In this document: one piece after another, positions 1 to 64,000 of the stretch
How positions within the stretch are numbered: the stretch's first letter is position 1
Layout of the letters: each line of letters begins with the position of its first letter
Assembly (NCBI RefSeq): GCF_000949135.2
Contig: NZ_JTAN02000021.1
Span: 372,001 to 436,000, forward strand
Length of the DNA: 64,000 nucleotides
Source: Burkholderia sp. USMB20
Lineage (GTDB): Bacteria > Pseudomonadota > Gammaproteobacteria > Burkholderiales > Burkholderiaceae
Direction: 5' to 3'
Made by a program: the position numbers and the translations under genes
Notes under the pieces: generated by a model
Databases searched by the model: none
What the model was told of the DNA's origin: nothing
Seen by the model: only the letters and a program-made list of their open reading frames with translations

Positions 1-538
1 CCTGCATCAGCTCGCGGCGCTGGTCGGTCTTCAGCTCGCGCGGCGTGGTCGCGAGGCGCGTCGCGAACGCGTCGATGCGCTGCCGGATCGCGTCCGCGCC
101 GGCCGGGTCGAGCGTTTCGGCGACCGGTGCGCCTTCGGTGCTGCAGAACTGGTTCAGCATCCCCTGGAAGCCGCGGAACAGCGTGACGTCCGCGTTCAGG
201 CACAGCGCGGCCACATAGCGGCCGCCCGAGTCCTTGATGCCGATCGACGTACTTTTCGCGGTGCGGCCGTCGGCGAAGCGGTTCGCGTAGTTCGCGAGCA
301 CCTGCGGGAAGTCGTCGTCCGCGATGCGGGCGAGCCCGAGTTCGGTCGCCGGATCGCCGATCGCGCGGCCCGACAGGTTGTTGTGGATCGCGAGGATCGC
401 GTGCTCCGGCGTGCGCAGGTCGTGCACGACGACTTCGGTGAACGGCGCGAACATCGCGCCGAGCCCTTCGGCGATGCGCAGCACCTGCTCGATCAGCGAT
501 GCCTGTTCCGAATGCGGCCTGGGGCGGGGCGTGTTCAT
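1..538 (-). CDS. YheO-like PAS-domain transcriptional regulator (3' end cut off by window)
   Basis: The reverse strand encodes about 180 residues starting at the ATG at 538, beginning MNTPRPRPHSEQ and running off the left edge. The N-terminal half has the pattern of YheO/DauR-type PAS regulators: a VVVHDLRTPEHAILAIHNN stretch, an NNLSGR motif, and a TSIGIKDSGGRYVAALCLN strand near residues 80-110. This family normally ends in a short helix-turn-helix, which would lie outside the window, so DNA binding is inferred. The start overlaps the stop of the upstream deacylase gene by 4 nt (ATGA), so the two are probably one transcript. Members often control neighbouring amino-acid metabolism genes; the target here is unknown. 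Confidence 0.8.
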   Translation of the reverse strand, partial: MNTPRPRPHSEQASLIEQVLRIAEGLGAMFAPFTEVVVHDLRTPEHAILAIHNNLSGRAIGDPATELGLARIADDDFPQVLANYANRFADGRTAKSTSIGIKDSGGRYVAALCLNADVTLFRGFQGMLNQFCSTEGAPVAETLDPAGADAIRQRIDAFATRLATTPRELKTDQRRELMQ

Positions 539-1056
539 GCGCTGGCCTCGAGCACGGGCGCGCCGGTCGTTTCCGGCCGCGTGATGTCGGCCAGCAGCGG
601 GCGGGCGATCCGCACGTAGTCGGACGCGTCGAGCACGACCGAGCGGTCGAGGCGGCCCGCGTTGAACGCGATTTCGTCGTTGAGTTCGATCAGGGCAGGG
701 TCGACGACGAGCGCCACGTTCGCGTCGAACACGAACGGCGGCACGGCGCCCATCACGCAGCGCGTGACCGCGGCGGCCAGTTCGGGCGGCGCGAGCGTCG
801 TCTTGCGGCGGCCGACCGCGTCGGCGACCTTGCGGAAGTCGATCTTCAGGTGGCCGGGGATTACCGCGAGCGCGGTGGCGTCGCCGCCGTCCTTGAACGT
901 GCAGAGCATCGCCTTCGCGCCCTGTTCGGGACGCGTGCCGCGAAGCGCGGCGATCGCGTCGGATTTGCCTTCGGCCGGGTGATCGAGCACGCGGAACCGC
1001 GCGCCCGAGGTGTTCAGCAGTTCGCACAGTGCGTCGAAGACGGGGTAGTCGCTCAT
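535..1056 (-). CDS. YbaK/ProX-type aminoacyl-tRNA deacylase family protein
   Basis: This 173-residue protein is a single-domain YbaK/EbsC-type protein, the editing-domain family that hydrolyses mischarged aminoacyl-tRNAs in trans. Visible family features are the RVLDHPAEGKSD strand near residue 25, a KAMLC strand, the conserved lysine segment HLKIDFRKVADAVGRRK around residues 75-92, and the GAVPPFVF loop near residue 107. Length fits the family (about 155-175). It begins with ATG at 1056 and its stop overlaps the next start by 4 nt, implying coupling with the PAS regulator. Substrate (Pro, Cys or Ala-tRNA) cannot be told. The gene diverges from aceA. Confidence 0.85.
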   Translation of the reverse strand: MSDYPVFDALCELLNTSGARFRVLDHPAEGKSDAIAALRGTRPEQGAKAMLCTFKDGGDATALAVIPGHLKIDFRKVADAVGRRKTTLAPPELAAAVTRCVMGAVPPFVFDANVALVVDPALIELNDEIAFNAGRLDRSVVLDASDYVRIARPLLADITRPETTGAPVLEASA

Positions 1057-1468
1057 GGGGTTCCGGGCAGGAGGGCGCGCATCGCGGTACGCGGGAACGG
1101 CGCCTGTCGGTTCGCCGTCGATGGATTGTCCAAGTATAGACGTTTTGTCATGTCGGTGGCAAAAGCGCGAAACATGAATCGCCGAGCCTGTCCTCCCACC
1201 AACTGCCGAAAGGCCGTTTCATATCGCGGAATGTGCGCCGAATTCCGGCCGCGTCATCTTCCCGCCGCTTGAAAACCTGTTTTGCATCGCAAAACGCGTT
1301 GCTTATCTCATTGAAAAACAAGAGGAATTTATATCTTATGTCTTATATAAGAGTTGCTCGACAGTGCGTCGCGCGGCGTTACCATTGAGTCCATGCAGTT
1401 CGCTTCGTCACACGGAGCGGGCACGCTGAACCCTTTACTCAAATGCGCTTCGTTCCCAGGAGATTGAC
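1057..1468. promoter_or_regulatory. Divergent intergenic region between deacylase operon and aceA
   Basis: This 412-bp region carries the promoters for both directions and no plausible gene. It becomes AT-rich between about 1290 and 1365, close to aceA, and holds the 12-bp perfect palindrome listed separately. An AGGAGA ribosome-binding site sits 5 nt before the aceA ATG. Confidence 0.6.
1341..1352. promoter_or_regulatory. Perfect 12-bp palindrome upstream of aceA (candidate operator)
   Basis: TCTTATATAAGA is self-complementary over all 12 bases and lies in the AT-rich stretch about 117 bp before the aceA start. A related half-site (ATATCTTATG) lies just upstream. Its symmetry fits a dimeric repressor site overlapping a promoter. 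Which regulator binds is unknown. Confidence 0.4.
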
Positions 1469-3055
1469 ATGTCCCAATATCAAGACGACATCAAGGCAGT
1501 GGCTGGCTTGAAGGAAAACCACGGCAGCGCGTGGAATGCCATCAGCCCCGAGTATGCGGCCCGCATGCGTGCCCAGAACAAGTTCAAGACGGGGCTCGAC
1601 ATCGCGAAGTACACCGCGAAGATCATGCGCGCCGACATGGCCGCGTACGACGCCGACCCGGCCAAGTACACGCAGTCGCTGGGTTGCTGGCACGGCTTCA
1701 TCGGTCAGCAGAAGATGATCTCCATCAAGAAGCACTTCAACAGCACCGAACGCCGTTACCTGTACCTGTCGGGCTGGATGGTCGCCGCGCTGCGCTCGGA
1801 GTTCGGCCCGCTGCCGGACCAGTCGATGCACGAAAAGACCTCGGTCAGCGCGCTGATCCGCGAGCTGTACACGTTCCTGCGCCAGGCCGATGCACGTGAA
1901 CTCGGCGGCCTGTTCCGCGAGCTCGATGCCGCGAAGGACGCCGCTGCCAAGGCCGCGATCCAGGAAAAGATCGACAACCACGTGACGCACGTCGTGCCGA
2001 TCATCGCCGACATCGACGCCGGTTTCGGCAACGCGGAAGCGACCTACCTGCTGGCCAAGCAGTTCATCGAAGCGGGCGCGTGCTGCATCCAGATCGAGAA
2101 CCAGGTGTCCGACGAGAAGCAGTGCGGCCACCAGGACGGCAAGGTCACGGTGCCGCACGAGGACTTCCTCGCGAAGATCCGCGCGATCCGCTACGCGTTC
2201 CTGGAGCTGGGCGTGGACGACGGCATCATCGTCGCCCGTACCGACTCGCTCGGCGCCGGCCTGACCAAGCAGATCGCCGTGACCAACGCGCCGGGCGACC
2301 TGGGCGACCAGTACAACGCGTTCCTCGACTGCGAGGAACTGTCGGCCGACCAGCTGGGCAACGGTGACGTCGTCATCAAGCGCGACGGCAAGCTGCTGCG
2401 TCCGAAGCGCCTGCCGAGCAACCTGTTCCAGTTCCGCGCCGGCACGGGCGAAGCACGCTGCGTGCTCGACTGCATCACGTCGCTGCAGAACGGCGCCGAC
2501 CTGCTGTGGATCGAAACCGAGAAGCCGCACATCGCGCAGATCGGCGGCATGGTCAGCGAAATCCGCAAGGTCATCCCGAACGCGAAGCTGGTGTACAACA
2601 ACAGCCCGTCGTTCAACTGGACGCTGAACTTCCGTCAGCAGGCATATGACGCGCTGAAGGCCGCGGGCAAGGACGTGTCGGCCTACGACCGCGCGCAGCT
2701 GATGAGCGTCGAGTACGACGAGACCGAACTGGCCAAGCTCGCCGACGAGAAGATCCGCACGTTCCAGGCCGATGCATCGCGTGAAGCCGGCATCTTCCAT
2801 CACCTGATCACGCTGCCGACGTATCACACGGCCGCGCTGTCGACCGACAACCTCGCGAAGGAATACTTCGGCGACCAGGGCATGCTCGGTTACGTGGCCG
2901 GCGTGCAGCGCAAGGAAATCCGCCAGGGCATCGCGTGCGTCAAGCACCAGAACATGTCCGGCTCGGATATCGGCGACGACCACAAGGAATACTTCAGCGG
3001 CGAAGCAGCGCTGAAGGCGGCGGGCAAGGACAACACGATGAACCAGTTCTCGTAA
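1469..3055 (+). CDS. aceA: Isocitrate lyase (long form)
   Basis: Isocitrate lyase splits isocitrate to glyoxylate and succinate, the entry step of the glyoxylate shunt, in the cytoplasm. The 528-residue length fits the longer ICL class of Pseudomonas and Burkholderia rather than the roughly 430-residue E. coli type. The metal/substrate motif ADIDAGFGNAE is at residues 180-190 and the catalytic cysteine is C219 in the CGH of SDEKQCGH. The start is set by AGGAGA 5 nt before ATG. The gene is monocistronic, closed by a strong terminator at 3075-3110. Expression on acetate or fatty acids would be expected from known biology. The upstream palindrome may be its control site. Confidence 0.97.
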   Translation: MSQYQDDIKAVAGLKENHGSAWNAISPEYAARMRAQNKFKTGLDIAKYTAKIMRADMAAYDADPAKYTQSLGCWHGFIGQQKMISIKKHFNSTERRYLYLSGWMVAALRSEFGPLPDQSMHEKTSVSALIRELYTFLRQADARELGGLFRELDAAKDAAAKAAIQEKIDNHVTHVVPIIADIDAGFGNAEATYLLAKQFIEAGACCIQIENQVSDEKQCGHQDGKVTVPHEDFLAKIRAIRYAFLELGVDDGIIVARTDSLGAGLTKQIAVTNAPGDLGDQYNAFLDCEELSADQLGNGDVVIKRDGKLLRPKRLPSNLFQFRAGTGEARCVLDCITSLQNGADLLWIETEKPHIAQIGGMVSEIRKVIPNAKLVYNNSPSFNWTLNFRQQAYDALKAAGKDVSAYDRAQLMSVEYDETELAKLADEKIRTFQADASREAGIFHHLITLPTYHTAALSTDNLAKEYFGDQGMLGYVAGVQRKEIRQGIACVKHQNMSGSDIGDDHKEYFSGEAALKAAGKDNTMNQFS

Positions 3056-3074
3056 TCGTCATACCCGCGGCACG

Positions 3075-3110
3075 ACGCCAACCCGTTCATGACGGGTTGG
3101 CGTTTTTTTT
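3075..3110 (+). terminator. Rho-independent terminator of aceA
   Basis: An 11-bp perfect stem (3075-3085 with 3093-3103), a 7-nt loop and a run of eight T. It lies 20 nt past the aceA stop and also separates it from the convergent EthD gene. Confidence 0.9.
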
Positions 3111-3119
3111 ATCCACGTT

Positions 3120-3836
3120 TTATCCGCGCACCGCCTTCACGACGTACTGGCTCGTCGGCACCACGTCGATCTTGTCGAAGTCGATGAAGCGTCCGCAGCT
3201 GTCCATCATCTCCGCGACGTTGCGCTGGAATTTCTCCTCGTCGCCGACCGCATCGAAGAACGCGTACGGATCGGTCATCGCCGCGGCCGGGAAGCACTCC
3301 TCGACGATCGCGTCGTAGCCGGGCGCCGCATGCGTGAGCGCGCGCACGACCACGTTCTGCACATACAGGAAGTTGTCCTGAGTATCGATCGCGACGCGCG
3401 TGTGATGGCCGTGCCAGACATCGAGCCACGCTTCGTGCGTGAGGCGCGGCGGGCGCTTCAGGAACGCGAGCTGCGAGAAGCCGCTGGTGCGCTCGCCGGG
3501 CCGCGCCGGAAAGCGCGTGTTCGGAATCGGCTGCGATTCGGTGACGAGATACGCGGCCATGTGCGGGACGGCCGCGCGCACCGCGTCGTCGAACGGCTGG
3601 CGGAACATCGGGTTCGCACTGTCGATCCACACCGCGACGATGCCGTCGATCCCCGGGTGCGTGTTGGTCTGCTTGAGGCCGGCGGCCGGCGCGACGTCGG
3701 CGTCGGCGACGTTCACCTGCACGCCGTGCGCGCCGAGCGACAGCAGCTTGTCGGCGAGCTGCGCGCGCACGCTGCGGCTCCACGGCTCGGGCGCGGCCTG
3801 CGCGTCGCGCCACAACACGTAAATGACTTTCTCCAT
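3120..3836 (-). CDS. EthD-domain protein
   Basis: This 238-residue protein has two dimeric alpha-beta barrel-like halves. The second carries the EthD-type signature LTHEAWLDVWHGHHTRVA near residues 131-150, with the conserved WxxHH core. EthD-family proteins occur with oxygenases and hydroxylated-ring catabolic enzymes; some are structural or chaperone-like, others catalytic isomerases or decarboxylases. It starts at ATG 3836 and lies 51 nt downstream of a SnoaL-like gene on the same strand, so the two are likely cotranscribed. Context suggests a role in the SDR/SnoaL catabolic cluster. No precise reaction can be assigned. Confidence 0.75.
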   Translation of the reverse strand: MEKVIYVLWRDAQAAPEPWSRSVRAQLADKLLSLGAHGVQVNVADADVAPAAGLKQTNTHPGIDGIVAVWIDSANPMFRQPFDDAVRAAVPHMAAYLVTESQPIPNTRFPARPGERTSGFSQLAFLKRPPRLTHEAWLDVWHGHHTRVAIDTQDNFLYVQNVVVRALTHAAPGYDAIVEECFPAAAMTDPYAFFDAVGDEEKFQRNVAEMMDSCGRFIDFDKIDVVPTSQYVVKAVRG

Positions 3837-3887
3837 TGCTCCGGCTCCAGGGGGGAATGACGGGATCGGCGGCGCTGCCGCCGGGTT

Positions 3888-4409
3888 TCAGGAAGCGCTG
3901 GCGGCCGAATCGGCCGGGCGCGTTGCGTCGTGCGCGTGCGGCGCGAAGCGGTTCGCGGTCAGCGTGAACGACGGCGGAATCGGCGACGTGACGGTTTCGA
4001 ACAGGCGCTCGTGGCGTGTCGCGTGAATGCGCCACGCGCCGTCGCGCTTCACGTACTGGTCGTCGTAGAACGCGGCGCCGTGCATCAGGTAGTTTTCCTC
4101 GAGATTGATCGCGTGATCCTCGAGAAACCACACGCCGCACGCGTGATCGGCGGACACCAGCGTGAGCTCGGGGTGATGGCCGTGATGCATCGTCAGGAAG
4201 GTCGGCTTGCCGATCAGCGCACGCAGGCTCGACACGAATGCGTCGCGGCCGTCGTACGCATAGCGGCCGCCTTGCAGCCGCACCTCGCAATCCTCGGTCA
4301 CGCATTGTTCGAGCAACGCCCAGTCGTGCGTGTCGATCGCGCGGAAATACCGGTACTTCAGCTGGCGGATCTGCTCGTACTCGTAGAGCGTGCGGGTCGT
4401 CTCGTCCAT
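3888..4409 (-). CDS. SnoaL-like (NTF2-fold) protein A
   Basis: A 173-residue NTF2-fold protein of the SnoaL/scytalone-dehydratase type. The opening helix IRQLKYRYFRAIDTHDW keeps the Tyr and Asp expected in the active pocket, and MHHGHHPELT near residue 75 supplies the His; this Y/D/H arrangement is known from dehydratases and isomerases such as BaiE. The start chosen is ATG at 4409; the frame stays open far upstream only because of GC-rich bias. It is divergent from another SnoaL-like gene at 4629, across a 219-bp region containing a 12-mer shared with a third SnoaL promoter. Likely role: dehydration or isomerisation of a cyclic intermediate (inference). Confidence 0.75.
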   Translation of the reverse strand: MDETTRTLYEYEQIRQLKYRYFRAIDTHDWALLEQCVTEDCEVRLQGGRYAYDGRDAFVSSLRALIGKPTFLTMHHGHHPELTLVSADHACGVWFLEDHAINLEENYLMHGAAFYDDQYVKRDGAWRIHATRHERLFETVTSPIPPSFTLTANRFAPHAHDATRPADSAASAS

Positions 4410-4430
4410 CGCCGTGTCTCCGTGGTGGTG

Positions 4431-4442
4431 TCGTCCGATGGT
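4431..4442. promoter_or_regulatory. 12-mer shared with region upstream of third SnoaL gene
   Basis: TCGTCCGATGGT occurs here, between the divergent SnoaL genes, and again at 14348-14359 upstream of the third SnoaL gene. There it forms part of a perfect palindrome, CATCG-TC-CGATG. It may be a common operator for the split cluster, but one match is thin evidence. Confidence 0.3.
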
Positions 4443-4628
4443 AGGAACGAAGCCGCCTGCGTCACATCGTCTGTTCGGACGAACGCCGCGACGGCCGCGA
4501 CCGCCGCATTCACCGCCGTCGATACGAACCCTCGGTTTCATCCAAACAGGTGATGGCCGACCGTTCGTGCGGCTGTAACGTGGCGTCGACGCGGCTTCGA
4601 TCCGCGCACACGAGACCAAGGAGACGGC

Positions 4629-5129
4629 ATGACCCCGATCGAACGAATGGAAGTGCGCGTGCGCAGGCTCGAGGACGCCGACGCAATCCGCCAGCTGAAG
4701 GCCCGCTACTTCACGTGCTGCGACCGGAAGGATCCGCAAGGGATGCGCGACTGCTTCGCGCCCGGCACCGTGCACATCGACTATGGCCGGATCGGCACGT
4801 TCGAGCATCGCGACGCCCTCGTCGACGTATTCGAGCGGCTCGGTTGCCACCCGCACATCGTCGAGATGCACCACGGCGTGAATCCGCACATCACCGTGCT
4901 CGACGACACGCATGCGCGCGGCACGTGGGGCCTGCATTACCAGATGCTCGACACCGATGCGCGCACGCTCACGCAGCTGGGCGCGACCTACGACGACGAA
5001 TACCGGAAGGTCGACGGCGAATGGAAGATCGCGGCCACGCGCTGCGTCGTCACGTCGACGCTGTCGGCCCGCTACGACGGCGATGCGCGGGGCGTGCTGT
5101 TCGCCGGCGCGCAGCCGCCTGCCGCATAA
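4629..5129 (+). CDS. SnoaL-like (NTF2-fold) protein B
   Basis: A 166-residue NTF2-fold protein, same family as its divergent neighbour but only distantly alike. It has the helix AIRQLKARYFTCCDRKD (Tyr and Asp pocket residues), EMHHGVNPHITV near residue 80 (His), and the closing strand YRKVDGEWKIAATRCV typical of SnoaL-like proteins. AAGGAGA lies 6 nt before the ATG. It leads a plus-strand operon with three SDR genes (gaps of 57, 9 and 131 nt). A dehydratase or isomerase role on a cyclic substrate is inferred from family and context; the substrate is unknown. Confidence 0.78.
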   Translation: MTPIERMEVRVRRLEDADAIRQLKARYFTCCDRKDPQGMRDCFAPGTVHIDYGRIGTFEHRDALVDVFERLGCHPHIVEMHHGVNPHITVLDDTHARGTWGLHYQMLDTDARTLTQLGATYDDEYRKVDGEWKIAATRCVVTSTLSARYDGDARGVLFAGAQPPAA

Positions 5130-5186
5130 CGAAACGACGCGCGCTCCCCGCGCCGGTCGAGAACATTCCCCCAGGAGACATCGAAC

Positions 5187-6053
5187 ATGACACAGAACCA
5201 CGAGGCGCCGGTCGCGGTCGTGACGGGCGCGTCGCGCGGCGCGGGCAAGGGCATCGCGCGCGCGCTCGGTGCGGCCGGCATGACCGTCTACGTGACGGGC
5301 CGCTCGCAGAACGAAGGCGATGCGCCGCTGCCCGGCACGATCCACGAGACCGCGCGCGAGATCGACGCGCTCGGCGGCCGCGGGATCGCGGTCGCGTGCG
5401 ACCACGCGGACGACGCGCAGGTGAAGGCGCTGTTCGAGCGTGTCGAACGGGAAAGCGGGCGGCTCGACATCCTCGTCAACAACGCGACGTACCTGCACGA
5501 CCAGCTGATCCTGCCGGGCCCGTTCTGGGAGAAGTCGCTCGACCTCGTGAACATCCTCGACGTCGGGCTGCGTTCGGCCTATGTCGCGAGCTGGCATGCC
5601 GCGCCGCTGATGGCGAAGCGCCGCAGCGGGCTGATCGCGTTCACGTCGTCGTTCGGCGCGAGCTGCTACATGCACGGCGCCGCGTACGGCGCGCAGAAAT
5701 CCGGTGTCGACAAGTTCGCGAAGGACATGGCGGTCGACCTGAAGCCGTTCGACGTCGCGGCCGTGTCGATCTGGATGGGGCCGCTGCGCACCGAGCGCAC
5801 GACGCGCGTGTGGGACGAGCATCCGGACCTCTACAAGGAATTCTCGCTCGTCGCCGAAAGCCCGGAATTCACCGGCCGCGTGATTCACGCGATCCACGCC
5901 GATCCGCAGCGCATGGCGCTGTCGGGGCAGGTGCTGGTCGGCGCGGAAGCCGCGCTGCAATACGGCATTGCCGATCTCGACGGCAAGCAGCCGCCGTCGT
6001 ATCGCGAACTGCTCGGCGGCCCGGTGCAGGCGCATCCGGCAATCGTCGCTTAA
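5187..6053 (+). CDS. Short-chain dehydrogenase/reductase 1
   Basis: This 288-residue NAD(P)-dependent oxidoreductase of the SDR superfamily has cofactor loop TGASRGAGKGIA at residues 14-25, the LVNNAT structural motif, and catalytic Ser and YGAQK (YxxxK) motif around residues 150-170. The overall form resembles the DHRS1-like branch. AGGAGA precedes the ATG. It is second in the SnoaL-SDR-SDR-SDR operon. In this setting it probably interconverts an alcohol and a ketone on the pathway substrate (inference). Confidence 0.85.
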   Translation: MTQNHEAPVAVVTGASRGAGKGIARALGAAGMTVYVTGRSQNEGDAPLPGTIHETAREIDALGGRGIAVACDHADDAQVKALFERVERESGRLDILVNNATYLHDQLILPGPFWEKSLDLVNILDVGLRSAYVASWHAAPLMAKRRSGLIAFTSSFGASCYMHGAAYGAQKSGVDKFAKDMAVDLKPFDVAAVSIWMGPLRTERTTRVWDEHPDLYKEFSLVAESPEFTGRVIHAIHADPQRMALSGQVLVGAEAALQYGIADLDGKQPPSYRELLGGPVQAHPAIVA

Positions 6054-6062
6054 GGAGCGCGC

Positions 6063-6818
6063 ATGGGCATCCTCAAGGGCAAGGTCGCGCTCGTGACGGG
6101 CGCGGGGCAGGGCGTCGGGCAAGGTGTCGCGCACGCGCTCGCAGCCGAAGGCGCGCAGGTGGCCGTGGTCGGCCGCACACGCGACAAGCTGGCCGCGACG
6201 TGCGATGCGATTCGCGCACGCGGCGGGGTCGCGGAGCCGTTCGTGTGCGACGTGATGGACGCCGCGCAGATCGTGCAGTGCGTCGATGCGGTGGTCGAGC
6301 GTTTTCGCGGCGTGCAGATCCTGATCAACAACGCGCAGGTCGTACCGCTCGGCCGCCTGCTCGACGTGACCGACGCGGATTTTCTCGCGGGCCTCGAATC
6401 GGGGCCGATCGCCACCCTGCGGATGATGCGCGCGTGTCATCCGCATCTGAAGGGCGATGGCGTGATCGTCAATTTCGCATCGTCGGCCGCGGTGCGCTGG
6501 GACACGTCGGGTTACGGCGCCTATGCGGCAACCAAGGAAGCGATTCGTGCGCTCACGCGTGCGGCGGCATGCGAATGGGGCGCCGACGGCATTCGCGTGA
6601 ACGCGGTCGCACCGCATGCGCTGTCGCCGGGGCTGAAGGGCTGGGTCGACGCGAACCCGGACGAGGCCGCCGCGTTCTTCCGCACGATCCCGCTCGGCCG
6701 CGTCGGCGACTGCGAGCAGGACATCGGGCGCGCGATCGTGTTTCTCGCGAGCCGCGATGCGGCCTACCTGACGGGCGCGACGCTGCCGCTCGACGGCGGG
6801 CAGGCGTACTGGGGCTGA
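6063..6818 (+). CDS. Short-chain dehydrogenase/reductase 2
   Basis: A 251-residue classical SDR: cofactor motif TGAGQGVGQGVA (residues 13-24), LINNAQ in place of the usual NNAG, catalytic YAATK, and the C-terminal LTGATLPLDGGQAYWG tail. The gene starts 9 nt after the preceding SDR stop and is preceded by TAAGGAG, so it is tightly coupled. NAD(P)-linked dehydrogenation of a secondary alcohol in the same pathway is the likely role. Confidence 0.87.
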   Translation: MGILKGKVALVTGAGQGVGQGVAHALAAEGAQVAVVGRTRDKLAATCDAIRARGGVAEPFVCDVMDAAQIVQCVDAVVERFRGVQILINNAQVVPLGRLLDVTDADFLAGLESGPIATLRMMRACHPHLKGDGVIVNFASSAAVRWDTSGYGAYAATKEAIRALTRAAACEWGADGIRVNAVAPHALSPGLKGWVDANPDEAAAFFRTIPLGRVGDCEQDIGRAIVFLASRDAAYLTGATLPLDGGQAYWG

Positions 6819-6949
6819 CGGCTGGCGCGGGATCGTCGCGTCGTCGTCAGCTCGTGATCGGCCGCGCACCGGCGCGCGGCCGCGCGCCGCGGCCAGCAAA
6901 CGGAACCGGAACCGGAACTGAAATCGAACCGCATCGAAGAGAGAACGAC

Positions 6950-7726
6950 ATGAGTCGACTGGAAGGAAAGGTAGCGATCGTCACGGGCGGCGCGCGCGGA
7001 ATGGGCGCGGCGACGTGCAGGCTGTTCGTCGAAGAGGGCGCGCGCGTCGTGATCGCCGACGTGCTCGACGCGGAAGGCGAGGCGCTCGCGCGCGAGCTCG
7101 GCGCCGCCGCGCGCTTCATGAGGCTCGACGTCGCCGACGAAGCGAACTGGCAACGCGTGGCCGACGCGACCGTCGAGCAGTTCGGCCGCATCGACGTGCT
7201 CGTCAACAACGCGGCCGTGCTGATGTTCGGCGCGATCACCGAGTTGTCGAAACGCGATTTCGAGCGTGCTGTGTCGATCAATCTGGTCGGCACGTTCGTC
7301 GGCATTCGCACGATCGCGCCGCACATGATTGCGCAGAAGAGTGGGTCGATCGTCAACATTTCGTCGGTGGATGGACTGCGCGGCGTGAATGCGCTGGCCG
7401 CGTACGTCTCGAGCAAATGGGGCGTGCGCGGGCTGACGAAGGTGGCGGCGCTCGAACTCGGCCACCAGGGCGTGCGCGTGAATTCGATCCATCCCGGTGG
7501 CGTGAACACCGCGATGTCGAATCCGACCGGCGCGCCGCTCGACGAAGTCAACAAGCACTACACGCACGTGCCGCTGCAGCGCGTCGGTTTGCCTGAAGAA
7601 ATCGCGCGCGCGACGCTGTTTCTCGCGAGCGACGAAGCGTCGTACTGCAACGGCGCCGAGCTGTCGGTCGACGGCGGGATGGCGGCGGGCGCGTATTACC
7701 CCGGATTGCCCGGCGCGCCGTTTTGA
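6950..7726 (+). CDS. Short-chain dehydrogenase/reductase 3 (hydroxysteroid dehydrogenase-like)
   Basis: A 258-residue classical SDR starting MSRLEGKVAIVTGG at ATG 6950. It has TGGARGMGAA, LVNNAA, catalytic NISSVDG and YVSSK, and a C-terminal ELSVDGGMAAG tail. The sequence style (RLEGKVAIVTGGARGMG, SSVDGLRG) resembles 3-alpha/20-beta-hydroxysteroid dehydrogenases. The substrate is nevertheless not proven. It is the last gene of the plus-strand operon; a 10-bp perfect inverted repeat follows 6 nt after the stop. Confidence 0.87.
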   Translation: MSRLEGKVAIVTGGARGMGAATCRLFVEEGARVVIADVLDAEGEALARELGAAARFMRLDVADEANWQRVADATVEQFGRIDVLVNNAAVLMFGAITELSKRDFERAVSINLVGTFVGIRTIAPHMIAQKSGSIVNISSVDGLRGVNALAAYVSSKWGVRGLTKVAALELGHQGVRVNSIHPGGVNTAMSNPTGAPLDEVNKHYTHVPLQRVGLPEEIARATLFLASDEASYCNGAELSVDGGMAAGAYYPGLPGAPF

Positions 7727-8250
7727 GCGGTAGCGTACACAACGCGTGCGCGACGGATGTTTGTGTACGCAACCTAATTCAGGGTTTGCCTGAGTAGCGA
7801 AAACGCGAATTCGGACGGCGACGGTTCGGGTGCATCGCATGCGAACGCGTCGCGCCGATTTTGCGCTTTTGCGAAACCCTTGCGGGACGGACGTTCCAGC
7901 CGTTTCGTCCCCAAAGCACACAAGGCGGCGCAGAAAAAAAGACTTCCCCGCAAGCGGCGTGCCGGCGCGTCGACACAGTTGTTTCTTGTTGCAACGCAAC
8001 GCCACCCCAATAACGGCGATGGTATGCTGGCCGATATGGAGTTGTACGGCAGGTTGCTTGCATGGCGAAACTCGCGTTCGCACACTCATACGAGACATCA
8101 CATTCTCTCGCCCGCATCGCGGCATCGACACGCGCTCCGCTCGCGCGTCCCGCCTTGCGCGTCGCTTCAACCTGCGCTCCGACCGCATTCCCCATCTCGC
8201 GGGCTCGCCCCGCATCCCCCATCCCCGCCCAATAATCTGGAGACATTCCC
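7727..8250. other. Intergenic region ahead of pckG
   Basis: 524 bp with no convincing gene. It contains the inverted repeat at 7733-7770 and the presumed pckG promoter and leader, with a poly-A run near 7935. No riboswitch-like structure was recognised. Confidence 0.5.
7733..7770. repeat. 10-bp perfect inverted repeat after SDR operon
   Basis: GCGTACACAA (7733-7742) and its exact reverse complement (7761-7770) are separated by 18 nt. There is no T-tract, so it may be a weak or Rho-assisted terminator or a regulator site. Confidence 0.45.
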
Positions 8251-10116
<1,866 letters not shown>

Positions 10117-10157
10117 CGATGCGAGTCGAAGTCACGCAGTAACGACGTTGCGGCACG

Positions 10158-10205
10158 AACGTCCCGCCGCCGGCATGCATCGCCGGTGGCGGGACGTTTT
10201 CGTTT
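10158..10205. terminator. Terminator of pckG (probably bidirectional)
   Basis: A long stem pairs 10158-10173 with 10182-10197 (AACGTCCCGCC arm, one mismatch) and is followed by TTTTCGTTT. It lies between convergent pckG and the epimerase-like gene. Confidence 0.85.
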
Positions 10206-10247
10206 CTGCTTCGTTTCAGCGTCGCGCGTGCAGCGCCGGCCGTGCGC

Positions 10248-11153
10248 TTACGCGCCGCACTGCGCGACCACTTCGTTCACCGCGCGCTGCACGTCGCCGC
10301 GCCGGTAGCGCAGCAGCGCGATATCGGCCGGGTCCGGCTCGTACGCCACGACGTTGCCGCGCCCCGTATAGATCGCGATGTCCGGCAGCAGCGGATGCTC
10401 CTGGTCGAGCGACGGCACCGGCTGCGGATTGCCGGCCGCGCGAAAGAATGCCGCGAAGTAGTCGGCGAAGCTCAGGTTCTCGTCGCCGACGAGATAGGCC
10501 TTGCCGGATTCGCCGCGTTGCAGCGCGCCCCAGATCGCTTCCGACAGCGATTGCGTCGAGATGAAGTTGCTGCCGCCGGCCGGCCCGTACACCGGCAGCC
10601 CCGCGAGCTTGCCCTGCGCATAGCCCGTGTACGCGGCGAACATCTCGTTGCGCAGCCCCGGCACCGAGCCGACCACGAACGGCGCATTCACGCTGCACAC
10701 CGCGAACGACGGCGACGCGAGCGCGCGCACGCGCTCGTCCGCGAGATGGCGCGAGCGCACGTACGGCACCGTGTCGACGAGCGCCGGCGCGACCTGCGGA
10801 TAGAAGCTGCCGACCAGCACCGCGCGCTTCACGCCCGCGTCGCGCGCGAGCGCGAAGAAGCGCGGCACCGCGTCGACGTTCGCGCGTTCCCAGTGCGCGG
10901 CTTCGTCGGTGCCGGGCGGCAGGTGGCGAATGTCGTTGCCGGCCGCGAACACGACCGCGTCGAATGGCGCGAGATCGTCGCGCGTGAAGTTGCCGGCGAC
11001 GTAGTCGCGCAGCAGCACGTCGAATTGCGCGAGCGCGCTGCCCGGCGCGGGCGGCTTGCGCGCGGCGAGCGTCACGTCGTTGCCTTGCGCGCGCAGATGC
11101 AATGCGGCGTGGCCGCCGATGAGGCCGGTACCGCCGATGATCAGGATTTTCAT
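10248..11153 (-). CDS. NAD-dependent epimerase/dehydratase-like protein
   Basis: A 301-residue extended/atypical SDR with N-terminal Rossmann motif GGTGLIGGHAA at residues 7-17. The canonical YxxxK is not obvious in the middle (VGSFYPQVAP is the nearest), so it may be a binding or non-classical reductase member. It starts with ATG at 11153. It is the last gene of a five-gene minus-strand group (SnoaL, SDR, SDR, SDR, this), 78 nt after the SDR. A role in reduction or epimerisation in the pathway is inferred. Confidence 0.75.
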   Translation of the reverse strand: MKILIIGGTGLIGGHAALHLRAQGNDVTLAARKPPAPGSALAQFDVLLRDYVAGNFTRDDLAPFDAVVFAAGNDIRHLPPGTDEAAHWERANVDAVPRFFALARDAGVKRAVLVGSFYPQVAPALVDTVPYVRSRHLADERVRALASPSFAVCSVNAPFVVGSVPGLRNEMFAAYTGYAQGKLAGLPVYGPAGGSNFISTQSLSEAIWGALQRGESGKAYLVGDENLSFADYFAAFFRAAGNPQPVPSLDQEHPLLPDIAIYTGRGNVVAYEPDPADIALLRYRRGDVQRAVNEVVAQCGA

Positions 11154-11231
11154 GGTGTCTCCGGTGGCGGCGCCGCTGCGCCGCTTGAATTGAACCGACG
11201 ATTGAACGGACGAATCCGTGCGGAACGTCGC

Positions 11232-12068
11232 TCAGAAATTGAAGCCGTTGCCGGTGACGACCGGCATGTTGGTCCAGAATCCGTTCGGATCGCGATACCA
11301 GCCGGCCGCCGCGAGTGCGCCGCCGTCGACGTGCAGCGTCGTGCCGGTGACCCATGCGGCGAGCGGGCTCGCGAGGAACAGCGCGGCGCCCGCGATGTCG
11401 CCGGCCACACCGAAGCGCCCGAGCGGAATCCAGCGCGGGATGTGCTCGCGATGTTCGGCCGCGACCATTGCGCTGACCGGCACCTGCGGCGTCTCGGTGG
11501 TCTCCGGCGCGATCTGGTTCACGCGGATGCCGGCCGGCCCGAGTTCGAGCGCGAGGCTTTTCGTGAAGCCGGTCAGCGCGGCCTTGAACGACGCGTACAC
11601 GGTGCAGTTCGGAATCGCGCGAAAGCCCTCGATCGACGACACGCCGACGATGCTGCTGCCCGCGCCGCGCTTGCGCAGCAACGGCAGCATCGCGCGCGTG
11701 ACGACGAACACCTGGCGCAGGTTCACGTCGAACAGCCGCGCGATGTCGTCGTCAGTATGGTCGTCGAACGGCTTCGCGATCTGCAGGAAATCGCCGACGT
11801 TGTTGACGAGCACGTCGAGCCCGCCGAAGCGGGCGTCGATCGTCCGCGCGAACGCGTTGACCTCGTCGCGGCGTGTGACGTCCACGGTGCCGACCAGCGC
11901 GTCGACGCCCGCGGCTTCGAGTGCCTGACGCACGTCCTGCGCGCGGGCGGGATCGACCTCGGCCACCACGACCCGCGCGCCCGCCGCGCCGAACGCTTGC
12001 GCGCACGCGCGGCCGATGCCCGCGCCGCCGCCGGTGACCAGCACGGTCTTGCCGGAAAAGGAAATCAT
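11232..12068 (-). CDS. Short-chain dehydrogenase/reductase 4
   Basis: A 278-residue SDR starting MISFSGKTVLVTGGGAGIG. The start is supported by AAGGAG 10 nt before the ATG at 12068; an upstream TTG start would lack this site. It has TGGGAGIGRA, LVNNVG, a serine in GVSSIEG and catalytic YASFK. The C-terminus, rich in Trp, Asn and Gly, is longer than usual (about 25 extra residues). It sits 40 nt downstream of SDR 5 and is likely cotranscribed. Confidence 0.87.
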   Translation of the reverse strand: MISFSGKTVLVTGGGAGIGRACAQAFGAAGARVVVAEVDPARAQDVRQALEAAGVDALVGTVDVTRRDEVNAFARTIDARFGGLDVLVNNVGDFLQIAKPFDDHTDDDIARLFDVNLRQVFVVTRAMLPLLRKRGAGSSIVGVSSIEGFRAIPNCTVYASFKAALTGFTKSLALELGPAGIRVNQIAPETTETPQVPVSAMVAAEHREHIPRWIPLGRFGVAGDIAGAALFLASPLAAWVTGTTLHVDGGALAAAGWYRDPNGFWTNMPVVTGNGFNF

Positions 12069-12108
12069 CGGAACGCTACTCCTTCGAACGGAAAAGCCAC
12101 GCGCCGCA

Positions 12109-12867
12109 TCACAGCGACGCAACCAGTTGCGCGTTGTCGATCCGCAGCTCCGCGCCGTTCACGAAGCGCGATTCGTCGGATGCGAGGAACAGCACGAGAT
12201 TCGCGACGTCCTGCGGATCGCACATGCGTGCCATCGGATCGTTGCCGATGCCGAGATCGGCCGGATCGAGGCCGGGCATCAGCGCCTGCGTCATCGGTGT
12301 CCAGATGCCGTCCGGATGGATCGAGTTGCAGCGGATCCGGTAGCCGCTGCGCTTGCAGTGGACGGCGACGCTGCGCGCGAGCGCCGTCACCGCGCCTTTC
12401 GAGCCGGTGTACGCGCACATCATCGGCAGGCCGCCGAGCGCGGCGACCGACGACATCATCACGATCGAGCCCGGCGTGTCGTTGTGCTTCATCGCGCCGA
12501 TCGCGTACTTGCAGCCGAGAAAGTAGCCGTCCGCGTTGACGCGCAGCACGCGTCGCCAGGTGTCGAGGCTCGTGTCCTCGATCGAGCCGACCGGGCAGAT
12601 CGCCGCGTTGTTGACGAGCACGTCGAGGCGGCCGAAGCGCTCGAGCGTCGACGCGATCGCGTGCCGCCAGCCGTCTTCGTCGGCGATGTCCTGATGGACG
12701 AACAGCGCGGTGTCGCCGATCTCGCGCGCGAGTGCGCGGCCCGCATCCTTGTCGATGTCGGTGAGCACCACGCGCGCGCCTTCGGCGGCGAGCAGCAGCG
12801 CATCCGCGCGGCCGACGCCGCTCGCCGCGCCGGTGATCAGCGCGACCTTGTTTGCGACTCGATTCAT
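12109..12867 (-). CDS. Short-chain dehydrogenase/reductase 5
   Basis: A 252-residue classical SDR starting MNRVANKVALITGAASGVG, with LVNNAA, MMSSVAALGG and catalytic YTGSK. It has an unusual CKYAIG and an HCKRSGYRIRCNSIHPDG stretch before the substrate loop. That HP-D-G pattern and the ATG at 12867 match hydroxysteroid-type SDRs in outline only. It is in the middle of the minus-strand operon, 40 nt after SDR 6. Confidence 0.86.
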   Translation of the reverse strand: MNRVANKVALITGAASGVGRADALLLAAEGARVVLTDIDKDAGRALAREIGDTALFVHQDIADEDGWRHAIASTLERFGRLDVLVNNAAICPVGSIEDTSLDTWRRVLRVNADGYFLGCKYAIGAMKHNDTPGSIVMMSSVAALGGLPMMCAYTGSKGAVTALARSVAVHCKRSGYRIRCNSIHPDGIWTPMTQALMPGLDPADLGIGNDPMARMCDPQDVANLVLFLASDESRFVNGAELRIDNAQLVASL

Positions 12868-12907
12868 GTCCGGTCGATTTCCTGTGACGTTGAAAGAAGG
12901 CGGGCGC

Positions 12908-13765
12908 TCATGCGGCGCCCGGCGCACGGCCGGCCTTGACCGCGTCGAGCGCGGCCGCGCCGTAGATCTGCGCGATGGTGGCGTCGACGCGCGGGTTGGC
13001 GCGCAGCTCGTGGCCGCCGTCGACCGCGAAGCTCTGGCCGGTGACCCAGCCCGACTCGGGACCCGCGAGATAGCGCACCGCGTGCGCGATCGCTTCCGGC
13101 TCGCCGAGTGAGCCGAGCGGAATCTGGTCGAGGAAGCTGTCGACGAGCGCCCGGTTGTCGAACATCGGCGCGGTGGCTTCCGAGCGCGTGAGGCCCGGCC
13201 GCACCGCGTTCACGCGGATCCTCGCGCCGGCCAGTTCCTCGGCGGCCCCGCGCACCAGCGCTTCGAGCGCGGCCTTCGCGGTGCAGTACGCGGTCAGCCA
13301 GCGGAAATTGATCTGCGCGGCCGTCGACGAGATGCAGACGATCGTGCCGCCGCCGCTGTCGGCGAGCCGCGGCGCGGCGTGGCGGATCGCGGCGAACGCG
13401 CTGTTCAGGTTCAGCTCGATTTCCGCGCGGAAGCTGTCGGCGTCGTGCATCAGCAGCGGCCGGAACCCGGCGCCGCCGACGGTCGGCACGACGATGTCGA
13501 GCCGGCCGTCGAGCGCCCACGCGGTATCCAGCGCCGCCTGCAGGTCGCCGTCGTCGCAGGCGTCGCCGGCATGGATCGCGACGCGGCTGCCGGGCAGCGT
13601 GTCGGTCACGTGCCGCTGCGTGCGTTCGAGTGCATCGCGGCGGCGGCCCATCAGCACGACGGCCGCGCCATCGGCGGCAAGCGCGCGCGCACAGGCCGCG
13701 CCGATGCCGCCGGCGCCGCCCGTGACGAGCGCGGTGCGGCCGGCGAGGGGAAGGGATGCGTGCAT
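12908..13765 (-). CDS. Short-chain dehydrogenase/reductase 6
   Basis: A 285-residue SDR starting MHASLPLAGRTALVTGGAGG. It has GGAGGIGAACA, but the usual NNAG is replaced by VPTVGGAG, and catalytic ISSTAAQ and YCTAK follow. About 30 extra residues at the C-terminus (VDATIAQIYGAAALD) follow the usual DGG end. It begins 3 nt after the stop of the third SnoaL gene, so coupling is tight. Confidence 0.85.
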   Translation of the reverse strand: MHASLPLAGRTALVTGGAGGIGAACARALAADGAAVVLMGRRRDALERTQRHVTDTLPGSRVAIHAGDACDDGDLQAALDTAWALDGRLDIVVPTVGGAGFRPLLMHDADSFRAEIELNLNSAFAAIRHAAPRLADSGGGTIVCISSTAAQINFRWLTAYCTAKAALEALVRGAAEELAGARIRVNAVRPGLTRSEATAPMFDNRALVDSFLDQIPLGSLGEPEAIAHAVRYLAGPESGWVTGQSFAVDGGHELRANPRVDATIAQIYGAAALDAVKAGRAPGAA

Positions 13766-13768
13766 CGT

Positions 13769-14185
13769 TCAGCCCTCCAGCGGCAGGTCTTGCGACCAGT
13801 CGACGTGCAGCGTGCGCGCGGCGAAGCGCCACGTGCCGCCGTCGAACACGCAGCGGTCGCGATAGCGCAGCCCCCAGTCGAGCTTGCGCTTCACGCCGTC
13901 GCGCACGTACACGTGGCACGCGAGGCAGTAGGTCTCGACGTCGGCCTCGCCGCCGTCGAGCGTGGCGAGCTGGTTGTGCACGTGATGCTGGGTGGTTTCG
14001 TAGCGCTCGATCACGCGCATGCCGGCGACGATCGCATCGCGGTCGTCGAAACGGAAACCGGGGCCCTCGAGCTGGGCGTCGGCGGTGAAGAGGGTGGCGA
14101 GGCGCGGCCAGTCGCGCCGGTCGACGGCCTGCGCGTAACGGCACGCGAGTTCGTACAGCGCGTGGCGGGGATTCGAATCGGTCAT
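13769..14185 (-). CDS. SnoaL-like (NTF2-fold) protein C
   Basis: A 138-residue NTF2-fold protein starting MTDSNPRHALYELACRYAQ; the start at 14185 has GGGAG a few nt upstream. Pocket residues typical of the family are visible: Tyr and Asp in CRYAQAVDRRDW and His in TTQHHVHNQ. It is first in the minus-strand operon SnoaL-SDR-SDR-SDR-epimerase, mirroring the SnoaL-SDR-SDR-SDR order on the other side of pckG. A dehydratase or isomerase function is inferred. Confidence 0.77.
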   Translation of the reverse strand: MTDSNPRHALYELACRYAQAVDRRDWPRLATLFTADAQLEGPGFRFDDRDAIVAGMRVIERYETTQHHVHNQLATLDGGEADVETYCLACHVYVRDGVKRKLDWGLRYRDRCVFDGGTWRFAARTLHVDWSQDLPLEG

Positions 14186-14645
14186 GCGGTACTCCCGTGA
14201 ATGAACGGAAAGACTCGGTCGCGCCGCGAGCGCGGACGCGACGGCATTGCGACGTCGACTCGCAGGTTCGCATCCGGCCGCGCGATCCTCATCATCCATA
14301 CGGAGCAGGGGCACGATCAGGGAAAACACCGGCGCGACAGCCGTGCATCGTCCGATGGTGCGATGCGGCGGCGAACGCGCGGCGCGTGCCCGAAGATCGC
14401 GCGCCCCGTCACGACGGGCTGCGGTACGCGGTTTTCCGATCGCGACGCCGCTACCACCGCTCGGCGATGCTGCGACGCCGCACGTTCCGTCAGGGGCCGC
14501 TTCGCGTTTGCCCCTAGTCGAAATGGACGATGGCCGGCGGGCCGGCGCTGGCTACCGTGCAGTCATCCGGTGCGGTTGCCTGTTTGCCCGAGGCCAGTGC
14601 GCCGGACACGAACCGCGATAGCGGCCAACCGGAGGGGACACGATC
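14186..14645. promoter_or_regulatory. Intergenic region upstream of SnoaL C, with palindrome
   Basis: 460 bp without a convincing gene. At 14346-14357 lies the palindrome CATCG-TC-CGATG, overlapping the 12-mer shared with 4431-4442. It presumably carries the promoter of the minus-strand operon and, at its right end, a strong ribosome-binding site for the small gene at 14646. Confidence 0.45.
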
Positions 14646-14855
14646 ATGAGACTGACGACTCGCAAGCTGTGCGTATTGGCGATGGGTGCGTTCGCGGCGA
14701 TGGTGATCGCGCGATATGGCGCTGATCAGGTCCCGGCGCCGCCGTATGCGGCCGGCATCCTGCAATGCCGCTCGCTCGATGCGAACGGCCTGCCGACCGG
14801 TTGCGTGCCGATCGATCCCTCGCGCTTCGGTTTCGCCGCACTGCGCGGCATGTGA
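14646..14855 (+). CDS. Small exported or membrane-anchored protein, unknown
   Basis: A 69-residue protein preceded by a good ribosome-binding site (GGAGGGG about 8 nt before ATG). Residues 1-7 are basic and 8-22 hydrophobic (CVLAMGAFAAMVIA), giving a signal peptide or single membrane anchor. The rest is short and contains two cysteines (QCRS and TGCVP) that could form a disulfide in the periplasm. No family was recognised. It lies between the SnoaL operon and the flavin dehydrogenase. Confidence 0.5.
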   Translation: MRLTTRKLCVLAMGAFAAMVIARYGADQVPAPPYAAGILQCRSLDANGLPTGCVPIDPSRFGFAALRGM

Positions 14856-15157
14856 CGACGGCGCGGCCGCGCGCCGCGCCGACTCGATGTCACGTTGACG
14901 CCGTCACGATGCGACGGCGACCGGGTGGACGGCGTTCGCGCAGCGCAGTGTCGAGGCGCGGCGCGCTCGCGGCAGTTCGTCCGGCGTGTGCATGCCCCCG
15001 GCTTGGCTCGCCGCTGCCGCTCGATTTCCCCGTCGACGACGCGGCGTTCGCGTGCCTGCGATCGCTCGCATCGACGTCGCGCCGGCCTGCCGGGCCGGCC
15101 GCGCAGCGCCCCGACCACCGCCTTTCACCGAATCCCTTCACGCAGACCCTTGCCTCC
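14856..15157. other. Intergenic region before flavin dehydrogenase
   Basis: 302 bp in which no gene, hairpin or clear promoter was seen. The frame of the flavin dehydrogenase stays open through it, but codon content is unlike the gene. Confidence 0.4.
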
Positions 15158-16654
15158 ATGTCATCCGAATACTCCCTCACTCGCCCCCTGAACGTCCGCG
15201 ACGTCCATCGCTGGGACGCCGAACACGACGTCGTGATCGTCGGCTTCGGCGCGGCCGGCGCGTGCGCGGCGATCGAAGCCGCGAGCGCCGGCGCCGACAC
15301 GCTGATCGTCGAGCGCGCGTCGAGCTACGGCGGCACGAGCGCGCTGTCCGGCGGCGAAATCTACCTCGGCGGCAGCGGCGGCACGCCCGCGCAGCGGCAG
15401 GCCGGCTTCAGCGACGACACCGAGGACCTGTACCGCTACCTGATGCTCGCGGGCGGCCGCGATGCCGACGAGGCGAAGGTGCGCCTCTATGCGAACGAGA
15501 GCCTCGCGCATCACGACTGGCTGGTCGCGCAGGGCGTCACGTACAAGAACACGTTCATTGCCGAGCGGATCGTCGAGCCGGAAACCGACGACTGCCTGAT
15601 CTGGTCGGGCAGCGAGGAGGCCTGGCCGTTCAGCGAGAGCGCGAAGCCGTGTCCGCGCGGCCACACGCCGCAATGGCCGGGCTGGGGCGGCGGGCAGATG
15701 CTGATGCGCGTGCTGGCCGAGCGCGTCCAGGCGCTCGGCGTGTCGACGCGCTACGACACGCGCGCACAGGCGCTGATCGTCGACGATGCCGGCGCGGTGC
15801 GCGGCGTCGTGCTGCGCGCGTACGGCGAGACGGCGTTCGTGCGGGCGCGTCGCGCGGTGATCCTGTGCGCGGGCGGCTTCGCGATGAACCGCGATATGGT
15901 GCGCCGGCATGCGCCGCAGTTCCTGCGCTCGGTCGAACCGATCGGCAGCCCCGGCGACGACGGCTCGGGCATCCTGCTCGGCCAGAGCGCGGGCGGCGCC
16001 GCGATCCACATGGATCAGGGTTTCGTCAGCCTGCCGTTCTACGCGCCAGAATCGCTGATCCGCGGGATCTTCGTGAACGCACGCGGGCAGCGGTTCATCA
16101 ACGAGGACGGCTATCACGGCCGCACGGGCCACCACGCGTTCCACCAGGCCGACGACCGGATCTACCTGCTGGTCGACCAGGCGACCTACCAGGAGCCGCC
16201 GGACATTGCGCGGATCGGCATCGCGGCGGCCGGCGAGACCTGGGACGAAGTCGAGCGCGACCTGCAGATGCCGGCCGGCACGCTGACGGCGACCGTCGAC
16301 GTCTACAACCGTCACGCGGCCAAAGGCGTCGATCCGCTGTTCCACAAGGCGAAGAAATGGTTGCAGCCGCTGATCGAGCCGCCGTTCGTCGCGCTCGACT
16401 GCCGGATCGATTACGCGTTCTACCCGCATTTCACGCTGGGCGGGCTCGATACGCTGCCGACCGGGCAGGTGCTCGACGCGGCGCGCACGCCGGTGGCGGG
16501 CCTCTATGCGGCCGGCCGCACGACCTGCGGGCTGCCGCGCTGGGGGGCAGGCTACAGCTCGGGGCTGTCGCTGGCCGATGCGACGTTCTTCGGCCGGCAG
16601 GCAGGTCGTCATGCCGCAAGTGCGGCGAGCGACGCGTTGCACGGCGTCGCGTAG
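15158..16654 (+). CDS. FAD-dependent dehydrogenase (ketosteroid dehydrogenase / fumarate reductase flavoprotein family)
   Basis: A 498-residue flavoprotein, start MSSEYSLTRPLN at 15158. The N-terminal dinucleotide motif VIVGFGAAGACAAIEA (about residues 25-40) is followed by ERASSYGGTSALSGG, and a C-terminal FAD segment GLYAAGRTTCG...GYSSGLSLADA is present. Related enzymes are 3-ketosteroid delta-1-dehydrogenase and soluble fumarate reductases. Lengths and motifs fit either, and desaturation of a cyclic ketone is the attractive reading because of the adjacent SDR/SnoaL genes. It ends at a strong terminator shared with the convergent phosphoesterase gene. Confidence 0.85.
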   Translation: MSSEYSLTRPLNVRDVHRWDAEHDVVIVGFGAAGACAAIEAASAGADTLIVERASSYGGTSALSGGEIYLGGSGGTPAQRQAGFSDDTEDLYRYLMLAGGRDADEAKVRLYANESLAHHDWLVAQGVTYKNTFIAERIVEPETDDCLIWSGSEEAWPFSESAKPCPRGHTPQWPGWGGGQMLMRVLAERVQALGVSTRYDTRAQALIVDDAGAVRGVVLRAYGETAFVRARRAVILCAGGFAMNRDMVRRHAPQFLRSVEPIGSPGDDGSGILLGQSAGGAAIHMDQGFVSLPFYAPESLIRGIFVNARGQRFINEDGYHGRTGHHAFHQADDRIYLLVDQATYQEPPDIARIGIAAAGETWDEVERDLQMPAGTLTATVDVYNRHAAKGVDPLFHKAKKWLQPLIEPPFVALDCRIDYAFYPHFTLGGLDTLPTGQVLDAARTPVAGLYAAGRTTCGLPRWGAGYSSGLSLADATFFGRQAGRHAASAASDALHGVA

Positions 16655-16712
16655 CGTCGCCTGCGCGGAGCAGGATCGCGGATCGCGGATCGCAGAACGC
16701 ACACGGCAAAAC

Positions 16713-16755
16713 ACGACGCCCCGGGCAACCGCGTTGCACCGGGGCGTCGTCGTTT
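16713..16755. terminator. Terminator between convergent flavoprotein and phosphoesterase genes
   Basis: A 12-bp perfect stem (16713-16724 with 16739-16750), a 14-nt loop and a short CGTTT tail. It probably works in both directions. Confidence 0.75.
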
Positions 16756-16776
16756 CGGCGAGGCGTCAGTCGTTCG

Positions 16777-18441
16777 TCAGCCGAGATCGAGCGCGTTCGT
16801 CAGATCGCCCGGCGGCGTCGCACCGCGCGACGCGAACGCCTTGTCGCGCGCGGCGACGCCGTCGAGCGGCGCGAGCCCGTGCACGCGGCTGATGAAGCGC
16901 AGGATCGAGTTCGTGTAGTACATCGTGTGGTCGACGTAACCCTTCTTCGCGAACGGCGAGATCACGAGCGCCGGAATCCGCGAGCCGGGGCCCCAGCGAT
17001 CGCCGACCGGCGGCGCGACGTGATCCCACCAGCCGCCGTTCTCGTCGTGCGTCATCACGATCACCGTGTTCGCCCACTGCGGGCCGCGCCGGATGCGTTC
17101 GATCACGTGCGCGATGTGACGATCGCCGGATTCGACGTCCGCATAACCCGCGTGCATGTTCAGGTTGCCCTGCGGCTTGTAGAACGCGACGGCGGGCAGG
17201 CGGCCCGCGTCGATGTCGGCGATGAAATGATTGGTCGACGGCTCGTCGCCGAGGCCCGCATCGCGCAGGTGCTTGCGGCGCGCGTCGGTGCCCGGCGCGT
17301 AGTTCACGAAGTAGTTGAACGGCTGATGGTGGTACTGGAAATCCGGCACCATGCCGGTGTCGCGGTGCTCGAGCGCGTACTGCCACGCGCCGCTGTACCA
17401 CGCCCAGTCGACGTTCTTCTCCGACAGGCGGTCGCCGATCGTTGCATGGCCTTGCGGCGGGATCACGCGATGATCGGACGGATCCGCATACGCGGCGTTG
17501 CCCGGATCGGCCGGCGGCACGTAGCTCGGCTGATACGGCGGCGCCATCGTGTTGACGCCGTAGCCATCGGGCGTCAGCGGGCCGTCGACCGCGAACTTCG
17601 GCGGGCCGTCGAGCGCGGACGCGGGCGAATCGGCGGCGAGCGTCAGGCGCGTGCCGGCCGGATCGTCGCCGTCGACCTTCGACAGCAGCTTCGCCGCATG
17701 CGGATGCTTGTGCGCATCCGGATACATCGGCGGCTGCGCGGAAATCAGGAACATGTGGTTCAGCCACGAACCGCCGAAGGCCGCCATGAAGAAGTTGTCG
17801 CACAGCGTGTATTGCCGTGCGAGGTTCCACAGCCGCAGCGTGTCGGCGGAATTGCGGTAATGGCCCATCACGAGGCCGCCGGAATCGGCCCACGCGGCGA
17901 ACTGGTCGTTGCGGCCCGCGGCGATCTGCATCTGGTTCTGGTAGAAGCGGTGCCACAGGTCGCGCGTGATCACGCCGTTCGGCAGCGGCTTGCCCTGCGC
18001 GTCTGCGATCCGGAACGGCGCGTTCGGCAGCTTGTCGATGTCGCGCTCGGCGATCGCGTAGCGCTGGCCGCCGACTTCCTGCGCCTGCGGCACGAGCCCG
18101 CCCCAGATCTTCGGCAGCACCGGCAGCGGCGTCTTGCCGTCGCGATCGAGCTGCCGCGCGTGCTCGGGTTTCACCTCGCTCAGCGGATATTGCACGCCCG
18201 GGAAATCGCCGTACAGGTTCGCGAAGCTGCGGTTCTCCGCATAGATCACGACGATGTGGCGCACCTGCCGGCGCAGCGCGTCGTCGAGCCGCAGGTCGGC
18301 GGCCGAGCGCGGCGCGCTGCCCGGCGTGGTCTCGCAGCCGCCGAGCGCGACGCCCGCGCTGAGCGCGGCGAGGCCGCCGAGCATGCGGCGGCGGTCGGGA
18401 TCGGCGGGAAGGTCGTCGGGGCGATCGGGGGTGTCGTTCAC
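16777..18441 (-). CDS. AcpA-type acid phosphatase / phospholipase C family phosphoesterase, Tat lipoprotein-like
   Basis: A 554-residue member of the phosphoesterase family containing AcpA acid phosphatases and phospholipases C. The N-terminus has an RRRM twin-arginine-like motif (residues 17-20), a hydrophobic stretch and a lipobox-like ALGGC ending at C36, so export and lipid anchoring are likely. Metal-site motifs are visible: VVIYAENRSFANLYG near residue 64 and VMTHDENGGWWDHV near the end. The start is GTG at 18441, supported by GAGGAG 8 nt upstream. A PhoB-box-like repeat lies 118 nt upstream. Role: extracytoplasmic phosphate release from phosphomonoesters or phospholipids. Confidence 0.87.
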   Translation of the reverse strand: MNDTPDRPDDLPADPDRRRMLGGLAALSAGVALGGCETTPGSAPRSAADLRLDDALRRQVRHIVVIYAENRSFANLYGDFPGVQYPLSEVKPEHARQLDRDGKTPLPVLPKIWGGLVPQAQEVGGQRYAIAERDIDKLPNAPFRIADAQGKPLPNGVITRDLWHRFYQNQMQIAAGRNDQFAAWADSGGLVMGHYRNSADTLRLWNLARQYTLCDNFFMAAFGGSWLNHMFLISAQPPMYPDAHKHPHAAKLLSKVDGDDPAGTRLTLAADSPASALDGPPKFAVDGPLTPDGYGVNTMAPPYQPSYVPPADPGNAAYADPSDHRVIPPQGHATIGDRLSEKNVDWAWYSGAWQYALEHRDTGMVPDFQYHHQPFNYFVNYAPGTDARRKHLRDAGLGDEPSTNHFIADIDAGRLPAVAFYKPQGNLNMHAGYADVESGDRHIAHVIERIRRGPQWANTVIVMTHDENGGWWDHVAPPVGDRWGPGSRIPALVISPFAKKGYVDHTMYYTNSILRFISRVHGLAPLDGVAARDKAFASRGATPPGDLTNALDLG

Positions 18442-18858
18442 GTCGTGTGCTCCTCGGATGGGCGGTTGTCGTTCGATGCGCGGCAGCGTCGCACAGCCTG
18501 CCGCGACGCGCGGCGGGACGCAACGGCCGGCGTCGCGCCCGGGCGCGGGCGACGCCGACTGTCACTAAAATGTCACGAACGCGACTATAACGCGGCCGGC
18601 GGCGTCGATGAAAGGCGTTCGTCGGACAATGCGCGACGTCCGCGCGCGAACTAGACTTGAATCACGGGCGGCGCGTTGCGGCGCGTTGCCCGCGCGAACG
18701 GCGCCCGGCGGCGCCGTCGCGGTGTCATTCATGCGACGAAACGAGGCGACGATGGCGCGGATCCATTCCGTTTGCGCGTGGCCGGCGATGCCGCGCGCCG
18801 ACCGGGCGCGCGTGCACGCGTAAGCGCGCGCGTCGACGCGCGCGGCCGGCCCGATGCC
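18442..18858. promoter_or_regulatory. Divergent region between phosphoesterase and second ftsH
   Basis: 417 bp with no convincing gene. The AT-poor DNA is broken by a short AT-rich patch near 18559-18591 that contains a Pho-box-like direct repeat and a TATAAC element. Confidence 0.45.
18559..18576. promoter_or_regulatory. PhoB-box-like direct repeat
   Basis: CTGTCACTAAAATGTCAC carries two TGTCA repeats spaced 11 bp apart and matches about 14 of 18 positions of the classical enterobacterial Pho box. A TATAAC lies 9 bp to the right, so as a promoter it would face ftsH. The acid phosphatase gene on the other side is the more natural phosphate target. Confidence 0.45.
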
Positions 18859-20826
18859 ATGGACAGGAAATTCGATTACGCAGGATTGCTGATCGCGGCG
18901 GGCTTCTTCGTGCTGTTCGCCGCGCAGTTGCTGATGCTGCGTCCGGCGTCGACGCTGATCGCGTACAGCGACTTCCACCGGCTCGTCGCCGCGCGGCTCG
19001 TCGACGATCTCGAGATCGGACCGGCGACGATCACGGGCACGCTGACGATGCCGCAGGCCGGCACGCTGCTGCCGGCGTCCGAAGTCGCGGCCGTGAAGTC
19101 GGACGGCACGCCGCCGCGCTTCAGCACCAACCGCGTGACCGACCCGCAGTTGATCGACACGCTGACCGCCGCCGGCATCCGGTTTCACGGCGCGTCCGAC
19201 ACCGGCTGGATCGCATCGCTCGCGTCGTGGCTGGTGCCGCTCGTCGCGTTCGTGTTCATCTGGAACCTGATGCTGCGCAAGCGTGGCGGGCTGCAGGATT
19301 TCACCGGGATGGGCAAGAGCCGCGCACGCGTGTACGTGCAGCAGGAAACCGGCATCACGTTCGACGACATCGCGGGCATCGACGAAGCGAAGGCCGAGCT
19401 GCAGCAGCTCGTCGCGTTCCTGCGCAACCCCGATCGCTACCAGCGGCTCGGCGGCAAGATCCCGAAGGGTGTGCTCGTCGTCGGCGCGCCCGGCACCGGC
19501 AAGACGCTGCTCGCGCGCGCGGTGGCCGGCGAGGCGGCCGTGCCGTTCTTCTCGATCAGCGGCTCGGCGTTCGTCGAGATGTTCGTCGGTGTTGGCGCGG
19601 CGCGCGTGCGCGACCTGTTCGAGCAGGCGCAGCAGAAGGCGCCGTGCATCGTGTTCGTCGACGAGCTCGACGCGCTCGGCAAGGTGCGCGGCGTCGGTCC
19701 GATGTCGGGCAACGACGAGCGCGAGCAGACGCTCAACCAGCTGCTCGTCGAAATGGACGGCTTCCAGGCCGGCTCCGGCGTGATCATCATGGCCGCGACC
19801 AACCGGCCGGAGATTCTCGATCCAGCGCTGCTGCGCCCGGGCCGCTTCGACCGTCACATCGCGATCGACCGGCCCGACGTGAACGGCCGCCGCCAGATTC
19901 TCGGCGTGCACGTGAAGCGCGTGAAGCTCGCGGCCGAGGTCGATCTCGGCGAACTCGCGTCGCGCACGCCGGGCTTCGTCGGCGCCGATCTCGCGAACGT
20001 CGTCAACGAGGCCGCGCTGCATGCGGCGGAACTCGGCAAGCCGGCGATCGGGATGGACGACTTCGACGAGGCGATCGACCGCGCGCTGACGGGCCTCGAG
20101 CGCAAGAGCCGCGTGATGAACGCGCAGGAGAAGCTGACGATCGCCTATCACGAGGCCGGCCATGCGCTCGTCGCGGAAAGCCGCGCGCATTGCGATCCGG
20201 TGAAGAAGGTGTCGATCATTCCGCGCGGCGTGGCCGCGCTCGGCTACACGCAACAGGTGCCGACGGAGGATCGCTACGTCCTGCGCCGCAGCGAGCTGCT
20301 CGATCGGATCGATGCACTGCTCGGCGGGCGCGTCGCGGAAGAACTCGTGTTCGGCGACGTGTCGACGGGCGCGCAGAACGATCTCGAACGCGCGACCGCG
20401 ATGGCGCGCCACATGGTCATGCAGTACGGGATGAGCGAGAAGATCGGGCTCGTCAGCGTCGACGACGGCGAAACGCGCACCGGCATCCCGGGCGCATGGC
20501 ATGCGGGCGAGGGCCGCTGCAGCGAGCACACTGCACGGATGATCGACGACGAGGTGCATACGCTGTTGACCGACGCGCATGCGCGCGTCGCGGCAACGCT
20601 CGGCGAACGCCGCGATGCGCTCGAACGGATCGCGCGACGGCTGCTCGAGCGCGAGGTGCTCGAACGCGACGCGTTGCAGGCGCTGATCGACGGGCGCGAG
20701 GCGCCGGTCGCCGAATCTTCCCTGACCGATCGCGGGCCATGCACGAGCGCCAACGCGCCGGAGCAAGCGTCGGCGATCGAACGCGATTTCGTCGCATACG
20801 GGCCGCCGCGCGAACCCGAACGCTGA
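18859..20826 (+). CDS. ftsH: ATP-dependent zinc metalloprotease FtsH, paralog
   Basis: A 655-residue membrane AAA+ protease. Start [10 protein letters not shown] at 18859: two membrane segments (about 10-28 and 122-138) flank a periplasmic domain. The AAA domain has Walker A GAPGTGKT (209-216), Walker B IVFVDE (264-269) and the second region of homology near 313-330. The zinc site HEAGH is at 431-435, with the downstream aspartate in QNDLERAT. The C-terminus is divergent and ends [15 protein letters not shown]. Low similarity outside the core and lack of rrmJ/folP neighbours suggest this is an accessory copy, not the housekeeping ftsH. Upstream ribosome-binding signal is weak. Confidence 0.9.
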
Positions 20827-20894
20827 AGCGCGGACCGCTCACGCAGACGGCGGGCGGCCATGATCGCGCCGCGCCTTCGCTGCAATTCGCACTT

Positions 20895-20935
20895 GCCGGC
20901 ACGGCGTCGCGCCGGCGTTCTCTTTCCCTTTTTCG
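20895..20935 (+). terminator. Possible terminator after ftsH paralog
   Basis: A GCCGGC stem (20895-20900 with 20911-20916) followed by a T-rich run (TTCTCTTTCCCTTTTT), 69 nt past the stop. The stem is short. Confidence 0.45.
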
Positions 20936-20950
20936 AGTCACGGAGTCGCC

Positions 20951-21418
20951 ATGAGCGAGGCACACGTATCGGTGGATGTCGCGCAGCATGCGCGTTTCAG
21001 TTTCGAAGTCACGTTTGCCGGCACCGAGCTTTCGCCGGTGCTCACCGACGAGCCGCCGCCGCTCGGTGCCGGCCGCGGCCCGAACCCGGTCCGGCTGCTG
21101 GCCGCGGCGGTCGCGAGCTGCCTCGCGGCGAGCCTGCTGTTCGCGCTCGAGAAACAGCGCGTCGATCCGCAGCCGGTCACCGCGCATATCGACGTCGACA
21201 TGGTGCAGAACGATGCGGGCAGGGTGCGCGTCGGCGCGATGGCCGTGACGCTGTCGGTCGGCAAGGCATGGGCCGATCTCGCGGCGGCGACGCGCATGCT
21301 CGACCGGTTCGATGCGTATTGCGTGGTGACCGAGAGCATGCGCGAAGGCATTCCGATCGCGGTGGCGGTGCAGGACGTGAACGGTGCGGTGCTCGACCGC
21401 GAGACGACCGGCGTGTAA
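20951..21418 (+). CDS. OsmC-family protein
   Basis: A 155-residue OsmC/Ohr-fold protein. The two cysteines expected in the family are present in AVASCLAASLLFALEK (near residue 55) and FDAYCVVTES (near residue 120), consistent with a thiol-based hydroperoxide reductase, though OsmC-like proteins of other function exist. It is preceded by CGGAG. It lies 124 nt after the ftsH paralog, possibly on its own transcript given the intervening hairpin. Convergent with otsA (22 nt between stops). Confidence 0.85.
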   Translation: MSEAHVSVDVAQHARFSFEVTFAGTELSPVLTDEPPPLGAGRGPNPVRLLAAAVASCLAASLLFALEKQRVDPQPVTAHIDVDMVQNDAGRVRVGAMAVTLSVGKAWADLAAATRMLDRFDAYCVVTESMREGIPIAVAVQDVNGAVLDRETTGV

Positions 21419-21440
21419 GCGAGCGGCAGGACCCGGCGCG

Positions 21441-22847
21441 TCAGGACACGGTCGCGGCGGCGACTTCCGCCGCCTCGGCGAGCGCCTCGAGAAAGCGCGT
21501 ACGCCACCAGTGCACGTCGGTCTTGCGCACGATCGCCATCAGCGCGTCGTGACGCTGGCGGCGTTCGTCGAGCGGCATCGTGAGCGCGCGCTGGATCGCC
21601 TGCGCGGTGCCCTGCGTGTCGTACGGATTGACGAGCAGCGCAGGCTTCAGCTGCTCGGCCGCGCCCGCGAAACGCGACAGCACGAGCACGCCCGGGTCGG
21701 CCTCGTCCTGCGCGGCGAGAAACTCCTTCGCGACCAGGTTCATCCCGTCGCGCAGCGGCGTGACGAGCGCGACACGGCTCGCGCGGTAGAGGCCCGGCAA
21801 GCGCTTGCGCGCGACCGTGCGGTGGATGTAGCGCATCGGCATCCACTCGAGTTCGCCGTAATCGCCGTTGATCGCGCCGCACAGGCTGTCCATCTCGCGC
21901 CGCAGGTCGTCGTACGCGCCGAGATCCTCGCGGCTCGGCGCGGCGATCTGGATCAGCGTCGCGCGGTCGCGGTTCTCCGGATACTGTTCGAGCAGCTGAC
22001 GGAACGCGTGCACGCGCTGCGGCAGCCCCTTCGTATAGTCGAGCCGGTCGACGCCGACTAGCAGCTGGCGGCGCGAATACTCGTCGCGCATCCGCTCGAA
22101 CATGTCGATGCCGTCGCGATTCTCCGCGAGCGCCGTGAACTCGTCGACGTTGATGCCGATCGGGAATGCACCGGCCGACAACGTGCGGCCGAACGCGCGC
22201 AGGCGGCCGTCCGGCAGCCGCGCGGCGCCGGCTTCCGCCTCGACGTAGTGCTCGAAGTGAAGCAGGTCCGATTCGGTCTGGAAGCCGACGAGATCGTAGG
22301 CGAACAGCGAGCGCATCAGCCACTCGTGCTCCGGGATCGCGGCCATGATCGGCGGCGGCGGCATCGGAATGTGCAGGAAGAAACCGATCGGGTTCGTGCA
22401 GCCCGTCGCGCGCAGCTCGGCGGCGAGCGGAATCAGCTGGTAGTCGTGGACCCAGACGATATCGTCGGGGCGCAGCAGCGTGCTCAGCTTGCGCGCGAAC
22501 AGCTGGTTCACGCGCCGGTATCCGTCCGCGAAGCGGCGGTCGAACTGTGCGAGATCGAGGCGGTAGTGGAACACCGGCCACAGCACGTTGTTCGAGTAGC
22601 CGAGGTAGTACGCGTCGTAATCCTGCGGATCGAGATCGATCGTCGCGAGCTGGATGCCGCCGACGTTCTGGATCTGCACGTCTTCGCCGTGCGCGGGATG
22701 GTCGCCGTCGCCGCGCAGCCTGCCGCTCCACCCGAACCAGACGCCGCCCGATTCCTGCAGGCTGTCTTTCACGGCCACGGCAAGCCCGCCTGCCGCGGCC
22801 TTACGGGGATCTGCAATACGATTGGATACGACGACGAGTCGGCTCAC
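21441..22847 (-). CDS. otsA: Alpha,alpha-trehalose-phosphate synthase (OtsA)
   Basis: A 468-residue GT20 glycosyltransferase that joins UDP-glucose and glucose-6-phosphate to trehalose-6-phosphate. Family marks: N-terminal RLVVVSNRIA, WFGWSG, VWVHDYQLIPLA, GVDRLDYTKGLPQR and TPLRDGMNLVAKEF. The chosen start is GTG at 22847 (reading MSRLVVVSNRIA), because AGGAGA sits 5-6 nt upstream and OtsA proteins usually begin at this motif. An ATG 63 nt further upstream would add 21 unlikely residues. Trehalose is an osmo- and desiccation protectant. No otsB phosphatase is seen nearby. Confidence 0.95.
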   Translation of the reverse strand: MSRLVVVSNRIADPRKAAAGGLAVAVKDSLQESGGVWFGWSGRLRGDGDHPAHGEDVQIQNVGGIQLATIDLDPQDYDAYYLGYSNNVLWPVFHYRLDLAQFDRRFADGYRRVNQLFARKLSTLLRPDDIVWVHDYQLIPLAAELRATGCTNPIGFFLHIPMPPPPIMAAIPEHEWLMRSLFAYDLVGFQTESDLLHFEHYVEAEAGAARLPDGRLRAFGRTLSAGAFPIGINVDEFTALAENRDGIDMFERMRDEYSRRQLLVGVDRLDYTKGLPQRVHAFRQLLEQYPENRDRATLIQIAAPSREDLGAYDDLRREMDSLCGAINGDYGELEWMPMRYIHRTVARKRLPGLYRASRVALVTPLRDGMNLVAKEFLAAQDEADPGVLVLSRFAGAAEQLKPALLVNPYDTQGTAQAIQRALTMPLDERRQRHDALMAIVRKTDVHWWRTRFLEALAEAAEVAAATVS

Positions 22848-23318
22848 CAGCTCTCCTGCGAATGGTTGGGGAAGGTTCGTGCGGCCAGGGCGTGAGGCGG
22901 ACGCCGCCATCGACGCGTGGCGCGATGGGGCCGCGATACGAACGGACGGGAATCAGGGCGCGCGATTCGCCGTTCGAACGTGGAGTGCTTTTTTTAGGAT
23001 ACTCGTCATTCGGCTGATTTAAAAGTGCATGACCGGGATCAATGATCCTGCCTGTCGGTGCGATGCAGTGCGATGCGCGGCGTTCCGCGCGTTCGACCGG
23101 CAGGACCGGAAATTGCACGGCCCCGCAGCGGCCGTGTGCGCAGCGGAAGGTGGAGGGCCGGAGAAGGGAGAGCGAAGGCGAGGCCGATTCGATCGTGTTC
23201 GGTCACGCCGGCGCGGTCGTTCGCGACGGTTTCGATCGACGCAGGCTGGCTGCGCCGATCGATCATGGCGGGCGTTGGCGACGCGCGGGACGCGTGGCGC
23301 GAACGCACCGGCCCGCGA
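22848..23318. other. Intergenic region between otsA and TonB receptor gene
   Basis: 471 bp, presumably with the otsA promoter. A small palindrome GGATCA-A-TGATCC sits at 23036-23048 and a run of seven T at about 22989. No gene was recognised. Confidence 0.45.
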
Positions 23319-25397
23319 TCAGAACGTCGTGCGCAGGCCGGCCATCACGCTGCGGCCGCCTTCCGGCGCGAAGCCGCGCACGACCGAGGTCGCATAGCGG
23401 ATCTCCTGGTTCGTCAGGTTGTCGCCGCGCAGGTACGCGAGCCAGTGCGTCGCGCCGACACGGAACTTGTACGTCAGCATCACGCCGAGCGACGTGTAGC
23501 CGTCCGTCGGAAAGTCGTTGTCGGGCACACGATGCTGGGACCACGCGTGCGTGACCTGCGCGCGTGCGCCGAACGGGCCGTAGCCGTAGTCGGCCGCGAG
23601 CGTCACGCGCAGCGGCGCGATGCGCGGCAGCGGCTGGCCGATGTCGACGTTGCGCGCATGCGTGTAGTCGGCGGTCAGTTCCAGGTCGACCGTATGGCCG
23701 CGCCGCGAGAACGCGCGCCATTTGCCGTCGAGTTCGACGCCATAGAACTCGGCGCGCACGCCGCGATAGATTGCTTCGTTGAGCGTATCACCGGCGCCGG
23801 GCGCGACCGGCTCGCCGTCGCCGTTCACGACGCGGCCCGTGTTGTACTCGGTCAGGTAGTTCGAGAAGCGGTTGTAGAACACGCCGACGCTGCCGCGGTT
23901 CGGGCCGCTCGCGTAGCGCAGCGACAGGTCGGTCGACACGGCCTTTTCCTTCGACGCGTTCGGGTTGCCGATCAGGAACTGGCCGGTCGCATCGTGCGGG
24001 CCGTTCGAGTACAGCTCGTAGAAGGTCGGCGCGCGCTCCGTGTAGGCGACGTTCGCCGCGACCGACCACACGGGCGTCAGCGAGAACAGCGCGCCGGCCG
24101 AGACGCTGCCGGCATTGAAGTCGCGCGGCTGCGCGAGCGCGAATTTCTCTACGCCGGCCGGATCGGGATCGACCTTCACGTGCTCGAAGCGCCCGCCGAC
24201 GCTCAGCTTCAGCGCCGGGACGACCTGCCATTCCTCGAGACCGAACAGCGCGACGCTGTTCGTGCGCGTCGACGGCACGAGCGTTTCGTCGCCGAGCGCC
24301 GAGAACGTGTTCTGGCCGAACTGCACGCCGATCGCGCCTTCGAACGGGCCGATCCTGCGATGCCGCGCCTCGATGCGCGCCTCGTAGCCGCGGTTGCGGA
24401 AGGTGGTGGCGGTTTCGCCGTTGTCGACTTCCTTGTGGCGATAGTCGGTGTACGCGAAGTCGAACTTCAGCTTCGTGAACGGGCCGCTCAGGTTGCGTAT
24501 CTCGGACGCGAACGCGAGCCGTTCCTGGCGCATCCGCAGGCGCACGTCGTCCTCGGCGACGGAGCCGTAGTTCGACTCGTAGCCGCTGTACGACAGGCCC
24601 GCGAAACCGTCGGCCCACGTGTACGACGCGCCGAGCGCGCCGCCATGCACGCGGCCGTCGCTGTTCGGCACGTTGCCGTACGGTTGCGGCGTATCGGGAT
24701 CGTCGATCGCGCGTTGCTGGCTGCTGCGTGCGTAGCCGGGAATCCGCAGCTTGCTTGTTTCACGGTCGAACGCGTCGACATGGAACGCGAAGCGGCCGTT
24801 GCCGCCTTCGACCTGCGCCGCGCCCGCGCGCACCGAGTTCGCGCCGCCGTAGCGCGCGTCGAGCGCGCCCGTCACGCCTTCGATCGCTTCGCGCGGAATC
24901 CGGTTGTCGATCGTGTTGACGACGCCGCCGACCGCGTTGCCGCCGTACAGCAGCGCGGCCGGACCGCGCACGATCTCGACGCGCTCGATCGACAGCGGAT
25001 CCTGCGGCACCGCGTGGTCGTACGACAGCGACGACGCGTCGTAGGCGGCGACGCCGTTCTGCAGCAGCCGGATCCGGTCGCCGTCCATCCCGCGAATGAT
25101 CGGGCGGCCGACCATCGGCCCGTAGGTGGTGGTCGACACGCCGGGCAGGCCGTTGAGCGTTTCGCCGAGCGAATCGGCCTGGCGGCGCGTCAGCGCATCG
25201 CCGGACAGTTGCGCGGTCGGCGCGATCAGCTCGGTGTCGCCGAGCGGGTTCGCGGTCACGAAGATCGGCGCGAGCGGTGTGGTCTGTGGCGGCGAAGACG
25301 GGGCGGGCGTCTCGGCCTGCGCGTGCGCGACGGCGGCGAACAGCATCAGCGAAACGGGCGAGAGCGGGCGAAGCGGTAGACGAGGGAGGTCGCGCAT
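23319..25397 (-). CDS. TonB-dependent outer-membrane receptor, ZnuD-like
   Basis: A 692-residue TonB-dependent receptor: signal peptide MRDLPRLPLRPLSPVSLMLF...AHAQA, plug domain (LNGLPGVSTTTYGPMVGRPIIRG, VEIVRGPAALLYGGNAVGGVVN) and a 22-strand barrel ending with aromatic F (AGLRTTF). The plug form with GMDGDRIRLLQNGV matches ZnuD-type zinc/heme receptors. A 23-bp Zur-like palindrome upstream strengthens the zinc reading. The start at 25397 is chosen because it begins a clean signal peptide; an ATG at 25472 would extend it by 25 residues. Role: energy-dependent uptake of zinc (inferred) across the outer membrane. Confidence 0.85.
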   Translation of the reverse strand: MRDLPRLPLRPLSPVSLMLFAAVAHAQAETPAPSSPPQTTPLAPIFVTANPLGDTELIAPTAQLSGDALTRRQADSLGETLNGLPGVSTTTYGPMVGRPIIRGMDGDRIRLLQNGVAAYDASSLSYDHAVPQDPLSIERVEIVRGPAALLYGGNAVGGVVNTIDNRIPREAIEGVTGALDARYGGANSVRAGAAQVEGGNGRFAFHVDAFDRETSKLRIPGYARSSQQRAIDDPDTPQPYGNVPNSDGRVHGGALGASYTWADGFAGLSYSGYESNYGSVAEDDVRLRMRQERLAFASEIRNLSGPFTKLKFDFAYTDYRHKEVDNGETATTFRNRGYEARIEARHRRIGPFEGAIGVQFGQNTFSALGDETLVPSTRTNSVALFGLEEWQVVPALKLSVGGRFEHVKVDPDPAGVEKFALAQPRDFNAGSVSAGALFSLTPVWSVAANVAYTERAPTFYELYSNGPHDATGQFLIGNPNASKEKAVSTDLSLRYASGPNRGSVGVFYNRFSNYLTEYNTGRVVNGDGEPVAPGAGDTLNEAIYRGVRAEFYGVELDGKWRAFSRRGHTVDLELTADYTHARNVDIGQPLPRIAPLRVTLAADYGYGPFGARAQVTHAWSQHRVPDNDFPTDGYTSLGVMLTYKFRVGATHWLAYLRGDNLTNQEIRYATSVVRGFAPEGGRSVMAGLRTTF

Positions 25398-25452
25398 GGT
25401 CGGTGAATCGGTTGGTATCGGATCGGAAAGCGAGCCATGCGGGTCAAGACTG

Positions 25453-25475
25453 GATACGATATATTGTTGCATTTT
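25453..25475. promoter_or_regulatory. Degenerate second Zur-like element
   Basis: GATACGATAT-ATT-GTTGCATTTT aligns with the perfect palindrome at 25556 in 8/10 and 6/10 arm positions. It ends about 56 bp before the receptor start, where a repressor would block RNA polymerase. Confidence 0.35.
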
Positions 25476-25555
25476 CGGCGCGCAGTGACCCGGTTGGATT
25501 GGACTCGGCGTAGCCCGGCCACCCGGATGAGCGAGTTTCAGGTGGACGAGGTCGC

Positions 25556-25578
25556 GAAATGATATGTTATATCATTTC
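25556..25578. promoter_or_regulatory. Zur-like palindrome (23 bp)
   Basis: Arms GAAATGATAT and ATATCATTTC are perfect reverse complements around a 3-nt centre. Length and ends match the known E. coli Zur box (GAAATGTTATA plus symmetric half). It lies 159 bp from the receptor start and 234 bp from the zinc alcohol dehydrogenase start. Confidence 0.7.
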
Positions 25579-25811
25579 AAATTCCAAGCGAAACGGCGGC
25601 ATGCCGCAGGGTTTCCGACAAGCTGCGGAAACGGCGGCGAAAGCAGAGCCGGGCCGTCAAACCCGCGCCGCCGGCACCGGTGGCCCACGCAATAGGTCTC
25701 GCGATGAATCCGTCACCGTCGCGTGCGTTTCCCGCTCCGTTGATACGCATCAAGTCGTTCCGGTTTCGAGCCCGGATACTGGCCCGGTCATCGACCAGAC
25801 AGGAGCGACGC

Positions 25812-26840
25812 ATGACTCAAACCATGAAGGCGGCCGTGGTCCACGCGTTCGGCGAACCGTTGCGCATCGAGGAGGTGCCGGTCCCGACGCCGGGCCCGGG
25901 CCAGATCCTCGTCAACATCAAGGCGTCGGGCGTCTGCCATACCGACCTGCACGCAGCCGACGGCGACTGGCCCGTGAAGCCGACGCTGCCGTTCATTCCC
26001 GGCCACGAAGGCGTGGGCGTCGTCGCGGCGGTCGGGGCGGGCGTCACGCACGTGCGCGAGGGCGACCGCGTCGGCGTGCCCTGGCTCTATACGGCATGCG
26101 GTCACTGCGAGTACTGCCACACCGGCTGGGAAACCCTTTGCCACGGGCAGCAGAACACCGGCTATTCGGTCAACGGCAGCTATGCGGAATACGTGCTGGC
26201 CGATCCCGACTACGTCGGCCATCTGCCGGCGCAGGTCGCGTTCGACGAGATCGCGCCGATCCTGTGCGCGGGCGTGACCGTCTACAAGGGCATCCGCGTC
26301 ACCGACACGCGCCCGGGCCAGTGGCTCGCGATTTCGGGCATCGGCGGGCTCGGCCACGTGGCCGTGCAGTACGCGCGCGCGATGGGCCTGCACGTCGCGG
26401 CGATCGACGTGTCTCCCGCCAAACTCGCACTCGCGCGCGAACTGGGCGCCGAGCTGACGATCGACGCGACGGCCGACGATCCGGCGAAGGTGATCCAGAA
26501 GGAGATCGGCGGCGCGCATGGCGTGCTGGTGACGGCCGTGTCGCGCAGCGCGTTCGCGCAGGCGCTCGGGATGGTGCGGCGCGGCGGCACGGTGGCGCTC
26601 AACGGCTTGCCGCCCGGCGATTTCCCGCTGCCGATCTTCTCGACGGTGCTGAACGGCATCACGGTGCGCGGCTCGATCGTCGGCACGCGGCGCGACCTGC
26701 AGGAATCGCTCGATTTCGCGGCGGACGGGCTGGTGCGCGCGCATATCCATCGCGACCGGCTCGGCAACATCAACGACATATTCGCGCGGCTGCGCGAAGG
26801 GAAAGTCGATGGTCGCATCGTGCTGACCGACATGCATTGA
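25812..26840 (+). CDS. adhP: Zinc-dependent alcohol dehydrogenase (AdhP-like)
   Basis: A 342-residue medium-chain zinc alcohol dehydrogenase starting [17 protein letters not shown], with CAGGAG ahead of the ATG. Catalytic zinc ligands are C42 (GVCHTDLH) and H65 (PGHEGVG); the structural zinc lobe has C96, C99, C102 and C110. The NAD motif is [13 protein letters not shown]. It closely follows the ethanol-active AdhP pattern. As a zinc enzyme divergent from a ZnuD-like receptor and near a Zur-like box, it may be co-regulated by zinc (inference). Confidence 0.93.
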
Positions 26841-26852
26841 CGCGCATTCGGG

Positions 26853-26889
26853 AGCGCTGCCGCGACGCAATGGACATTGCGGCAGCGCT
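26853..26889. terminator. Bidirectional hairpin between convergent adhP and sialidase-like gene
   Basis: An 11-bp perfect stem (AGCGCTGCCGC, 26853-26863, with 26879-26889) and a 15-nt loop in a 64-bp gap between stops. There is no strong T-tract. Confidence 0.6.
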
Positions 26890-26904
26890 ATGCTCACCCG
26901 CGCA

Positions 26905-28362
26905 TCACGGCGCGAAGAACACGTCGGTGCGGTTCGTCAGGTTGCCTGCGTTGGTCTGGACGAAGAACGGATGGAACGACGACGACGGCAGCACGTCGAG
27001 CCCCTGGTAATCGCCGATGAAGAAGCCTTCCGCATTCGGCGCGAGCTTCATGTCGAACGGGCCGCCGACGCGCCGCTCGTCCGCGAACGTGGTGCCGCCG
27101 TCATGCGAGATCTTGCGCCAGAACCCGGTCGGCAGCGTCGTCGTATTGCCGGCCAGCAGGTCGCGGAAATCATAGTGGGTGACCATCACCGCGCCGGCAT
27201 TGTCGACGCGCACCGAGGGATTGAACGCGGGACGCCCGGTCGGCGTGTTCACTTGCAGCGGCGCGCTCCAGCTCGCGCCGCCGTCCTTCGACGTCGACAG
27301 CGCGATCTCGTCGTAGTTGCCGCCGTTGAAGCGGCTGTCCTGCCACACGACGTAGAGCTGCCCCGACGCCGGATCGATCGCGGGTTCCGGAATGATGTCG
27401 CCGGTGCGTACCGGTTCGCCGGTGTTCGGATCGGTCACGCCGACCGTCTGCAGCCCCGCGATCACCTGCGGTTTCGTCCAGGTCGCGCCGTCGTCGGTCG
27501 ATTTGACGAACGCGACCTTGCCGGCCGCCTTGTTGAACGGCGGCTGGATCAGGTCGAAGAAGTCGTAGAGCGTGCCGGTCTTCGGATCGACGACGATCTG
27601 GTTGCCGATCGTCTGCTGGCGCGACGGCACGTTGACGATCACCTTCGCACGGCTCCACGTCTTGCCGCCGTCGACCGTCTTCGAAAAGAACGTCGGCCCG
27701 CGGTATGCCTGCGTGTGCAGGTTCGCGTACGGGTTGCCGTTCGGCAGTTCGAGGCGGTCCCACACCGCGTAGGCCGTGCCGGCCTTCACCGGGTTCGCCG
27801 TCACCGATTCCTTGTCATTGAAGAATTGCGTCGTCGGTACGTCGTTCGCGATCAGCACGGCCGGGCTGCTCCATGTCTGTCCGCCGTCGGTCGACACCGA
27901 GGCCGCGACCGCGTTGCTGTTGTTCGACTGGTTGAACGAGATCGATACCGAATACGCGGTGCCGTCCGGCCCGAACGACACCCACGGATCGGACGCGCGC
28001 TCGTACTTGAGCCCGCCCGGCGCGCAGGCGCTGAACGGCTGCGGCGTGCGCGCCCAGGTCGCGCCGCCGTCGAACGTATAGCCCGCGACGAGCCCGTGGG
28101 CGCCGCCGTTCGACCAGCGGTCCTGCTGCCACACGCCGATCATGTTGGTCGGGTTCGCCGGGTTGACCGACAGCCACGGTTCGACCTCGGCGTTCACGTA
28201 GTTCGTGCCGGGGCCGCCGATGGTGCAGGCGGCGAACGGGCTCGGGCCGGACACGACCACGGGATCGGCATGCGCGGCCGCGGCGGCCATCGCCACGGCC
28301 ATCGCGGCGGACAGGCGGGTGAGGCTGGGGACAAGCGAGTGGGACACGATCGTGCGTCGCAT
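26905..28362 (-). CDS. Secreted sialidase-like Asp-box (BNR) protein
   Basis: A 485-residue exported protein: signal peptide ending near AAAAHA (residue about 32), then a beta-propeller with at least six Asp-box repeats of the form S/T-x-D-G-G-x-T/S-W (TFDGGATW, STDGGQTW, TVDGGKTW, STDDGATW, SKDGGASW, SHDGGTTF). Asp boxes occur in sialidases and other propellers, so catalysis on sialic acid is not assured; the sialidase arginine triad could not be identified by eye. GAGGAG sits before the ATG. Possible role: glycan binding or hydrolysis outside the cell. Confidence 0.8.
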   Translation of the reverse strand: MRRTIVSHSLVPSLTRLSAAMAVAMAAAAAHADPVVVSGPSPFAACTIGGPGTNYVNAEVEPWLSVNPANPTNMIGVWQQDRWSNGGAHGLVAGYTFDGGATWARTPQPFSACAPGGLKYERASDPWVSFGPDGTAYSVSISFNQSNNSNAVAASVSTDGGQTWSSPAVLIANDVPTTQFFNDKESVTANPVKAGTAYAVWDRLELPNGNPYANLHTQAYRGPTFFSKTVDGGKTWSRAKVIVNVPSRQQTIGNQIVVDPKTGTLYDFFDLIQPPFNKAAGKVAFVKSTDDGATWTKPQVIAGLQTVGVTDPNTGEPVRTGDIIPEPAIDPASGQLYVVWQDSRFNGGNYDEIALSTSKDGGASWSAPLQVNTPTGRPAFNPSVRVDNAGAVMVTHYDFRDLLAGNTTTLPTGFWRKISHDGGTTFADERRVGGPFDMKLAPNAEGFFIGDYQGLDVLPSSSFHPFFVQTNAGNLTNRTDVFFAP

Positions 28363-28834
28363 GGACTGCTCCTCGTTGACGTGCGGCGGCGATGGCGCGG
28401 CACGGCGGCACGACGCGCACCGGTACGCGCGGCAATGAATGCCGTGCCATGCGTCGGATCGTGTCGTTCAGGAAGCCGCCGCGCTCATCGCAATCCGCGT
28501 GTGCTGGATGCCGCCAGCACGTCGGTCAAGACACCTCTTCGTTTTCATTGCTTGTCGGGTGCGTCCAGGGTTGCGGACGCAACGGGAAGGCCAGGCCGTG
28601 CAGACGACGAATGCGTCGAAGTGGATTGCAATGTAGGCGATCGATATGCGGCGCGGCAGGCAATTTTTTGTAACAGTACGTAGCCGGAAAGCGTTGCCGA
28701 AGCAATGCCGCCGGAACGCAAAATTTGCCGCCTGAAAGTTCGGAAACCGAATTGAAAGCGCGAATCGAAAGCACGAATCGAAATCGCTATCGATTACGCT
28801 GGTTCGTGCCGATGCGGCGCGCCGCCGGCACGGT
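28363..28834. other. Intergenic region between sialidase-like gene and marR-type gene
   Basis: 472 bp of noticeably lower GC (especially 28480-28800) with the sialidase-like promoter. CGTGCCG at 28805-28811 pairs with 28826-28832 and could end the MarR transcript weakly. No gene was recognised. Confidence 0.4.
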
Positions 28835-29266
28835 TCAGCGCTCGGCCGGAAAGCGGTCCTGCAATGCGTGCAGCCAGCGCGCGACGACGTCGAGTTCGGC
28901 GTCGGAAAAGCCGTCGCACAGCTTGCCGTTCAGCTCGCGCAGCGCCACGCGCGCGCGCTTGAGCGCCGCGTGTCCTTCGTCGGTCAGGAACAGTCGCGTT
29001 GCGCGCCCGTCGTCCGAATCGGCGTGACGCGCGAGCAGGCCGGCCTTCGCCATCCGGTCGGCGAGCCCCGTCATCGCGGACGGCGCCAGTTGCAGCGCCG
29101 CACCGACTTCGCCGATCAGCGCGCCGTCCCGCCTCGCGAGGCAGAACAGCACGCCGGCCTGCGCGGCACTCGCGCGCGCATCGGTCTCGGCCTTGCGGTC
29201 GACCCAGCGCTGCACGCGCCGCTGGCCGATGGTCAACAGGAAAAACAGTCGTCGGTCTTCGCTCAA
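28835..29266 (-). CDS. MarR-family transcriptional regulator
   Basis: A 143-residue winged-helix protein: FFLLTIGQRRVQRWVD helix, SAAQAGVLFCLA, recognition helix APSAMTGLADRMAKAGLLARHADSDDGRATRLFLTDEG (wing), then a dimerisation helix. The start assigned is TTG at 29266 (reading MSEDRRLFF), because it overlaps the stop of the upstream hydrolase gene by 4 nt (TTGA) and gives normal MarR length. Neighbouring palindromes upstream of the hydrolase gene look like its operators, so autoregulation of the hydrolase-marR operon is likely. Confidence 0.88.
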   Translation of the reverse strand: MSEDRRLFFLLTIGQRRVQRWVDRKAETDARASAAQAGVLFCLARRDGALIGEVGAALQLAPSAMTGLADRMAKAGLLARHADSDDGRATRLFLTDEGHAALKRARVALRELNGKLCDGFSDAELDVVARWLHALQDRFPAER

Positions 29267-30180
29267 GCTCGGTTCCCGGCTGCAATGGAAAGGGACGGGC
29301 GACCCGCATCGCGCGGCGCGTCGAGCGCCTGCGCGAGCCAGTCGGCGACCGCGGGCCACAGCACCGTGCCCGGCCGGCTGCGGAAGAAGCCCATGTGTCC
29401 GACCGGCCCGCTGCCCGCGGCGTGCGGATCGATCTGGCGGCGTTCGACGGCCGCCCGGGTCAGGTAGCTTACCAGCAGGTCGATCGCGGGCGGGTTCGCC
29501 CACGGATCGTCGTCGAAGCCGAGCACGAGGATCGGCAGTTGCTGCTTCGAGAAGCGCTCGGCCGCGCCGAGCGTCGGATCGTCGAAGAAGTAGCGCGGCA
29601 GCGTGGTCCAGCGGCTCCATTCGCGGAACACGCCGGCCGGGAGGTCCTCGCCGAGGCCGAGCCGCTTGCCGGGCACGTAGCCGAGCAGCGCGGACGCGAG
29701 CGGGCCGAGCACGCGCAGGATCAGCCGCACCTTCAGCCGCTCGGCCGCGCGGGCGATCAGCCGCGTGCTGCCCGCGTGCGCGGCGACGAGCACGGCCGCG
29801 CGCAGGTGCGCGGTGCCGGCCGACAGCCCGATCGCATGGCCGCCGACGCTATGCCCGACCGCCAGCAGCGGCAGCCCGTCGTGCGTAGCGCGCGCCCACG
29901 CGATCGCGGCGCCGACGTCGAGCTCGACCCAGTCGCGCATGCGGGCCTGCAGCGCGCTCAGCCGCGCGGGCCGCGACGCGCCGATGCCGCGATAGTTGTA
30001 GGTGAGCGCCGCGAAGCCGCGTTCGGTAAGGAAGCGCGCGAAGCCCGCGTAGAGCCGCTCCGGCACGGCGGTGGCCGGATGGATCAAGACCAGCGCACGC
30101 GGCGGCGCGTCCGGTGACCACAGCGTGCCGCGCAGCGTGTAGCCGTCGGCGGCGGAAAACTCGATGGGTTCTGACGTCAT
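29263..30180 (-). CDS. Alpha/beta-hydrolase
   Basis: A 305-residue serine-hydrolase-fold protein. It has a VLIHPATAVPERLYAGFARFL lid region after the first strands, nucleophile elbow GHSVGGHA (near residue 105), an acid in LGFDDDPWANPP near residue 225 and His in PVGHMGFFRSR near residue 270. GAGG precedes the ATG at 30180. The operon continues into MarR by a 4-nt overlap, and paired palindromes lie 23-70 bp upstream. The natural ester or amide substrate is unknown; regulation by a small aromatic or lipid ligand through MarR is plausible. Confidence 0.85.
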   Translation of the reverse strand: MTSEPIEFSAADGYTLRGTLWSPDAPPRALVLIHPATAVPERLYAGFARFLTERGFAALTYNYRGIGASRPARLSALQARMRDWVELDVGAAIAWARATHDGLPLLAVGHSVGGHAIGLSAGTAHLRAAVLVAAHAGSTRLIARAAERLKVRLILRVLGPLASALLGYVPGKRLGLGEDLPAGVFREWSRWTTLPRYFFDDPTLGAAERFSKQQLPILVLGFDDDPWANPPAIDLLVSYLTRAAVERRQIDPHAAGSGPVGHMGFFRSRPGTVLWPAVADWLAQALDAPRDAGRPSLSIAAGNRA

Positions 30181-30202
30181 GGCCGTCCTCGTTCCGGGTG
30201 GG

Positions 30203-30250
30203 TATTTCGTATGCGAAATATAGTTCGCCATGTATTTCGCGTGCGAAATA
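30203..30250. promoter_or_regulatory. Two tandem palindromic operators (probable MarR sites)
   Basis: TATTTCG-N4-CGAAATA occurs twice, at 30203-30220 and 30233-30250. Both have perfect 7-bp arms, and their centres are 30 bp apart (about three helical turns). They lie just upstream of the hydrolase-marR operon. Confidence 0.72.
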
Positions 30251-30327
30251 TCTGTCGAGGGATCATTCGAACGGCGTCCCGCGAAGCCCGGTGAGCGGGG
30301 TCGCTGCGCGGCGATCACTCCATAAAA

Positions 30328-30345
30328 TATTTGCATAGCAGAATA
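30328..30345. promoter_or_regulatory. Degenerate third copy of the MarR-like operator
   Basis: TATTTGC-N4-CAGAATA keeps most positions of the two perfect sites and lies 129 bp before the SsuA-like gene on the opposite strand. The same regulator may act in both directions. Confidence 0.35.
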
Positions 30346-30473
30346 TTGCGTTTGTCTCATGACGCGGATCGCCGTATCTTCACCAGTTCCATCCCGTCCG
30401 CCAGCCGTCGCGCCAGGCGGACCCAGGGGCGACGCCGTCGCGCGGCCGCCCGCCAACCTCCGGGGAGATCACG

Positions 30474-31439
30474 TTGTTGAGCCGAATCGTCACGGCGCTG
30501 CTGCTCGCGCTCGCCGCGCAGCCGGGCATCGCGAAAGACACCGTCACGCTGCGCGTCGGTGAACAGAACTACTTCAACATCCAGGCATCGATGGAGGCGT
30601 CCGGCGTGTTGAAGGACCTGCCTTACACGATCGAGTGGAAGCACTTCCAGGCCGCCGCGCCCGTCGCCGAAAGCCTGAACGGCAATGCGATCGACGTCGG
30701 CTTCCTCGGCGATTCCGCGCTGCTCACGCTGGCCGCGCGCGGCGCGCCGGTGAAAGTCGTCGCGGTGTCGCGGCAGAGCCTCGACGGCGTCGCGATCCTC
30801 GTGCCGAAGAACTCGCCGGTGCGCACCGTCGCCGACCTGCAGGGCAAGACGATTGCGGTCTGGCGCGGCGCGTGGAGCCAGCAGCTCGTGCTGCGCGCGC
30901 TCGAACACGATGGCCTGCGCGCGGATTCCGTCAAGTACGCGTACCTGATGCCGATCGATGCGACCAACGCGCTCGCGAACGGCTCGGTCGACGCCGTGTC
31001 GCTGTGGGAGCCCTTCGTCAGCACGCTCGCGCTGCGGCAGGGCGCCCGTCCCGTGACGACCGCGCAGGGCCTGATGCCCGCGCTCAGCTTCGTCGCCGCG
31101 AACGAGCAGGCGGCCACCGCCAGGCGCGCGGAGATCACCGATTTCCTGAAGCGCGTGGTGGCGGCGCGCCAGTGGGTCGACAGTCATCCGCGCGAGTACG
31201 CGGACCTGTGGGCGAAGCGCGCGAAGCTGGAGCCGGACGTCGCGTACCGCTGGCTCAACAACGCGCACCAGCGCGTGGGCCCGGTCGACGACACGGCCGC
31301 GAAGGATGCGCAGAACACCGCCGACTTCCTGCACAAGGCCGGCGTGATTCCGGTCGCGTACGACACGGCGAAGCTGCTCGACCGCTCGTATGCGGGCGCG
31401 TTCGCGGCGCCCGCGCAGAAGACGGCCGCCGCGCAGTGA
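30474..31439 (+). CDS. Aliphatic sulfonate-type ABC transporter substrate-binding protein (SsuA-like)
   Basis: A 321-residue periplasmic binding protein of the SsuA/NMT1 type: signal peptide MLSRIVTALLLALAAQPGIA, then VTLRVGEQNYF, IDVGFLGDSALLTLAARG, KNSPVRTVADLQGKTIAVWRGAW and a WEPF segment. The start is TTG at 30474, with GGGGAGA 5 nt upstream; no ATG gives an intact signal peptide. It is followed 52 nt later by an SsuD-like monooxygenase. No matching permease or ATPase is adjacent, so it must borrow one. It likely imports a sulfonate or related organosulfur compound. Confidence 0.85.
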   Translation: MLSRIVTALLLALAAQPGIAKDTVTLRVGEQNYFNIQASMEASGVLKDLPYTIEWKHFQAAAPVAESLNGNAIDVGFLGDSALLTLAARGAPVKVVAVSRQSLDGVAILVPKNSPVRTVADLQGKTIAVWRGAWSQQLVLRALEHDGLRADSVKYAYLMPIDATNALANGSVDAVSLWEPFVSTLALRQGARPVTTAQGLMPALSFVAANEQAATARRAEITDFLKRVVAARQWVDSHPREYADLWAKRAKLEPDVAYRWLNNAHQRVGPVDDTAAKDAQNTADFLHKAGVIPVAYDTAKLLDRSYAGAFAAPAQKTAAAQ

Positions 31440-31491
31440 GCGTGCCGCAGCACGCAGCCATTTCCGATCGACGACAAGAAGGACCATCGAC

Positions 31492-32592
31492 ATGCCCGTC
31501 GACATCATCGGCATGATCACCGCGACGCCCGGCGCGGAGGTCGACGTACCGGGCGGGGCCGCCGTCCAGCCCGACTACGTGCGGCGCTTCGCGCAGGCGC
31601 ACGAAGCCGCCGGCTTCGACCAGATCCTGGTCGGCCATTTCAGCAACGCGGCGGACGGCTTCATCGTCGCATCGTTCGCGGCCGCCGCGACCGAACATAT
31701 TCGCATCCTGCTCGCGCACCGGCCGGGCGTGATCGTGCCATCGGCCGCCGCGCGGCAGATCGCGACGCTCGACGTGTTCAGCGGCGGCCGGCTCGCATTG
31801 AACGTCGTGTCGGGCGGCGACGATGCCGATCTTCAGCGCGACGGCGATTTCTTGCCGCACGACGCGCGCTACCGCCGCACCGGCGAATATCTCGACGTGC
31901 TGAAACGCATCTGGCTGGCCGACACGCCGGTCGATCACGACGGCGAGTTCTATCGGCTGCATGGTGCGTCGCCGGTCGTGAAAAGCGCGCAGCAGCCGCA
32001 CGTGCCGATCTATTTCGGCGGTTCGTCGCCGGCCGCGCTGGCCGTGGCCGGGCAGCACGCGGATGTCTATATGACGTGGGGCGAGCCGCTCGCGGCCGTG
32101 CGCGAGCAGATCGCGCGCGTGCGGGCCGCTGCGGCGCCGTTCGGACGCGCGCCGCGCATCAGCGTGTCGTTCCGGCCGATCGTCGCGGACACCGAAGCCG
32201 CCGCGTGGGAGAAGGCCGAGGCGATCCGCGCGCGCGTGCGCGCGGCGCGGCTCGCGAACGGCCAGCCGATCGACGGCCATGCGCCGCAGAACGCCGGCTC
32301 GCAACGCCTGATGGCCGCGGCCGCACAGGGCGACGTGCTCGACGAGCGGTTGTGGATGGGCGTCGCGAACCTGACCGGCGCGCGCTGGAATTCGACCGCG
32401 CTCGTCGGCACGCCGGAACAGGTCGCACGTGCGCTCGGTGCGTATTACAAGCTCGGCGTATCGACGTTCCTGATTCGCGGTTTCGATCCGCTCGACGATG
32501 CGCTGGATTACGGACGCAAGCTGATTCCTGCGATCCACGCGCACATCGCGGAACTCGACCACCATCGCGATCGCGCGGCGCTGACGGCGTAG
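31492..32592 (+). CDS. FMNH2-dependent alkanesulfonate monooxygenase-like protein (LLM class)
   Basis: A 366-residue luciferase-like monooxygenase starting MPVDIIGMITATPG at 31492. It follows the SsuD/MsuD pattern: HEAAGFDQILVGH, RILLAHRPGVIVPSAAARQ, LDVFSGGRLALNVVSGGDDADLQRDGD and PIYFGGSSPAA. SsuD-type enzymes use reduced FMN from a separate reductase to release sulfite from alkanesulfonates. No reductase gene is nearby. Cotranscribed with the SsuA-like gene, it forms a small organosulfur unit convergent with the six-gene operon that follows. Confidence 0.88.
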   Translation: MPVDIIGMITATPGAEVDVPGGAAVQPDYVRRFAQAHEAAGFDQILVGHFSNAADGFIVASFAAAATEHIRILLAHRPGVIVPSAAARQIATLDVFSGGRLALNVVSGGDDADLQRDGDFLPHDARYRRTGEYLDVLKRIWLADTPVDHDGEFYRLHGASPVVKSAQQPHVPIYFGGSSPAALAVAGQHADVYMTWGEPLAAVREQIARVRAAAAPFGRAPRISVSFRPIVADTEAAAWEKAEAIRARVRAARLANGQPIDGHAPQNAGSQRLMAAAAQGDVLDERLWMGVANLTGARWNSTALVGTPEQVARALGAYYKLGVSTFLIRGFDPLDDALDYGRKLIPAIHAHIAELDHHRDRAALTA

Positions 32593-32617
32593 GAAACGAC
32601 GGCCCGCCCACGTCGAT

Positions 32618-32661
32618 TCGCCCCGGCCTCTTCTTTACGGGATGCCGGGGCGATTTCATTT
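32618..32661 (+). terminator. Terminator after SsuD-like gene
   Basis: A 10-bp stem (TCGCCCCGGC 32618-32627 with 32644-32653) followed by TTTCATTT, 25 nt past the stop. Confidence 0.75.
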
Positions 32662-32682
32662 GCTGCGCGACCGATGCGCAGT

Positions 32683-32718
32683 TCGCTGTGCCGACGCAAC
32701 GACGCGTCGGCACAGCGA
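32683..32718. terminator. 15-bp perfect hairpin downstream of the minus-strand sulfur operon
   Basis: 32683-32697 pairs perfectly with 32704-32718 around a 6-nt loop. It lies 17 bp beyond the stop of the minus-strand binding-protein gene and probably ends that operon, although no T-tract follows. Confidence 0.65.
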
Positions 32719-32735
32719 CACATCGGCACATCGAA

Positions 32736-33668
32736 TCAAAACGACGGCAATCCCGGCGGATTCGTCTCCGCGCGCGCGACCGCCTCGCTCTGCAACCCCC
32801 AGCGCGCCAGCGCCTGCCCGTAGCGGCCGTTGCCAATCAGCGCGTTCGTCGCGAGCGTCAGCGCCGGCGCGAGCCCGCTGCCGCGGCGCGTCGCGATCGC
32901 GACGTCCGCATTCGCGGGCCAGCCCGCGTTGACGACGCCGACCCGCCGGATCTTGCCGTCGCGCGCGGCTTCGTACGCGAGCGACGCGTTCGGATTCAGC
33001 TCGGCATCGGCGCGGCCCGACAGCAGCGCGACGCGTGCCGCCGCATCGTCGTCGAAATAGAGCAGTTCGGTCGGCTTCAGCCCTTGCGCGACGTTGCGCC
33101 GGCTCCATTCGAGCAGGATGCGCTCCTGGCTCGTCCCCGCGCCCGTGATGACGCGCAGGCCGGCGACGTCCTTCGGTTCGGCGATCTTCGCGATCGGGCT
33201 CGCGGTGCGCACGTAGAAGCCGTGCAGCCCGAGCCGGTAGGTCGTGAAGTCGTATTTCTCCTTGCGCTTCTCGGTCACGCCGACGTTCGAGATCACCGCG
33301 TCGTACTTGCCCGACGTGAGCCCGAGCGGCCAGTCGGCCCATGCGATCGGCACCAGCACCAGCGTGCGGCCGAGCGCGTCGGCGACGAGCTGCGCATAGT
33401 CGGGATCGGCACCGACCACGGTGCGTGCGTCGGTCGCATAGGTCGATACCGGTGGCGCGTGCGGCGAGATCGCGACCGTGAAGGCCCCGTCGCGTACCCA
33501 GCGGTAGTTGCTTGCCGCGCGAATCGCCGCATCGTCGCGCGATGCGCGGATCCGGCCGGCCTGGCGCGGATCGAGGTCCGCCGTCGCGGCGGCGGCCTCG
33601 GCCGCGTGCCACCGGAGGCCGGCGGCGGCCGCCAGCGTGGCGGTGATGAACTGGCGTCGGTCGATCAT
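32736..33668 (-). CDS. Polar amino-acid-type ABC transporter substrate-binding protein 2
   Basis: A 310-residue periplasmic binding protein (SBP_bac_3 type) starting MIDRRQFITATLAAAAG, a signal peptide with an RR that could be Tat-like. The mature domain shows PPVSTYATDARTVVGADPDYA, PIAWADWPLGLTSGKYDAVISN and KRKEKYDFTTYR. It is a clear paralog of the binding protein at 38014. The two copies bracket the transporter and monooxygenase genes of this operon, as TcyJ and TcyK do in Bacillus. It is the last gene of the operon, 34 nt after the fused transporter. Likely ligand: a cystine-like or S-substituted cysteine (inference). Confidence 0.88.
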   Translation of the reverse strand: MIDRRQFITATLAAAAGLRWHAAEAAAATADLDPRQAGRIRASRDDAAIRAASNYRWVRDGAFTVAISPHAPPVSTYATDARTVVGADPDYAQLVADALGRTLVLVPIAWADWPLGLTSGKYDAVISNVGVTEKRKEKYDFTTYRLGLHGFYVRTASPIAKIAEPKDVAGLRVITGAGTSQERILLEWSRRNVAQGLKPTELLYFDDDAAARVALLSGRADAELNPNASLAYEAARDGKIRRVGVVNAGWPANADVAIATRRGSGLAPALTLATNALIGNGRYGQALARWGLQSEAVARAETNPPGLPSF

Positions 33669-33702
33669 CGTCGGTTGCCTCGCAGGTCGTGAGCGGCATG
33701 CA

Positions 33703-35490
33703 TTAGAGCACCCGCGACAGGAACGCGCGCGTGCGCGGATGGGCCGGCGCGTCGAGCACGACGGCGGGCGGCCCCGACTCGACGATGCGGCCGCGCTCCA
33801 TGAACAGCACGTTGTCCGCGACTTCGCGCGCGAAGCCGATCTCGTGCGTGACGATCACGAGCGTGGTGCCCGAGCGTGCGAGCTCCTTGATCACGTCGAG
33901 CACTTCGTTGACCAGTTCGGGATCGAGCGCCGACGTCGGCTCGTCGAACAGCAGCACCTTCGGGCGCAATGCGAGCGCGCGCGCGATTGCGACACGCTGC
34001 TGCTGGCCGCCGGACAGCTGGCGCGGGTACGCATCGGCTTTATCGGCGAGGCCGACGCGCGCGAGCAGCGTGCGCGCGGTGCGTTCGGCGGCCTCGCGCG
34101 TGGCGCCGCCGACGGCGACCGGCGCCTCGATCAGGTTCTCGAGCACCGTCAGGTGCGGAAACAGGTTGAAGTTCTGGAACACCATGCCGACCGCCGTGCG
34201 GCGCTTCAGCACGTCGCGCTCCTTCAGCTCGTGCAGCACGTCGCCGTCGCGCCGATAGCCGATCAGCTCGCCGTCGATGTCGATGAAGCCGTCGTCGACA
34301 CGCTCGAGATGGTTGATGGTGCGCAGCAGCGTCGACTTGCCCGAACCGGACGGCCCGACGATCACCGTCACGCTGCCGCGCGGTGCGACGAACGACACGT
34401 TGTCGAGTACGCGCTGCATGCCGAACTGCTTCGATACGTTGTGCACGGCGACTTCGCCGCCGGTGCGCGGCACCGGAGCGGCCGCGGCGTCATCGTGAGC
34501 CGCCGCGCCGGTTGCCGTTGCGTTGCGCGCCGCCGCATGCCGCCACAGCGCACTGACGCGCGCCAGCACGAACGTCAGCGCCGACGGCGGCGGGTTGCGC
34601 AGCGCGCCGCGCGCATAGTGGCGCTCGACCTGCACCTGGATCGCGGACAGCACGGTCAGGATGATCAGGTACCAGACGGTCGCGACCATCAGCAGCGGAA
34701 TCACTTCGAGATTGCGGCGATAGATCACCTGCACCGTGTAGAACAGCTCGGGCATCGCGAGCACGTAGACCATCGACGTGCCTTTCGCGAGCGAGATCAG
34801 GTCGTTGAACGCGGTCGGCAGGATCGCGCGCATCGCCTGCGGCAACACGATCCGCGTGGTCTGGCGGCCGCGCGGCAGGCCGAGTGCGGCGGCCGCTTCG
34901 AGCTGCCCCTGGTCGACCGCGAGTATGCCGCCGCGAATCACTTCCGCGGAAAACGCCGCGTGGTTCAGCGAGAGGCCGAGCACGGCCGCGAGGAACGGGC
35001 TGATCAGCTCGGTGGTCGGCGTGTCGAACCATACGATGTCGGTGAACGGCACGCCGAGCCGCACGTGTTCGTACAGGTAGCCGAGATTGTTGAGGATCAG
35101 CAGCAGCACGATCAGCGGAATCGACCGGAACAGCCACACGAAGGTCCATGCGCTCGCCGCGAGCACGCGCGAGCGCGACAGCCGGGCCAGCGCGACGAAC
35201 CCGCCGAGCGCGAAGCCGAACACCGCGCCGAGCAGCGTCAGCACCAGCGTGCGCGCGAGCCCGGACAGCACCGGCGGCGACAGGAACCACTCCGCGAACA
35301 CCGGCCAGCCCCATTGCGGGTTGCCGAGGATCGAATACAGCACGAGTGCGATCAGCACGAGCGCGAGCACGGTGCCGACGGTGCGCGACCGGTGCCGGGC
35401 CGGCACGATCCGCAGGTGCGTGCCGGCGTCGCGGGCGCGGGAGGGGGAGAGCGGCGGCACTGCGCCGCCGAGATGGGTCGTGTCGCTCAT
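33703..35490 (-). CDS. Fused amino-acid ABC transporter permease-ATPase
   Basis: A single 595-residue protein combining a HisMQ-type permease and a GlnQ/TcyN-type ATPase. Permease: about six membrane segments between residues 40 and 290, with the EAA loop at 198-219. Linker 320-345 is Ala-rich. ATPase: Walker [10 protein letters not shown] (379-387), Q-loop [11 protein letters not shown], signature LSGGQ (492-496), Walker [13 protein letters not shown] (513-524). Such permease and ATPase parts are normally separate genes. The start MSDTTHLGG at 35490 has GAGG upstream. It presumably works with the two flanking binding proteins. Confidence 0.92.
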
Positions 35491-35549
35491 GTCGGTGAGG
35501 GTCCTCGATCGAGTTGGCCGGAAGCGCCGCGCGAGGCGGCGCGTCGGCG

Positions 35550-36908
35550 TCATGCGTGCGCTTCGGCCGCGTCGTCCTGTTGCTGCACCGCGCCGGGCGC
35601 CGCATGGCGGCTCGCCTTGCGCGGCAGGCCGAGATGGTCGCGCAGCGTGCTGCCCGGCAGGTCGCGGCTGTAGCGGCCGCGCGCCTCGAGTGCCGGAATC
35701 ACGAGGTCGATGAAGTCGTCGACGCCCTGCGCCTGTACCGGGAAGCCGAGGATGAAGCCGTCGCCGGCACCGGCGTCGTGCCAGCGGATCAGCGCGTCGG
35801 CGACGTGCTCGGCCGTGCCGATGAAGTTCGGGCGCGGCGTCGCGACGGCGAGCGCAGTCTCGCGCAGCGTGAGGTGCTTGCGCTTCGCGTCGGCCTTGAT
35901 CCGGTCGGTGGTCGAGCGGAAGCTGTTGCGGCCGATGTCGCCGAGTTCCGGGAACGGCGCATCGAGCGCGTACTGCGTGAAATCGTGGTGGTCGAAATAG
36001 CGGCCGAGATACGCGAGCGCTTCGTCGATCGTCAGCAGGTCGCGGATCGCCTGGTATTTGTCTTCCGCCTCGGCGGCCGTGCGGCCGACGATCGGCCCGA
36101 TGCCCGGGAAGATCTTCACGTCGCCGGGCTGCCGCCCGTGCTCGACCGCGCTTTGCTTCACGCGCCGCGTGAACGCGGCCGTTTCGTCGAGCGACGGCGA
36201 GTGCGTGAACACGGCGTCCGCGTACTTGCCCGCGAGCCCGATGCCGGTGTCGGACGAGCCGGCCTGGAAGATCACCGGCTGCCCCTGCGGCGAGCGCTGG
36301 ATGTTCAGCGGGCCGGCAACCTGGAAGAAGCGGCCGTGGTGATCGAGCGTGTGGAGCTTGTCGCGATCGAAGAAGCGACCGGTCGCGCGATCGCGCACGA
36401 ACGCGTCGTCGTCCCAGCTATCCCACAGACCCTGCACGACCTCGAGGTATTCGTCGGCGATCTCGTAGCGCAACTCGTGATCGGGATGCGCCTTGCCGAA
36501 ATTCTTCGCGGTGCCTTCGAGCGGCGTCGTCACGACGTTCCAGCCCGCGCGACCGCCGCTGATCGTGTCGAGCGACGCGAGCTGGCGCGCGACCGTGAAC
36601 GGCTCGCTGTACGACGTCGAGATCGTGCCCGCGAGGCCGATCTTCTTCGTCGCGACCGCGAGCGCCGACAGCACGGTGAGCGGCTCGAAGCGGTTCAGGA
36701 AGTGCGGGATCGACTTCTCGTTGATGTAGAGGCCGTCCGCGACGAACGCGAACGCGATGCCGGCGGCTTCCGCCTTGCGCGCGATGCCGATCGCGAAGTC
36801 GAGGTTGATGCTCGCGTCCGGCGGGTTGCTCGGGTGCCGCCATGCGTTCATGTGGCTGCCTGCGCCTTGCAGCATCAGGCCGAAGGGAATCGATCGTCGG
36901 GTCGTCAT
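35550..36908 (-). CDS. LLM-class flavin monooxygenase, NtaA/DszA/SnaA type (CmoJ-like)
   Basis: A 452-residue FMNH2-dependent monooxygenase of the NtaA/SnaA/DszA group: LMLQGAGSHMNAWRHPSNP, KAEAAGIAFAFVADG, SGGRAGWNVVTTPLEGTAKNFGK, PQGQPVIFQAGSSDTG and FPGIGPIVG. In B. subtilis, the related YtnJ (CmoJ) opens S-alkylated cysteines in the ytm operon. The gene is 7 nt from the next monooxygenase gene and within a six-gene minus-strand operon. The likely substrate is an N-acetylated S-substituted cysteine or similar thioether (inference from operon content). Confidence 0.87.
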   Translation of the reverse strand: MTTRRSIPFGLMLQGAGSHMNAWRHPSNPPDASINLDFAIGIARKAEAAGIAFAFVADGLYINEKSIPHFLNRFEPLTVLSALAVATKKIGLAGTISTSYSEPFTVARQLASLDTISGGRAGWNVVTTPLEGTAKNFGKAHPDHELRYEIADEYLEVVQGLWDSWDDDAFVRDRATGRFFDRDKLHTLDHHGRFFQVAGPLNIQRSPQGQPVIFQAGSSDTGIGLAGKYADAVFTHSPSLDETAAFTRRVKQSAVEHGRQPGDVKIFPGIGPIVGRTAAEAEDKYQAIRDLLTIDEALAYLGRYFDHHDFTQYALDAPFPELGDIGRNSFRSTTDRIKADAKRKHLTLRETALAVATPRPNFIGTAEHVADALIRWHDAGAGDGFILGFPVQAQGVDDFIDLVIPALEARGRYSRDLPGSTLRDHLGLPRKASRHAAPGAVQQQDDAAEAHA

Positions 36909-36915
36909 GGGCGCG

Positions 36916-37974
36916 TCACGCGTTCTGGTCGGGGGAAAGGGAGCGAAGGGAGCGGTCGGCCGCGAGGGCCGCCTGCACGCGGGTGATCGACTGCGCGCCG
37001 CCGAGCCATTCGGCCGACGCGAGCCGTGCCGCGTAATCGGTCACCGGCGAGTCGATCACGAACGCGTCGACGTCCAGCCGCCGGCTCAGCGCGTCGAGCG
37101 CGCGGTGGATGCGTTCGGGCGTATCGGCCAGCACGGTCGGGCGCAACTCGTCGATCCGGTAGTCGGACGCGCCGCTTTGCCGCGCGAATTCGGCCGCGGC
37201 CTGCGCGCTCGCCAGGTTGAAGCTCTGGCCGCCGGCGAACTGCAGCTTGAAGATCTTCAGCGGCCCGATCAGTTGCTCTGCCTCGTCGCGGGTCGGTGCG
37301 GCGACCGCGTACAGCGCGACGAGCGCTCGCGTGCCGCCTGCGTCGCGGTAGGCGGCCAGCGAGCGTTCGAGGTTCGCGTCGTCGCCGTTGAAGTGCCCCG
37401 CATAGCAGAAGCGCCAGCCGTGGCGGGCGGCGAGCGCACCGCTGTCGGGCGAGCCGCCGAGCAGGATGCGTTCGGGCGCGTGCGGCGGCACCGGCATCGC
37501 GACCGCGCCGGCGAGCGGATGATCTTCGGCGACACCCCAGCCGAGGAACGCATCGAGTTCGGCGAGCTGGCCCGCGAAGCCCGGCTTTTTCGCCTTGTCG
37601 TGAAACCACTGCAGCGCGCGCGTGGTCAGCGGCAGCCCGCCGGGCGCCTTGCCGACGCCGAGATCGACGCGGCCCGGCCCGAGTGCGGCGAGCAGCTTGA
37701 AGGTTTCGGCGACCTTGAACGGGCTGTAGTGCTGCAGCATCACGCCGCCCGAACCGATGCGAATGCGCGACGTGTGCGCGAGCAGGTGCGCGACGACGAT
37801 CTCCGGCGCGGAGCTGGCGAAGCCGGGCGCGCCGTGATGCTCGGCGACCCAGAAGCGCTCGTAACCGAGCTGTTCGGCGCGCTGCGCGAGGGTCGTCGAG
37901 AAGCGCAGCGCGTCGGCGGCGGTCGCGCCGTCGGCGATCGGACTCTTGTCCAGCAATGAAAGCGAGTAAGCCAT
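36916..37974 (-). CDS. LLM-class flavin monooxygenase, MsnO8/YtmO-like (CmoO-like)
   Basis: A 352-residue luciferase-like protein: YSLSLLDKSPIADG, YERFWVAEHHGAPGFASSAPEI, RIRIGSGGVMLQHYSPFKVAE, LGPGRVDLGVGKAPGG and PPHAPERILLGGSPDSG. The AEHH and SGGVMLQHYSP motifs mark the group often named MsnO8 or YtmO-like. The second monooxygenase of the operon is 7 nt away, as cmoO and cmoJ co-occur in Bacillus. No flavin reductase is in the operon, so both enzymes would need reduced flavin from elsewhere. Confidence 0.87.
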   Translation of the reverse strand: MAYSLSLLDKSPIADGATAADALRFSTTLAQRAEQLGYERFWVAEHHGAPGFASSAPEIVVAHLLAHTSRIRIGSGGVMLQHYSPFKVAETFKLLAALGPGRVDLGVGKAPGGLPLTTRALQWFHDKAKKPGFAGQLAELDAFLGWGVAEDHPLAGAVAMPVPPHAPERILLGGSPDSGALAARHGWRFCYAGHFNGDDANLERSLAAYRDAGGTRALVALYAVAAPTRDEAEQLIGPLKIFKLQFAGGQSFNLASAQAAAEFARQSGASDYRIDELRPTVLADTPERIHRALDALSRRLDVDAFVIDSPVTDYAARLASAEWLGGAQSITRVQAALAADRSLRSLSPDQNA

Positions 37975-38013
37975 GGTGTTCGGCGTTCCTGCGAAGGCGT
38001 GAAGGGGCGGCGC

Positions 38014-38955
38014 TCAGCTCTTCGGCAAACCCGGCGGATTCGTGCGCGACTGGTCGATCGCTTCGGACGCGAGGTTCCAGCGGTCGAGGATCTGCTGATA
38101 GCGGCCGGTCTTGATCAACCCGTTCAGCGCGACCGTCAGCGGATCGGCGAGCCCGCTGCCGCGGCGCGTCGCGATCGCGATGTCGGCCGTGCGCGGCCAG
38201 CCGCCGCTGATCGCGCCGACGAGCCGTGTCTTGCCCTGCTGCGCGCTCTGATACGCGAGCACCGAGTTCACGCTGAACACGGCATCGGCGCGGCCCGACT
38301 GCACGGCGACGATCCGCATCGCCTGGTCGTCGTAGTACTGCACCTGCACCGGTTTCAGGCCGTGCGCGACGTTCTCGCGGTCCCACGCGAGCAGGATCTT
38401 TTCCTGGTTGGTGCCGGCGTCGGTCACGATGCGCAGCCCCGCGACGTCCTTCGGCTCGCGGATCGACTGGATCTTGCTGTCGTTGCGCACGTAGAAGCCG
38501 ACCTGGTCCTTGCGGTAGGTCGAGAAATCGAATTTCTGCTTGCGCTCCTCGGTGACGGTGACGTTCGAGATCACGGCGTCGACCTTCCCCGATTCGAGCG
38601 CGAGCGGCCAGTCGGCCCACGCGAGCGGGACGATCTTCAGCTTGCGGCCGAGGCTGTCGGACACCAGCTGGCCGACGTCCGCGTCGAAGCCGATCACCGT
38701 GCGCGCGTCGGTCGCATACGTGCTGATCGGCGGCAGGCTCGGCGCGACGCCGATGGTCAGCGTGCCGGCTTCGGCGAACTTGAACGACGCTGGCACCGCG
38801 CGCTCGACGGCCGCATCGGCCGTGCCGCGCGGGCGGCCGCGCTGCTCGGGGCTCAGGTCGAAGGTCGCGGCGGCCGCGGCGATCGCGGTCACGCCGATCA
38901 GCGCGGCGGCCAGCGTGCGGAGCGCACGCGGCGTGAAGGGTACGGCTCGTTGCAT
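38014..38955 (-). CDS. Polar amino-acid-type ABC transporter substrate-binding protein 1
   Basis: A 313-residue SBP_bac_3-type binding protein starting MQRAVPFTPRALRTLAAAL, with a signal peptide and AAGGA before the ATG. The domain includes PPISTYATDARTVIGFDADVG, PLAWADWPLALESGKVDAVISN, TEERKQKFDFSTYR and TDAGTNQEKILLAWDRENV. It is about half identical to the binding protein at 32736 by eye, so the pair arose by duplication. It is second in the operon, 62 nt after the acetyltransferase. Likely ligand: an S-containing amino acid (inference). Confidence 0.9.
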   Translation of the reverse strand: MQRAVPFTPRALRTLAAALIGVTAIAAAAATFDLSPEQRGRPRGTADAAVERAVPASFKFAEAGTLTIGVAPSLPPISTYATDARTVIGFDADVGQLVSDSLGRKLKIVPLAWADWPLALESGKVDAVISNVTVTEERKQKFDFSTYRKDQVGFYVRNDSKIQSIREPKDVAGLRIVTDAGTNQEKILLAWDRENVAHGLKPVQVQYYDDQAMRIVAVQSGRADAVFSVNSVLAYQSAQQGKTRLVGAISGGWPRTADIAIATRRGSGLADPLTVALNGLIKTGRYQQILDRWNLASEAIDQSRTNPPGLPKS

Positions 38956-39017
38956 GGATGCGTCCTTGTTGTGTTGTCGTCGGGAGCGAGGGAGCGGAAT
39001 CGGATGACGCGACGCGT

Positions 39018-39578
39018 TCAGCGCGGCAGCACCGCTTCGGGCAGCGGCGCCCACAGGTCGGCGAGCGTCGACGTGCGCGACGGATCGGCGAGATCCTTGC
39101 CGAAGCGCAGGTGGAAATACGCTTCGGGGTCGATCGACGAGTCGAACAGCCGCGTATAGCCGGTGCGGTCGTACAGCGCCCACGCTTCGGGCTGGCGAAA
39201 ACCGGTGGTCAGGTACACGCGCCGATAGCCCTGCTGCGCGGCGCGCAGTTCGAGCGCGTCGACGATCAGGCGCGCGAGCCCCTGGCGGCGCAGGTCCGCG
39301 CGGGTCCAGATGCGTTTGAGTTCGGCGGTCTGCGCGTCGTAGCGCTTGAATGCGCCGCCGCCGATCGTCTCGCCGTCGCGCAGCAGCAGCACGAACGCGC
39401 CTTCGGGCGGCACGAACAGCTCGGCCGGGTAGCGCGCGAGTTCGTCGCGTGCGGACGCGCGGCTGTCGGGGCGGTACGCGTCGTAGCGCGTCGCGTATTC
39501 GTCGATCAGCGCGTCGATCAACGGCTGGGCGCGGACGTCGAGCGGCGTCGTGTCGATGATGCGGTCGTTCGTGGCCAT
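39018..39578 (-). CDS. GNAT N-acetyltransferase
   Basis: A 186-residue GNAT protein with the CoA-binding motif RADLRRQGLARLIVDALE, followed by GYRRVYLTTGFRQPEAWALYDRTGY. It is the first gene of the sulfur operon. In the B. subtilis ytm operon, an acetyltransferase (SnaA, formerly YtmI) N-acetylates S-alkylcysteines before flavin-dependent cleavage, so the same role is proposed here. The start is taken at ATG 39578 (MATNDRIIDT); ATG 39584 two codons earlier is equally possible since neither has a clear ribosome-binding site. Confidence 0.83.
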   Translation of the reverse strand: MATNDRIIDTTPLDVRAQPLIDALIDEYATRYDAYRPDSRASARDELARYPAELFVPPEGAFVLLLRDGETIGGGAFKRYDAQTAELKRIWTRADLRRQGLARLIVDALELRAAQQGYRRVYLTTGFRQPEAWALYDRTGYTRLFDSSIDPEAYFHLRFGKDLADPSRTSTLADLWAPLPEAVLPR

Positions 39579-39886
39579 GGGCATCGCGAAAGGCGCGCGA
39601 TGCGGACGTTCCTGGCGGGGGCGGGGCACATCGCCCGGCCGGTCTGTTCCGTTATCGCGACGCGGTTGTCGTGATGACGGCGGCCGCGGTGCTTCCTGCG
39701 CTGCATCCGGCGTGCCGCCGCCGTTTCGAACACGTTAGCGGCGCGGCCGGCAAAGGCGAACGAAGCAATTTCGATAAGGATTTCGCGGGGAGCGTCAGAA
39801 GGCTTGCAGGGGGAGTGGGGTGGGGGATGAGCAGCGCATGCGTTGCAGCTCGTGCTCACGCATGCGCGATGCCGAATGACGCTCGA
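39579..39886. promoter_or_regulatory. Region upstream of the sulfur operon
   Basis: 308 bp between the acetyltransferase start and the mqsA stop, both minus strand. It should hold the sulfur operon promoter. No regulator gene or clear operator was seen. Confidence 0.4.
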
Positions 39887-40294
39887 CTATGCGGCTCGCA
39901 CTTCGGCGAGCAGATCCGGATGACGATCCAGAATCCTGAGCAGCTTCACAAGGGCAAGTGGAGGGTTCGTCTTGCCGGTTTCGTAGCGGGAGAACGCATT
40001 GACGCCGCCACCGAATATCTCGGCCGCCTCGCGTTGATCCAGCATCAGCTTCTTGCGCACCTTCGCAATGAACCTCGGGTCGACGATGGTCGAATTCACT
40101 TGCTTGTTGAACTCGCTGATCGCTTCACCGAGCCGGGTGGCCTCGTCGATATCCAGCACCGACTCGCCGCACGCCGGACAGAAGTCGCCGGTGATATCGC
40201 GAACGACGGTCGAGCGACCCTTGTACGTGTAAGGGATGTCTCGCGTATCACGGATCAGTTTTGCGGCACCGCACGCAGGGCACTTCATTTTCAT
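39887..40294 (-). CDS. mqsA: MqsA-type antitoxin
   Basis: A 135-residue antitoxin: N-terminal zinc-binding domain with CPAC (C5, C8) and CPAC (C39, C42), then a helix-turn-helix (DQREAAEIFGGGVNAFSRYETGKTNPP). Spacing and length match E. coli MqsA (131 residues). It neutralises MqsR and represses the operon. Its ATG at 40294 overlaps the toxin stop by 4 nt, so toxin and antitoxin are translationally coupled with the toxin first, as in E. coli. Confidence 0.95.
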   Translation of the reverse strand: MKMKCPACGAAKLIRDTRDIPYTYKGRSTVVRDITGDFCPACGESVLDIDEATRLGEAISEFNKQVNSTIVDPRFIAKVRKKLMLDQREAAEIFGGGVNAFSRYETGKTNPPLALVKLLRILDRHPDLLAEVRAA

Positions 40295-40587
40295 CGCTCC
40301 TTGAACGACACGATCAGCACATCGTCGATCACGGTCAGTTTCAGATATACGTCGCCATTCACGGTGCAACGCCGATAGACGTCCTGCCAGATCGTGTGGT
40401 CGGCGTAAGTCGTCATGCTCTTGTAGAAATCGACTGTATCCAGCGACATGACGACACCGATCGCCTCCGTTTCCGTGAAACCCAGTCGGCGGGCCCCGAA
40501 CACCGCACTCGTCGTCAACCGGACGTTGCCGGTTCCGACGAGTGCCTTGACCCGCGACAGCTTGCAATGAGGCGTGTACTTTTCCAT
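40291..40587 (-). CDS. mqsR: MqsR-type mRNA interferase toxin
   Basis: A 98-residue toxin, the same length as E. coli MqsR, an endoribonuclease that cuts mRNA at GCU-type sites. The active residues of E. coli MqsR, K56, Q68 and Y81, are conserved at the same numbers (FYKSMTTYADHTIWQDVY and DVYLKL). The toxin precedes the antitoxin. The promoter (TTGACA/TATGAT) ends only 5 nt before the ATG and no ribosome-binding site is visible, so the mRNA may be leaderless. Codon usage is less GC-rich than neighbours, suggesting horizontal transfer. Confidence 0.96.
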   Translation of the reverse strand: MEKYTPHCKLSRVKALVGTGNVRLTTSAVFGARRLGFTETEAIGVVMSLDTVDFYKSMTTYADHTIWQDVYRRCTVNGDVYLKLTVIDDVLIVSFKER

Positions 40588-40592
40588 CCGCG

Positions 40593-40628
40593 ATCATAAC
40601 CAAAAGAGTTAATTTGTCAAGTTGGTTA
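40593..40628 (-). promoter_or_regulatory. mqsRA promoter and operator
   Basis: On the minus strand, TTGACA (40620-40615) and TATGAT (40598-40593) are separated by 16 nt. Inverted arms TAACCAA (40597-40603) and TTGGTTA (40622-40628) flank the spacer and overlap both elements, as expected for an MqsA repressor site; E. coli MqsA binds AACC-N-GGTT palindromes. Confidence 0.78.
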
Positions 40629-40695
40629 ATGGCGCACGCGTGCGGTCCGCCACCTTTGGCAGACTGCACGGAAAAGAGACGGATTGGTAACTGGC

Positions 40696-41730
40696 CTATC
40701 GGCCAACGCGCGGCGGCGTCGACGCCTCCGCCAGCTGAAACAGGCAATCGCCGCGCTGCACCTGCGCGGGCACGCGCTTGCACACGACTTCGCCGTCGCC
40801 CTTGAAGCGGTGCAGCACCGGTTCGCGCAGCGGCGTATCGGGGAAGTGCACCCACGCGGCCGGCTGGCCGGCCTTCACCTGGTCGCCGAGTTCGACGAGA
40901 GGTTCATACAGCCCGCGTTCGTACGCGTAGACGAAGTGGCGATCGCCGTCGACGCGCAGGAAGCGCGTGACGGTCGGCGGCGCATCGGGCACGAGTGCGC
41001 CGTGCAGCAGGCCGATGTAGCCGAGATAGTGCAGCAGCCCGTGGCGGCCGAGCCGGATCAGCGACGGATCGGCCATCCCCGCGCCGCCGAGTTCGGTCAC
41101 GATCGAGATCGCGCCCTGCCGGCGCGCGGCCGAGGCCGAATGCACCGGGTTCGGCGCGTGCAGCAGCGCGTTCGGCAAGCCGAACGCAACGAGCAGCCCG
41201 TTGAGCTTCGCCGCTTCGTCATCGTCGAGCGGGTCGATCGCGAGCATGTTGCCGCCCTGGTACAGCAGCGAGCTGCCGCCCGAATGCAGGTCGACCAGAT
41301 ACTGCGCGCGCGACAGCAGCGCATGCTCGATGTAGTGGGCGATCATCTGCGTCGGCGTGCCGGTCGGGTTGCCGGGAAAGCTGCGGTTCAGGTTGCCTTC
41401 GTCGAGCGGCGACACGCGCAGGCCCGCATCGGCCGCGGGGAAATTGGCCATCGGCAGCAGGATCAGCTGCCCGGTGACGCTCTCCGGGTCGATCTCGCGC
41501 ATCAGCTGCGACACGATGATCTGGCCTTCGTATTCGTCACCGTGGTTGCCGGCCATCACGAGCGCGACCGGGCCGTCGCCGTTGCGGATCGACGCGATCG
41601 GGATCGGCAGCCAGCCGTACGCGGAGCGATGCACGGAATGCGGCAGGCGCAGATAGCCCGCATGCTTGCCTTGCGCATCGAGATCGATTTCGCAGTGGAT
41701 GGGATTTCGGTGTGAGGAGGAGGCGGTCAT
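40696..41730 (-). CDS. Succinylglutamate desuccinylase/aspartoacylase family deacylase
   Basis: A 344-residue zinc-dependent M14-like deacylase. Zinc ligands are in GNHGDEYEGQ (His and Glu) and LVDLHSGG (His); NRSFPGNPTGTP lines the active site. The C-terminal beta-domain (YEPLVELGDQVKAGQPAAWVHFPD) resembles a lipoyl/barrel-sandwich fold, as in DoeB-type N-acetyl-diaminobutyrate deacetylases. The start is placed at ATG 41730 (MTASSSHRNPIHCEIDL); ATG 41763 is also possible. Given the GNAT operon 1 kb away it could hydrolyse an N-acylated amino acid, but this link is tentative because mqsRA lies between. Confidence 0.83.
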   Translation of the reverse strand: MTASSSHRNPIHCEIDLDAQGKHAGYLRLPHSVHRSAYGWLPIPIASIRNGDGPVALVMAGNHGDEYEGQIIVSQLMREIDPESVTGQLILLPMANFPAADAGLRVSPLDEGNLNRSFPGNPTGTPTQMIAHYIEHALLSRAQYLVDLHSGGSSLLYQGGNMLAIDPLDDDEAAKLNGLLVAFGLPNALLHAPNPVHSASAARRQGAISIVTELGGAGMADPSLIRLGRHGLLHYLGYIGLLHGALVPDAPPTVTRFLRVDGDRHFVYAYERGLYEPLVELGDQVKAGQPAAWVHFPDTPLREPVLHRFKGDGEVVCKRVPAQVQRGDCLFQLAEASTPPRVGR

Positions 41731-41973
41731 GGCGACATCGTTCGGAGAACGGGAATCCGCCATCTTATCGGGAAACGACCGCCGCGCGGCGCGTGGCGCG
41801 GCCGATGTCGAGCGCCGTCCGGCGGCCCGTGTGCGAACGCGCGGCAAGCGCAACCGGAGAAGCCGCGCGCGATGTTGCAGCGCTGAAACGCATGCCGGCG
41901 TGCGGGCCGGCCGCCTGCGCACGCCGCGTTGCGCGTCAGCCCCTTGCCGCGACGGGGCCGGCGCGCGAGCGCG

Positions 41974-42249
41974 TCAGCGGCCCGATGTTTCAGCCTCGAT
42001 ACGGCCTTCTTCCCACAGCGTCCAGAAACGGCTGCCGGCGCGATACGGATTCGCGCGCCGCGCCGCGTGGTCGGTGACGCCCTGGCGAAACGCGCCGTAC
42101 AGCGTCAGCGGCGGATTGGCGACGCACGCGGCTTCACGCGCCGCGGGCATGCGGCGCTCGGAAACGAGCCGCCGGATCAGCGAGGCACCGTCGATCACGT
42201 CCAGTTGATCGATCGTTTCCGCGCGGCTGAGGACTTCGACGGTATTCAT
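41974..42249 (-). CDS. Small hypothetical protein
   Basis: A 91-residue soluble protein starting MNTVEVLSRAETIDQLDVID. The start at 42249 has GGGAGG 6 nt upstream, good evidence for translation. It has charged helices and a conserved-looking stretch PPLTLYGAFRQGVTDHAARRANPYRAGSRFWTLWEEGR near the C-terminus. No family was recognised. It stands alone between the deacylase and the GGDEF gene. Confidence 0.6.
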   Translation of the reverse strand: MNTVEVLSRAETIDQLDVIDGASLIRRLVSERRMPAAREAACVANPPLTLYGAFRQGVTDHAARRANPYRAGSRFWTLWEEGRIEAETSGR

Positions 42250-42522
42250 GAGTGGCCTCCCTGACATCCTGTTTCCCGATCAAGGAGCAATAAGAGTGCC
42301 AGCCATCAAATGCCGCGCGCCGTCGCGATCGTGCGGGCTTCTGCAGCGAACGCTACGCGCGGCGCGCGCCGATGTTACGGAACACGTCACGTGACATGGG
42401 CGGCCGCGGCGGAACATCTGCGCGCACGCGTCGAACCATGCAAGGCGTTTCCGGAATGAATCGCGGGAAGCGAACGGGCAAGCCGGACAGCGCGGCGGCC
42501 GCCGGCGGGAACGAGCGCGCGC

Positions 42523-44082
42523 TCAGCTCGCGGTCGCGGGCGCCACGCGGCTGCTTCCGGCCGAATAGAAGCGGTAGATCCCCTTGCCGGCCGACTTCGC
42601 GTCGTACAGCGCGCTGTCGGCCTGCCGGATCAGTTCGTCGGGTGAGCCGTGCCCGTCGTCGAGCGCGATGCCGATGCTGATCCCGAAGACGACGGTCTCG
42701 CCGATCGACAGCGTGTACGGCGCCGAGATCTGCCGGATGATCCGCGCGGCGAGGACCGAGCACGCCTGCATGGTGGTTGCGTCGAGCGCGACGATGAACT
42801 CGTCGCCGCCGACCCGCGCCGCCAGTTCTCCGGGCGGCAGCGTCTTGCCGAGCCGCTCGGCGACCTGCATGAGCACTTCGTCGCCGGCCTGGTGGCCGAA
42901 GCGGTCGTTGATCGCCTTGAAGCCGTCGAGGTCGAGATACATGACGGCGAGCGCGGGGCTCGGCACGTGCGGCACGTGCGGCCGGTGCGCGAGCATCCGT
43001 TTGAGTTGCGCATGCAACTCGTGGCGGTTCGGCAATCCCGTCAGCGCGTCGTGCCGCGCGAGGTGCCGGATATGCTGCTCGGTCTGGCGGCGCGCGGTGA
43101 CGTCCTCGACGATGATCACCGCGTTGCCGTCCGGCACGCGGTGGCGCGTGAGTTCGAGCTGGCGGCCGTCGGCGAGCGCGATGTCGAGCGGCTCCGGTTC
43201 GTCGTGGTTCAGCCAGAGGTCGCATTGCACGGCGAGACTGGCGCCGTCGGGATCGGTGAGCGCGTTCGCGCCGAGCGCCGCGACGACGTCGGGCAGCGGC
43301 GTGTCCAGCATGATCTCGCGCGGCGAGCCGAACAGTTGCGCGGTGCGCCGGTTCGCGACGATCACGCGGCTTTCGCCGTCGATCATGCACAGGCCGTGCG
43401 GCATGTAGGTGAGGGCGGCGTCGAAGCGCGCGACGAGCTCGGCGTTGCGCTGGCGTGCGGCGATCAGCGCGACCAGCACGCGGTAATGGCGTTCGACGAC
43501 CGTACGCATGGCCGCGAGATAGATCACGAGCGGCGGCAGCAGCAGCCATGCGCCGGGCCGCTGGACCAGCAGCGCGCCGACGCCGATCGGCACGACGCCG
43601 AGCGTGACCTGCGTCATCGCGAGCCGCGGCAGCGCCGAATTGCGCGACGCGATCCCGCCGAACACGCCGCCCGCGACCATCACGGCCAGCGTGCCGAGCT
43701 CGACGTCGGGCGCATCCACGCAGCCCATCACGCCGAGGCCGAGCACGAAGCATGCGGCGAGCGACACGGGCGCATAGCGCCGTGCCCAGTATTCGGCGCG
43801 ATCGTCGCCGGCGGCACGACGTACCGCATACGCACGTGCGATCGCGAGCCGCGCGGCGAGCAGGCCGACGTCGACGACGAGCCACACGAAACACCAGAGT
43901 TGTTGCAGCCGGATCAGCGCGATCGCCGCGACGAACGCGCTGGCGAAGCCGGACAGCGCCATCGGACGCACGTCCTCGAACAGCGTGACGAGCATCGAAG
44001 GGCGCAGCGCGGCCGTCACGTAGTGATCGCCGCAGGGGGGCGTGGCGAGAAGGGCGTTCAGGAGGCGTGCCTTGACTGCCAT
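42523..44082 (-). CDS. Membrane PAS-GGDEF diguanylate cyclase
   Basis: A 519-residue protein: five or so membrane segments in residues 30-210, a PAS domain (FDAALTYMPHGLCMIDGESRVIVANRRTAQLFG) around 230-330, then a GGDEF domain (HDALTGLPNRHELHAQL to the C-terminus). The active motif is intact (RVGGDEF, GGDEF at about 425-429), so c-di-GMP synthesis is expected. The RxxD inhibitory site is absent five residues upstream. The start is ATG at 44082 (MAVKARLLNAL). It probably senses a signal by PAS or membrane segments and influences motility or biofilm. Monocistronic and divergent from the molybdenum operon. Confidence 0.92.
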   Translation of the reverse strand: MAVKARLLNALLATPPCGDHYVTAALRPSMLVTLFEDVRPMALSGFASAFVAAIALIRLQQLWCFVWLVVDVGLLAARLAIARAYAVRRAAGDDRAEYWARRYAPVSLAACFVLGLGVMGCVDAPDVELGTLAVMVAGGVFGGIASRNSALPRLAMTQVTLGVVPIGVGALLVQRPGAWLLLPPLVIYLAAMRTVVERHYRVLVALIAARQRNAELVARFDAALTYMPHGLCMIDGESRVIVANRRTAQLFGSPREIMLDTPLPDVVAALGANALTDPDGASLAVQCDLWLNHDEPEPLDIALADGRQLELTRHRVPDGNAVIIVEDVTARRQTEQHIRHLARHDALTGLPNRHELHAQLKRMLAHRPHVPHVPSPALAVMYLDLDGFKAINDRFGHQAGDEVLMQVAERLGKTLPPGELAARVGGDEFIVALDATTMQACSVLAARIIRQISAPYTLSIGETVVFGISIGIALDDGHGSPDELIRQADSALYDAKSAGKGIYRFYSAGSSRVAPATAS

Positions 44083-44579
44083 GGCTATTTTGACCTCGAC
44101 ACGATGCGGTGCACCGCCGGCCGCCCCGCCCGGCACGGGATGGCCGGCGAACCGGATGCGCACGACATTAACATGAAACATCGGCCGCGAGCGCCGTGCG
44201 GGGACGTCGGCGCGTCGTCGTCAACCTCGTCCGCGCGCATCTTGCGGATTCGCCGATGCGCAGGCAGGATCGTTGCAGACGGAACGATCTCGGGCAGCCG
44301 CGCGCGGACCGTTTCGGCGCGCGCCGCACGGGGGCCAGCCGATGGCGCACGATCGGCCGGCAGCCACCGATGCGGCCGGCGCGACACCGCGCAGTCGCAC
44401 GCGTGTGCCGCCCGCGACCGCGCGCCGCAGCTCGTCCGAATCCCGTTATAAGAAATCCAATAAGCAATTCATGCGAGAAATACTATAGGCGATATATCAA
44501 AAACAATGCCAGAATGCGCGCCGCTCCGAACGCCGCGACACCCGATCGCCGTCCGAGCCGCATCAGGAGGTTCCCCCCA
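44083..44579. promoter_or_regulatory. Divergent region between GGDEF and molybdenum operon
   Basis: 497 bp, no gene seen. An AT-rich patch (about 44445-44510, with TACTAT and ATATATC) lies 70-135 bp before the molybdenum operon and likely includes its promoter. CAGGAGG precedes the ATG at 44580. Confidence 0.5.
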
Positions 44580-47456
44580 ATGAAAAACCACGGCCTGTCA
44601 CGGCGGGGTTTTCTGAAAGCCAGCGTGCTGGCGGGCGTCGCGGTCTACGTCGCGCCCATCGGCAGCCGCGCGTTCGCGGCGCTCTTCGAAGAAAAACTCC
44701 TCACCCCCGTCAAATGGGATAGCGTCACCGGCATCCCCCAATTCCGCATCGACGGCATCGCGAAGGTCACGGGCTCGAAAGTGTTCGCCCGCGACGTGCG
44801 CGCGGCCGACATGCCGCACTGGCCGCAGCAGCAGTCGCACGCGCTGATCCTGCGCGTCACGCAGGCCGACCGCACCTACGAGGGCTTCGACCTGTCGCTG
44901 CTCGGCGACGAGCTGAAGCCGGACCGCGTGGTCACGGCCGACGATCTCGCGCGCGACGGCGTCGCGTTCCCGACGTTCTACGGCGACGACATGCTGTTGC
45001 CCGCCGGCAAGACGCCCGCGTACCTCGGCCATGCGGTCGCGATCCTGATCTACCACGACTTCGCGCGCTTCCGCTTCGCGAAGAACACGCTCAAGTTCCG
45101 CGACGACGTGATCCGCTACGGCGCGCTCACGGGCCCGCTCGAGCGCGATCCGTGGGGCACGTTCCGCTACGTGCGGGTGGGCGGCAAGACGGCCTACGAC
45201 GACGATGTCTATTCGAGCCTGAAGGACGCGCCGATCTTTCCGAGCATGATGCGCAAGCACCTGCCGGTCTGGCCGGACGGCAAGGAGCACGGCAAGCTCG
45301 ACGAGCAGGGGATGTTTCTCGCCGGCCGGATCGCCGCGGAACTCGACCATCCGTCGGCCGACTGGCTCGTGTTCGACCGCGAGTACAACACGCAGTCGGT
45401 CGACACCGCCGCGCTCGAACCCGACAACGCGAACTGCTGGTACGACGCGGCGACGCAGTCGCTGCACCTCGTCGTGCCGACCCAGTCGCCGCTCGAAGTG
45501 TCGGAAAACGCGGCCGCGATGGTCGCGAAATGCCGCTTCCCGGTGAAGAAGCTGTTCGTGCATCCGTGCTACACGGTCGGCTACGGTTCGAAGGATCACT
45601 TCAACGTGCCGTTCTACGGGCTCGTCTGCGCGCTGTACGCGGACGGCCGCCCCGTGCGGTTCGCGAACGACCGCTACGAGCAGTTCCAGACGTCGCTGAA
45701 GCGTCACGCGTTCAGGATGCGTTACCGGATCGCGGTCGACCGCAACACGGGCCTCTTGCAGTCGTTCAAGGGCGACTTCGAGGCGAACGGCGGCGGGCGC
45801 TCGAATTTCTCGCCGTCGGTGGCGATGGTCGGCGCGACGGCCGCGCAATCGATCTACTACTTCCCGAAGAGCGACCTCGCGGCGGTCGCGATCGCGTCGC
45901 GCGCGATCGATGCCGGCTCCGCCCGCGGCTACGGCACGCTGCAGAGCATGGCCGCGACCGAGATGGCCGTCGACGAGATCGCCGCGCAACTGAACCTCGA
46001 TCCGATCGAGTTCCGCCTGCGCAACGCGCTGCGTTCGGGGATGAAGAACACCCAGGGCGCGATTCCCGCCGGCGCGCTGCGCGTCGACGAAGTGCTGGAA
46101 CGCGCGAGGCAGCATCCGCTGTGGACGCGTCGCGCGGCGCGCAAGGCCGAATTCGAGGCCGCGAACCCGGGCAAGCGCTACGGTGTCGGCTTCGCGTGCG
46201 TGCAGAAGGACTTCGGCACGGGCGCCGAGGCATCGTTCGCGAAGGTCGAATTCGACGAGAACGGCAAGGTGTCGCTGCAACACACCGCTGCCGAGATCGG
46301 CACCGGGATGTCGACGTCGCAGGCCGTCGCGGTCGCGAAGTGGCTCGGCCGCCCGGCGACCGAGGTGCGCGTCGCGGTGACCGAATGGCCCGACCTGCCG
46401 GTCGAGACGAGCGGCGATCCGTACCTGATGTCGCAGGCCGACCAGGATCGGCTGAGCGCGAATCCGCGCTGGTCGCCGGGCTATGCGTCGCCGTCGAGCG
46501 CGACCAACTCCGCGTACTACTTCACGCACAGCACGCGCGAGGCCGCGCGCGCGGTGTTCCGCTACGGGCTGTGGCCGGCCGCGATGTCGATCTGGACGCG
46601 CGGCCTCGGCGGCGGCCAGGCCGCGCCGTACACGATCCGCATCGAGGACGCGCGCTGGGTCGACGGCAAGCTGAGCGCCGACGGCCTCGAGCCGCTGACG
46701 TTCGAGCAGCTCGCGAAGCAGGCGCATGCGCTCGGCCTGCCGACCGGCGCCGTCGTGCACGTGTTCAACCGCTGGCAATGGACCGACGCCGAGTTCGACG
46801 TGGGCGGCGCGGTCGAGCGTCTGCCGATCGACGGGCTGTCGCTGCGTGTCGGCGCGCCGAAGACGGGCGCCGACGGCCCGCTGCCAGGCACCGTCGCGCC
46901 GGCCGGCGCGACCGCGCTGCGCGGCACGCTGGCGCCGACCGCGAACGGCTATCGCGTGCTGGACCGCAAGCGCGTGTTCATCCCGCCGACGAGCCGCAAC
47001 AACGCGGCCGTTACGTACTACACGGCGGTCGGCACGCTCGTCGAGCTGGCCGTGCACGAAGCGACCGGCAAGGTCGAGCTGCTCACGCATCACTCGATCA
47101 TGGAGTGCGGCAACCAGATCTCGCCGCAGCTCGTGTCGGGCCAGCTGCAGGGCGGCCTCGCGATGGGCATCGGCCATGCGCTGCACGAGTACCTGCCGCT
47201 CTACGAAGACGGCCCGGGCAACGGCACGTGGAACTTCAACCGTTATCAGCTGCCGCGCGCGAGCGACGTCGCCGTGTGGTCGCAGACGGGCGACATCCTG
47301 CCGCCGCTGTCCGAGACCGATCCGCCGAAGGGCGTCGCCGAAGTGGTGATGATTCCCGTCGTCGGCGCGATCGTGAACGGCATCGCGCACGCGATCGGCC
47401 ATCGTTTCACCGACTTGCCGGTGACCCCGCAAAAGATTCAGGAGGTGCTCGCATGA
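44580..47456 (+). CDS. Periplasmic xanthine-dehydrogenase-family molybdopterin subunit (IorB/aldehyde dehydrogenase-like)
   Basis: A 958-residue molybdenum hydroxylase subunit with a Tat signal (SRRGFLKAS, residues 7-15), so it is exported folded. It has aldehyde-oxidase/xanthine-dehydrogenase domains (FRIDGIAKVTGSKVFARDV; PTQSPLEVSENAAAM; DAGSARGYGTLQSMAATEMAVDE; AEIGTGMSTSQAVAVAKWLG). The catalytic glutamate is likely the E in PPKGVAEVVMIP near the C-terminus. Two-subunit enzymes like this (IorAB type) pass electrons to a membrane-linked cytochrome c; the next two genes supply the Fe-S subunit and cytochrome. Substrate, perhaps an aldehyde or N-heterocycle, is unknown. Confidence 0.92.
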   Translation: MKNHGLSRRGFLKASVLAGVAVYVAPIGSRAFAALFEEKLLTPVKWDSVTGIPQFRIDGIAKVTGSKVFARDVRAADMPHWPQQQSHALILRVTQADRTYEGFDLSLLGDELKPDRVVTADDLARDGVAFPTFYGDDMLLPAGKTPAYLGHAVAILIYHDFARFRFAKNTLKFRDDVIRYGALTGPLERDPWGTFRYVRVGGKTAYDDDVYSSLKDAPIFPSMMRKHLPVWPDGKEHGKLDEQGMFLAGRIAAELDHPSADWLVFDREYNTQSVDTAALEPDNANCWYDAATQSLHLVVPTQSPLEVSENAAAMVAKCRFPVKKLFVHPCYTVGYGSKDHFNVPFYGLVCALYADGRPVRFANDRYEQFQTSLKRHAFRMRYRIAVDRNTGLLQSFKGDFEANGGGRSNFSPSVAMVGATAAQSIYYFPKSDLAAVAIASRAIDAGSARGYGTLQSMAATEMAVDEIAAQLNLDPIEFRLRNALRSGMKNTQGAIPAGALRVDEVLERARQHPLWTRRAARKAEFEAANPGKRYGVGFACVQKDFGTGAEASFAKVEFDENGKVSLQHTAAEIGTGMSTSQAVAVAKWLGRPATEVRVAVTEWPDLPVETSGDPYLMSQADQDRLSANPRWSPGYASPSSATNSAYYFTHSTREAARAVFRYGLWPAAMSIWTRGLGGGQAAPYTIRIEDARWVDGKLSADGLEPLTFEQLAKQAHALGLPTGAVVHVFNRWQWTDAEFDVGGAVERLPIDGLSLRVGAPKTGADGPLPGTVAPAGATALRGTLAPTANGYRVLDRKRVFIPPTSRNNAAVTYYTAVGTLVELAVHEATGKVELLTHHSIMECGNQISPQLVSGQLQGGLAMGIGHALHEYLPLYEDGPGNGTWNFNRYQLPRASDVAVWSQTGDILPPLSETDPPKGVAEVVMIPVVGAIVNGIAHAIGHRFTDLPVTPQKIQEVLA

Positions 47457-48139
47457 CGACCGCCCAAACCGCCGCGTCGGCCGCGAGCGCCAGCGCGGCC
47501 ACGACCGCCGCGTCCGCGCCGAACGCGGCTTCGGCCGCGCCGGCATCCGCATCCGCCGCCGCTCCGGCCGCCGTCGAGCGTCCGCTCGTGCGCTTTCAGC
47601 CGAAGCCACTGTCGTTGAAGATCAACGGCAAGTCCGTCGGCCCAATGCAGGTGCCCGAAGGGCTGATGATGATCGAGTTCCTGCACGAGTACGCGGGCCT
47701 CACCGGTTCGCGGCTCGGCTGCGGGCAGGGCATCTGCCACGCATGCGTCGTGATCGTCGACAAGCCGGACGGCACCAGCGAGGAAATGCGCACCTGCATC
47801 ACCGGCGCGCACTTCTTCCACGGACGTTCGATCCGCACGATCGAAGGCCACGCGAAGCGCAACGAAGCCGGCGAAGTGGTGGAACTGTCGCCGATCCAGC
47901 AGAAGTTCCTTGAGCACTTCAGCTTCCAGTGCGGCTACTGCACGCCGGGTTTCGTCAACGCGGCGACGGTGCTGATCGAGCGGCTGGCGCGCGAGCCGGT
48001 CGCGAAGGCCGACGTCGAGCGCGCGATCACCGACGCGCTGAACGCACACCTCTGCCGCTGCACGGGTTACGTCCGCTACTACCAGGCCGTGAAGGACGTG
48101 ATCCTGACGACGCCGGGACTCGTGAAGGACGCCGCATGA
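47453..48139 (+). CDS. 2Fe-2S subunit of molybdenum hydroxylase
   Basis: A 228-residue small subunit. Residues 1-45 are an Ala-rich extension, unusual for the family. The plant-type 2Fe-2S domain follows (LGCGQGICHACVV and RTCI), then the helical 2Fe-2S domain (FQCGYCTPGF and HLCRCTGYVRYYQAVKDV). It carries electrons from molybdenum to the cytochrome. Its ATG overlaps the previous stop by 4 nt. It has no signal peptide of its own, so it probably crosses with the Tat-tagged partner. Confidence 0.92.
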   Translation: MTTAQTAASAASASAATTAASAPNAASAAPASASAAAPAAVERPLVRFQPKPLSLKINGKSVGPMQVPEGLMMIEFLHEYAGLTGSRLGCGQGICHACVVIVDKPDGTSEEMRTCITGAHFFHGRSIRTIEGHAKRNEAGEVVELSPIQQKFLEHFSFQCGYCTPGFVNAATVLIERLAREPVAKADVERAITDALNAHLCRCTGYVRYYQAVKDVILTTPGLVKDAA

Positions 48140-49395
48140 AACGCACATTCGCCCATCGTGCCGCGCGGGCCGCGGGCCTGCCCGCGCTCGCGGCCGCCTG
48201 CGCGCTGCTGCTCGCCGCCTGCGGCGGCCAAGACGCGCCTGCCTCGAACGCGGCTTCCGGCGCGCCCGGTGCCGACCCGGTCGCGCGTGGCCGCTATCTC
48301 GTCAAGGCCGCCGACTGCGCGGCGTGCCACACCGCGAAGGACGGCGCGCCGTTCGCCGGCGGGGCGCCGCTCGAATCGCCGTTCGGCACGTTCTACGGTT
48401 CGAACATCACGCCCGACAAGGATCACGGGATCGGCAGCTGGAGCGCGGACGACTTCTACGCCGCGCTGCACGACGGCAAGGCTCCGGCCAAGCGGCTGTA
48501 TCCGTCGATGCCGTACACGTCGTACCGGCAGCTCACGCGCGCCGACAGCGACGCGATGTACGCGTACCTGAGGACCGTGAAGCCGGTCGCGCAGGAGAAC
48601 CGCGCGCACGCACTCAAGTTCCCGTACAACCTGCGCTTCGGCATGGTGTTCTGGGACATGGTGTTCCTGAAGGACAGCCTGCCCGACGCGTCGCGCGGCC
48701 AGTCCGCCGACTGGCTGCGCGGCCGCTACCTCGCGGGCGCGCTCGGCCACTGCGCGGAATGCCACACGCCGCGTGCGTTCACGGGCCAGCTCGACGGCGC
48801 GAAGCCGTTCGCGGGCGCGGCGCTCGGCCGCGTGGCCGCACCGGACATCACGCCGGCCGGCCTCGCCGCGCGCGGCTGGACGGGCACCGACCTGCAGACG
48901 TTCTTCGGCGTCGGCATCGCGCCGCAAGGCTCGGCGTTCGGCGAAATGTATCCGGTCGTGCACCTGAGCACGCAGTACCTGGCGAAGGACGACCTGCGCG
49001 CGCTGTCCGTGTACCTGCTCGGCGATACGCCGCCGGCACCGCAGCCGGTGAAGCCGGTGTCGGCCGACGCCGCGCAGCTCGCGGCCGGCCGCTCGGTTTA
49101 TCTCGCGGTGTGCGCGGGCTGCCACGGCTTCAACGGCGAAGGCAAGCCGCACGTGGCGGTGCCGATGAACGGCAATTCGACGCTGCGTCAGGGCGACGCG
49201 CGCAACCTGCTGGTCGCGATGCTCGACGGCGTCGACGAACAGAAGTTTGCCGGCTACGAAAACCTGCAGCCGATGCCGGGTTTCGCGCACACGCTGAGCG
49301 ACGACGAACTCGCGCAGCTCGCGAACTACCTGCGCGCGACGTGGGGCGGCCAGCCCGCGAGCGTCACGCCGGCCGACGTGAAGGCCATGCGTTGA
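48136..49395 (+). CDS. Triheme cytochrome c, lipoprotein-like
   Basis: A 419-residue periplasmic cytochrome with three CxxCH heme sites: C61-C64-H65, C206-C209-H210 and C326-C329-H330. The N-terminal signal ends with a lipobox-like LLAACG, so membrane anchoring is likely. Domain order resembles the triheme subunit of quinoprotein or molybdenum aldehyde/alcohol dehydrogenases (RGRYLVKAADCAACH). The ATG overlaps the stop of the Fe-S gene by 4 nt. It probably passes electrons from the molybdenum enzyme to the quinone pool or terminal oxidase. Confidence 0.93.
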   Translation: MKRTFAHRAARAAGLPALAAACALLLAACGGQDAPASNAASGAPGADPVARGRYLVKAADCAACHTAKDGAPFAGGAPLESPFGTFYGSNITPDKDHGIGSWSADDFYAALHDGKAPAKRLYPSMPYTSYRQLTRADSDAMYAYLRTVKPVAQENRAHALKFPYNLRFGMVFWDMVFLKDSLPDASRGQSADWLRGRYLAGALGHCAECHTPRAFTGQLDGAKPFAGAALGRVAAPDITPAGLAARGWTGTDLQTFFGVGIAPQGSAFGEMYPVVHLSTQYLAKDDLRALSVYLLGDTPPAPQPVKPVSADAAQLAAGRSVYLAVCAGCHGFNGEGKPHVAVPMNGNSTLRQGDARNLLVAMLDGVDEQKFAGYENLQPMPGFAHTLSDDELAQLANYLRATWGGQPASVTPADVKAMR

Positions 49396-49490
49396 GCCGT
49401 CGAGCGGCAGGGCAGGGCGTCGCGCGCAACGCAGCCGGTTCCCGGCCGTGTTCCCGCGCGATGCCTCGCCCGATTCCGGGGGGCGGTGTT

Positions 49491-49667
49491 TCAGTAGCCG
49501 CCGCCGCCTCCTCCTCCGCCACCACTACCCCCTCCGTTGCCGCCCGCGCCGCCGTAGCGGCTCATGCCGGATCCTTGCGACATCCCGCCGCCCGACGACG
49601 TACATCCCGCCGACAGCACCAGCATCAGCGCCGCGACGAGCGCCGCGGCCAATCTTGCCGATTTCAT
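49491..49667 (-). CDS. Tiny glycine-rich lipoprotein
   Basis: A 58-residue protein with a strong ribosome-binding site (AAGGAGAG 4 nt before ATG at 49667). Residues 1-21 form a signal peptide ending LSAG with cysteine at 22, so lipid modification is likely though the -3 Ser is not ideal. The remainder is almost all Gly/Ser (MSQGSGMSRYGGAGG and a Gly-rich tail ending in Tyr). No family was recognised. It lies just downstream of the Pal-like gene on the same strand and may be a surface or cell-envelope component. Confidence 0.6.
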   Translation of the reverse strand: MKSARLAAALVAALMLVLSAGCTSSGGGMSQGSGMSRYGGAGGNGGGSGGGGGGGGGY

Positions 49668-49842
49668 TTCACTCTCCTTGGACCGCGCAGGCCGCGCGGC
49701 AGGGCGGTTCGCGTGAACCGGCGACCGCGCGATGACGAAACGTCTCCGCCAGGCGGTTTATTCCATGTTTTTTGGGTATCGGCGCGTCGCGGCATATAGC
49801 GACACGAATCGGCGCGCGGGGCGCACGCGCGTCGGGCGGCGC

Positions 49843-49880
49843 CGTGCTCGCGTAGCGGCGCATGCGCTCACGCGAGCACG
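49843..49880. terminator. 11-bp perfect hairpin downstream of Pal-like gene
   Basis: 49843-49853 pairs with 49870-49880 around a 16-nt loop, between the Pal-like gene and the small lipoprotein gene. There is no T-tract; it may end or attenuate the Pal transcript. Confidence 0.45.
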
Positions 49881-49962
49881 CAGCCGGGGCGCCCCGGCGA
49901 TTCGCCGCATGACAGGTAACGGGAGGACGGGGCCGGAATGTCGCCGTCGCGGCGGCATCCGG

Positions 49963-50454
49963 TCAACGATAGACGAGATCGGCGCGGCGGTTCTGCGCCC
50001 ACGAATCTTCGTCGTGGCCGAGCGCGACCGGCTTTTCCTTGCCGAGGCTGACCGCTTCGAGCTGCGTGGCCTGCACGCCCAGCGTTTCGAGCGCGCTCAT
50101 CACGGCTTGCGACCGGCGTTGGCCGAGCGCGAGGTTGTATTCGGACGTCCCGCGTTCGTCGGTGTTGCCCTGGATCAGCACGCGGCGCGACGGATGGCTG
50201 CGCAGGTAGTCGGCGTGCGCCTGCAGCAGCGTCTGGTATTCCGGCTTCACGGAGTACTGGTCGAAATCGAAGTAGACGCTGCGCTTCGCGAGCGGGCTGT
50301 TCGGGTTGTCGAGATCGTCGGCCGCCACCGTGGCGACCGCTTCGCTCGATGGCGCCGGCGCCATCTCGGCATTCTCGGGCGTTTTCGCCGCGTGGTGGCA
50401 ACCCGCCAGCAGCGCGAACGCCGCAATGACCGCGAATCGGTTCGTTTTGCTCAT
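49963..50454 (-). CDS. Pal-like OmpA-family lipoprotein
   Basis: A 163-residue lipoprotein: signal with lipobox LLAGC (C19), a short linker, then an OmpA/Pal peptidoglycan-binding domain (SVYFDFDQYSVKPEYQTLLQAHADYLRSHP, GNTDERGTSEYNLALGQRRSQAVMSAL). The domain keeps the DERGTSEYN and RRSQAV motifs of Pal. It lacks tolB/ybgF neighbours, so it is a paralog of the housekeeping pal. The start at 50454 has AGGAG upstream. Expected place: inner leaflet of the outer membrane, binding peptidoglycan. Confidence 0.9.
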   Translation of the reverse strand: MSKTNRFAVIAAFALLAGCHHAAKTPENAEMAPAPSSEAVATVAADDLDNPNSPLAKRSVYFDFDQYSVKPEYQTLLQAHADYLRSHPSRRVLIQGNTDERGTSEYNLALGQRRSQAVMSALETLGVQATQLEAVSLGKEKPVALGHDEDSWAQNRRADLVYR

Positions 50455-50789
50455 CGTGCGTCTCCTGCGGTTGACTGCATGGAAAGCGTGGTGCGGGCGA
50501 CCTGCCGCATCACGCATGCGGCGAGACGGCACGAAAGCGCCGGCTTCCGTGCGCGATGCGCTTTCGTAAGCCGGCGACGTGCCAGATGAAAGATTGTCTT
50601 GGCCAGACGCCGACGCACGGCGCCGCTGCAACAAGATTAGGAAAAATGTCACAGCGTGACCAGTTTCTTCGTCTTTTTCGCGCGGAAACGACGCAGGACG
50701 CATTCTTGCTTGCGCGAAGGCGCGCAGCATGCGCCGCGCATGCGTGATGCGCCTTTCCGGTGCGGGCGTGTCGCGCGTCGCCGGCGCGC
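50455..50789. other. Intergenic region between Pal-like and AraC-type genes
   Basis: 335 bp including the Pal-like promoter and, at its right end, the left copy of the 46-bp direct repeat. No gene was recognised. Confidence 0.45.
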
Positions 50790-50800
50790 TCAGGACTTGT
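50755..50800. repeat. Left 46-bp direct repeat flanking the AraC-P450-oxidoreductase islet
   Basis: It matches 54481-54526 in 43 of 46 positions; the three differences are all G here and A there. It includes the last two codons and stop of the AraC gene and downstream sequence. Similarity extends leftward to a shared ATGCGTGA (50740-50747). Confidence 0.75.
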
Positions 50801-51839
50801 TGGCGCCCAGCCGATATTCCGATGGCGCAATGCCCATCCAGTCCCGGAATGCACGTCGGAACGCCCGGTCACTGCTCATCCCGATCCGCGCTGCAATGTC
50901 GGCCAGGTGCATATCGGTGGACGTGAGCAGATGCTGCGCGGCCTCAAGCTGACAGAGCGCGCGCAAGTCTCCGTACGAGCAGTGTTCGGCTCGCAGGCGC
51001 CGACGCAGTGTCGCCGTGCTCATGTGGAACAGCTGAGCCACGGTTTCGCAGCTGGGTGCGTCCCCTCGGTGCTGCAGCGCGTCGAGTAACAGCAGGCGCA
51101 CTTGATCCGATAGTTTGAATTCGGGAATCGCTGCCAGACCGAAATCGAATGGAAAGTAGTCGATGATGGCTTCCAGCTCAGAATACGAACGGACCACCTT
51201 ATGGTTCAGCAGACGAGCAGGGAAGCTGAACGAGTTGACCGGTTGATCGAAGCGCAGTGGCGCGCCGAACACGTCGATCAGTTGATGCAACGGATCCGGT
51301 GGTGGATACGCCAGGGCCACTTCGTTCAGATTCAGCGGGCGCCCGATCAGCCAGGAAAACAGCTGATGGTAGAAATAGAGGCCGGTAAGATCGACCAGCA
51401 GTGCGGCATGGTCCAGGCTGCCACGCCGGGTTTCCATCGTGAACTGCGCCGTCGCACCATACTCGACCGTCGCCAGCCGGCCGCCGCGTTCCTCCATGGC
51501 TTCGTTGAATCGCGCCGCTCGTTCTACGGCCTTCCCTAAAGTCGAGCAGTGAATCACGCAGTAGCACAGCATGTTGACCGCGAGGATGCCGAGCGGCCGA
51601 TGCCCGTCGCGCTCGCAGCACCATGTTTCCAGCGTGCCGATGCCATGTCGATACAGCCGCGAAAACTCCGGTGTCGGCAATGCGGCCACCACGCCTTTCA
51701 GCACGGCGTCCAGTGGCGTATTGATTCCAGCGCTTCGCCACAGTTCGGGCAGCACGTCGCCGCCCATTTTCCTGAGCTCATTGAGCAAGGGCTGGGCATA
51801 ACCGATCGGAATCGTGTTCGAGAATTCGCGCTTGTGCAT
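50790..51839 (-). CDS. AraC-family transcriptional regulator (OruR/ArgR-like)
   Basis: A 349-residue regulator: an N-terminal ligand domain (Arabinose_bd type, residues about 10-200) and a C-terminal AraC double helix-turn-helix (ETVAQLFHMSTATLRRRLRAEHCSYGDLRAL and LADIAARIGMSSDRAFRRAFRDWMGIAPSEYR). The start is ATG at 51839 (MHKREFSNTIPIG), with GAGG upstream; an upstream GTG would add 44 residues. It is divergent from the P450 gene and is the probable activator of it. Codon use is less GC-biased than the neighbours, as for the whole islet. The effector is unknown. Confidence 0.9.
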   Translation of the reverse strand: MHKREFSNTIPIGYAQPLLNELRKMGGDVLPELWRSAGINTPLDAVLKGVVAALPTPEFSRLYRHGIGTLETWCCERDGHRPLGILAVNMLCYCVIHCSTLGKAVERAARFNEAMEERGGRLATVEYGATAQFTMETRRGSLDHAALLVDLTGLYFYHQLFSWLIGRPLNLNEVALAYPPPDPLHQLIDVFGAPLRFDQPVNSFSFPARLLNHKVVRSYSELEAIIDYFPFDFGLAAIPEFKLSDQVRLLLLDALQHRGDAPSCETVAQLFHMSTATLRRRLRAEHCSYGDLRALCQLEAAQHLLTSTDMHLADIAARIGMSSDRAFRRAFRDWMGIAPSEYRLGANKS

Positions 51840-52039
51840 GATGGCCTCATGTCTGAACAGCACATCGAGCTTGTGCTGGCCTGGCACACGCGTCAAGCAT
51901 TGATCGTTTTTGTCCGGTGGATTGCCTGTTTCCAGCCTTGGTTGGTGGTTCGCACTGTCATTAAATGGCACCTCATATCTCGACCAGGCTCGGTGCCGAT
52001 ATCGCCATCGACGCCCCTGATCCTCGTGAGGAGACTGAC
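51840..52039. promoter_or_regulatory. Divergent AraC/P450 control region
   Basis: 200 bp. GGCACC (51967-51972) and GGTGCC (51992-51997) form an inverted repeat with 19-nt spacing that could be a regulator site. AGGAG precedes the P450 ATG. Confidence 0.4.
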
Positions 52040-53239
52040 ATGGTGTACTACGACCCCTACGACCGGGAACTGATGAAAAATCCTTGGGACGCGTATCGCC
52101 AATTGCGCGATGAGGCTCCCGCCTATTACATGGAAAAGTACGATGCGTGGGTGCTGTCGCGCTTCGACGATATTCAGAAAGCCTCGCTTGATCGGGAGAA
52201 CTACACGGCGACGGCCGGCATTGCCACGGGCAATCTGCTGCAGAAGCGCTTGATTCCGGACAGCAGTACGTTCATGTCAATGGACCCGCCCGAGCATACC
52301 GGCTTTCGTAAGGCGGTTGCCTCCGCCTTCCGTCCGACCGAGGTACAGGCGCGGCTGCCGGCGTTCATCGCCGAGCGCATCGAGAAATACGGCGCACCGC
52401 TGCTGAGCCAAGGGGAATTCGATGCGGTCAAGGCATTTGCGTTACCGGTCGCGACGGACGTCGCGGTGCACCTGACCGGCATTCCGCTCGAGGACGGACC
52501 GATGCTGGTGAAGTGGGTCGAGGTATTCGAGCCGTTCTTCCACGACATTCCGCCGCAGGGTACTTCGGATGCATCGGCGACCAGCGCCGACGCCGCCGGA
52601 GGCCAGTTGATCGACTACTTTCTGCGACTGGTGGACCGTCACCGCAAGCAAGGTCCGTCGCCCGACAACGTGATCGGGATGCTGCTTCTGGCAGACATCG
52701 ACGGGCACCGCCTGGACGACCTGACGATCGCGCAAAACGCGCTGCCGCTTTTCATCGGCGGGATGGAGACGTTTCCCAAGCATTTCGGCAGTCTGTTGTA
52801 CTGGCTGGCCGAGTTTCCCGAGCAGCGCGCCAAGGTCGCGAGCAATCGCGCACTGTGTGGGAAAGCGGTGGAGGAAGCCATGCGCTTCGATGCGCCCGCT
52901 CCAATGCTTGGACGCCGGGCGGTGAATGCCGTGACGTGGCATGGCCACACGATTCAGCCTGGTCAGGCGGTGATGTTCCTTTATCAGGCCGCGAATCGCG
53001 ACGACCGTACTTTCGAACGCCCGGACGAATTCGACGTCGAACGCGCTTTCATACCGCAGGTTGCGTTTGGATCAGGCATCCACGTATGTCTTGGCATGCA
53101 CGCGGCTCGGCTGGAAAGCCGAATGATGCTCGAATGGCTGCTGAGCCACGCCCCCGACTACAAGGTGGACAAAACCCGCGCCGTACGTGGCCTGCTTGCC
53201 GGCATGCATGGGTTCCGCAGTCTCTTCATCGAGGTATGA
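52040..53239 (+). CDS. Cytochrome P450
   Basis: A 399-residue soluble bacterial P450, start MVYYDPYDREL at 52040 with GAGGAG upstream. The heme-binding signature FGSGIHVCLG places the cysteine at 350; E279-x-x-R282 is the K-helix pair; the I-helix is IGGMETF (residues 239-245), so the acid-alcohol pair is Glu-Thr. Class I P450s of this kind hydroxylate small hydrophobic molecules. No ferredoxin or reductase gene is adjacent. It is cotranscribed with the oxidoreductase gene (4-nt overlap) under a divergent AraC regulator. Confidence 0.94.
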   Translation: MVYYDPYDRELMKNPWDAYRQLRDEAPAYYMEKYDAWVLSRFDDIQKASLDRENYTATAGIATGNLLQKRLIPDSSTFMSMDPPEHTGFRKAVASAFRPTEVQARLPAFIAERIEKYGAPLLSQGEFDAVKAFALPVATDVAVHLTGIPLEDGPMLVKWVEVFEPFFHDIPPQGTSDASATSADAAGGQLIDYFLRLVDRHRKQGPSPDNVIGMLLLADIDGHRLDDLTIAQNALPLFIGGMETFPKHFGSLLYWLAEFPEQRAKVASNRALCGKAVEEAMRFDAPAPMLGRRAVNAVTWHGHTIQPGQAVMFLYQAANRDDRTFERPDEFDVERAFIPQVAFGSGIHVCLGMHAARLESRMMLEWLLSHAPDYKVDKTRAVRGLLAGMHGFRSLFIEV

Positions 53240-54285
53240 GCATGAGTCAGGTAGCGCGTGCGTACCACATCGAGCACTACGGCACGATCGACGGCATCCG
53301 GATACGACAGCATGATCGACCCACGCCCGGAGTCGATCAGGTTCTGGTTCGAGTGCGCGCCAATGCGTTGAACTATCGCGACCTTCTGGTCATGCGTGGC
53401 ATTCCGGTTGGCGCAGATCTGCCGCCGGGGAGAGTGCCGTTGTCGGATGGCGCCGGCGAGGTCGTCGAGGTCGGGGAGAACGTGACACGCTTTTGTGTCG
53501 GCGAGCGCGTTGCCGCGATCTTCCGTCAGGACTGGATCGAGGGTGATTACCGGCACGAAGGCGCGCAGACGGACCTCGGCAGCGGCATCGACGGGATGCT
53601 TGCTGAATTTGTCGTCCTGGACGAGCAAGGCCTGGTACGCCTGCCGTCGCATCTGTCCTATGAGGAAGGCGCGACGCTTCCAACCGCCGGTGTGACGGCA
53701 TGGATGGCTATCGTCGGCAAGGGTCGGGTTACGGTAGGAGACACAGTGGTGCTGCAGGGGAGCGGCGGCGTTGCGGTGTTCGCGTTGCAGTTCGCCAAGC
53801 GCGTCGGCGCCCGAGTCATCATGACCACGTCAAGTGCTGAAAAAGGCGAGCGGCTGAGCGCATTGGGCGCGGACGAGATCGTCAACTACAAGGCATGCCC
53901 CGATTGGGCGGACGAGGTCCTGCGACTGACGGACGGTCGTGGCGCCGACGTCGTGGTCGACAGTGGCGGTGGAGGAACGCTCGCCAATTCGTGTGCGGCT
54001 GCGCGCATCGGGGGAAGGCTGGTGTTGATGGGATTGCTTGCCCAAGGCGAGGAGGCCGGTACCGTATCCGAATTGTTCTACACGATGTTCGTGCGTGATC
54101 TGACCGTCGTCTCGGTACACGCGGGCAGCCGGACAAATTTCGAAGCGATGAACCGAGCCATCGAGCAGCATGGCCTTCGCCCGATCATCGGTGAGCGCTT
54201 TCCGTTCGGGCGCGCGCCCGACGCATATCGCTATCTGCAGAGCCAGACGCATCTCGGTAAGGTGGTGATCGGGCATGACGGGTAG
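53236..54285 (+). CDS. Medium-chain dehydrogenase/reductase, quinone oxidoreductase-like
   Basis: A 349-residue MDR-family protein. The first ATG at 53236 overlaps the P450 stop by 4 nt (MSMSQVARAYHIEHYG); ATG 53242 is an alternative. It has VRVRANALNYRDLLVMRGIPVG, PTAGVTAWMAIV, nucleotide motif VVLQGSGGVAVFALQFAKRVGARVI and VDSGGGGTLA. Structural-zinc cysteines of alcohol dehydrogenases are absent, so it is of the zinc-free quinone-reductase/enoyl-reductase type. It may act on the product of the P450. Confidence 0.88.
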   Translation: MSMSQVARAYHIEHYGTIDGIRIRQHDRPTPGVDQVLVRVRANALNYRDLLVMRGIPVGADLPPGRVPLSDGAGEVVEVGENVTRFCVGERVAAIFRQDWIEGDYRHEGAQTDLGSGIDGMLAEFVVLDEQGLVRLPSHLSYEEGATLPTAGVTAWMAIVGKGRVTVGDTVVLQGSGGVAVFALQFAKRVGARVIMTTSSAEKGERLSALGADEIVNYKACPDWADEVLRLTDGRGADVVVDSGGGGTLANSCAAARIGGRLVLMGLLAQGEEAGTVSELFYTMFVRDLTVVSVHAGSRTNFEAMNRAIEQHGLRPIIGERFPFGRAPDAYRYLQSQTHLGKVVIGHDG

Positions 54286-54377
54286 GCTGGTCGTTGGGAG
54301 ACCCTCGTGACCGATCACGCGCTCGGCAAATTGATCCATGTGCGCGGATCGCCGTGTTTGATTCCCCACGGCTTCGT

Positions 54378-54415
54378 GCCGCACACGCTTGAAGGCGTGT
54401 GCGGCTTCCTTTATT
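54378..54415 (+). terminator. Terminator of P450-oxidoreductase operon
   Basis: An 11-bp perfect stem GCCGCACACGC (54378-54388 with 54395-54405), a 6-nt loop and a T-rich tail, 93 nt past the stop. Confidence 0.8.
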
Positions 54416-54472
54416 GGATCGTCGTTGTGTAGCCGGGGAAGGTGGATGACCGGTTTCAGGTGATATGCGTGA

Positions 54473-54492
54473 CCCGCACCTTCCGGTGCGGG
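54473..54492 (-). terminator. Hairpin after porin gene
   Basis: CCCGCACC pairs with GGTGCGGG around a TTCC loop (8-bp stem). It lies 24 nt beyond the porin stop and overlaps the right direct repeat. Confidence 0.55.
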
Positions 54493-54526
54493 CGTATCGC
54501 GCGTCGCCGGCGCACTCAGAACTTGT
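54481..54526. repeat. Right 46-bp direct repeat flanking the islet
   Basis: Partner of 50755-50800 (43/46 identical). It covers the porin C-terminus codons, stop and downstream hairpin half. The unit between the two copies is about 3.7 kb. Confidence 0.75.
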
Positions 54527-55775
54527 GCCGCAGCCCGAGCGCGACCACGACCTGGTTGCTGTTCGCCGACGGCGTCATGGTCCAGACGGTCGCGTTGAAC
54601 GCGGGGTTGCCGTTGCCGCCGCTCACGCTTTGATAGACGGCTTCGAGATACGCGTCCGTGCGTTTCGAGAATGCGTAGTCCGCCTGCGTGACCACCTGGT
54701 TCCATTTCGGGCGCGTCTGGCCCGTGCGCGTGTCGAAACGCCCCATCGTGTACGTGTACGCAGCGGCCATGCTGAACGCCGGCGTGACGAAGTAGCGGCC
54801 GTCGACCGTGAAGTTGTCGAACACGAGCGATTCACCCTTCAGCGGGGTGATGCCGCTGCCCTGGAGCACGCCGCTCACGCCGTCGGTGGCCGAGTGCGAC
54901 CATGCGGCACCGACCGAATGCGGGCCGAACGCATAACGGCCGGCCAGGGCCCAGATCTGCTGGTTGCCGCCCGTGATCGTCGCCGAGCCGTCGAGCGTGC
55001 TCAGTGCGCCGTCCGGATTCGGCGCGTTGCGGTCGCGGCTGATCTTCAGGTAACCGGCGCCGAGCTTCAGCGGCCCGTTCGCATACCCGAGCCCCGCGCT
55101 CCACACGGCGTTGTTCGAGAACGCGCCGGCCGTGTTCGAGAATCCGAACATCGCGCCGAGCGTCAGCCCGCGATACGTCGGGCTCGTGTACTTCACCGCA
55201 TGGTTGATGCGCAGGTTGCGGTTCGAGTCGTCGTTGTCGTACGGATGCACCGCGAGGTTGCCGCCCCAGCCGGGGCCCGACGCACCGAGCGGCGTCACGA
55301 AATCGAGGATCAGGTCGTACTGGCGGCCGAACGTGAGCGTGCCGGCCGTCCGCGAGCTCAGGCCGAGCCACGCCTGACGGCCGAACAGGTCGACGCCTTT
55401 CTGCGACAGCTTGCCGGTCGTGCCCGAGAAGCCGTTCTCGAGCGTGAAGACCGCTGCCGTCCCGCCGCCGAGATCCTCGCGACCGCGCACCCCCCAGCGC
55501 GACGCGTTCAACGCACCGCTCGTCATTGCGACGCTGCCGCTGCCCGGCGAACCGGCGCCTTGCGTACGCTGGTTGGTCGCATAGGTGATCGACGTATCGA
55601 TCAGGCCGTACAGCGTCACGCTGCTCTGTGCTCGCGCGACGCAGGGAATCAGGAAGCCGGCCGCACAGGCGGCAATCACGCTCAGCGGGAGCGCACCGGT
55701 ACGACGGCCGCGGCGGGCGGCAAGCGGCACGGCGACGCGCGCGCCGGCGGGCTTGGCTGTTTTATAGGAATGCAT
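54516..55775 (-). CDS. Gram-negative trimeric porin (OpcP/Omp32 type)
   Basis: A 419-residue beta-proteobacterial porin. The signal peptide is unusually long (about 49 residues, basic and Pro/Ala-rich) before mature QSSVTLYGLIDTSITY. Features include the N-terminal strand, SRWGVRGREDLGGGTAAVFTLENGF, and the conserved C-terminal strand ending LRHKF, the BAM-recognised terminal Phe. It starts at ATG 55775 with a weak A-rich ribosome-binding site. It forms outer-membrane diffusion channels for small solutes. Its 3' end shares the direct repeat with the AraC gene. Confidence 0.92.
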   Translation of the reverse strand: MHSYKTAKPAGARVAVPLAARRGRRTGALPLSVIAACAAGFLIPCVARAQSSVTLYGLIDTSITYATNQRTQGAGSPGSGSVAMTSGALNASRWGVRGREDLGGGTAAVFTLENGFSGTTGKLSQKGVDLFGRQAWLGLSSRTAGTLTFGRQYDLILDFVTPLGASGPGWGGNLAVHPYDNDDSNRNLRINHAVKYTSPTYRGLTLGAMFGFSNTAGAFSNNAVWSAGLGYANGPLKLGAGYLKISRDRNAPNPDGALSTLDGSATITGGNQQIWALAGRYAFGPHSVGAAWSHSATDGVSGVLQGSGITPLKGESLVFDNFTVDGRYFVTPAFSMAAAYTYTMGRFDTRTGQTRPKWNQVVTQADYAFSKRTDAYLEAVYQSVSGGNGNPAFNATVWTMTPSANSNQVVVALGLRHKF

Positions 55776-56344
55776 ATGACTTTTTTCGTTGGTCTCCGGC
55801 CCGATCGCCGGTGGGTCGTATCGGCGCGCGGGCCGACGGATCGAGCGGGCATTATTGGAGAACGTGCGACGGGCGATTAAGGCGCTGCACAGGAAAGGTC
55901 CTCTGCGGGATCGCGTGGAATCGCGGCGTTTCGACGCGGGGTGTTTCGGTCGAATCTGCGCGAAATACGGCCGTCTCGCGTGCGGAACGATTCGGCAGCG
56001 CCGGGGCGGTTCAGCGTGAGCGTCGGCGCGGTCAGGAGCAGGCGGCGGAGCGCGGCGGGGTGGTGACGCGTCGCGAAAGGTCGTGTGTCGCCGGTCGGCG
56101 GCAGCGTGTATTTCTGACCCGATGCGCGACAACCAGCAAAATTTTCCGCCCGAAGCGGCAACGACCGAATGGCGGCATCGGGTTGATTGCGTTCGTAGCG
56201 CGGGTCTTCCCGCGCTGCCGCAACCGGCCCGGCGACTACGTAATGCGCGGCTTTTTCACGCGCGCCCGTTCGGCACAATGGATCATTGCGCGTGGCCCGC
56301 CTGCCGCTGTGCCGGCACGTCACGCATGCCGCGGGAGAACGGAC
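55776..56344. promoter_or_regulatory. Divergent region between porin and giant gene
   Basis: 569 bp with no convincing gene. It should contain promoters for both. GGGAGA is 6 nt before the giant gene's ATG at 56345. No clear operator was noticed. Confidence 0.5.
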
Positions 56345-59300
56345 ATGGTGTTGATGGCTGTGGGCGGGGGCGGACCGGTGAACGTGCCGCAGCCGCAGGA
56401 TGACAACGATCCGGCACCGACGAACGGGGCCGGCAGCACCCCGCCGGCGCAGACGCCGGAACAGCAGGCCCTCGCGGCCGCCCAGGCCGAGACGCAGCGC
56501 CTGCTGCAGCTCGCGCAGGCCGAAATGGCGACACTCAAGCGCCTGCACGACCAGGGCGCGTCGCAGGCCGATCTCGACAACCAGGTGAAGAAGGCCGAAG
56601 CGGCATGGGGCTCGGTGCAGGCGGCCGTCGAGAACCAGATGCGCGTCGCGGCCGACGGCGGCGGCGACACGAACAAGGCGATCGCGGGCGTGGCCTCGGA
56701 TCTGCGCAATGCGACGCCGAACGATCCGGTGCTCGGCTCGGTGCTCGACGATGCGCAAAAGGCGGTGTCGGCCGAATCGGCGCCCGAGCGGGCGACCAAC
56801 GTGAAGGCGTTCCAGTTCGCGCTGGCGATGCAGAAGGACCAGGCCGCGAACGCCGACGTGAAGCAGTACGACGCGCTGCCGGGCGGAATCCGGCGCGCCG
56901 ATCCCGACACCGGCGTGCAACTTCGCCAGGCGGCCGGCACGGCCGACACGAATGCCAACAACGCGTACACGGCCCTCACCACCGCGTTGCGCCACGAGTA
57001 CAGCACGTCGGCCGCGACGCTGCGCCTGAACGACGCGAAGGCCGACTACGCGGCGTGGCAGAAGGAGCCGGGCGGATTGCGCCGTGCCGACGAGGCCGAC
57101 GTCACGCAGGCGCTGGCGCAGGCGCAGAGCCAGTACGACAAGGTCGTGACGGGCGGCGACGACACCGCACTGACCTACGTGACGGCCGACGAGCAGAAGC
57201 AGGTCGTCGCGTCGGTGAAGCAGAATCACGACGGCATGTGGTACACCGGCCTCGTCGACGCGCTGGGCGAGGAAAGCCAGCTCAAGCGCACGATCGCGAC
57301 GATCAATCCCGACGATCCGTCGCTGTCGCCGCAGATGAAGCAGCTCGCGCAATCCGATCCGGTCACGTTCGCGCTGTTGCAGGACACCGGTGTGACCGTC
57401 GATCCGAACGATCCGAAGCTGTCGCCGCAGGAGAAGGCGCTCGCGCAGCAGAATCCGCTCGCGGAAGCGTTCGTCAAGCTGACAGGCGTTCCGGTGAGCA
57501 CCGACGGCAAGAGCGACGCGGACGCGAAGGCGCTGAACGCGCAGATCGACCAGGCGGGCGGCGTGTTCGCGTACGCGATGGCGCAAGCGCAGGCGGACAA
57601 GAACAATCCCGGTTACCAGAAGATCCAGACGCTGCTTGCGGCGGCGCCCGAGGTGCGGCTGCAGTACACGAAGCAGCAGGTCGCGCAGCTGATGCAGGGC
57701 CCGGGCAGCAATCCCGGCGCGGCGCTCCAGGTGCTGAAGACCAACATGGACGCGTCGTTCTCGCTCGACGAGCGCCAGACGCTGTGGACCCAGGCCGGCC
57801 AGCCGCATTTCGACGCGAAGTTCATCCATTCGCAGATCGATCCGCTGATGCAGAAGCCCGATGCGGATGCAACGGATCAGGCGAGCATGCGTGCGCGTTA
57901 CGACGACACGATGAACGCCGACAAGGCCGGCAAGTGGATGCAGGACATCCTGAACAATGCGCCGCCCGAGTTCGCGGGCGTCGTGCTCGATACCGTCGAG
58001 CACGATTTCGGCAACAAGTGGATGCAGACGAACACGGGCACGCCGCAGCCGTACGGGCAAGGCACCGAGTTCTACAAGGGGCTCAGCAAGGCGGTCGGGC
58101 TGGCGGACCAGCAGCCGACCGCGAGCGGCGTGCCCGTGCGGCGCGAGGACGACGTCGCGAACTGGCTGCTTGACGACAAGGGCAACGCGAAGACGCTGAT
58201 CTACACGCTGCGCGGCAGCAACACCGGCTACGGTTTCGACACGGTGCGCGAGGCGCTGTCGTCGGGTGTCGATCCGGCGCTGTCGAAGGCGCTGCTGTCG
58301 AAGATGCAGAACGACGACCGGTTCCAGGCGGGCTTCGCGAACGACTTCAAGCTGCGTTACGACCAGGGCACCAAGAGTGCGCAGAACAAGCAGAACAAGG
58401 ACGCCGCCAACGCCAGCTACAAGCTGTTCCAGGCCGATCCGGACAAGCAGCTGAACGCGTATTTCGACGACTTCCAGAAGAACTTCGACGACAAGTCCTA
58501 CACGTTCACCACCGGCTCCGACCAGATGACGAACTTCGTCGGCGCGGGGCTCGGAATCCAGCCGGACGATCCGGCCGCGATGCCGACCGACCGGAACGAC
58601 GTGCCGTCGATGGCGATGCTCGAGCAGTTGATCGTCGGCAACGGGCAGTTGCAGAACGGTGTGGCGGTCAACAGTCGGTCGCTGTACGCGAGGAATTCGG
58701 CGGCGGCGCAGATGATCCAGACCGTCGTCGACCAGATCCGCAAGGTCGGCGGCGACCACGCGGTCGTGTCGTTGGTGCCGATCTACTACGTGTCGAAGGG
58801 GACGGGTACCGCGCCGAGCGCATTGTTCAAGGTGCAGGTCGCGAACCATCCGGACCAGTTCAAGCTGATCGACGATCGCGGCTGGAAGTACGACACCGTC
58901 GACGACTACCAGCACAACAACGCGCTGTCGGACGACGGCAAGCTGTACGTGCCGAAGAGCCTGACGAACGGCTCGGCGGCCGGCGGTTACGCGCAATACG
59001 AATCGATCGACGCACACAAGACGGAGTGGTACCAGCACGTCGAACACTATCTCGAGATCGGCACGGGGATTCTCGCCGCGGCCGGCGGTGTCGTGCTGGT
59101 CGCGAGCGGCATCGGTGCGCCGGTCGGCGGCCTGATGCTCGGCGCCGCGTGGACCGCGGTCGGCGCCGGGATGGCGGTCGGCGTGCCGGCCGCGATCGGC
59201 GACCTGAACAATCTGAGCGAGCACGGGCAGTCGATCGGCTTCGACAATGCGCAGGCGCGCGGCGACTGGATCAGCCTGATCGGCAGCGGCGCGGGCATCG

Positions 59301-62300
59301 CGGGCGGCGGGCTCGGCGTCGCGGCGAAGTCGCTCGCGGAGGCGTCGTCGCTGCTGCGCACGACGGGGCAGGTCTCGGACATGGTCACGCTGGCATCGCG
59401 CGGCGAGGGCGTGACGGCCGACGTGGCCGGTCTCGGCCGTTTCGCGCAGGAAGCCGATGCGTTCCAGTCGGTCGCGCAGACGACGGGCCGCACGGCCGGC
59501 GTGCTCAACGTCACGGGCGGCGCGATCGGCGGCTATCAGATGGTCGACCAGGGCGTGTCGCTCGTGAAGAACTGGGACGCGATGACCGATTCCGATCGCG
59601 CGCAGCAGTTGCTGAACCTCGGGATCGGCGTCGCGCAGATGGGCCTCGGCTCGCATACGCTGATGGAACGGCCGATTCGGGCGATCACGAAGACGCCGCC
59701 CCCCCGCGACGCAGCGGCGATCGGATCGCGTGGACGCGATGTTCGCAACGGCTGGCGAACCAGCGCCTCGCGTCGCGAGATCGGACAACCCGTGGCAGCA
59801 CGCCGAGGAACAGGCGGCCACTTCGGCGAGCCGCCGCGACGGCGAGCCGGTGTCGCCGGCGGAAGCGGCTGCGTCGCCTTCCCGCTGCTGCCGCGCGCCG
59901 CACGCAGGGCAAGCCGGACGACGCGACGCGATCCTGCTCGGCTCGCGCGATGCCGAAGGGATCGACGGCGAAGCGACGCCGCCGTTTCCGCCGCGATCGC
60001 GGGCGATGATGCGACGCCGGCCGGCGCCGGCACGCCGGTAACGGCGGGACGCCCCGCGTCGTGGCCCATTCCCGCGCATGTGGCGGCCGATCCGGACGCG
60101 CTGGCCGGCGTGGTCGGGTCGATTCTCGACAGCGGCAACCGCCTCGAGGACGTCGAATACTACGTGTACGCGCTGGAGGACGGCGAAGGGAACGTGCGCA
60201 AGCCGGACGAGGACGGACTCTCCTCGACCGAACGCGGCAACCTGGGGGACGACATCCGGGCGGCGAACGCGGACGCGCGGCGCGCGGCAGCCGGAGACGA
60301 TCCGGTGAAGCTCGCGGCCGCCGCCTCCAGCGAGGACGGCACGATCGGCGTCACGCGTTACGCGTCGTTCCACGACGCGATGATGGTCGCCCGCGGCGGC
60401 GTGGCGGCGGGCCGCTACCAGGTCGCGCTGGTCGACCACGGCGCGCTCGCCGCGGACGGTACGGTGCCGCCCGAAGCGGTGGTCGCCCGGGTCGGGCTCA
60501 ACGACGCCGGCGACGCGCTGATGCTGTCGATGAACGACGCGTACGATCGCACGCTGCGCGTGATGTACCCGCGCGGGTTCGATCCCGCCAAGCCGCTGAT
60601 CCGCAGCGAGGATGGCCGGCGCGTCGACGTGATCAACGCGCCGCCCGGCATGGACGAAACGCAATGGGGCGCGTATCCGCGCCGCGAAGCCGACCTCGCA
60701 ATCTATTCGAACCATCCGGACCAGCCCGAGAACCGGCTGCCGGCGGGCGAGCGGCCATTGATGCCGGTGCCGCCCGGCTACTTCGCGGTGTACGCGCATG
60801 CGTGGTCCGAAGCGTTCGCGAGTGCGACCGGCAAGCCGATGAGCGCGGAAGACCTGGCCGAGCTGGTGCGCCAGAGCGGCTGGGACGGTAAATCGCCGGT
60901 GATCCTCTATGCATGCGGCGCGGGTACGCGGGTGAGCCCGCTCGCGCAACTGCTCGCGAACGTGCTGGGGGTGGACGTGTACGGCGCAAGCGGCTTCGTC
61001 GCGTGGCGCTCGCCGCGATATCGCAGCGACGGCAGCCCGGACTCCGGCTATACGACCGGCATCGTGGTGGAGCCCGGCGCCCCCAGTCTCGCGGGGAGGC
61101 CGGACCATTCGGTGCAGCATGCGCCGCGCACCTACCGCTTCTCGCCGGCGCTGGCGGTCATCGACCAGGGCGCGCACGCGGTCGACTGGAGCACCGTGGC
61201 GCCGCGCCCGGTGTCGAATCGCTGGGGCGGCAGCGGCGCGTCGGGCGACGCGCGCGTGCCGCTCGGCGTCTACGTCTGGCGCGTGCTGACGAATCGCGGC
61301 GGCGCGGTCATCAATCCGCGCAGCCGCCGCCCGGCGAGCGCGCTCGAGATGACCCACGCGCTGGAGGAACTGGCGTGGAAGGGCTATACGCCGGGCACGC
61401 CGATCGCGCTGGAGGGGCCGCACAGCGGCGCCGATCCCGAATTGCTGCAGGAATTCGCGGACCTGATCCAGGCGCCGGTGTTCGGCCGGCTCGGCGACGA
61501 CGACGCGGCCGGCTGGCGGCGCGCGATCCCCGATCCGGGCCGCCGGCTCGCGCGCTTCCAGATCGAACCCGACGTGAACGGCAAGTTCTCGCCGGGCCGC
61601 GCGCAGCCGGTTCGCGTCAATCCGCTGGAATTGCGGCCGGTGCCGGGCTCGAATGTCGTGAACCTGCTGGGCCACGCGACCGCGCGGCAGTTCCTGAAGG
61701 TGTCGGGCTTCGACATCGCCGAATCGCATGGCACGAAGCCGCGCGACGTGCGCTGGGACAGCGCGATCGCCATCACGAAAGACGGCAACACGATGTCGCC
61801 CAGGGAATTCGCGCGCAGCCTGCTCGAGGATCCGGCCTACACGGAAGGTAACGGCGTGCTGCTGACCGGCTGCTATCTCGGCTCCGGCGGCTACCCGTTC
61901 GCGCAGGAGCTCGCGTATGAACTTCAGGTGCCCGTGATCGCGTCGATCGCGTCCAATTCGATACGCGGCACCGGCGCGCTGGAACTGCACCCGAACAGCG
62001 ACGACATCGTCGTGCCGGCACACGATCCGGATGTGTCGACGCGGCTCTACCTGCATATCCCGGAGGCGCCCGACGCGAACGAACCGCCGCTGGTGTTCGC
62101 CCGGCGCGGCGAACCCGTGCAAGGCGCGGTGGCGCACGGGTACGACGGCGCGCCGGTCGAACCGGTGCGCCCGATCGACGCGCAGATCGATCCGGACGCC
62201 GACAGCGGGCGGCGCGGCAACACCGGCACGCCGGGCGATGCCGCGCGGCCGGGTGCGACGGCACATGGGCCGGCCCAGCCGCAGCCCCGCGCGCATCCGC

Positions 62301-64000
62301 GTCTCGCGCCGGAGCCGGACGCGGGCGAGCCGCCCGTCGACGAGCCGGTTCCGGTCGTCGACGTGGCGCCGGGGCAGATCTTCACGGCGGACGAGTGGGC
62401 CGCGCGCACCGAGCAGGCCGCCGAGGCCGAAGCCGACGACGGCCTGTCGGGGATTCCGCAGAAGACGTACCGGAACAACAGCCGCGTCTATACGGACCGC
62501 ACGATCGCCAACGACGGCGTGATGACGACGACGATTCGCGGCGAGTCGGTACTGCAACCGGGCTTCGACGACGTGACCGGCGTCGACGCGACGCAGCACC
62601 CCGAATTCCTGCGTCCGGCCGACACGCTTTTGATGCCGGCCGGCGACCCGCTGCATCCGGTCGGCGCGCGCGGGCTGATGTCGCCGCCGGGCCATCACGT
62701 CGTGTTCGGACACGGCATGTCGGCCGATGCGATGCTCGGCCCGGAAGGCCGGCCGGTGACGCCGGACGAGGTGGCCGAGCGTGTCGCGCCGCAGCTCGAG
62801 GCAGGGCAGGACGTGACGCTGTATTCCTGTTTCGGCGGGTCGGACAAGCACGATCCGTTGCGCGTCGCGCCGGGCCAGGTGCGGGCCGCGAGCGGGACGT
62901 TCGCGGCCGCGCTCGCGCAGCGGCTGTCCGAACTCACCGGGCGGCCGACGTCGGTCTGGGCGCCGCAGGACATCCTGCTCGTCAAGCCGGACGGCTCGGC
63001 CACCGTGCGCGTGACGCGCCGGACCGGCGAGGTCGACAGCGACCGCCTGCCGATGCAGCGCTTCGTCGGCGACCCCGCGCGGGCGGGCCGCCCGGCACTG
63101 CCCGCCGGACCGGACGCGGAGCCGGCACCGAGCGCCGCGCATACGGCGCCGCCGCCACGGGCCGAGCGGCCGGCGCGTCCGACGGTGCCGCGCGTGCCCG
63201 ATCCGACGTTCGCCGATCCCGGCTACGACTTCACGCCGATTCCGGACGGCACGTTCGAATCGGTCACGCTCGACCATCCGTTCCGCAGCGCGCTGGCCGA
63301 CCGGCCGGGCGTGATCGGCGATGCCGCGCGCGTGACGCAGGCCGGCGGCACCGTGAGCCAGCACTGGCCGAGCTATTTCCTCGACGGACCCGAGCCGACC
63401 CGTGTGATCGACGACGTGATGCAGGCGTTCGACGCGGCCGGCCTGACGAACCTGCGCGTCGAATTCGTGACGGGCGACGGCAGCATCGTGCTCGGCAGCG
63501 GCACCGATTTCGGCGCGCTCGATCCCGAGGCGGGCTGGTTCCGGTTCAGCGGCACGGTGCCGGACGCCGCGGCGTCGGCAGCGCACGCGACGGGCCGCAC
63601 GGCCGCCGAAACGCGGCGCGCGTTGCCGGACGGCGTGACGACGGTCGCGCACGACGATCTCGGGCAGGCGCTCGATGCGGCGCAAGCCGGGCCGCGCAAT
63701 CACGCGTACGTGCCGGCCGATGCGCTGCCGGACGACGCCGCGTTCGCGCAGGGCGACCTGACGCCGGCGGAACGCGTCGCGGCCAGCGCCACCGCGCACC
63801 TGGCCGCGGTCGAGGCCGCCGCGCCGACCGACGTCGTGCTGCTGTCGGCACTCGGCCACGATCCGGCAAGTGCGCTGCGCATCACCACGCCCGACGGCGG
63901 TTCGCTGTTCAAGCCGGCCGGCGTCGACATGTACGTCGTGCGCACCCGCGACGCGGCGACGGGCGACGTGTCGTACCGGCTCGTCGGCGTCGATCGTTCC
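56345..64000 (+). CDS. Giant multidomain protein, probable polymorphic-toxin/effector-like (3' end outside window)
   Basis: One frame is open from ATG 56345 (GGGAGA upstream) to the window end, 2552 codons. Residues 15-45 are Pro/Gln-rich and 50-125 helical and Gln/Ala-rich. Residues about 750-880 (VVSLVPIYYVSKGTG, DDYQHNNALSDDGKLYVP) recall the DUF4781 type from memory. Residues 904-954 are strongly hydrophobic and Gly-rich. Four or more repeated modules follow. Module 1 (about 1477-1570) has H1485 and C1524; module 2 (1642-1715) has lost both; module 3 (1795-1880) keeps only C1843; module 4 (2115-2225) has GHG (H2123) and SC (C2162). Two modules thus keep a 39-residue His-Cys spacing, like C80/CPD cysteine peptidases. 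Residues 1120-1215 look shifted in frame. It lacks a recognisable signal peptide. Confidence 0.82.
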   Translation, partial: MVLMAVGGGGPVNVPQPQDDNDPAPTNGAGSTPPAQTPEQQALAAAQAETQRLLQLAQAEMATLKRLHDQGASQADLDNQVKKAEAAWGSVQAAVENQMRVAADGGGDTNKAIAGVASDLRNATPNDPVLGSVLDDAQKAVSAESAPERATNVKAFQFALAMQKDQAANADVKQYDALPGGIRRADPDTGVQLRQAAGTADTNANNAYTALTTALRHEYSTSAATLRLNDAKADYAAWQKEPGGLRRADEADVTQALAQAQSQYDKVVTGGDDTALTYVTADEQKQVVASVKQNHDGMWYTGLVDALGEESQLKRTIATINPDDPSLSPQMKQLAQSDPVTFALLQDTGVTVDPNDPKLSPQEKALAQQNPLAEAFVKLTGVPVSTDGKSDADAKALNAQIDQAGGVFAYAMAQAQADKNNPGYQKIQTLLAAAPEVRLQYTKQQVAQLMQGPGSNPGAALQVLKTNMDASFSLDERQTLWTQAGQPHFDAKFIHSQIDPLMQKPDADATDQASMRARYDDTMNADKAGKWMQDILNNAPPEFAGVVLDTVEHDFGNKWMQTNTGTPQPYGQGTEFYKGLSKAVGLADQQPTASGVPVRREDDVANWLLDDKGNAKTLIYTLRGSNTGYGFDTVREALSSGVDPALSKALLSKMQNDDRFQAGFANDFKLRYDQGTKSAQNKQNKDAANASYKLFQADPDKQLNAYFDDFQKNFDDKSYTFTTGSDQMTNFVGAGLGIQPDDPAAMPTDRNDVPSMAMLEQLIVGNGQLQNGVAVNSRSLYARNSAAAQMIQTVVDQIRKVGGDHAVVSLVPIYYVSKGTGTAPSALFKVQVANHPDQFKLIDDRGWKYDTVDDYQHNNALSDDGKLYVPKSLTNGSAAGGYAQYESIDAHKTEWYQHVEHYLEIGTGILAAAGGVVLVASGIGAPVGGLMLGAAWTAVGAGMAVGVPAAIGDLNNLSEHGQSIGFDNAQARGDWISLIGSGAGIAGGGLGVAAKSLAEASSLLRTTGQVSDMVTLASRGEGVTADVAGLGRFAQEADAFQSVAQTTGRTAGVLNVTGGAIGGYQMVDQGVSLVKNWDAMTDSDRAQQLLNLGIGVAQMGLGSHTLMERPIRAITKTPPPRDAAAIGSRGRDVRNGWRTSASRREIGQPVAARRGTGGHFGEPPRRRAGVAGGSGCVAFPLLPRAARRASRTTRRDPARLARCRRDRRRSDAAVSAAIAGDDATPAGAGTPVTAGRPASWPIPAHVAADPDALAGVVGSILDSGNRLEDVEYYVYALEDGEGNVRKPDEDGLSSTERGNLGDDIRAANADARRAAAGDDPVKLAAAASSEDGTIGVTRYASFHDAMMVARGGVAAGRYQVALVDHGALAADGTVPPEAVVARVGLNDAGDALMLSMNDAYDRTLRVMYPRGFDPAKPLIRSEDGRRVDVINAPPGMDETQWGAYPRREADLAIYSNHPDQPENRLPAGERPLMPVPPGYFAVYAHAWSEAFASATGKPMSAEDLAELVRQSGWDGKSPVILYACGAGTRVSPLAQLLANVLGVDVYGASGFVAWRSPRYRSDGSPDSGYTTGIVVEPGAPSLAGRPDHSVQHAPRTYRFSPALAVIDQGAHAVDWSTVAPRPVSNRWGGSGASGDARVPLGVYVWRVLTNRGGAVINPRSRRPASALEMTHALEELAWKGYTPGTPIALEGPHSGADPELLQEFADLIQAPVFGRLGDDDAAGWRRAIPDPGRRLARFQIEPDVNGKFSPGRAQPVRVNPLELRPVPGSNVVNLLGHATARQFLKVSGFDIAESHGTKPRDVRWDSAIAITKDGNTMSPREFARSLLEDPAYTEGNGVLLTGCYLGSGGYPFAQELAYELQVPVIASIASNSIRGTGALELHPNSDDIVVPAHDPDVSTRLYLHIPEAPDANEPPLVFARRGEPVQGAVAHGYDGAPVEPVRPIDAQIDPDADSGRRGNTGTPGDAARPGATAHGPAQPQPRAHPRLAPEPDAGEPPVDEPVPVVDVAPGQIFTADEWAARTEQAAEAEADDGLSGIPQKTYRNNSRVYTDRTIANDGVMTTTIRGESVLQPGFDDVTGVDATQHPEFLRPADTLLMPAGDPLHPVGARGLMSPPGHHVVFGHGMSADAMLGPEGRPVTPDEVAERVAPQLEAGQDVTLYSCFGGSDKHDPLRVAPGQVRAASGTFAAALAQRLSELTGRPTSVWAPQDILLVKPDGSATVRVTRRTGEVDSDRLPMQRFVGDPARAGRPALPAGPDAEPAPSAAHTAPPPRAERPARPTVPRVPDPTFADPGYDFTPIPDGTFESVTLDHPFRSALADRPGVIGDAARVTQAGGTVSQHWPSYFLDGPEPTRVIDDVMQAFDAAGLTNLRVEFVTGDGSIVLGSGTDFGALDPEAGWFRFSGTVPDAAASAAHATGRTAAETRRALPDGVTTVAHDDLGQALDAAQAGPRNHAYVPADALPDDAAFAQGDLTPAERVAASATAHLAAVEAAAPTDVVLLSALGHDPASALRITTPDGGSLFKPAGVDMYVVRTRDAATGDVSYRLVGVDRS
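59699..59705 (+). repeat. C7 homopolymer at apparent frame slip in giant gene
   Basis: Seven C in a row. Upstream, frame A (from 56345) has normal codon bias. Just after, frame A becomes Arg-rich while the next frame reads typical residues (EPAPRVARSDNPWQHAEEQ) until about 59985. Removing one C would join the two. Confidence 0.55.

Follow-up and report, generated by a model that had tools for sequence, protein, structure and literature searches.

The locus and the giant gene

The stretch of DNA considered here (referred to throughout as the window; 64,000 nucleotides from Burkholderia sp. USMB20) runs at its end into a very large gene, the features of which are collected in Table 1. The start of this gene has been placed at the ATG listed there because a Shine-Dalgarno-like sequence before it (GGGAGAA) and the coding sequence that follows are both conserved in 13 out of 13 aligned sequences, i.e. 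those of the window and of 12 genomes. The nearest orthologue, that of genome G001, has a frame of about 4120 residues whose C-terminal end is a LysM-like LWXIA domain (E 2e-32); the corresponding part of the window gene lies beyond position 64000. DUF4781 is the Pfam match in the frame (it is below cut-off in two related giants), whilst the module region discussed below has no Pfam match, an NCBIfam scan of the window part of the giant returned none, and inspection of the N-terminus (MVLMAVGGGG) revealed no evident signal peptide.

The six named relatives of the window sequence are all Burkholderia and include B. catarinensis, which belongs to the B. cepacia complex by taxonomy. The giant gene adjoins porin-like, P450 and AraC genes rather than occupying the asnB–sctR interval, which is the position of the family of giants found at the injectisome locus (see below), and its nearest neighbours in the window offer no clue as to secretion. 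Downstream of the giant in G001, the first frames of at least 150 codons are on the opposite strand, with the exception of one that overlaps the transporter-like gene. The sequence TTCG-N16-TTCG, which we take to be the hrpII promoter box of type III secretion system (T3SS) effectors, is absent from the 400 bases upstream of the window giant; among 13 upstream regions of giants one alone (L045) has any, and in the window as a whole there are 3 occurrences as against 4.76 expected by chance. As a separate point, in a low-conservation linker of the giant (window positions 59690-60007) the frame differs over part of its length from that of G001, the overall frame being kept; this may represent either natural change or sequencing error.

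Table 1 Features of the giant gene and its divergent neighbour, in window positions.
Feature	Position	Strand	Remarks
Porin-like gene	54516..55775	-	label by inspection; divergent neighbour of giant, marks window-type site
Giant protein gene, 5' part	56345..64000	+	ATG 56345; 2552 stop-free codons up to window end
DUF4781 match	58865..59431	+	Pfam E 1.1e-11, over cut-off
Hydrophobic Gly/Ala-rich stretch within DUF4781 match	about 59051-59152	+	found in G001; window position set by eye
Module M1	60698..61087	+	P0001 aa 1691-1820; profile comparison
M1 histidine (YAHAW), H1485	60797..60799	+	
M1 cysteine (LYACGAG), C1524	60914..60916	+	spacing 39
Module M2, degenerate	61235..61498	+	Leu/Pro at the two sites
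Module M3	61685..62050	+	profile comparison
M3 histidine (FDIAESHG), H1795	61727..61729	+	
M3 cysteine (LLTGC), C1843	61871..61873	+	spacing 48
Module M4	62654..62995	+	profile comparison
M4 histidine (FGHG), H2123	62711..62713	+	
M4 cysteine (LYSC), C2162	62828..62830	+	spacing 39

The repeated modules

A preliminary description of this DNA had seen in the giant four segments sharing one caspase-fold-like pattern (M1 to M4 in Table 1). That there is an internal repeat is borne out for M1, M3 and M4, as are the frame and the residues in question: when the M1 and M4 regions of the giant family were compared by BLASTP, E-values between 0.008 and 5e-6 were obtained (against a small database), and the profiles of these two modules, each module profile being built from 13 orthologous sequences, matched at 94% (E 1.4e-7). 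Direct profile comparison is moderate for M1 with M3 (45%, E 2.2e-4) and weak for M3 with M4 (21%, E 1.1e-3). All three match an outside profile, called here the Rhs-tip profile and built from seven sequences (five Rhs-type tips, one Rhodococcus plasmid protein and one phage head protein), the figures being 98.2% for M1 (E 5.7e-14), 97.5% for M3 (E 7.4e-12) and 96.9% for M4 (E 1.5e-10). When this same profile was compared with 200 windows of 130 aa spanning the protein, E-values below 1e-3 arose solely in those overlapping M1, M3 or M4. Judged from these profiles, M1, M3 and M4 are homologous to one another and to the Rhs-tip module.

M2 fits the pattern less well than had been described. Its comparison with M1, M3, M4 or the Rhs tips gives next to nothing (0.15-7%), and the Rhs-tip profile alone does not recognise it (E 0.015 and 0.047 in two runs), although a combined profile from which M2 was itself excluded does so (69%, E 4e-5, the next non-module region being at E 2e-3). 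It appears to be a decayed module, weakly recognisable as such. E-values for the modules from iterated HMM searches have not been counted as proof, because iteration draws the modules into their own profile.

As regards the two putative catalytic residues, the pairs claimed for M1 (H1485/C1524, with HAW in place of HG) and M4 (H2123/C2162) are indeed in place, both 39 apart, and M2 does lack both, having Leu and Pro at these sites in 13 of 13 sequences. The third module, on the other hand, had been said to lack the His, which proves to be mistaken: H1795 lies 48 residues before C1843 (47 in three of the 13 sequences; residue numbers here and in Table 1 follow the preliminary description), so that three of the four modules keep both residues, and M1, M3 and M4 each do so in every one of the 13 orthologous sequences. 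Among more distant giants, M1 and M4 pairs at spacing 39 are found in two and an M4 pair in a third. Over the 82 module instances available from the window and its first relatives, 52 have both residues, 5 have Cys only, 1 has His only (in an instance truncated at the edge of its contig) and 24 have neither.

Identity of the module

No window module matches Peptidase_C80 (PF11713) in Pfam, a PDB sequence search with the module gave no significant match, and PDB sequence searches with other parts of related giants yielded nothing usable. What similarity there is to described families comes by way of relatives. DUF4347 (PF14252) has a comparable layout (SHG...LYGCDVG), its differences being that it occurs in other proteins, has about 43 residues from His to Cys and has no assigned function; it matches the Rhs-tip profile at 93% and the single modules at 78% (M3), 57% (M4) and 34% (M1). 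When four of the 14 sequences in the DUF4347 profile were scanned, all four showed DUF4347 over cut-off and two also showed Peptidase_C80 weakly (E 0.0044 and 0.0084). In relatives of the module family, Peptidase_C80 scores run from 5e-4 to 0.13, below cut-off. Ten sequences of one alignment (A4) gave DUF4347 in three cases (best E 6e-3) and C80 in two (best 5e-4), and in reading such values it should be borne in mind that the unrelated vATP-synt_AC39 also matched one of the ten, at E 4.5e-4.

The resemblance to the C80/CPD domains of large toxins, to which the preliminary description had pointed, is nonetheless the best reading available, in that the His again comes before the Cys and weak Pfam matches are reached through relatives; what does not stand is any direct match, since these scores are below cut-off and come from relatives, and the window spacings are 39 or 48 where those of CPD are about 45-49. 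A conserved His and Cys in two strand-end motifs, as in clan CD, are found in M1, M3 and M4 and not in M2, the strands being predicted ones. By this chain of weak links the best guess is that the module is a clan-CD (caspase-like) thiol peptidase, and M1, M3 and M4 are probably cysteine peptidases.

In papain-like enzymes, the Cys precedes the His. The cysteine protease toxin Cpe1 was considered as a possible relative and rejected, being papain-like according to a portion of PMC12136450.

Occurrence of the module outside the giants

In other Burkholderiaceae, and in E. coli, Rhs proteins have the same module as their C-terminal tip (HG...LLSCNTG); it is the same by profile (97-98% for M1, M3 and M4), the difference being that it is present there as a single copy at the Rhs protein C-terminus. 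Tip DNA of two E. coli types was compared with 5426 genomes, the first type matching 3493 of them (3347 over at least 80% of the query) and the second 405 (369 over at least 80%). At both of the E. coli loci that were inspected (L130 and L131) the Rhs gene is marked incomplete and is followed by a sel1-repeat gene. The module and this following gene (L130 3571-5000, where the latter is yibG; L131 3003-5065) represent a candidate toxin-immunity pair. On an IMG/VR contig (L099 930-2282) the module is fused at the C-terminus of a phage minor head protein.

Both the Rhs tips and the phage head protein would be toxin positions in the sense used in passages of Zhang et al. (2012; PMC3482391). The same passages describe arrays of caspase-like domains within one toxin, some copies being without catalytic residues, and suggest structural or binding-type roles for these dead copies. 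A chain of active and degenerate modules in one protein, thought unusual in the preliminary description, is thus something already in print. The likeness is that several such domains occur in one giant toxin, some of them non-catalytic; it is a likeness of description, and the published example comes from Streptomyces and has ADP-ribosyltransferase and MCF domains.

When alignment A4 was run across the class at E 1e-4, G001 alone of 369 genomes matched, so that the module is rare at that sampling, and a phylum-wide search with alignment A1 gave matches in 25 of 398 genomes, many of them DUF4347-like by eye.

Related giants and the injectisome

The injectisome (T3SS) of the Burkholderia cepacia complex was named BCI by Wallner et al. 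(2021), and the relevant portions of that paper (PMC8565462) describe it as almost ubiquitous in the complex and as containing a LysM gene of more than 10 kb, with a transglycosylase also described at the locus. In part of PMC12580581, a B. cenocepacia T3SS-cluster protein with HopBF1, DUF4781 and SEC10 is described (WP_321175898). Like the window giant it is a very long protein that contains DUF4781 and is associated with T3SS clusters; it differs in having a gene of 6,637 bp and, in that part of the paper, no reported caspase-like module, the likeness being again one of description.

Nine LWXIA giants were compared with the window-type giant of G001 (a tenth locus, L113, yielded no frame). 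Six of them are Burkholderia giants at the BCI locus, with asnB and SctU adjoining (L107-L109, L111, L115, L116); L114 is an unlinked Burkholderia giant, L110 belongs to another genus and lies 9 kb from SctJ, and L112 belongs to a third and lies 22 kb from SctJ. In eight of the nine (all but L112, and including the six at the BCI) the C-terminal third shares 37-45% identity with the G001 giant, the similarity being confined in L107-L109 to the last roughly 1000 residues, and the N-terminal part shares 26-33%; L112 shows matches of 25-27%, in other parts. Taken by themselves, the six giants at the BCI locus, the place of the large LysM element of PMC8565462, are similar in the N-terminal part (26-29%) and in the C-terminal third, ending in LWXIA (37-39%, in three of the six over the last roughly 1000 residues only), and the family co-occurs with the same injectisome. 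The window type differs from them in its position away from the BCI locus, in a middle of its own with three His-Cys modules, and in having no kinase-like motif.

The kinase-like motif in question, a glycine loop of the form LLGxGxxKTVF, is found in the middle of six of the nine giants (L107-L111 and L115), in several cases after a degenerate caspase-like stretch, and in none of the window-type giants. With the combined profile a module-like stretch is detected in a group comprising L111, L114 and L115 (93%), in another comprising L107, L108, L109 and L116 (80%) and in L110 (80%), whereas the Rhs-tip profile alone detects one in the first of these groups only, and weakly (33%). Six module-like stretches were picked up by iterated HMM in L111, L115 and L116, with Cys at the expected place in none and HA near the His site in four. 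The same holds across the six Burkholderia BCI giants, where the recognisable modules are degenerate, with no Cys at the expected place and several keeping HA (register by eye in both instances). L112 has one module-like stretch with Cys only and one with neither residue.

Intact modules are found in two distant giants that lie beside T3SS genes. One, at L055, has two such modules, ends in LWXIA and adjoins SctQ and SctR, with a piece of SctU 2.8 kb on; the other, at L056 (genome G220), adjoins SctR and a transglycosylase-like gene (match below cut-off), and has no LWXIA match, though its end is LysM-like by eye. Since the modules of the Burkholderia BCI giants examined are degenerate, the family as a whole cannot depend on peptidase activity. 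Its essential function must lie in the shared ends, and peptidase activity would be an addition in the window type and in giants like that at L055.

Across 299 Burkholderiaceae genomes, at least 33 of the 64 LWXIA loci over cut-off are within 25 kb of a listed SctJ. In a mixed sample from the family a T3SS was found in 23 of 25 giant-bearing genomes as against 117 of 274 others, the comparison being made by a Fisher test; the groups in this sample were counted by hand, with two Rhs-only genomes placed among the others, and it has been superseded by the full count for the genus.

Distribution within the genus

For that count, 65 Burkholderia genomes (a sample to which the window's own assembly does not belong) were searched for the LWXIA domain, the window module region and a segment of the BCI SctU, the last being called at E 2e-30 or better. 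The BCI is present in 41 of the 65. In 27 of these there is an LWXIA locus 3.2-3.4 kb from SctU (short-framed in two, G1037 and G1038), and 15 have a window-type giant by full-length match, a partial match to M1 in G294 having been left out. The two arrangements very nearly exclude one another: both giants occur in one genome (G253), the window type only in 14, the linked type only in 26, and neither in none. Presence is also tied to the T3SS, in that 15 of 15 window-type genomes carry the BCI, while in the 24 BCI-negative genomes there are no window-type giants and a single LWXIA match (G111, a 695-codon frame). Fisher tests give 1e-16 for any LWXIA against BCI and 4e-10 for window type against linked, both of them ignoring phylogeny. 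The BCI locus was inspected in 10 of the 15 window-type genomes, and in all ten the starts of asnB and sctR are 3.4-3.7 kb apart with no giant between them.

There are also seven LWXIA loci that are unlinked and fall outside the window-type genomes, and an additional one is present in both G259 and G1058, so that at least one further class of giant must exist. As a side observation, further LWXIA giants with frames of about 4560-4577 codons are present away from the BCI SctU in G142, G274, G212, G294 and G1037, alongside a BCI-linked LWXIA locus.

Some genomes carry what may be traces of a giant at the other site. In the window-type genomes G284 and G1058 there are short LWXIA matches, below cut-off and at 3.3 kb from SctU, which are perhaps remnants; that in G284 was not recovered in a tblastn search with the window-type giant. 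Conversely, in the linked-type genome G289 (L132 3563-3745, minus strand) a 65-residue piece of the window-type C-terminus lies beside the porin-like gene, and is 62-72% identical to window-type ends as against 27-47% to the ends of other giants. At the same porin-like site in G200 no trace of a giant was seen.

In a tree of the C-terminal third (midpoint root), the window-type giants form one clade (100/100), which adjoins not the Burkholderia BCI-locus giants but those of G184 and G098, which belong to other genera (86/77 for that pair, 100/99 for the larger group). Given this grouping the window type may derive from another lineage and may have displaced the giant already resident, perhaps on more than one occasion. 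BCI proteins from 14 of 16 loci were also placed in a small tree (L120 and L123 were left out, their SctU not having been picked up). On it, 3 changes are required to account for the window-type label, of which well-supported branches force at least 2; only 3 of the 11 inner branches are well supported, so the swap of giants was probably, though not surely, more than one event.

Interpretation

The best joint explanation would make the giant a partner of the injectisome, with cysteine-peptidase modules that act together with the BCI; taken as a whole, we would give this about an even chance of being correct. The module region would then be the variable middle of a DUF4781/LWXIA giant of roughly 4000 residues that belongs functionally to the BCI, although its gene has a porin-like neighbour and in relatives is a long way from the BCI. 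The giant would be exported through the BCI, or would act with it, and the intact M1, M3 and M4 would cut the inter-module linkers, or a target protein, on meeting an activator, M2 having decayed into a structural module. Such a logic would be analogous to that of MARTX/CPD toxins and of the caspase-like arrays of polymorphic toxins. We infer the caspase-like fold, the peptidase activity, export by the BCI and self-cleavage all from sequence. A more specific version, which is unlikely as it stands, would make the giant a multi-domain BCI substrate that processes itself, with ends that serve for export and an interchangeable middle, kinase-like or tandem-peptidase, that is cut into effectors inside the host. 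Were this true, it would amount to MARTX logic operating via a type III system, with a very large substrate and two giants that substitute for each other.

Among the alternatives, a rather unlikely one is that the modules are no longer peptidases, and instead form a caspase-like scaffold that binds peptides or domains within an injectisome protein of structural or assembly function, the His and Cys being metal- or fold-related. This would suit the 24 of 82 module instances that lack both residues (and the 5 with Cys only), as well as the degenerate copies in BCI-linked giants, and roles of this kind are proposed for dead copies in passages of PMC3482391. It sits less easily with the retention of both residues by three modules in 13 of 13 orthologous sequences, or with the recurrence of the His-Cys pair in Rhs tips, the phage head protein and DUF4347.

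The LWXIA/LysM end of the orthologue, and the below-cut-off transglycosylase-like gene beside SctR in L056 (a transglycosylase being described at the BCI also, in part of PMC8565462), would fit an injectisome accessory on the peptidoglycan side that remains in the envelope, where its peptidase modules would act or would mature the giant itself. That reading is unlikely: the N-terminus has no evident signal peptide on inspection, and a host target is suggested both by the kinase-like motif in six of nine related giants and by the HopBF1/DUF4781 protein described in part of PMC12580581. A final reading, in which the giant is a toxin directed at other bacteria, in the manner of the Rhs proteins with the same module, and is functionally unconnected with the BCI, is very unlikely even though the module is a common Rhs tip and the sel1-repeat neighbour could be an immunity protein, given that no Rhs, CdiA or T6SS part appeared in Pfam and NCBIfam scans, that the G001 frames of 150 codons or more following the giant are (bar one overlapping the transporter-like gene) on the other strand, and that throughout the genus its co-occurrence with the BCI is complete.

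Returning to the injectisome-partnered giant, no description of caspase-like modules in BCI giants, or of the one-or-the-other distribution, was found in the open-licence PMC literature, and those portions of PMC8565462 and PMC12580581 that deal with the BCI or T3SS name no BCI substrate. With a giant at the BCI locus, or substituted elsewhere, in 41 of 41 BCI genomes, the giant is an obvious candidate for a BCI partner. The modules in addition link Rhs tips, DUF4347 and the giant, so that cleavage dependent on the His-Cys pair, if it occurs, would be informative for several unexplained families, amongst them the E. coli tip type whose DNA is matched in 3493 of 5426 genomes.

A minor observation concerns locus L056, where positions 1-1623, near the T3SS-linked giant, hold a relative of the lectin-like bacteriocins (putidacin L1 family, below cut-off).
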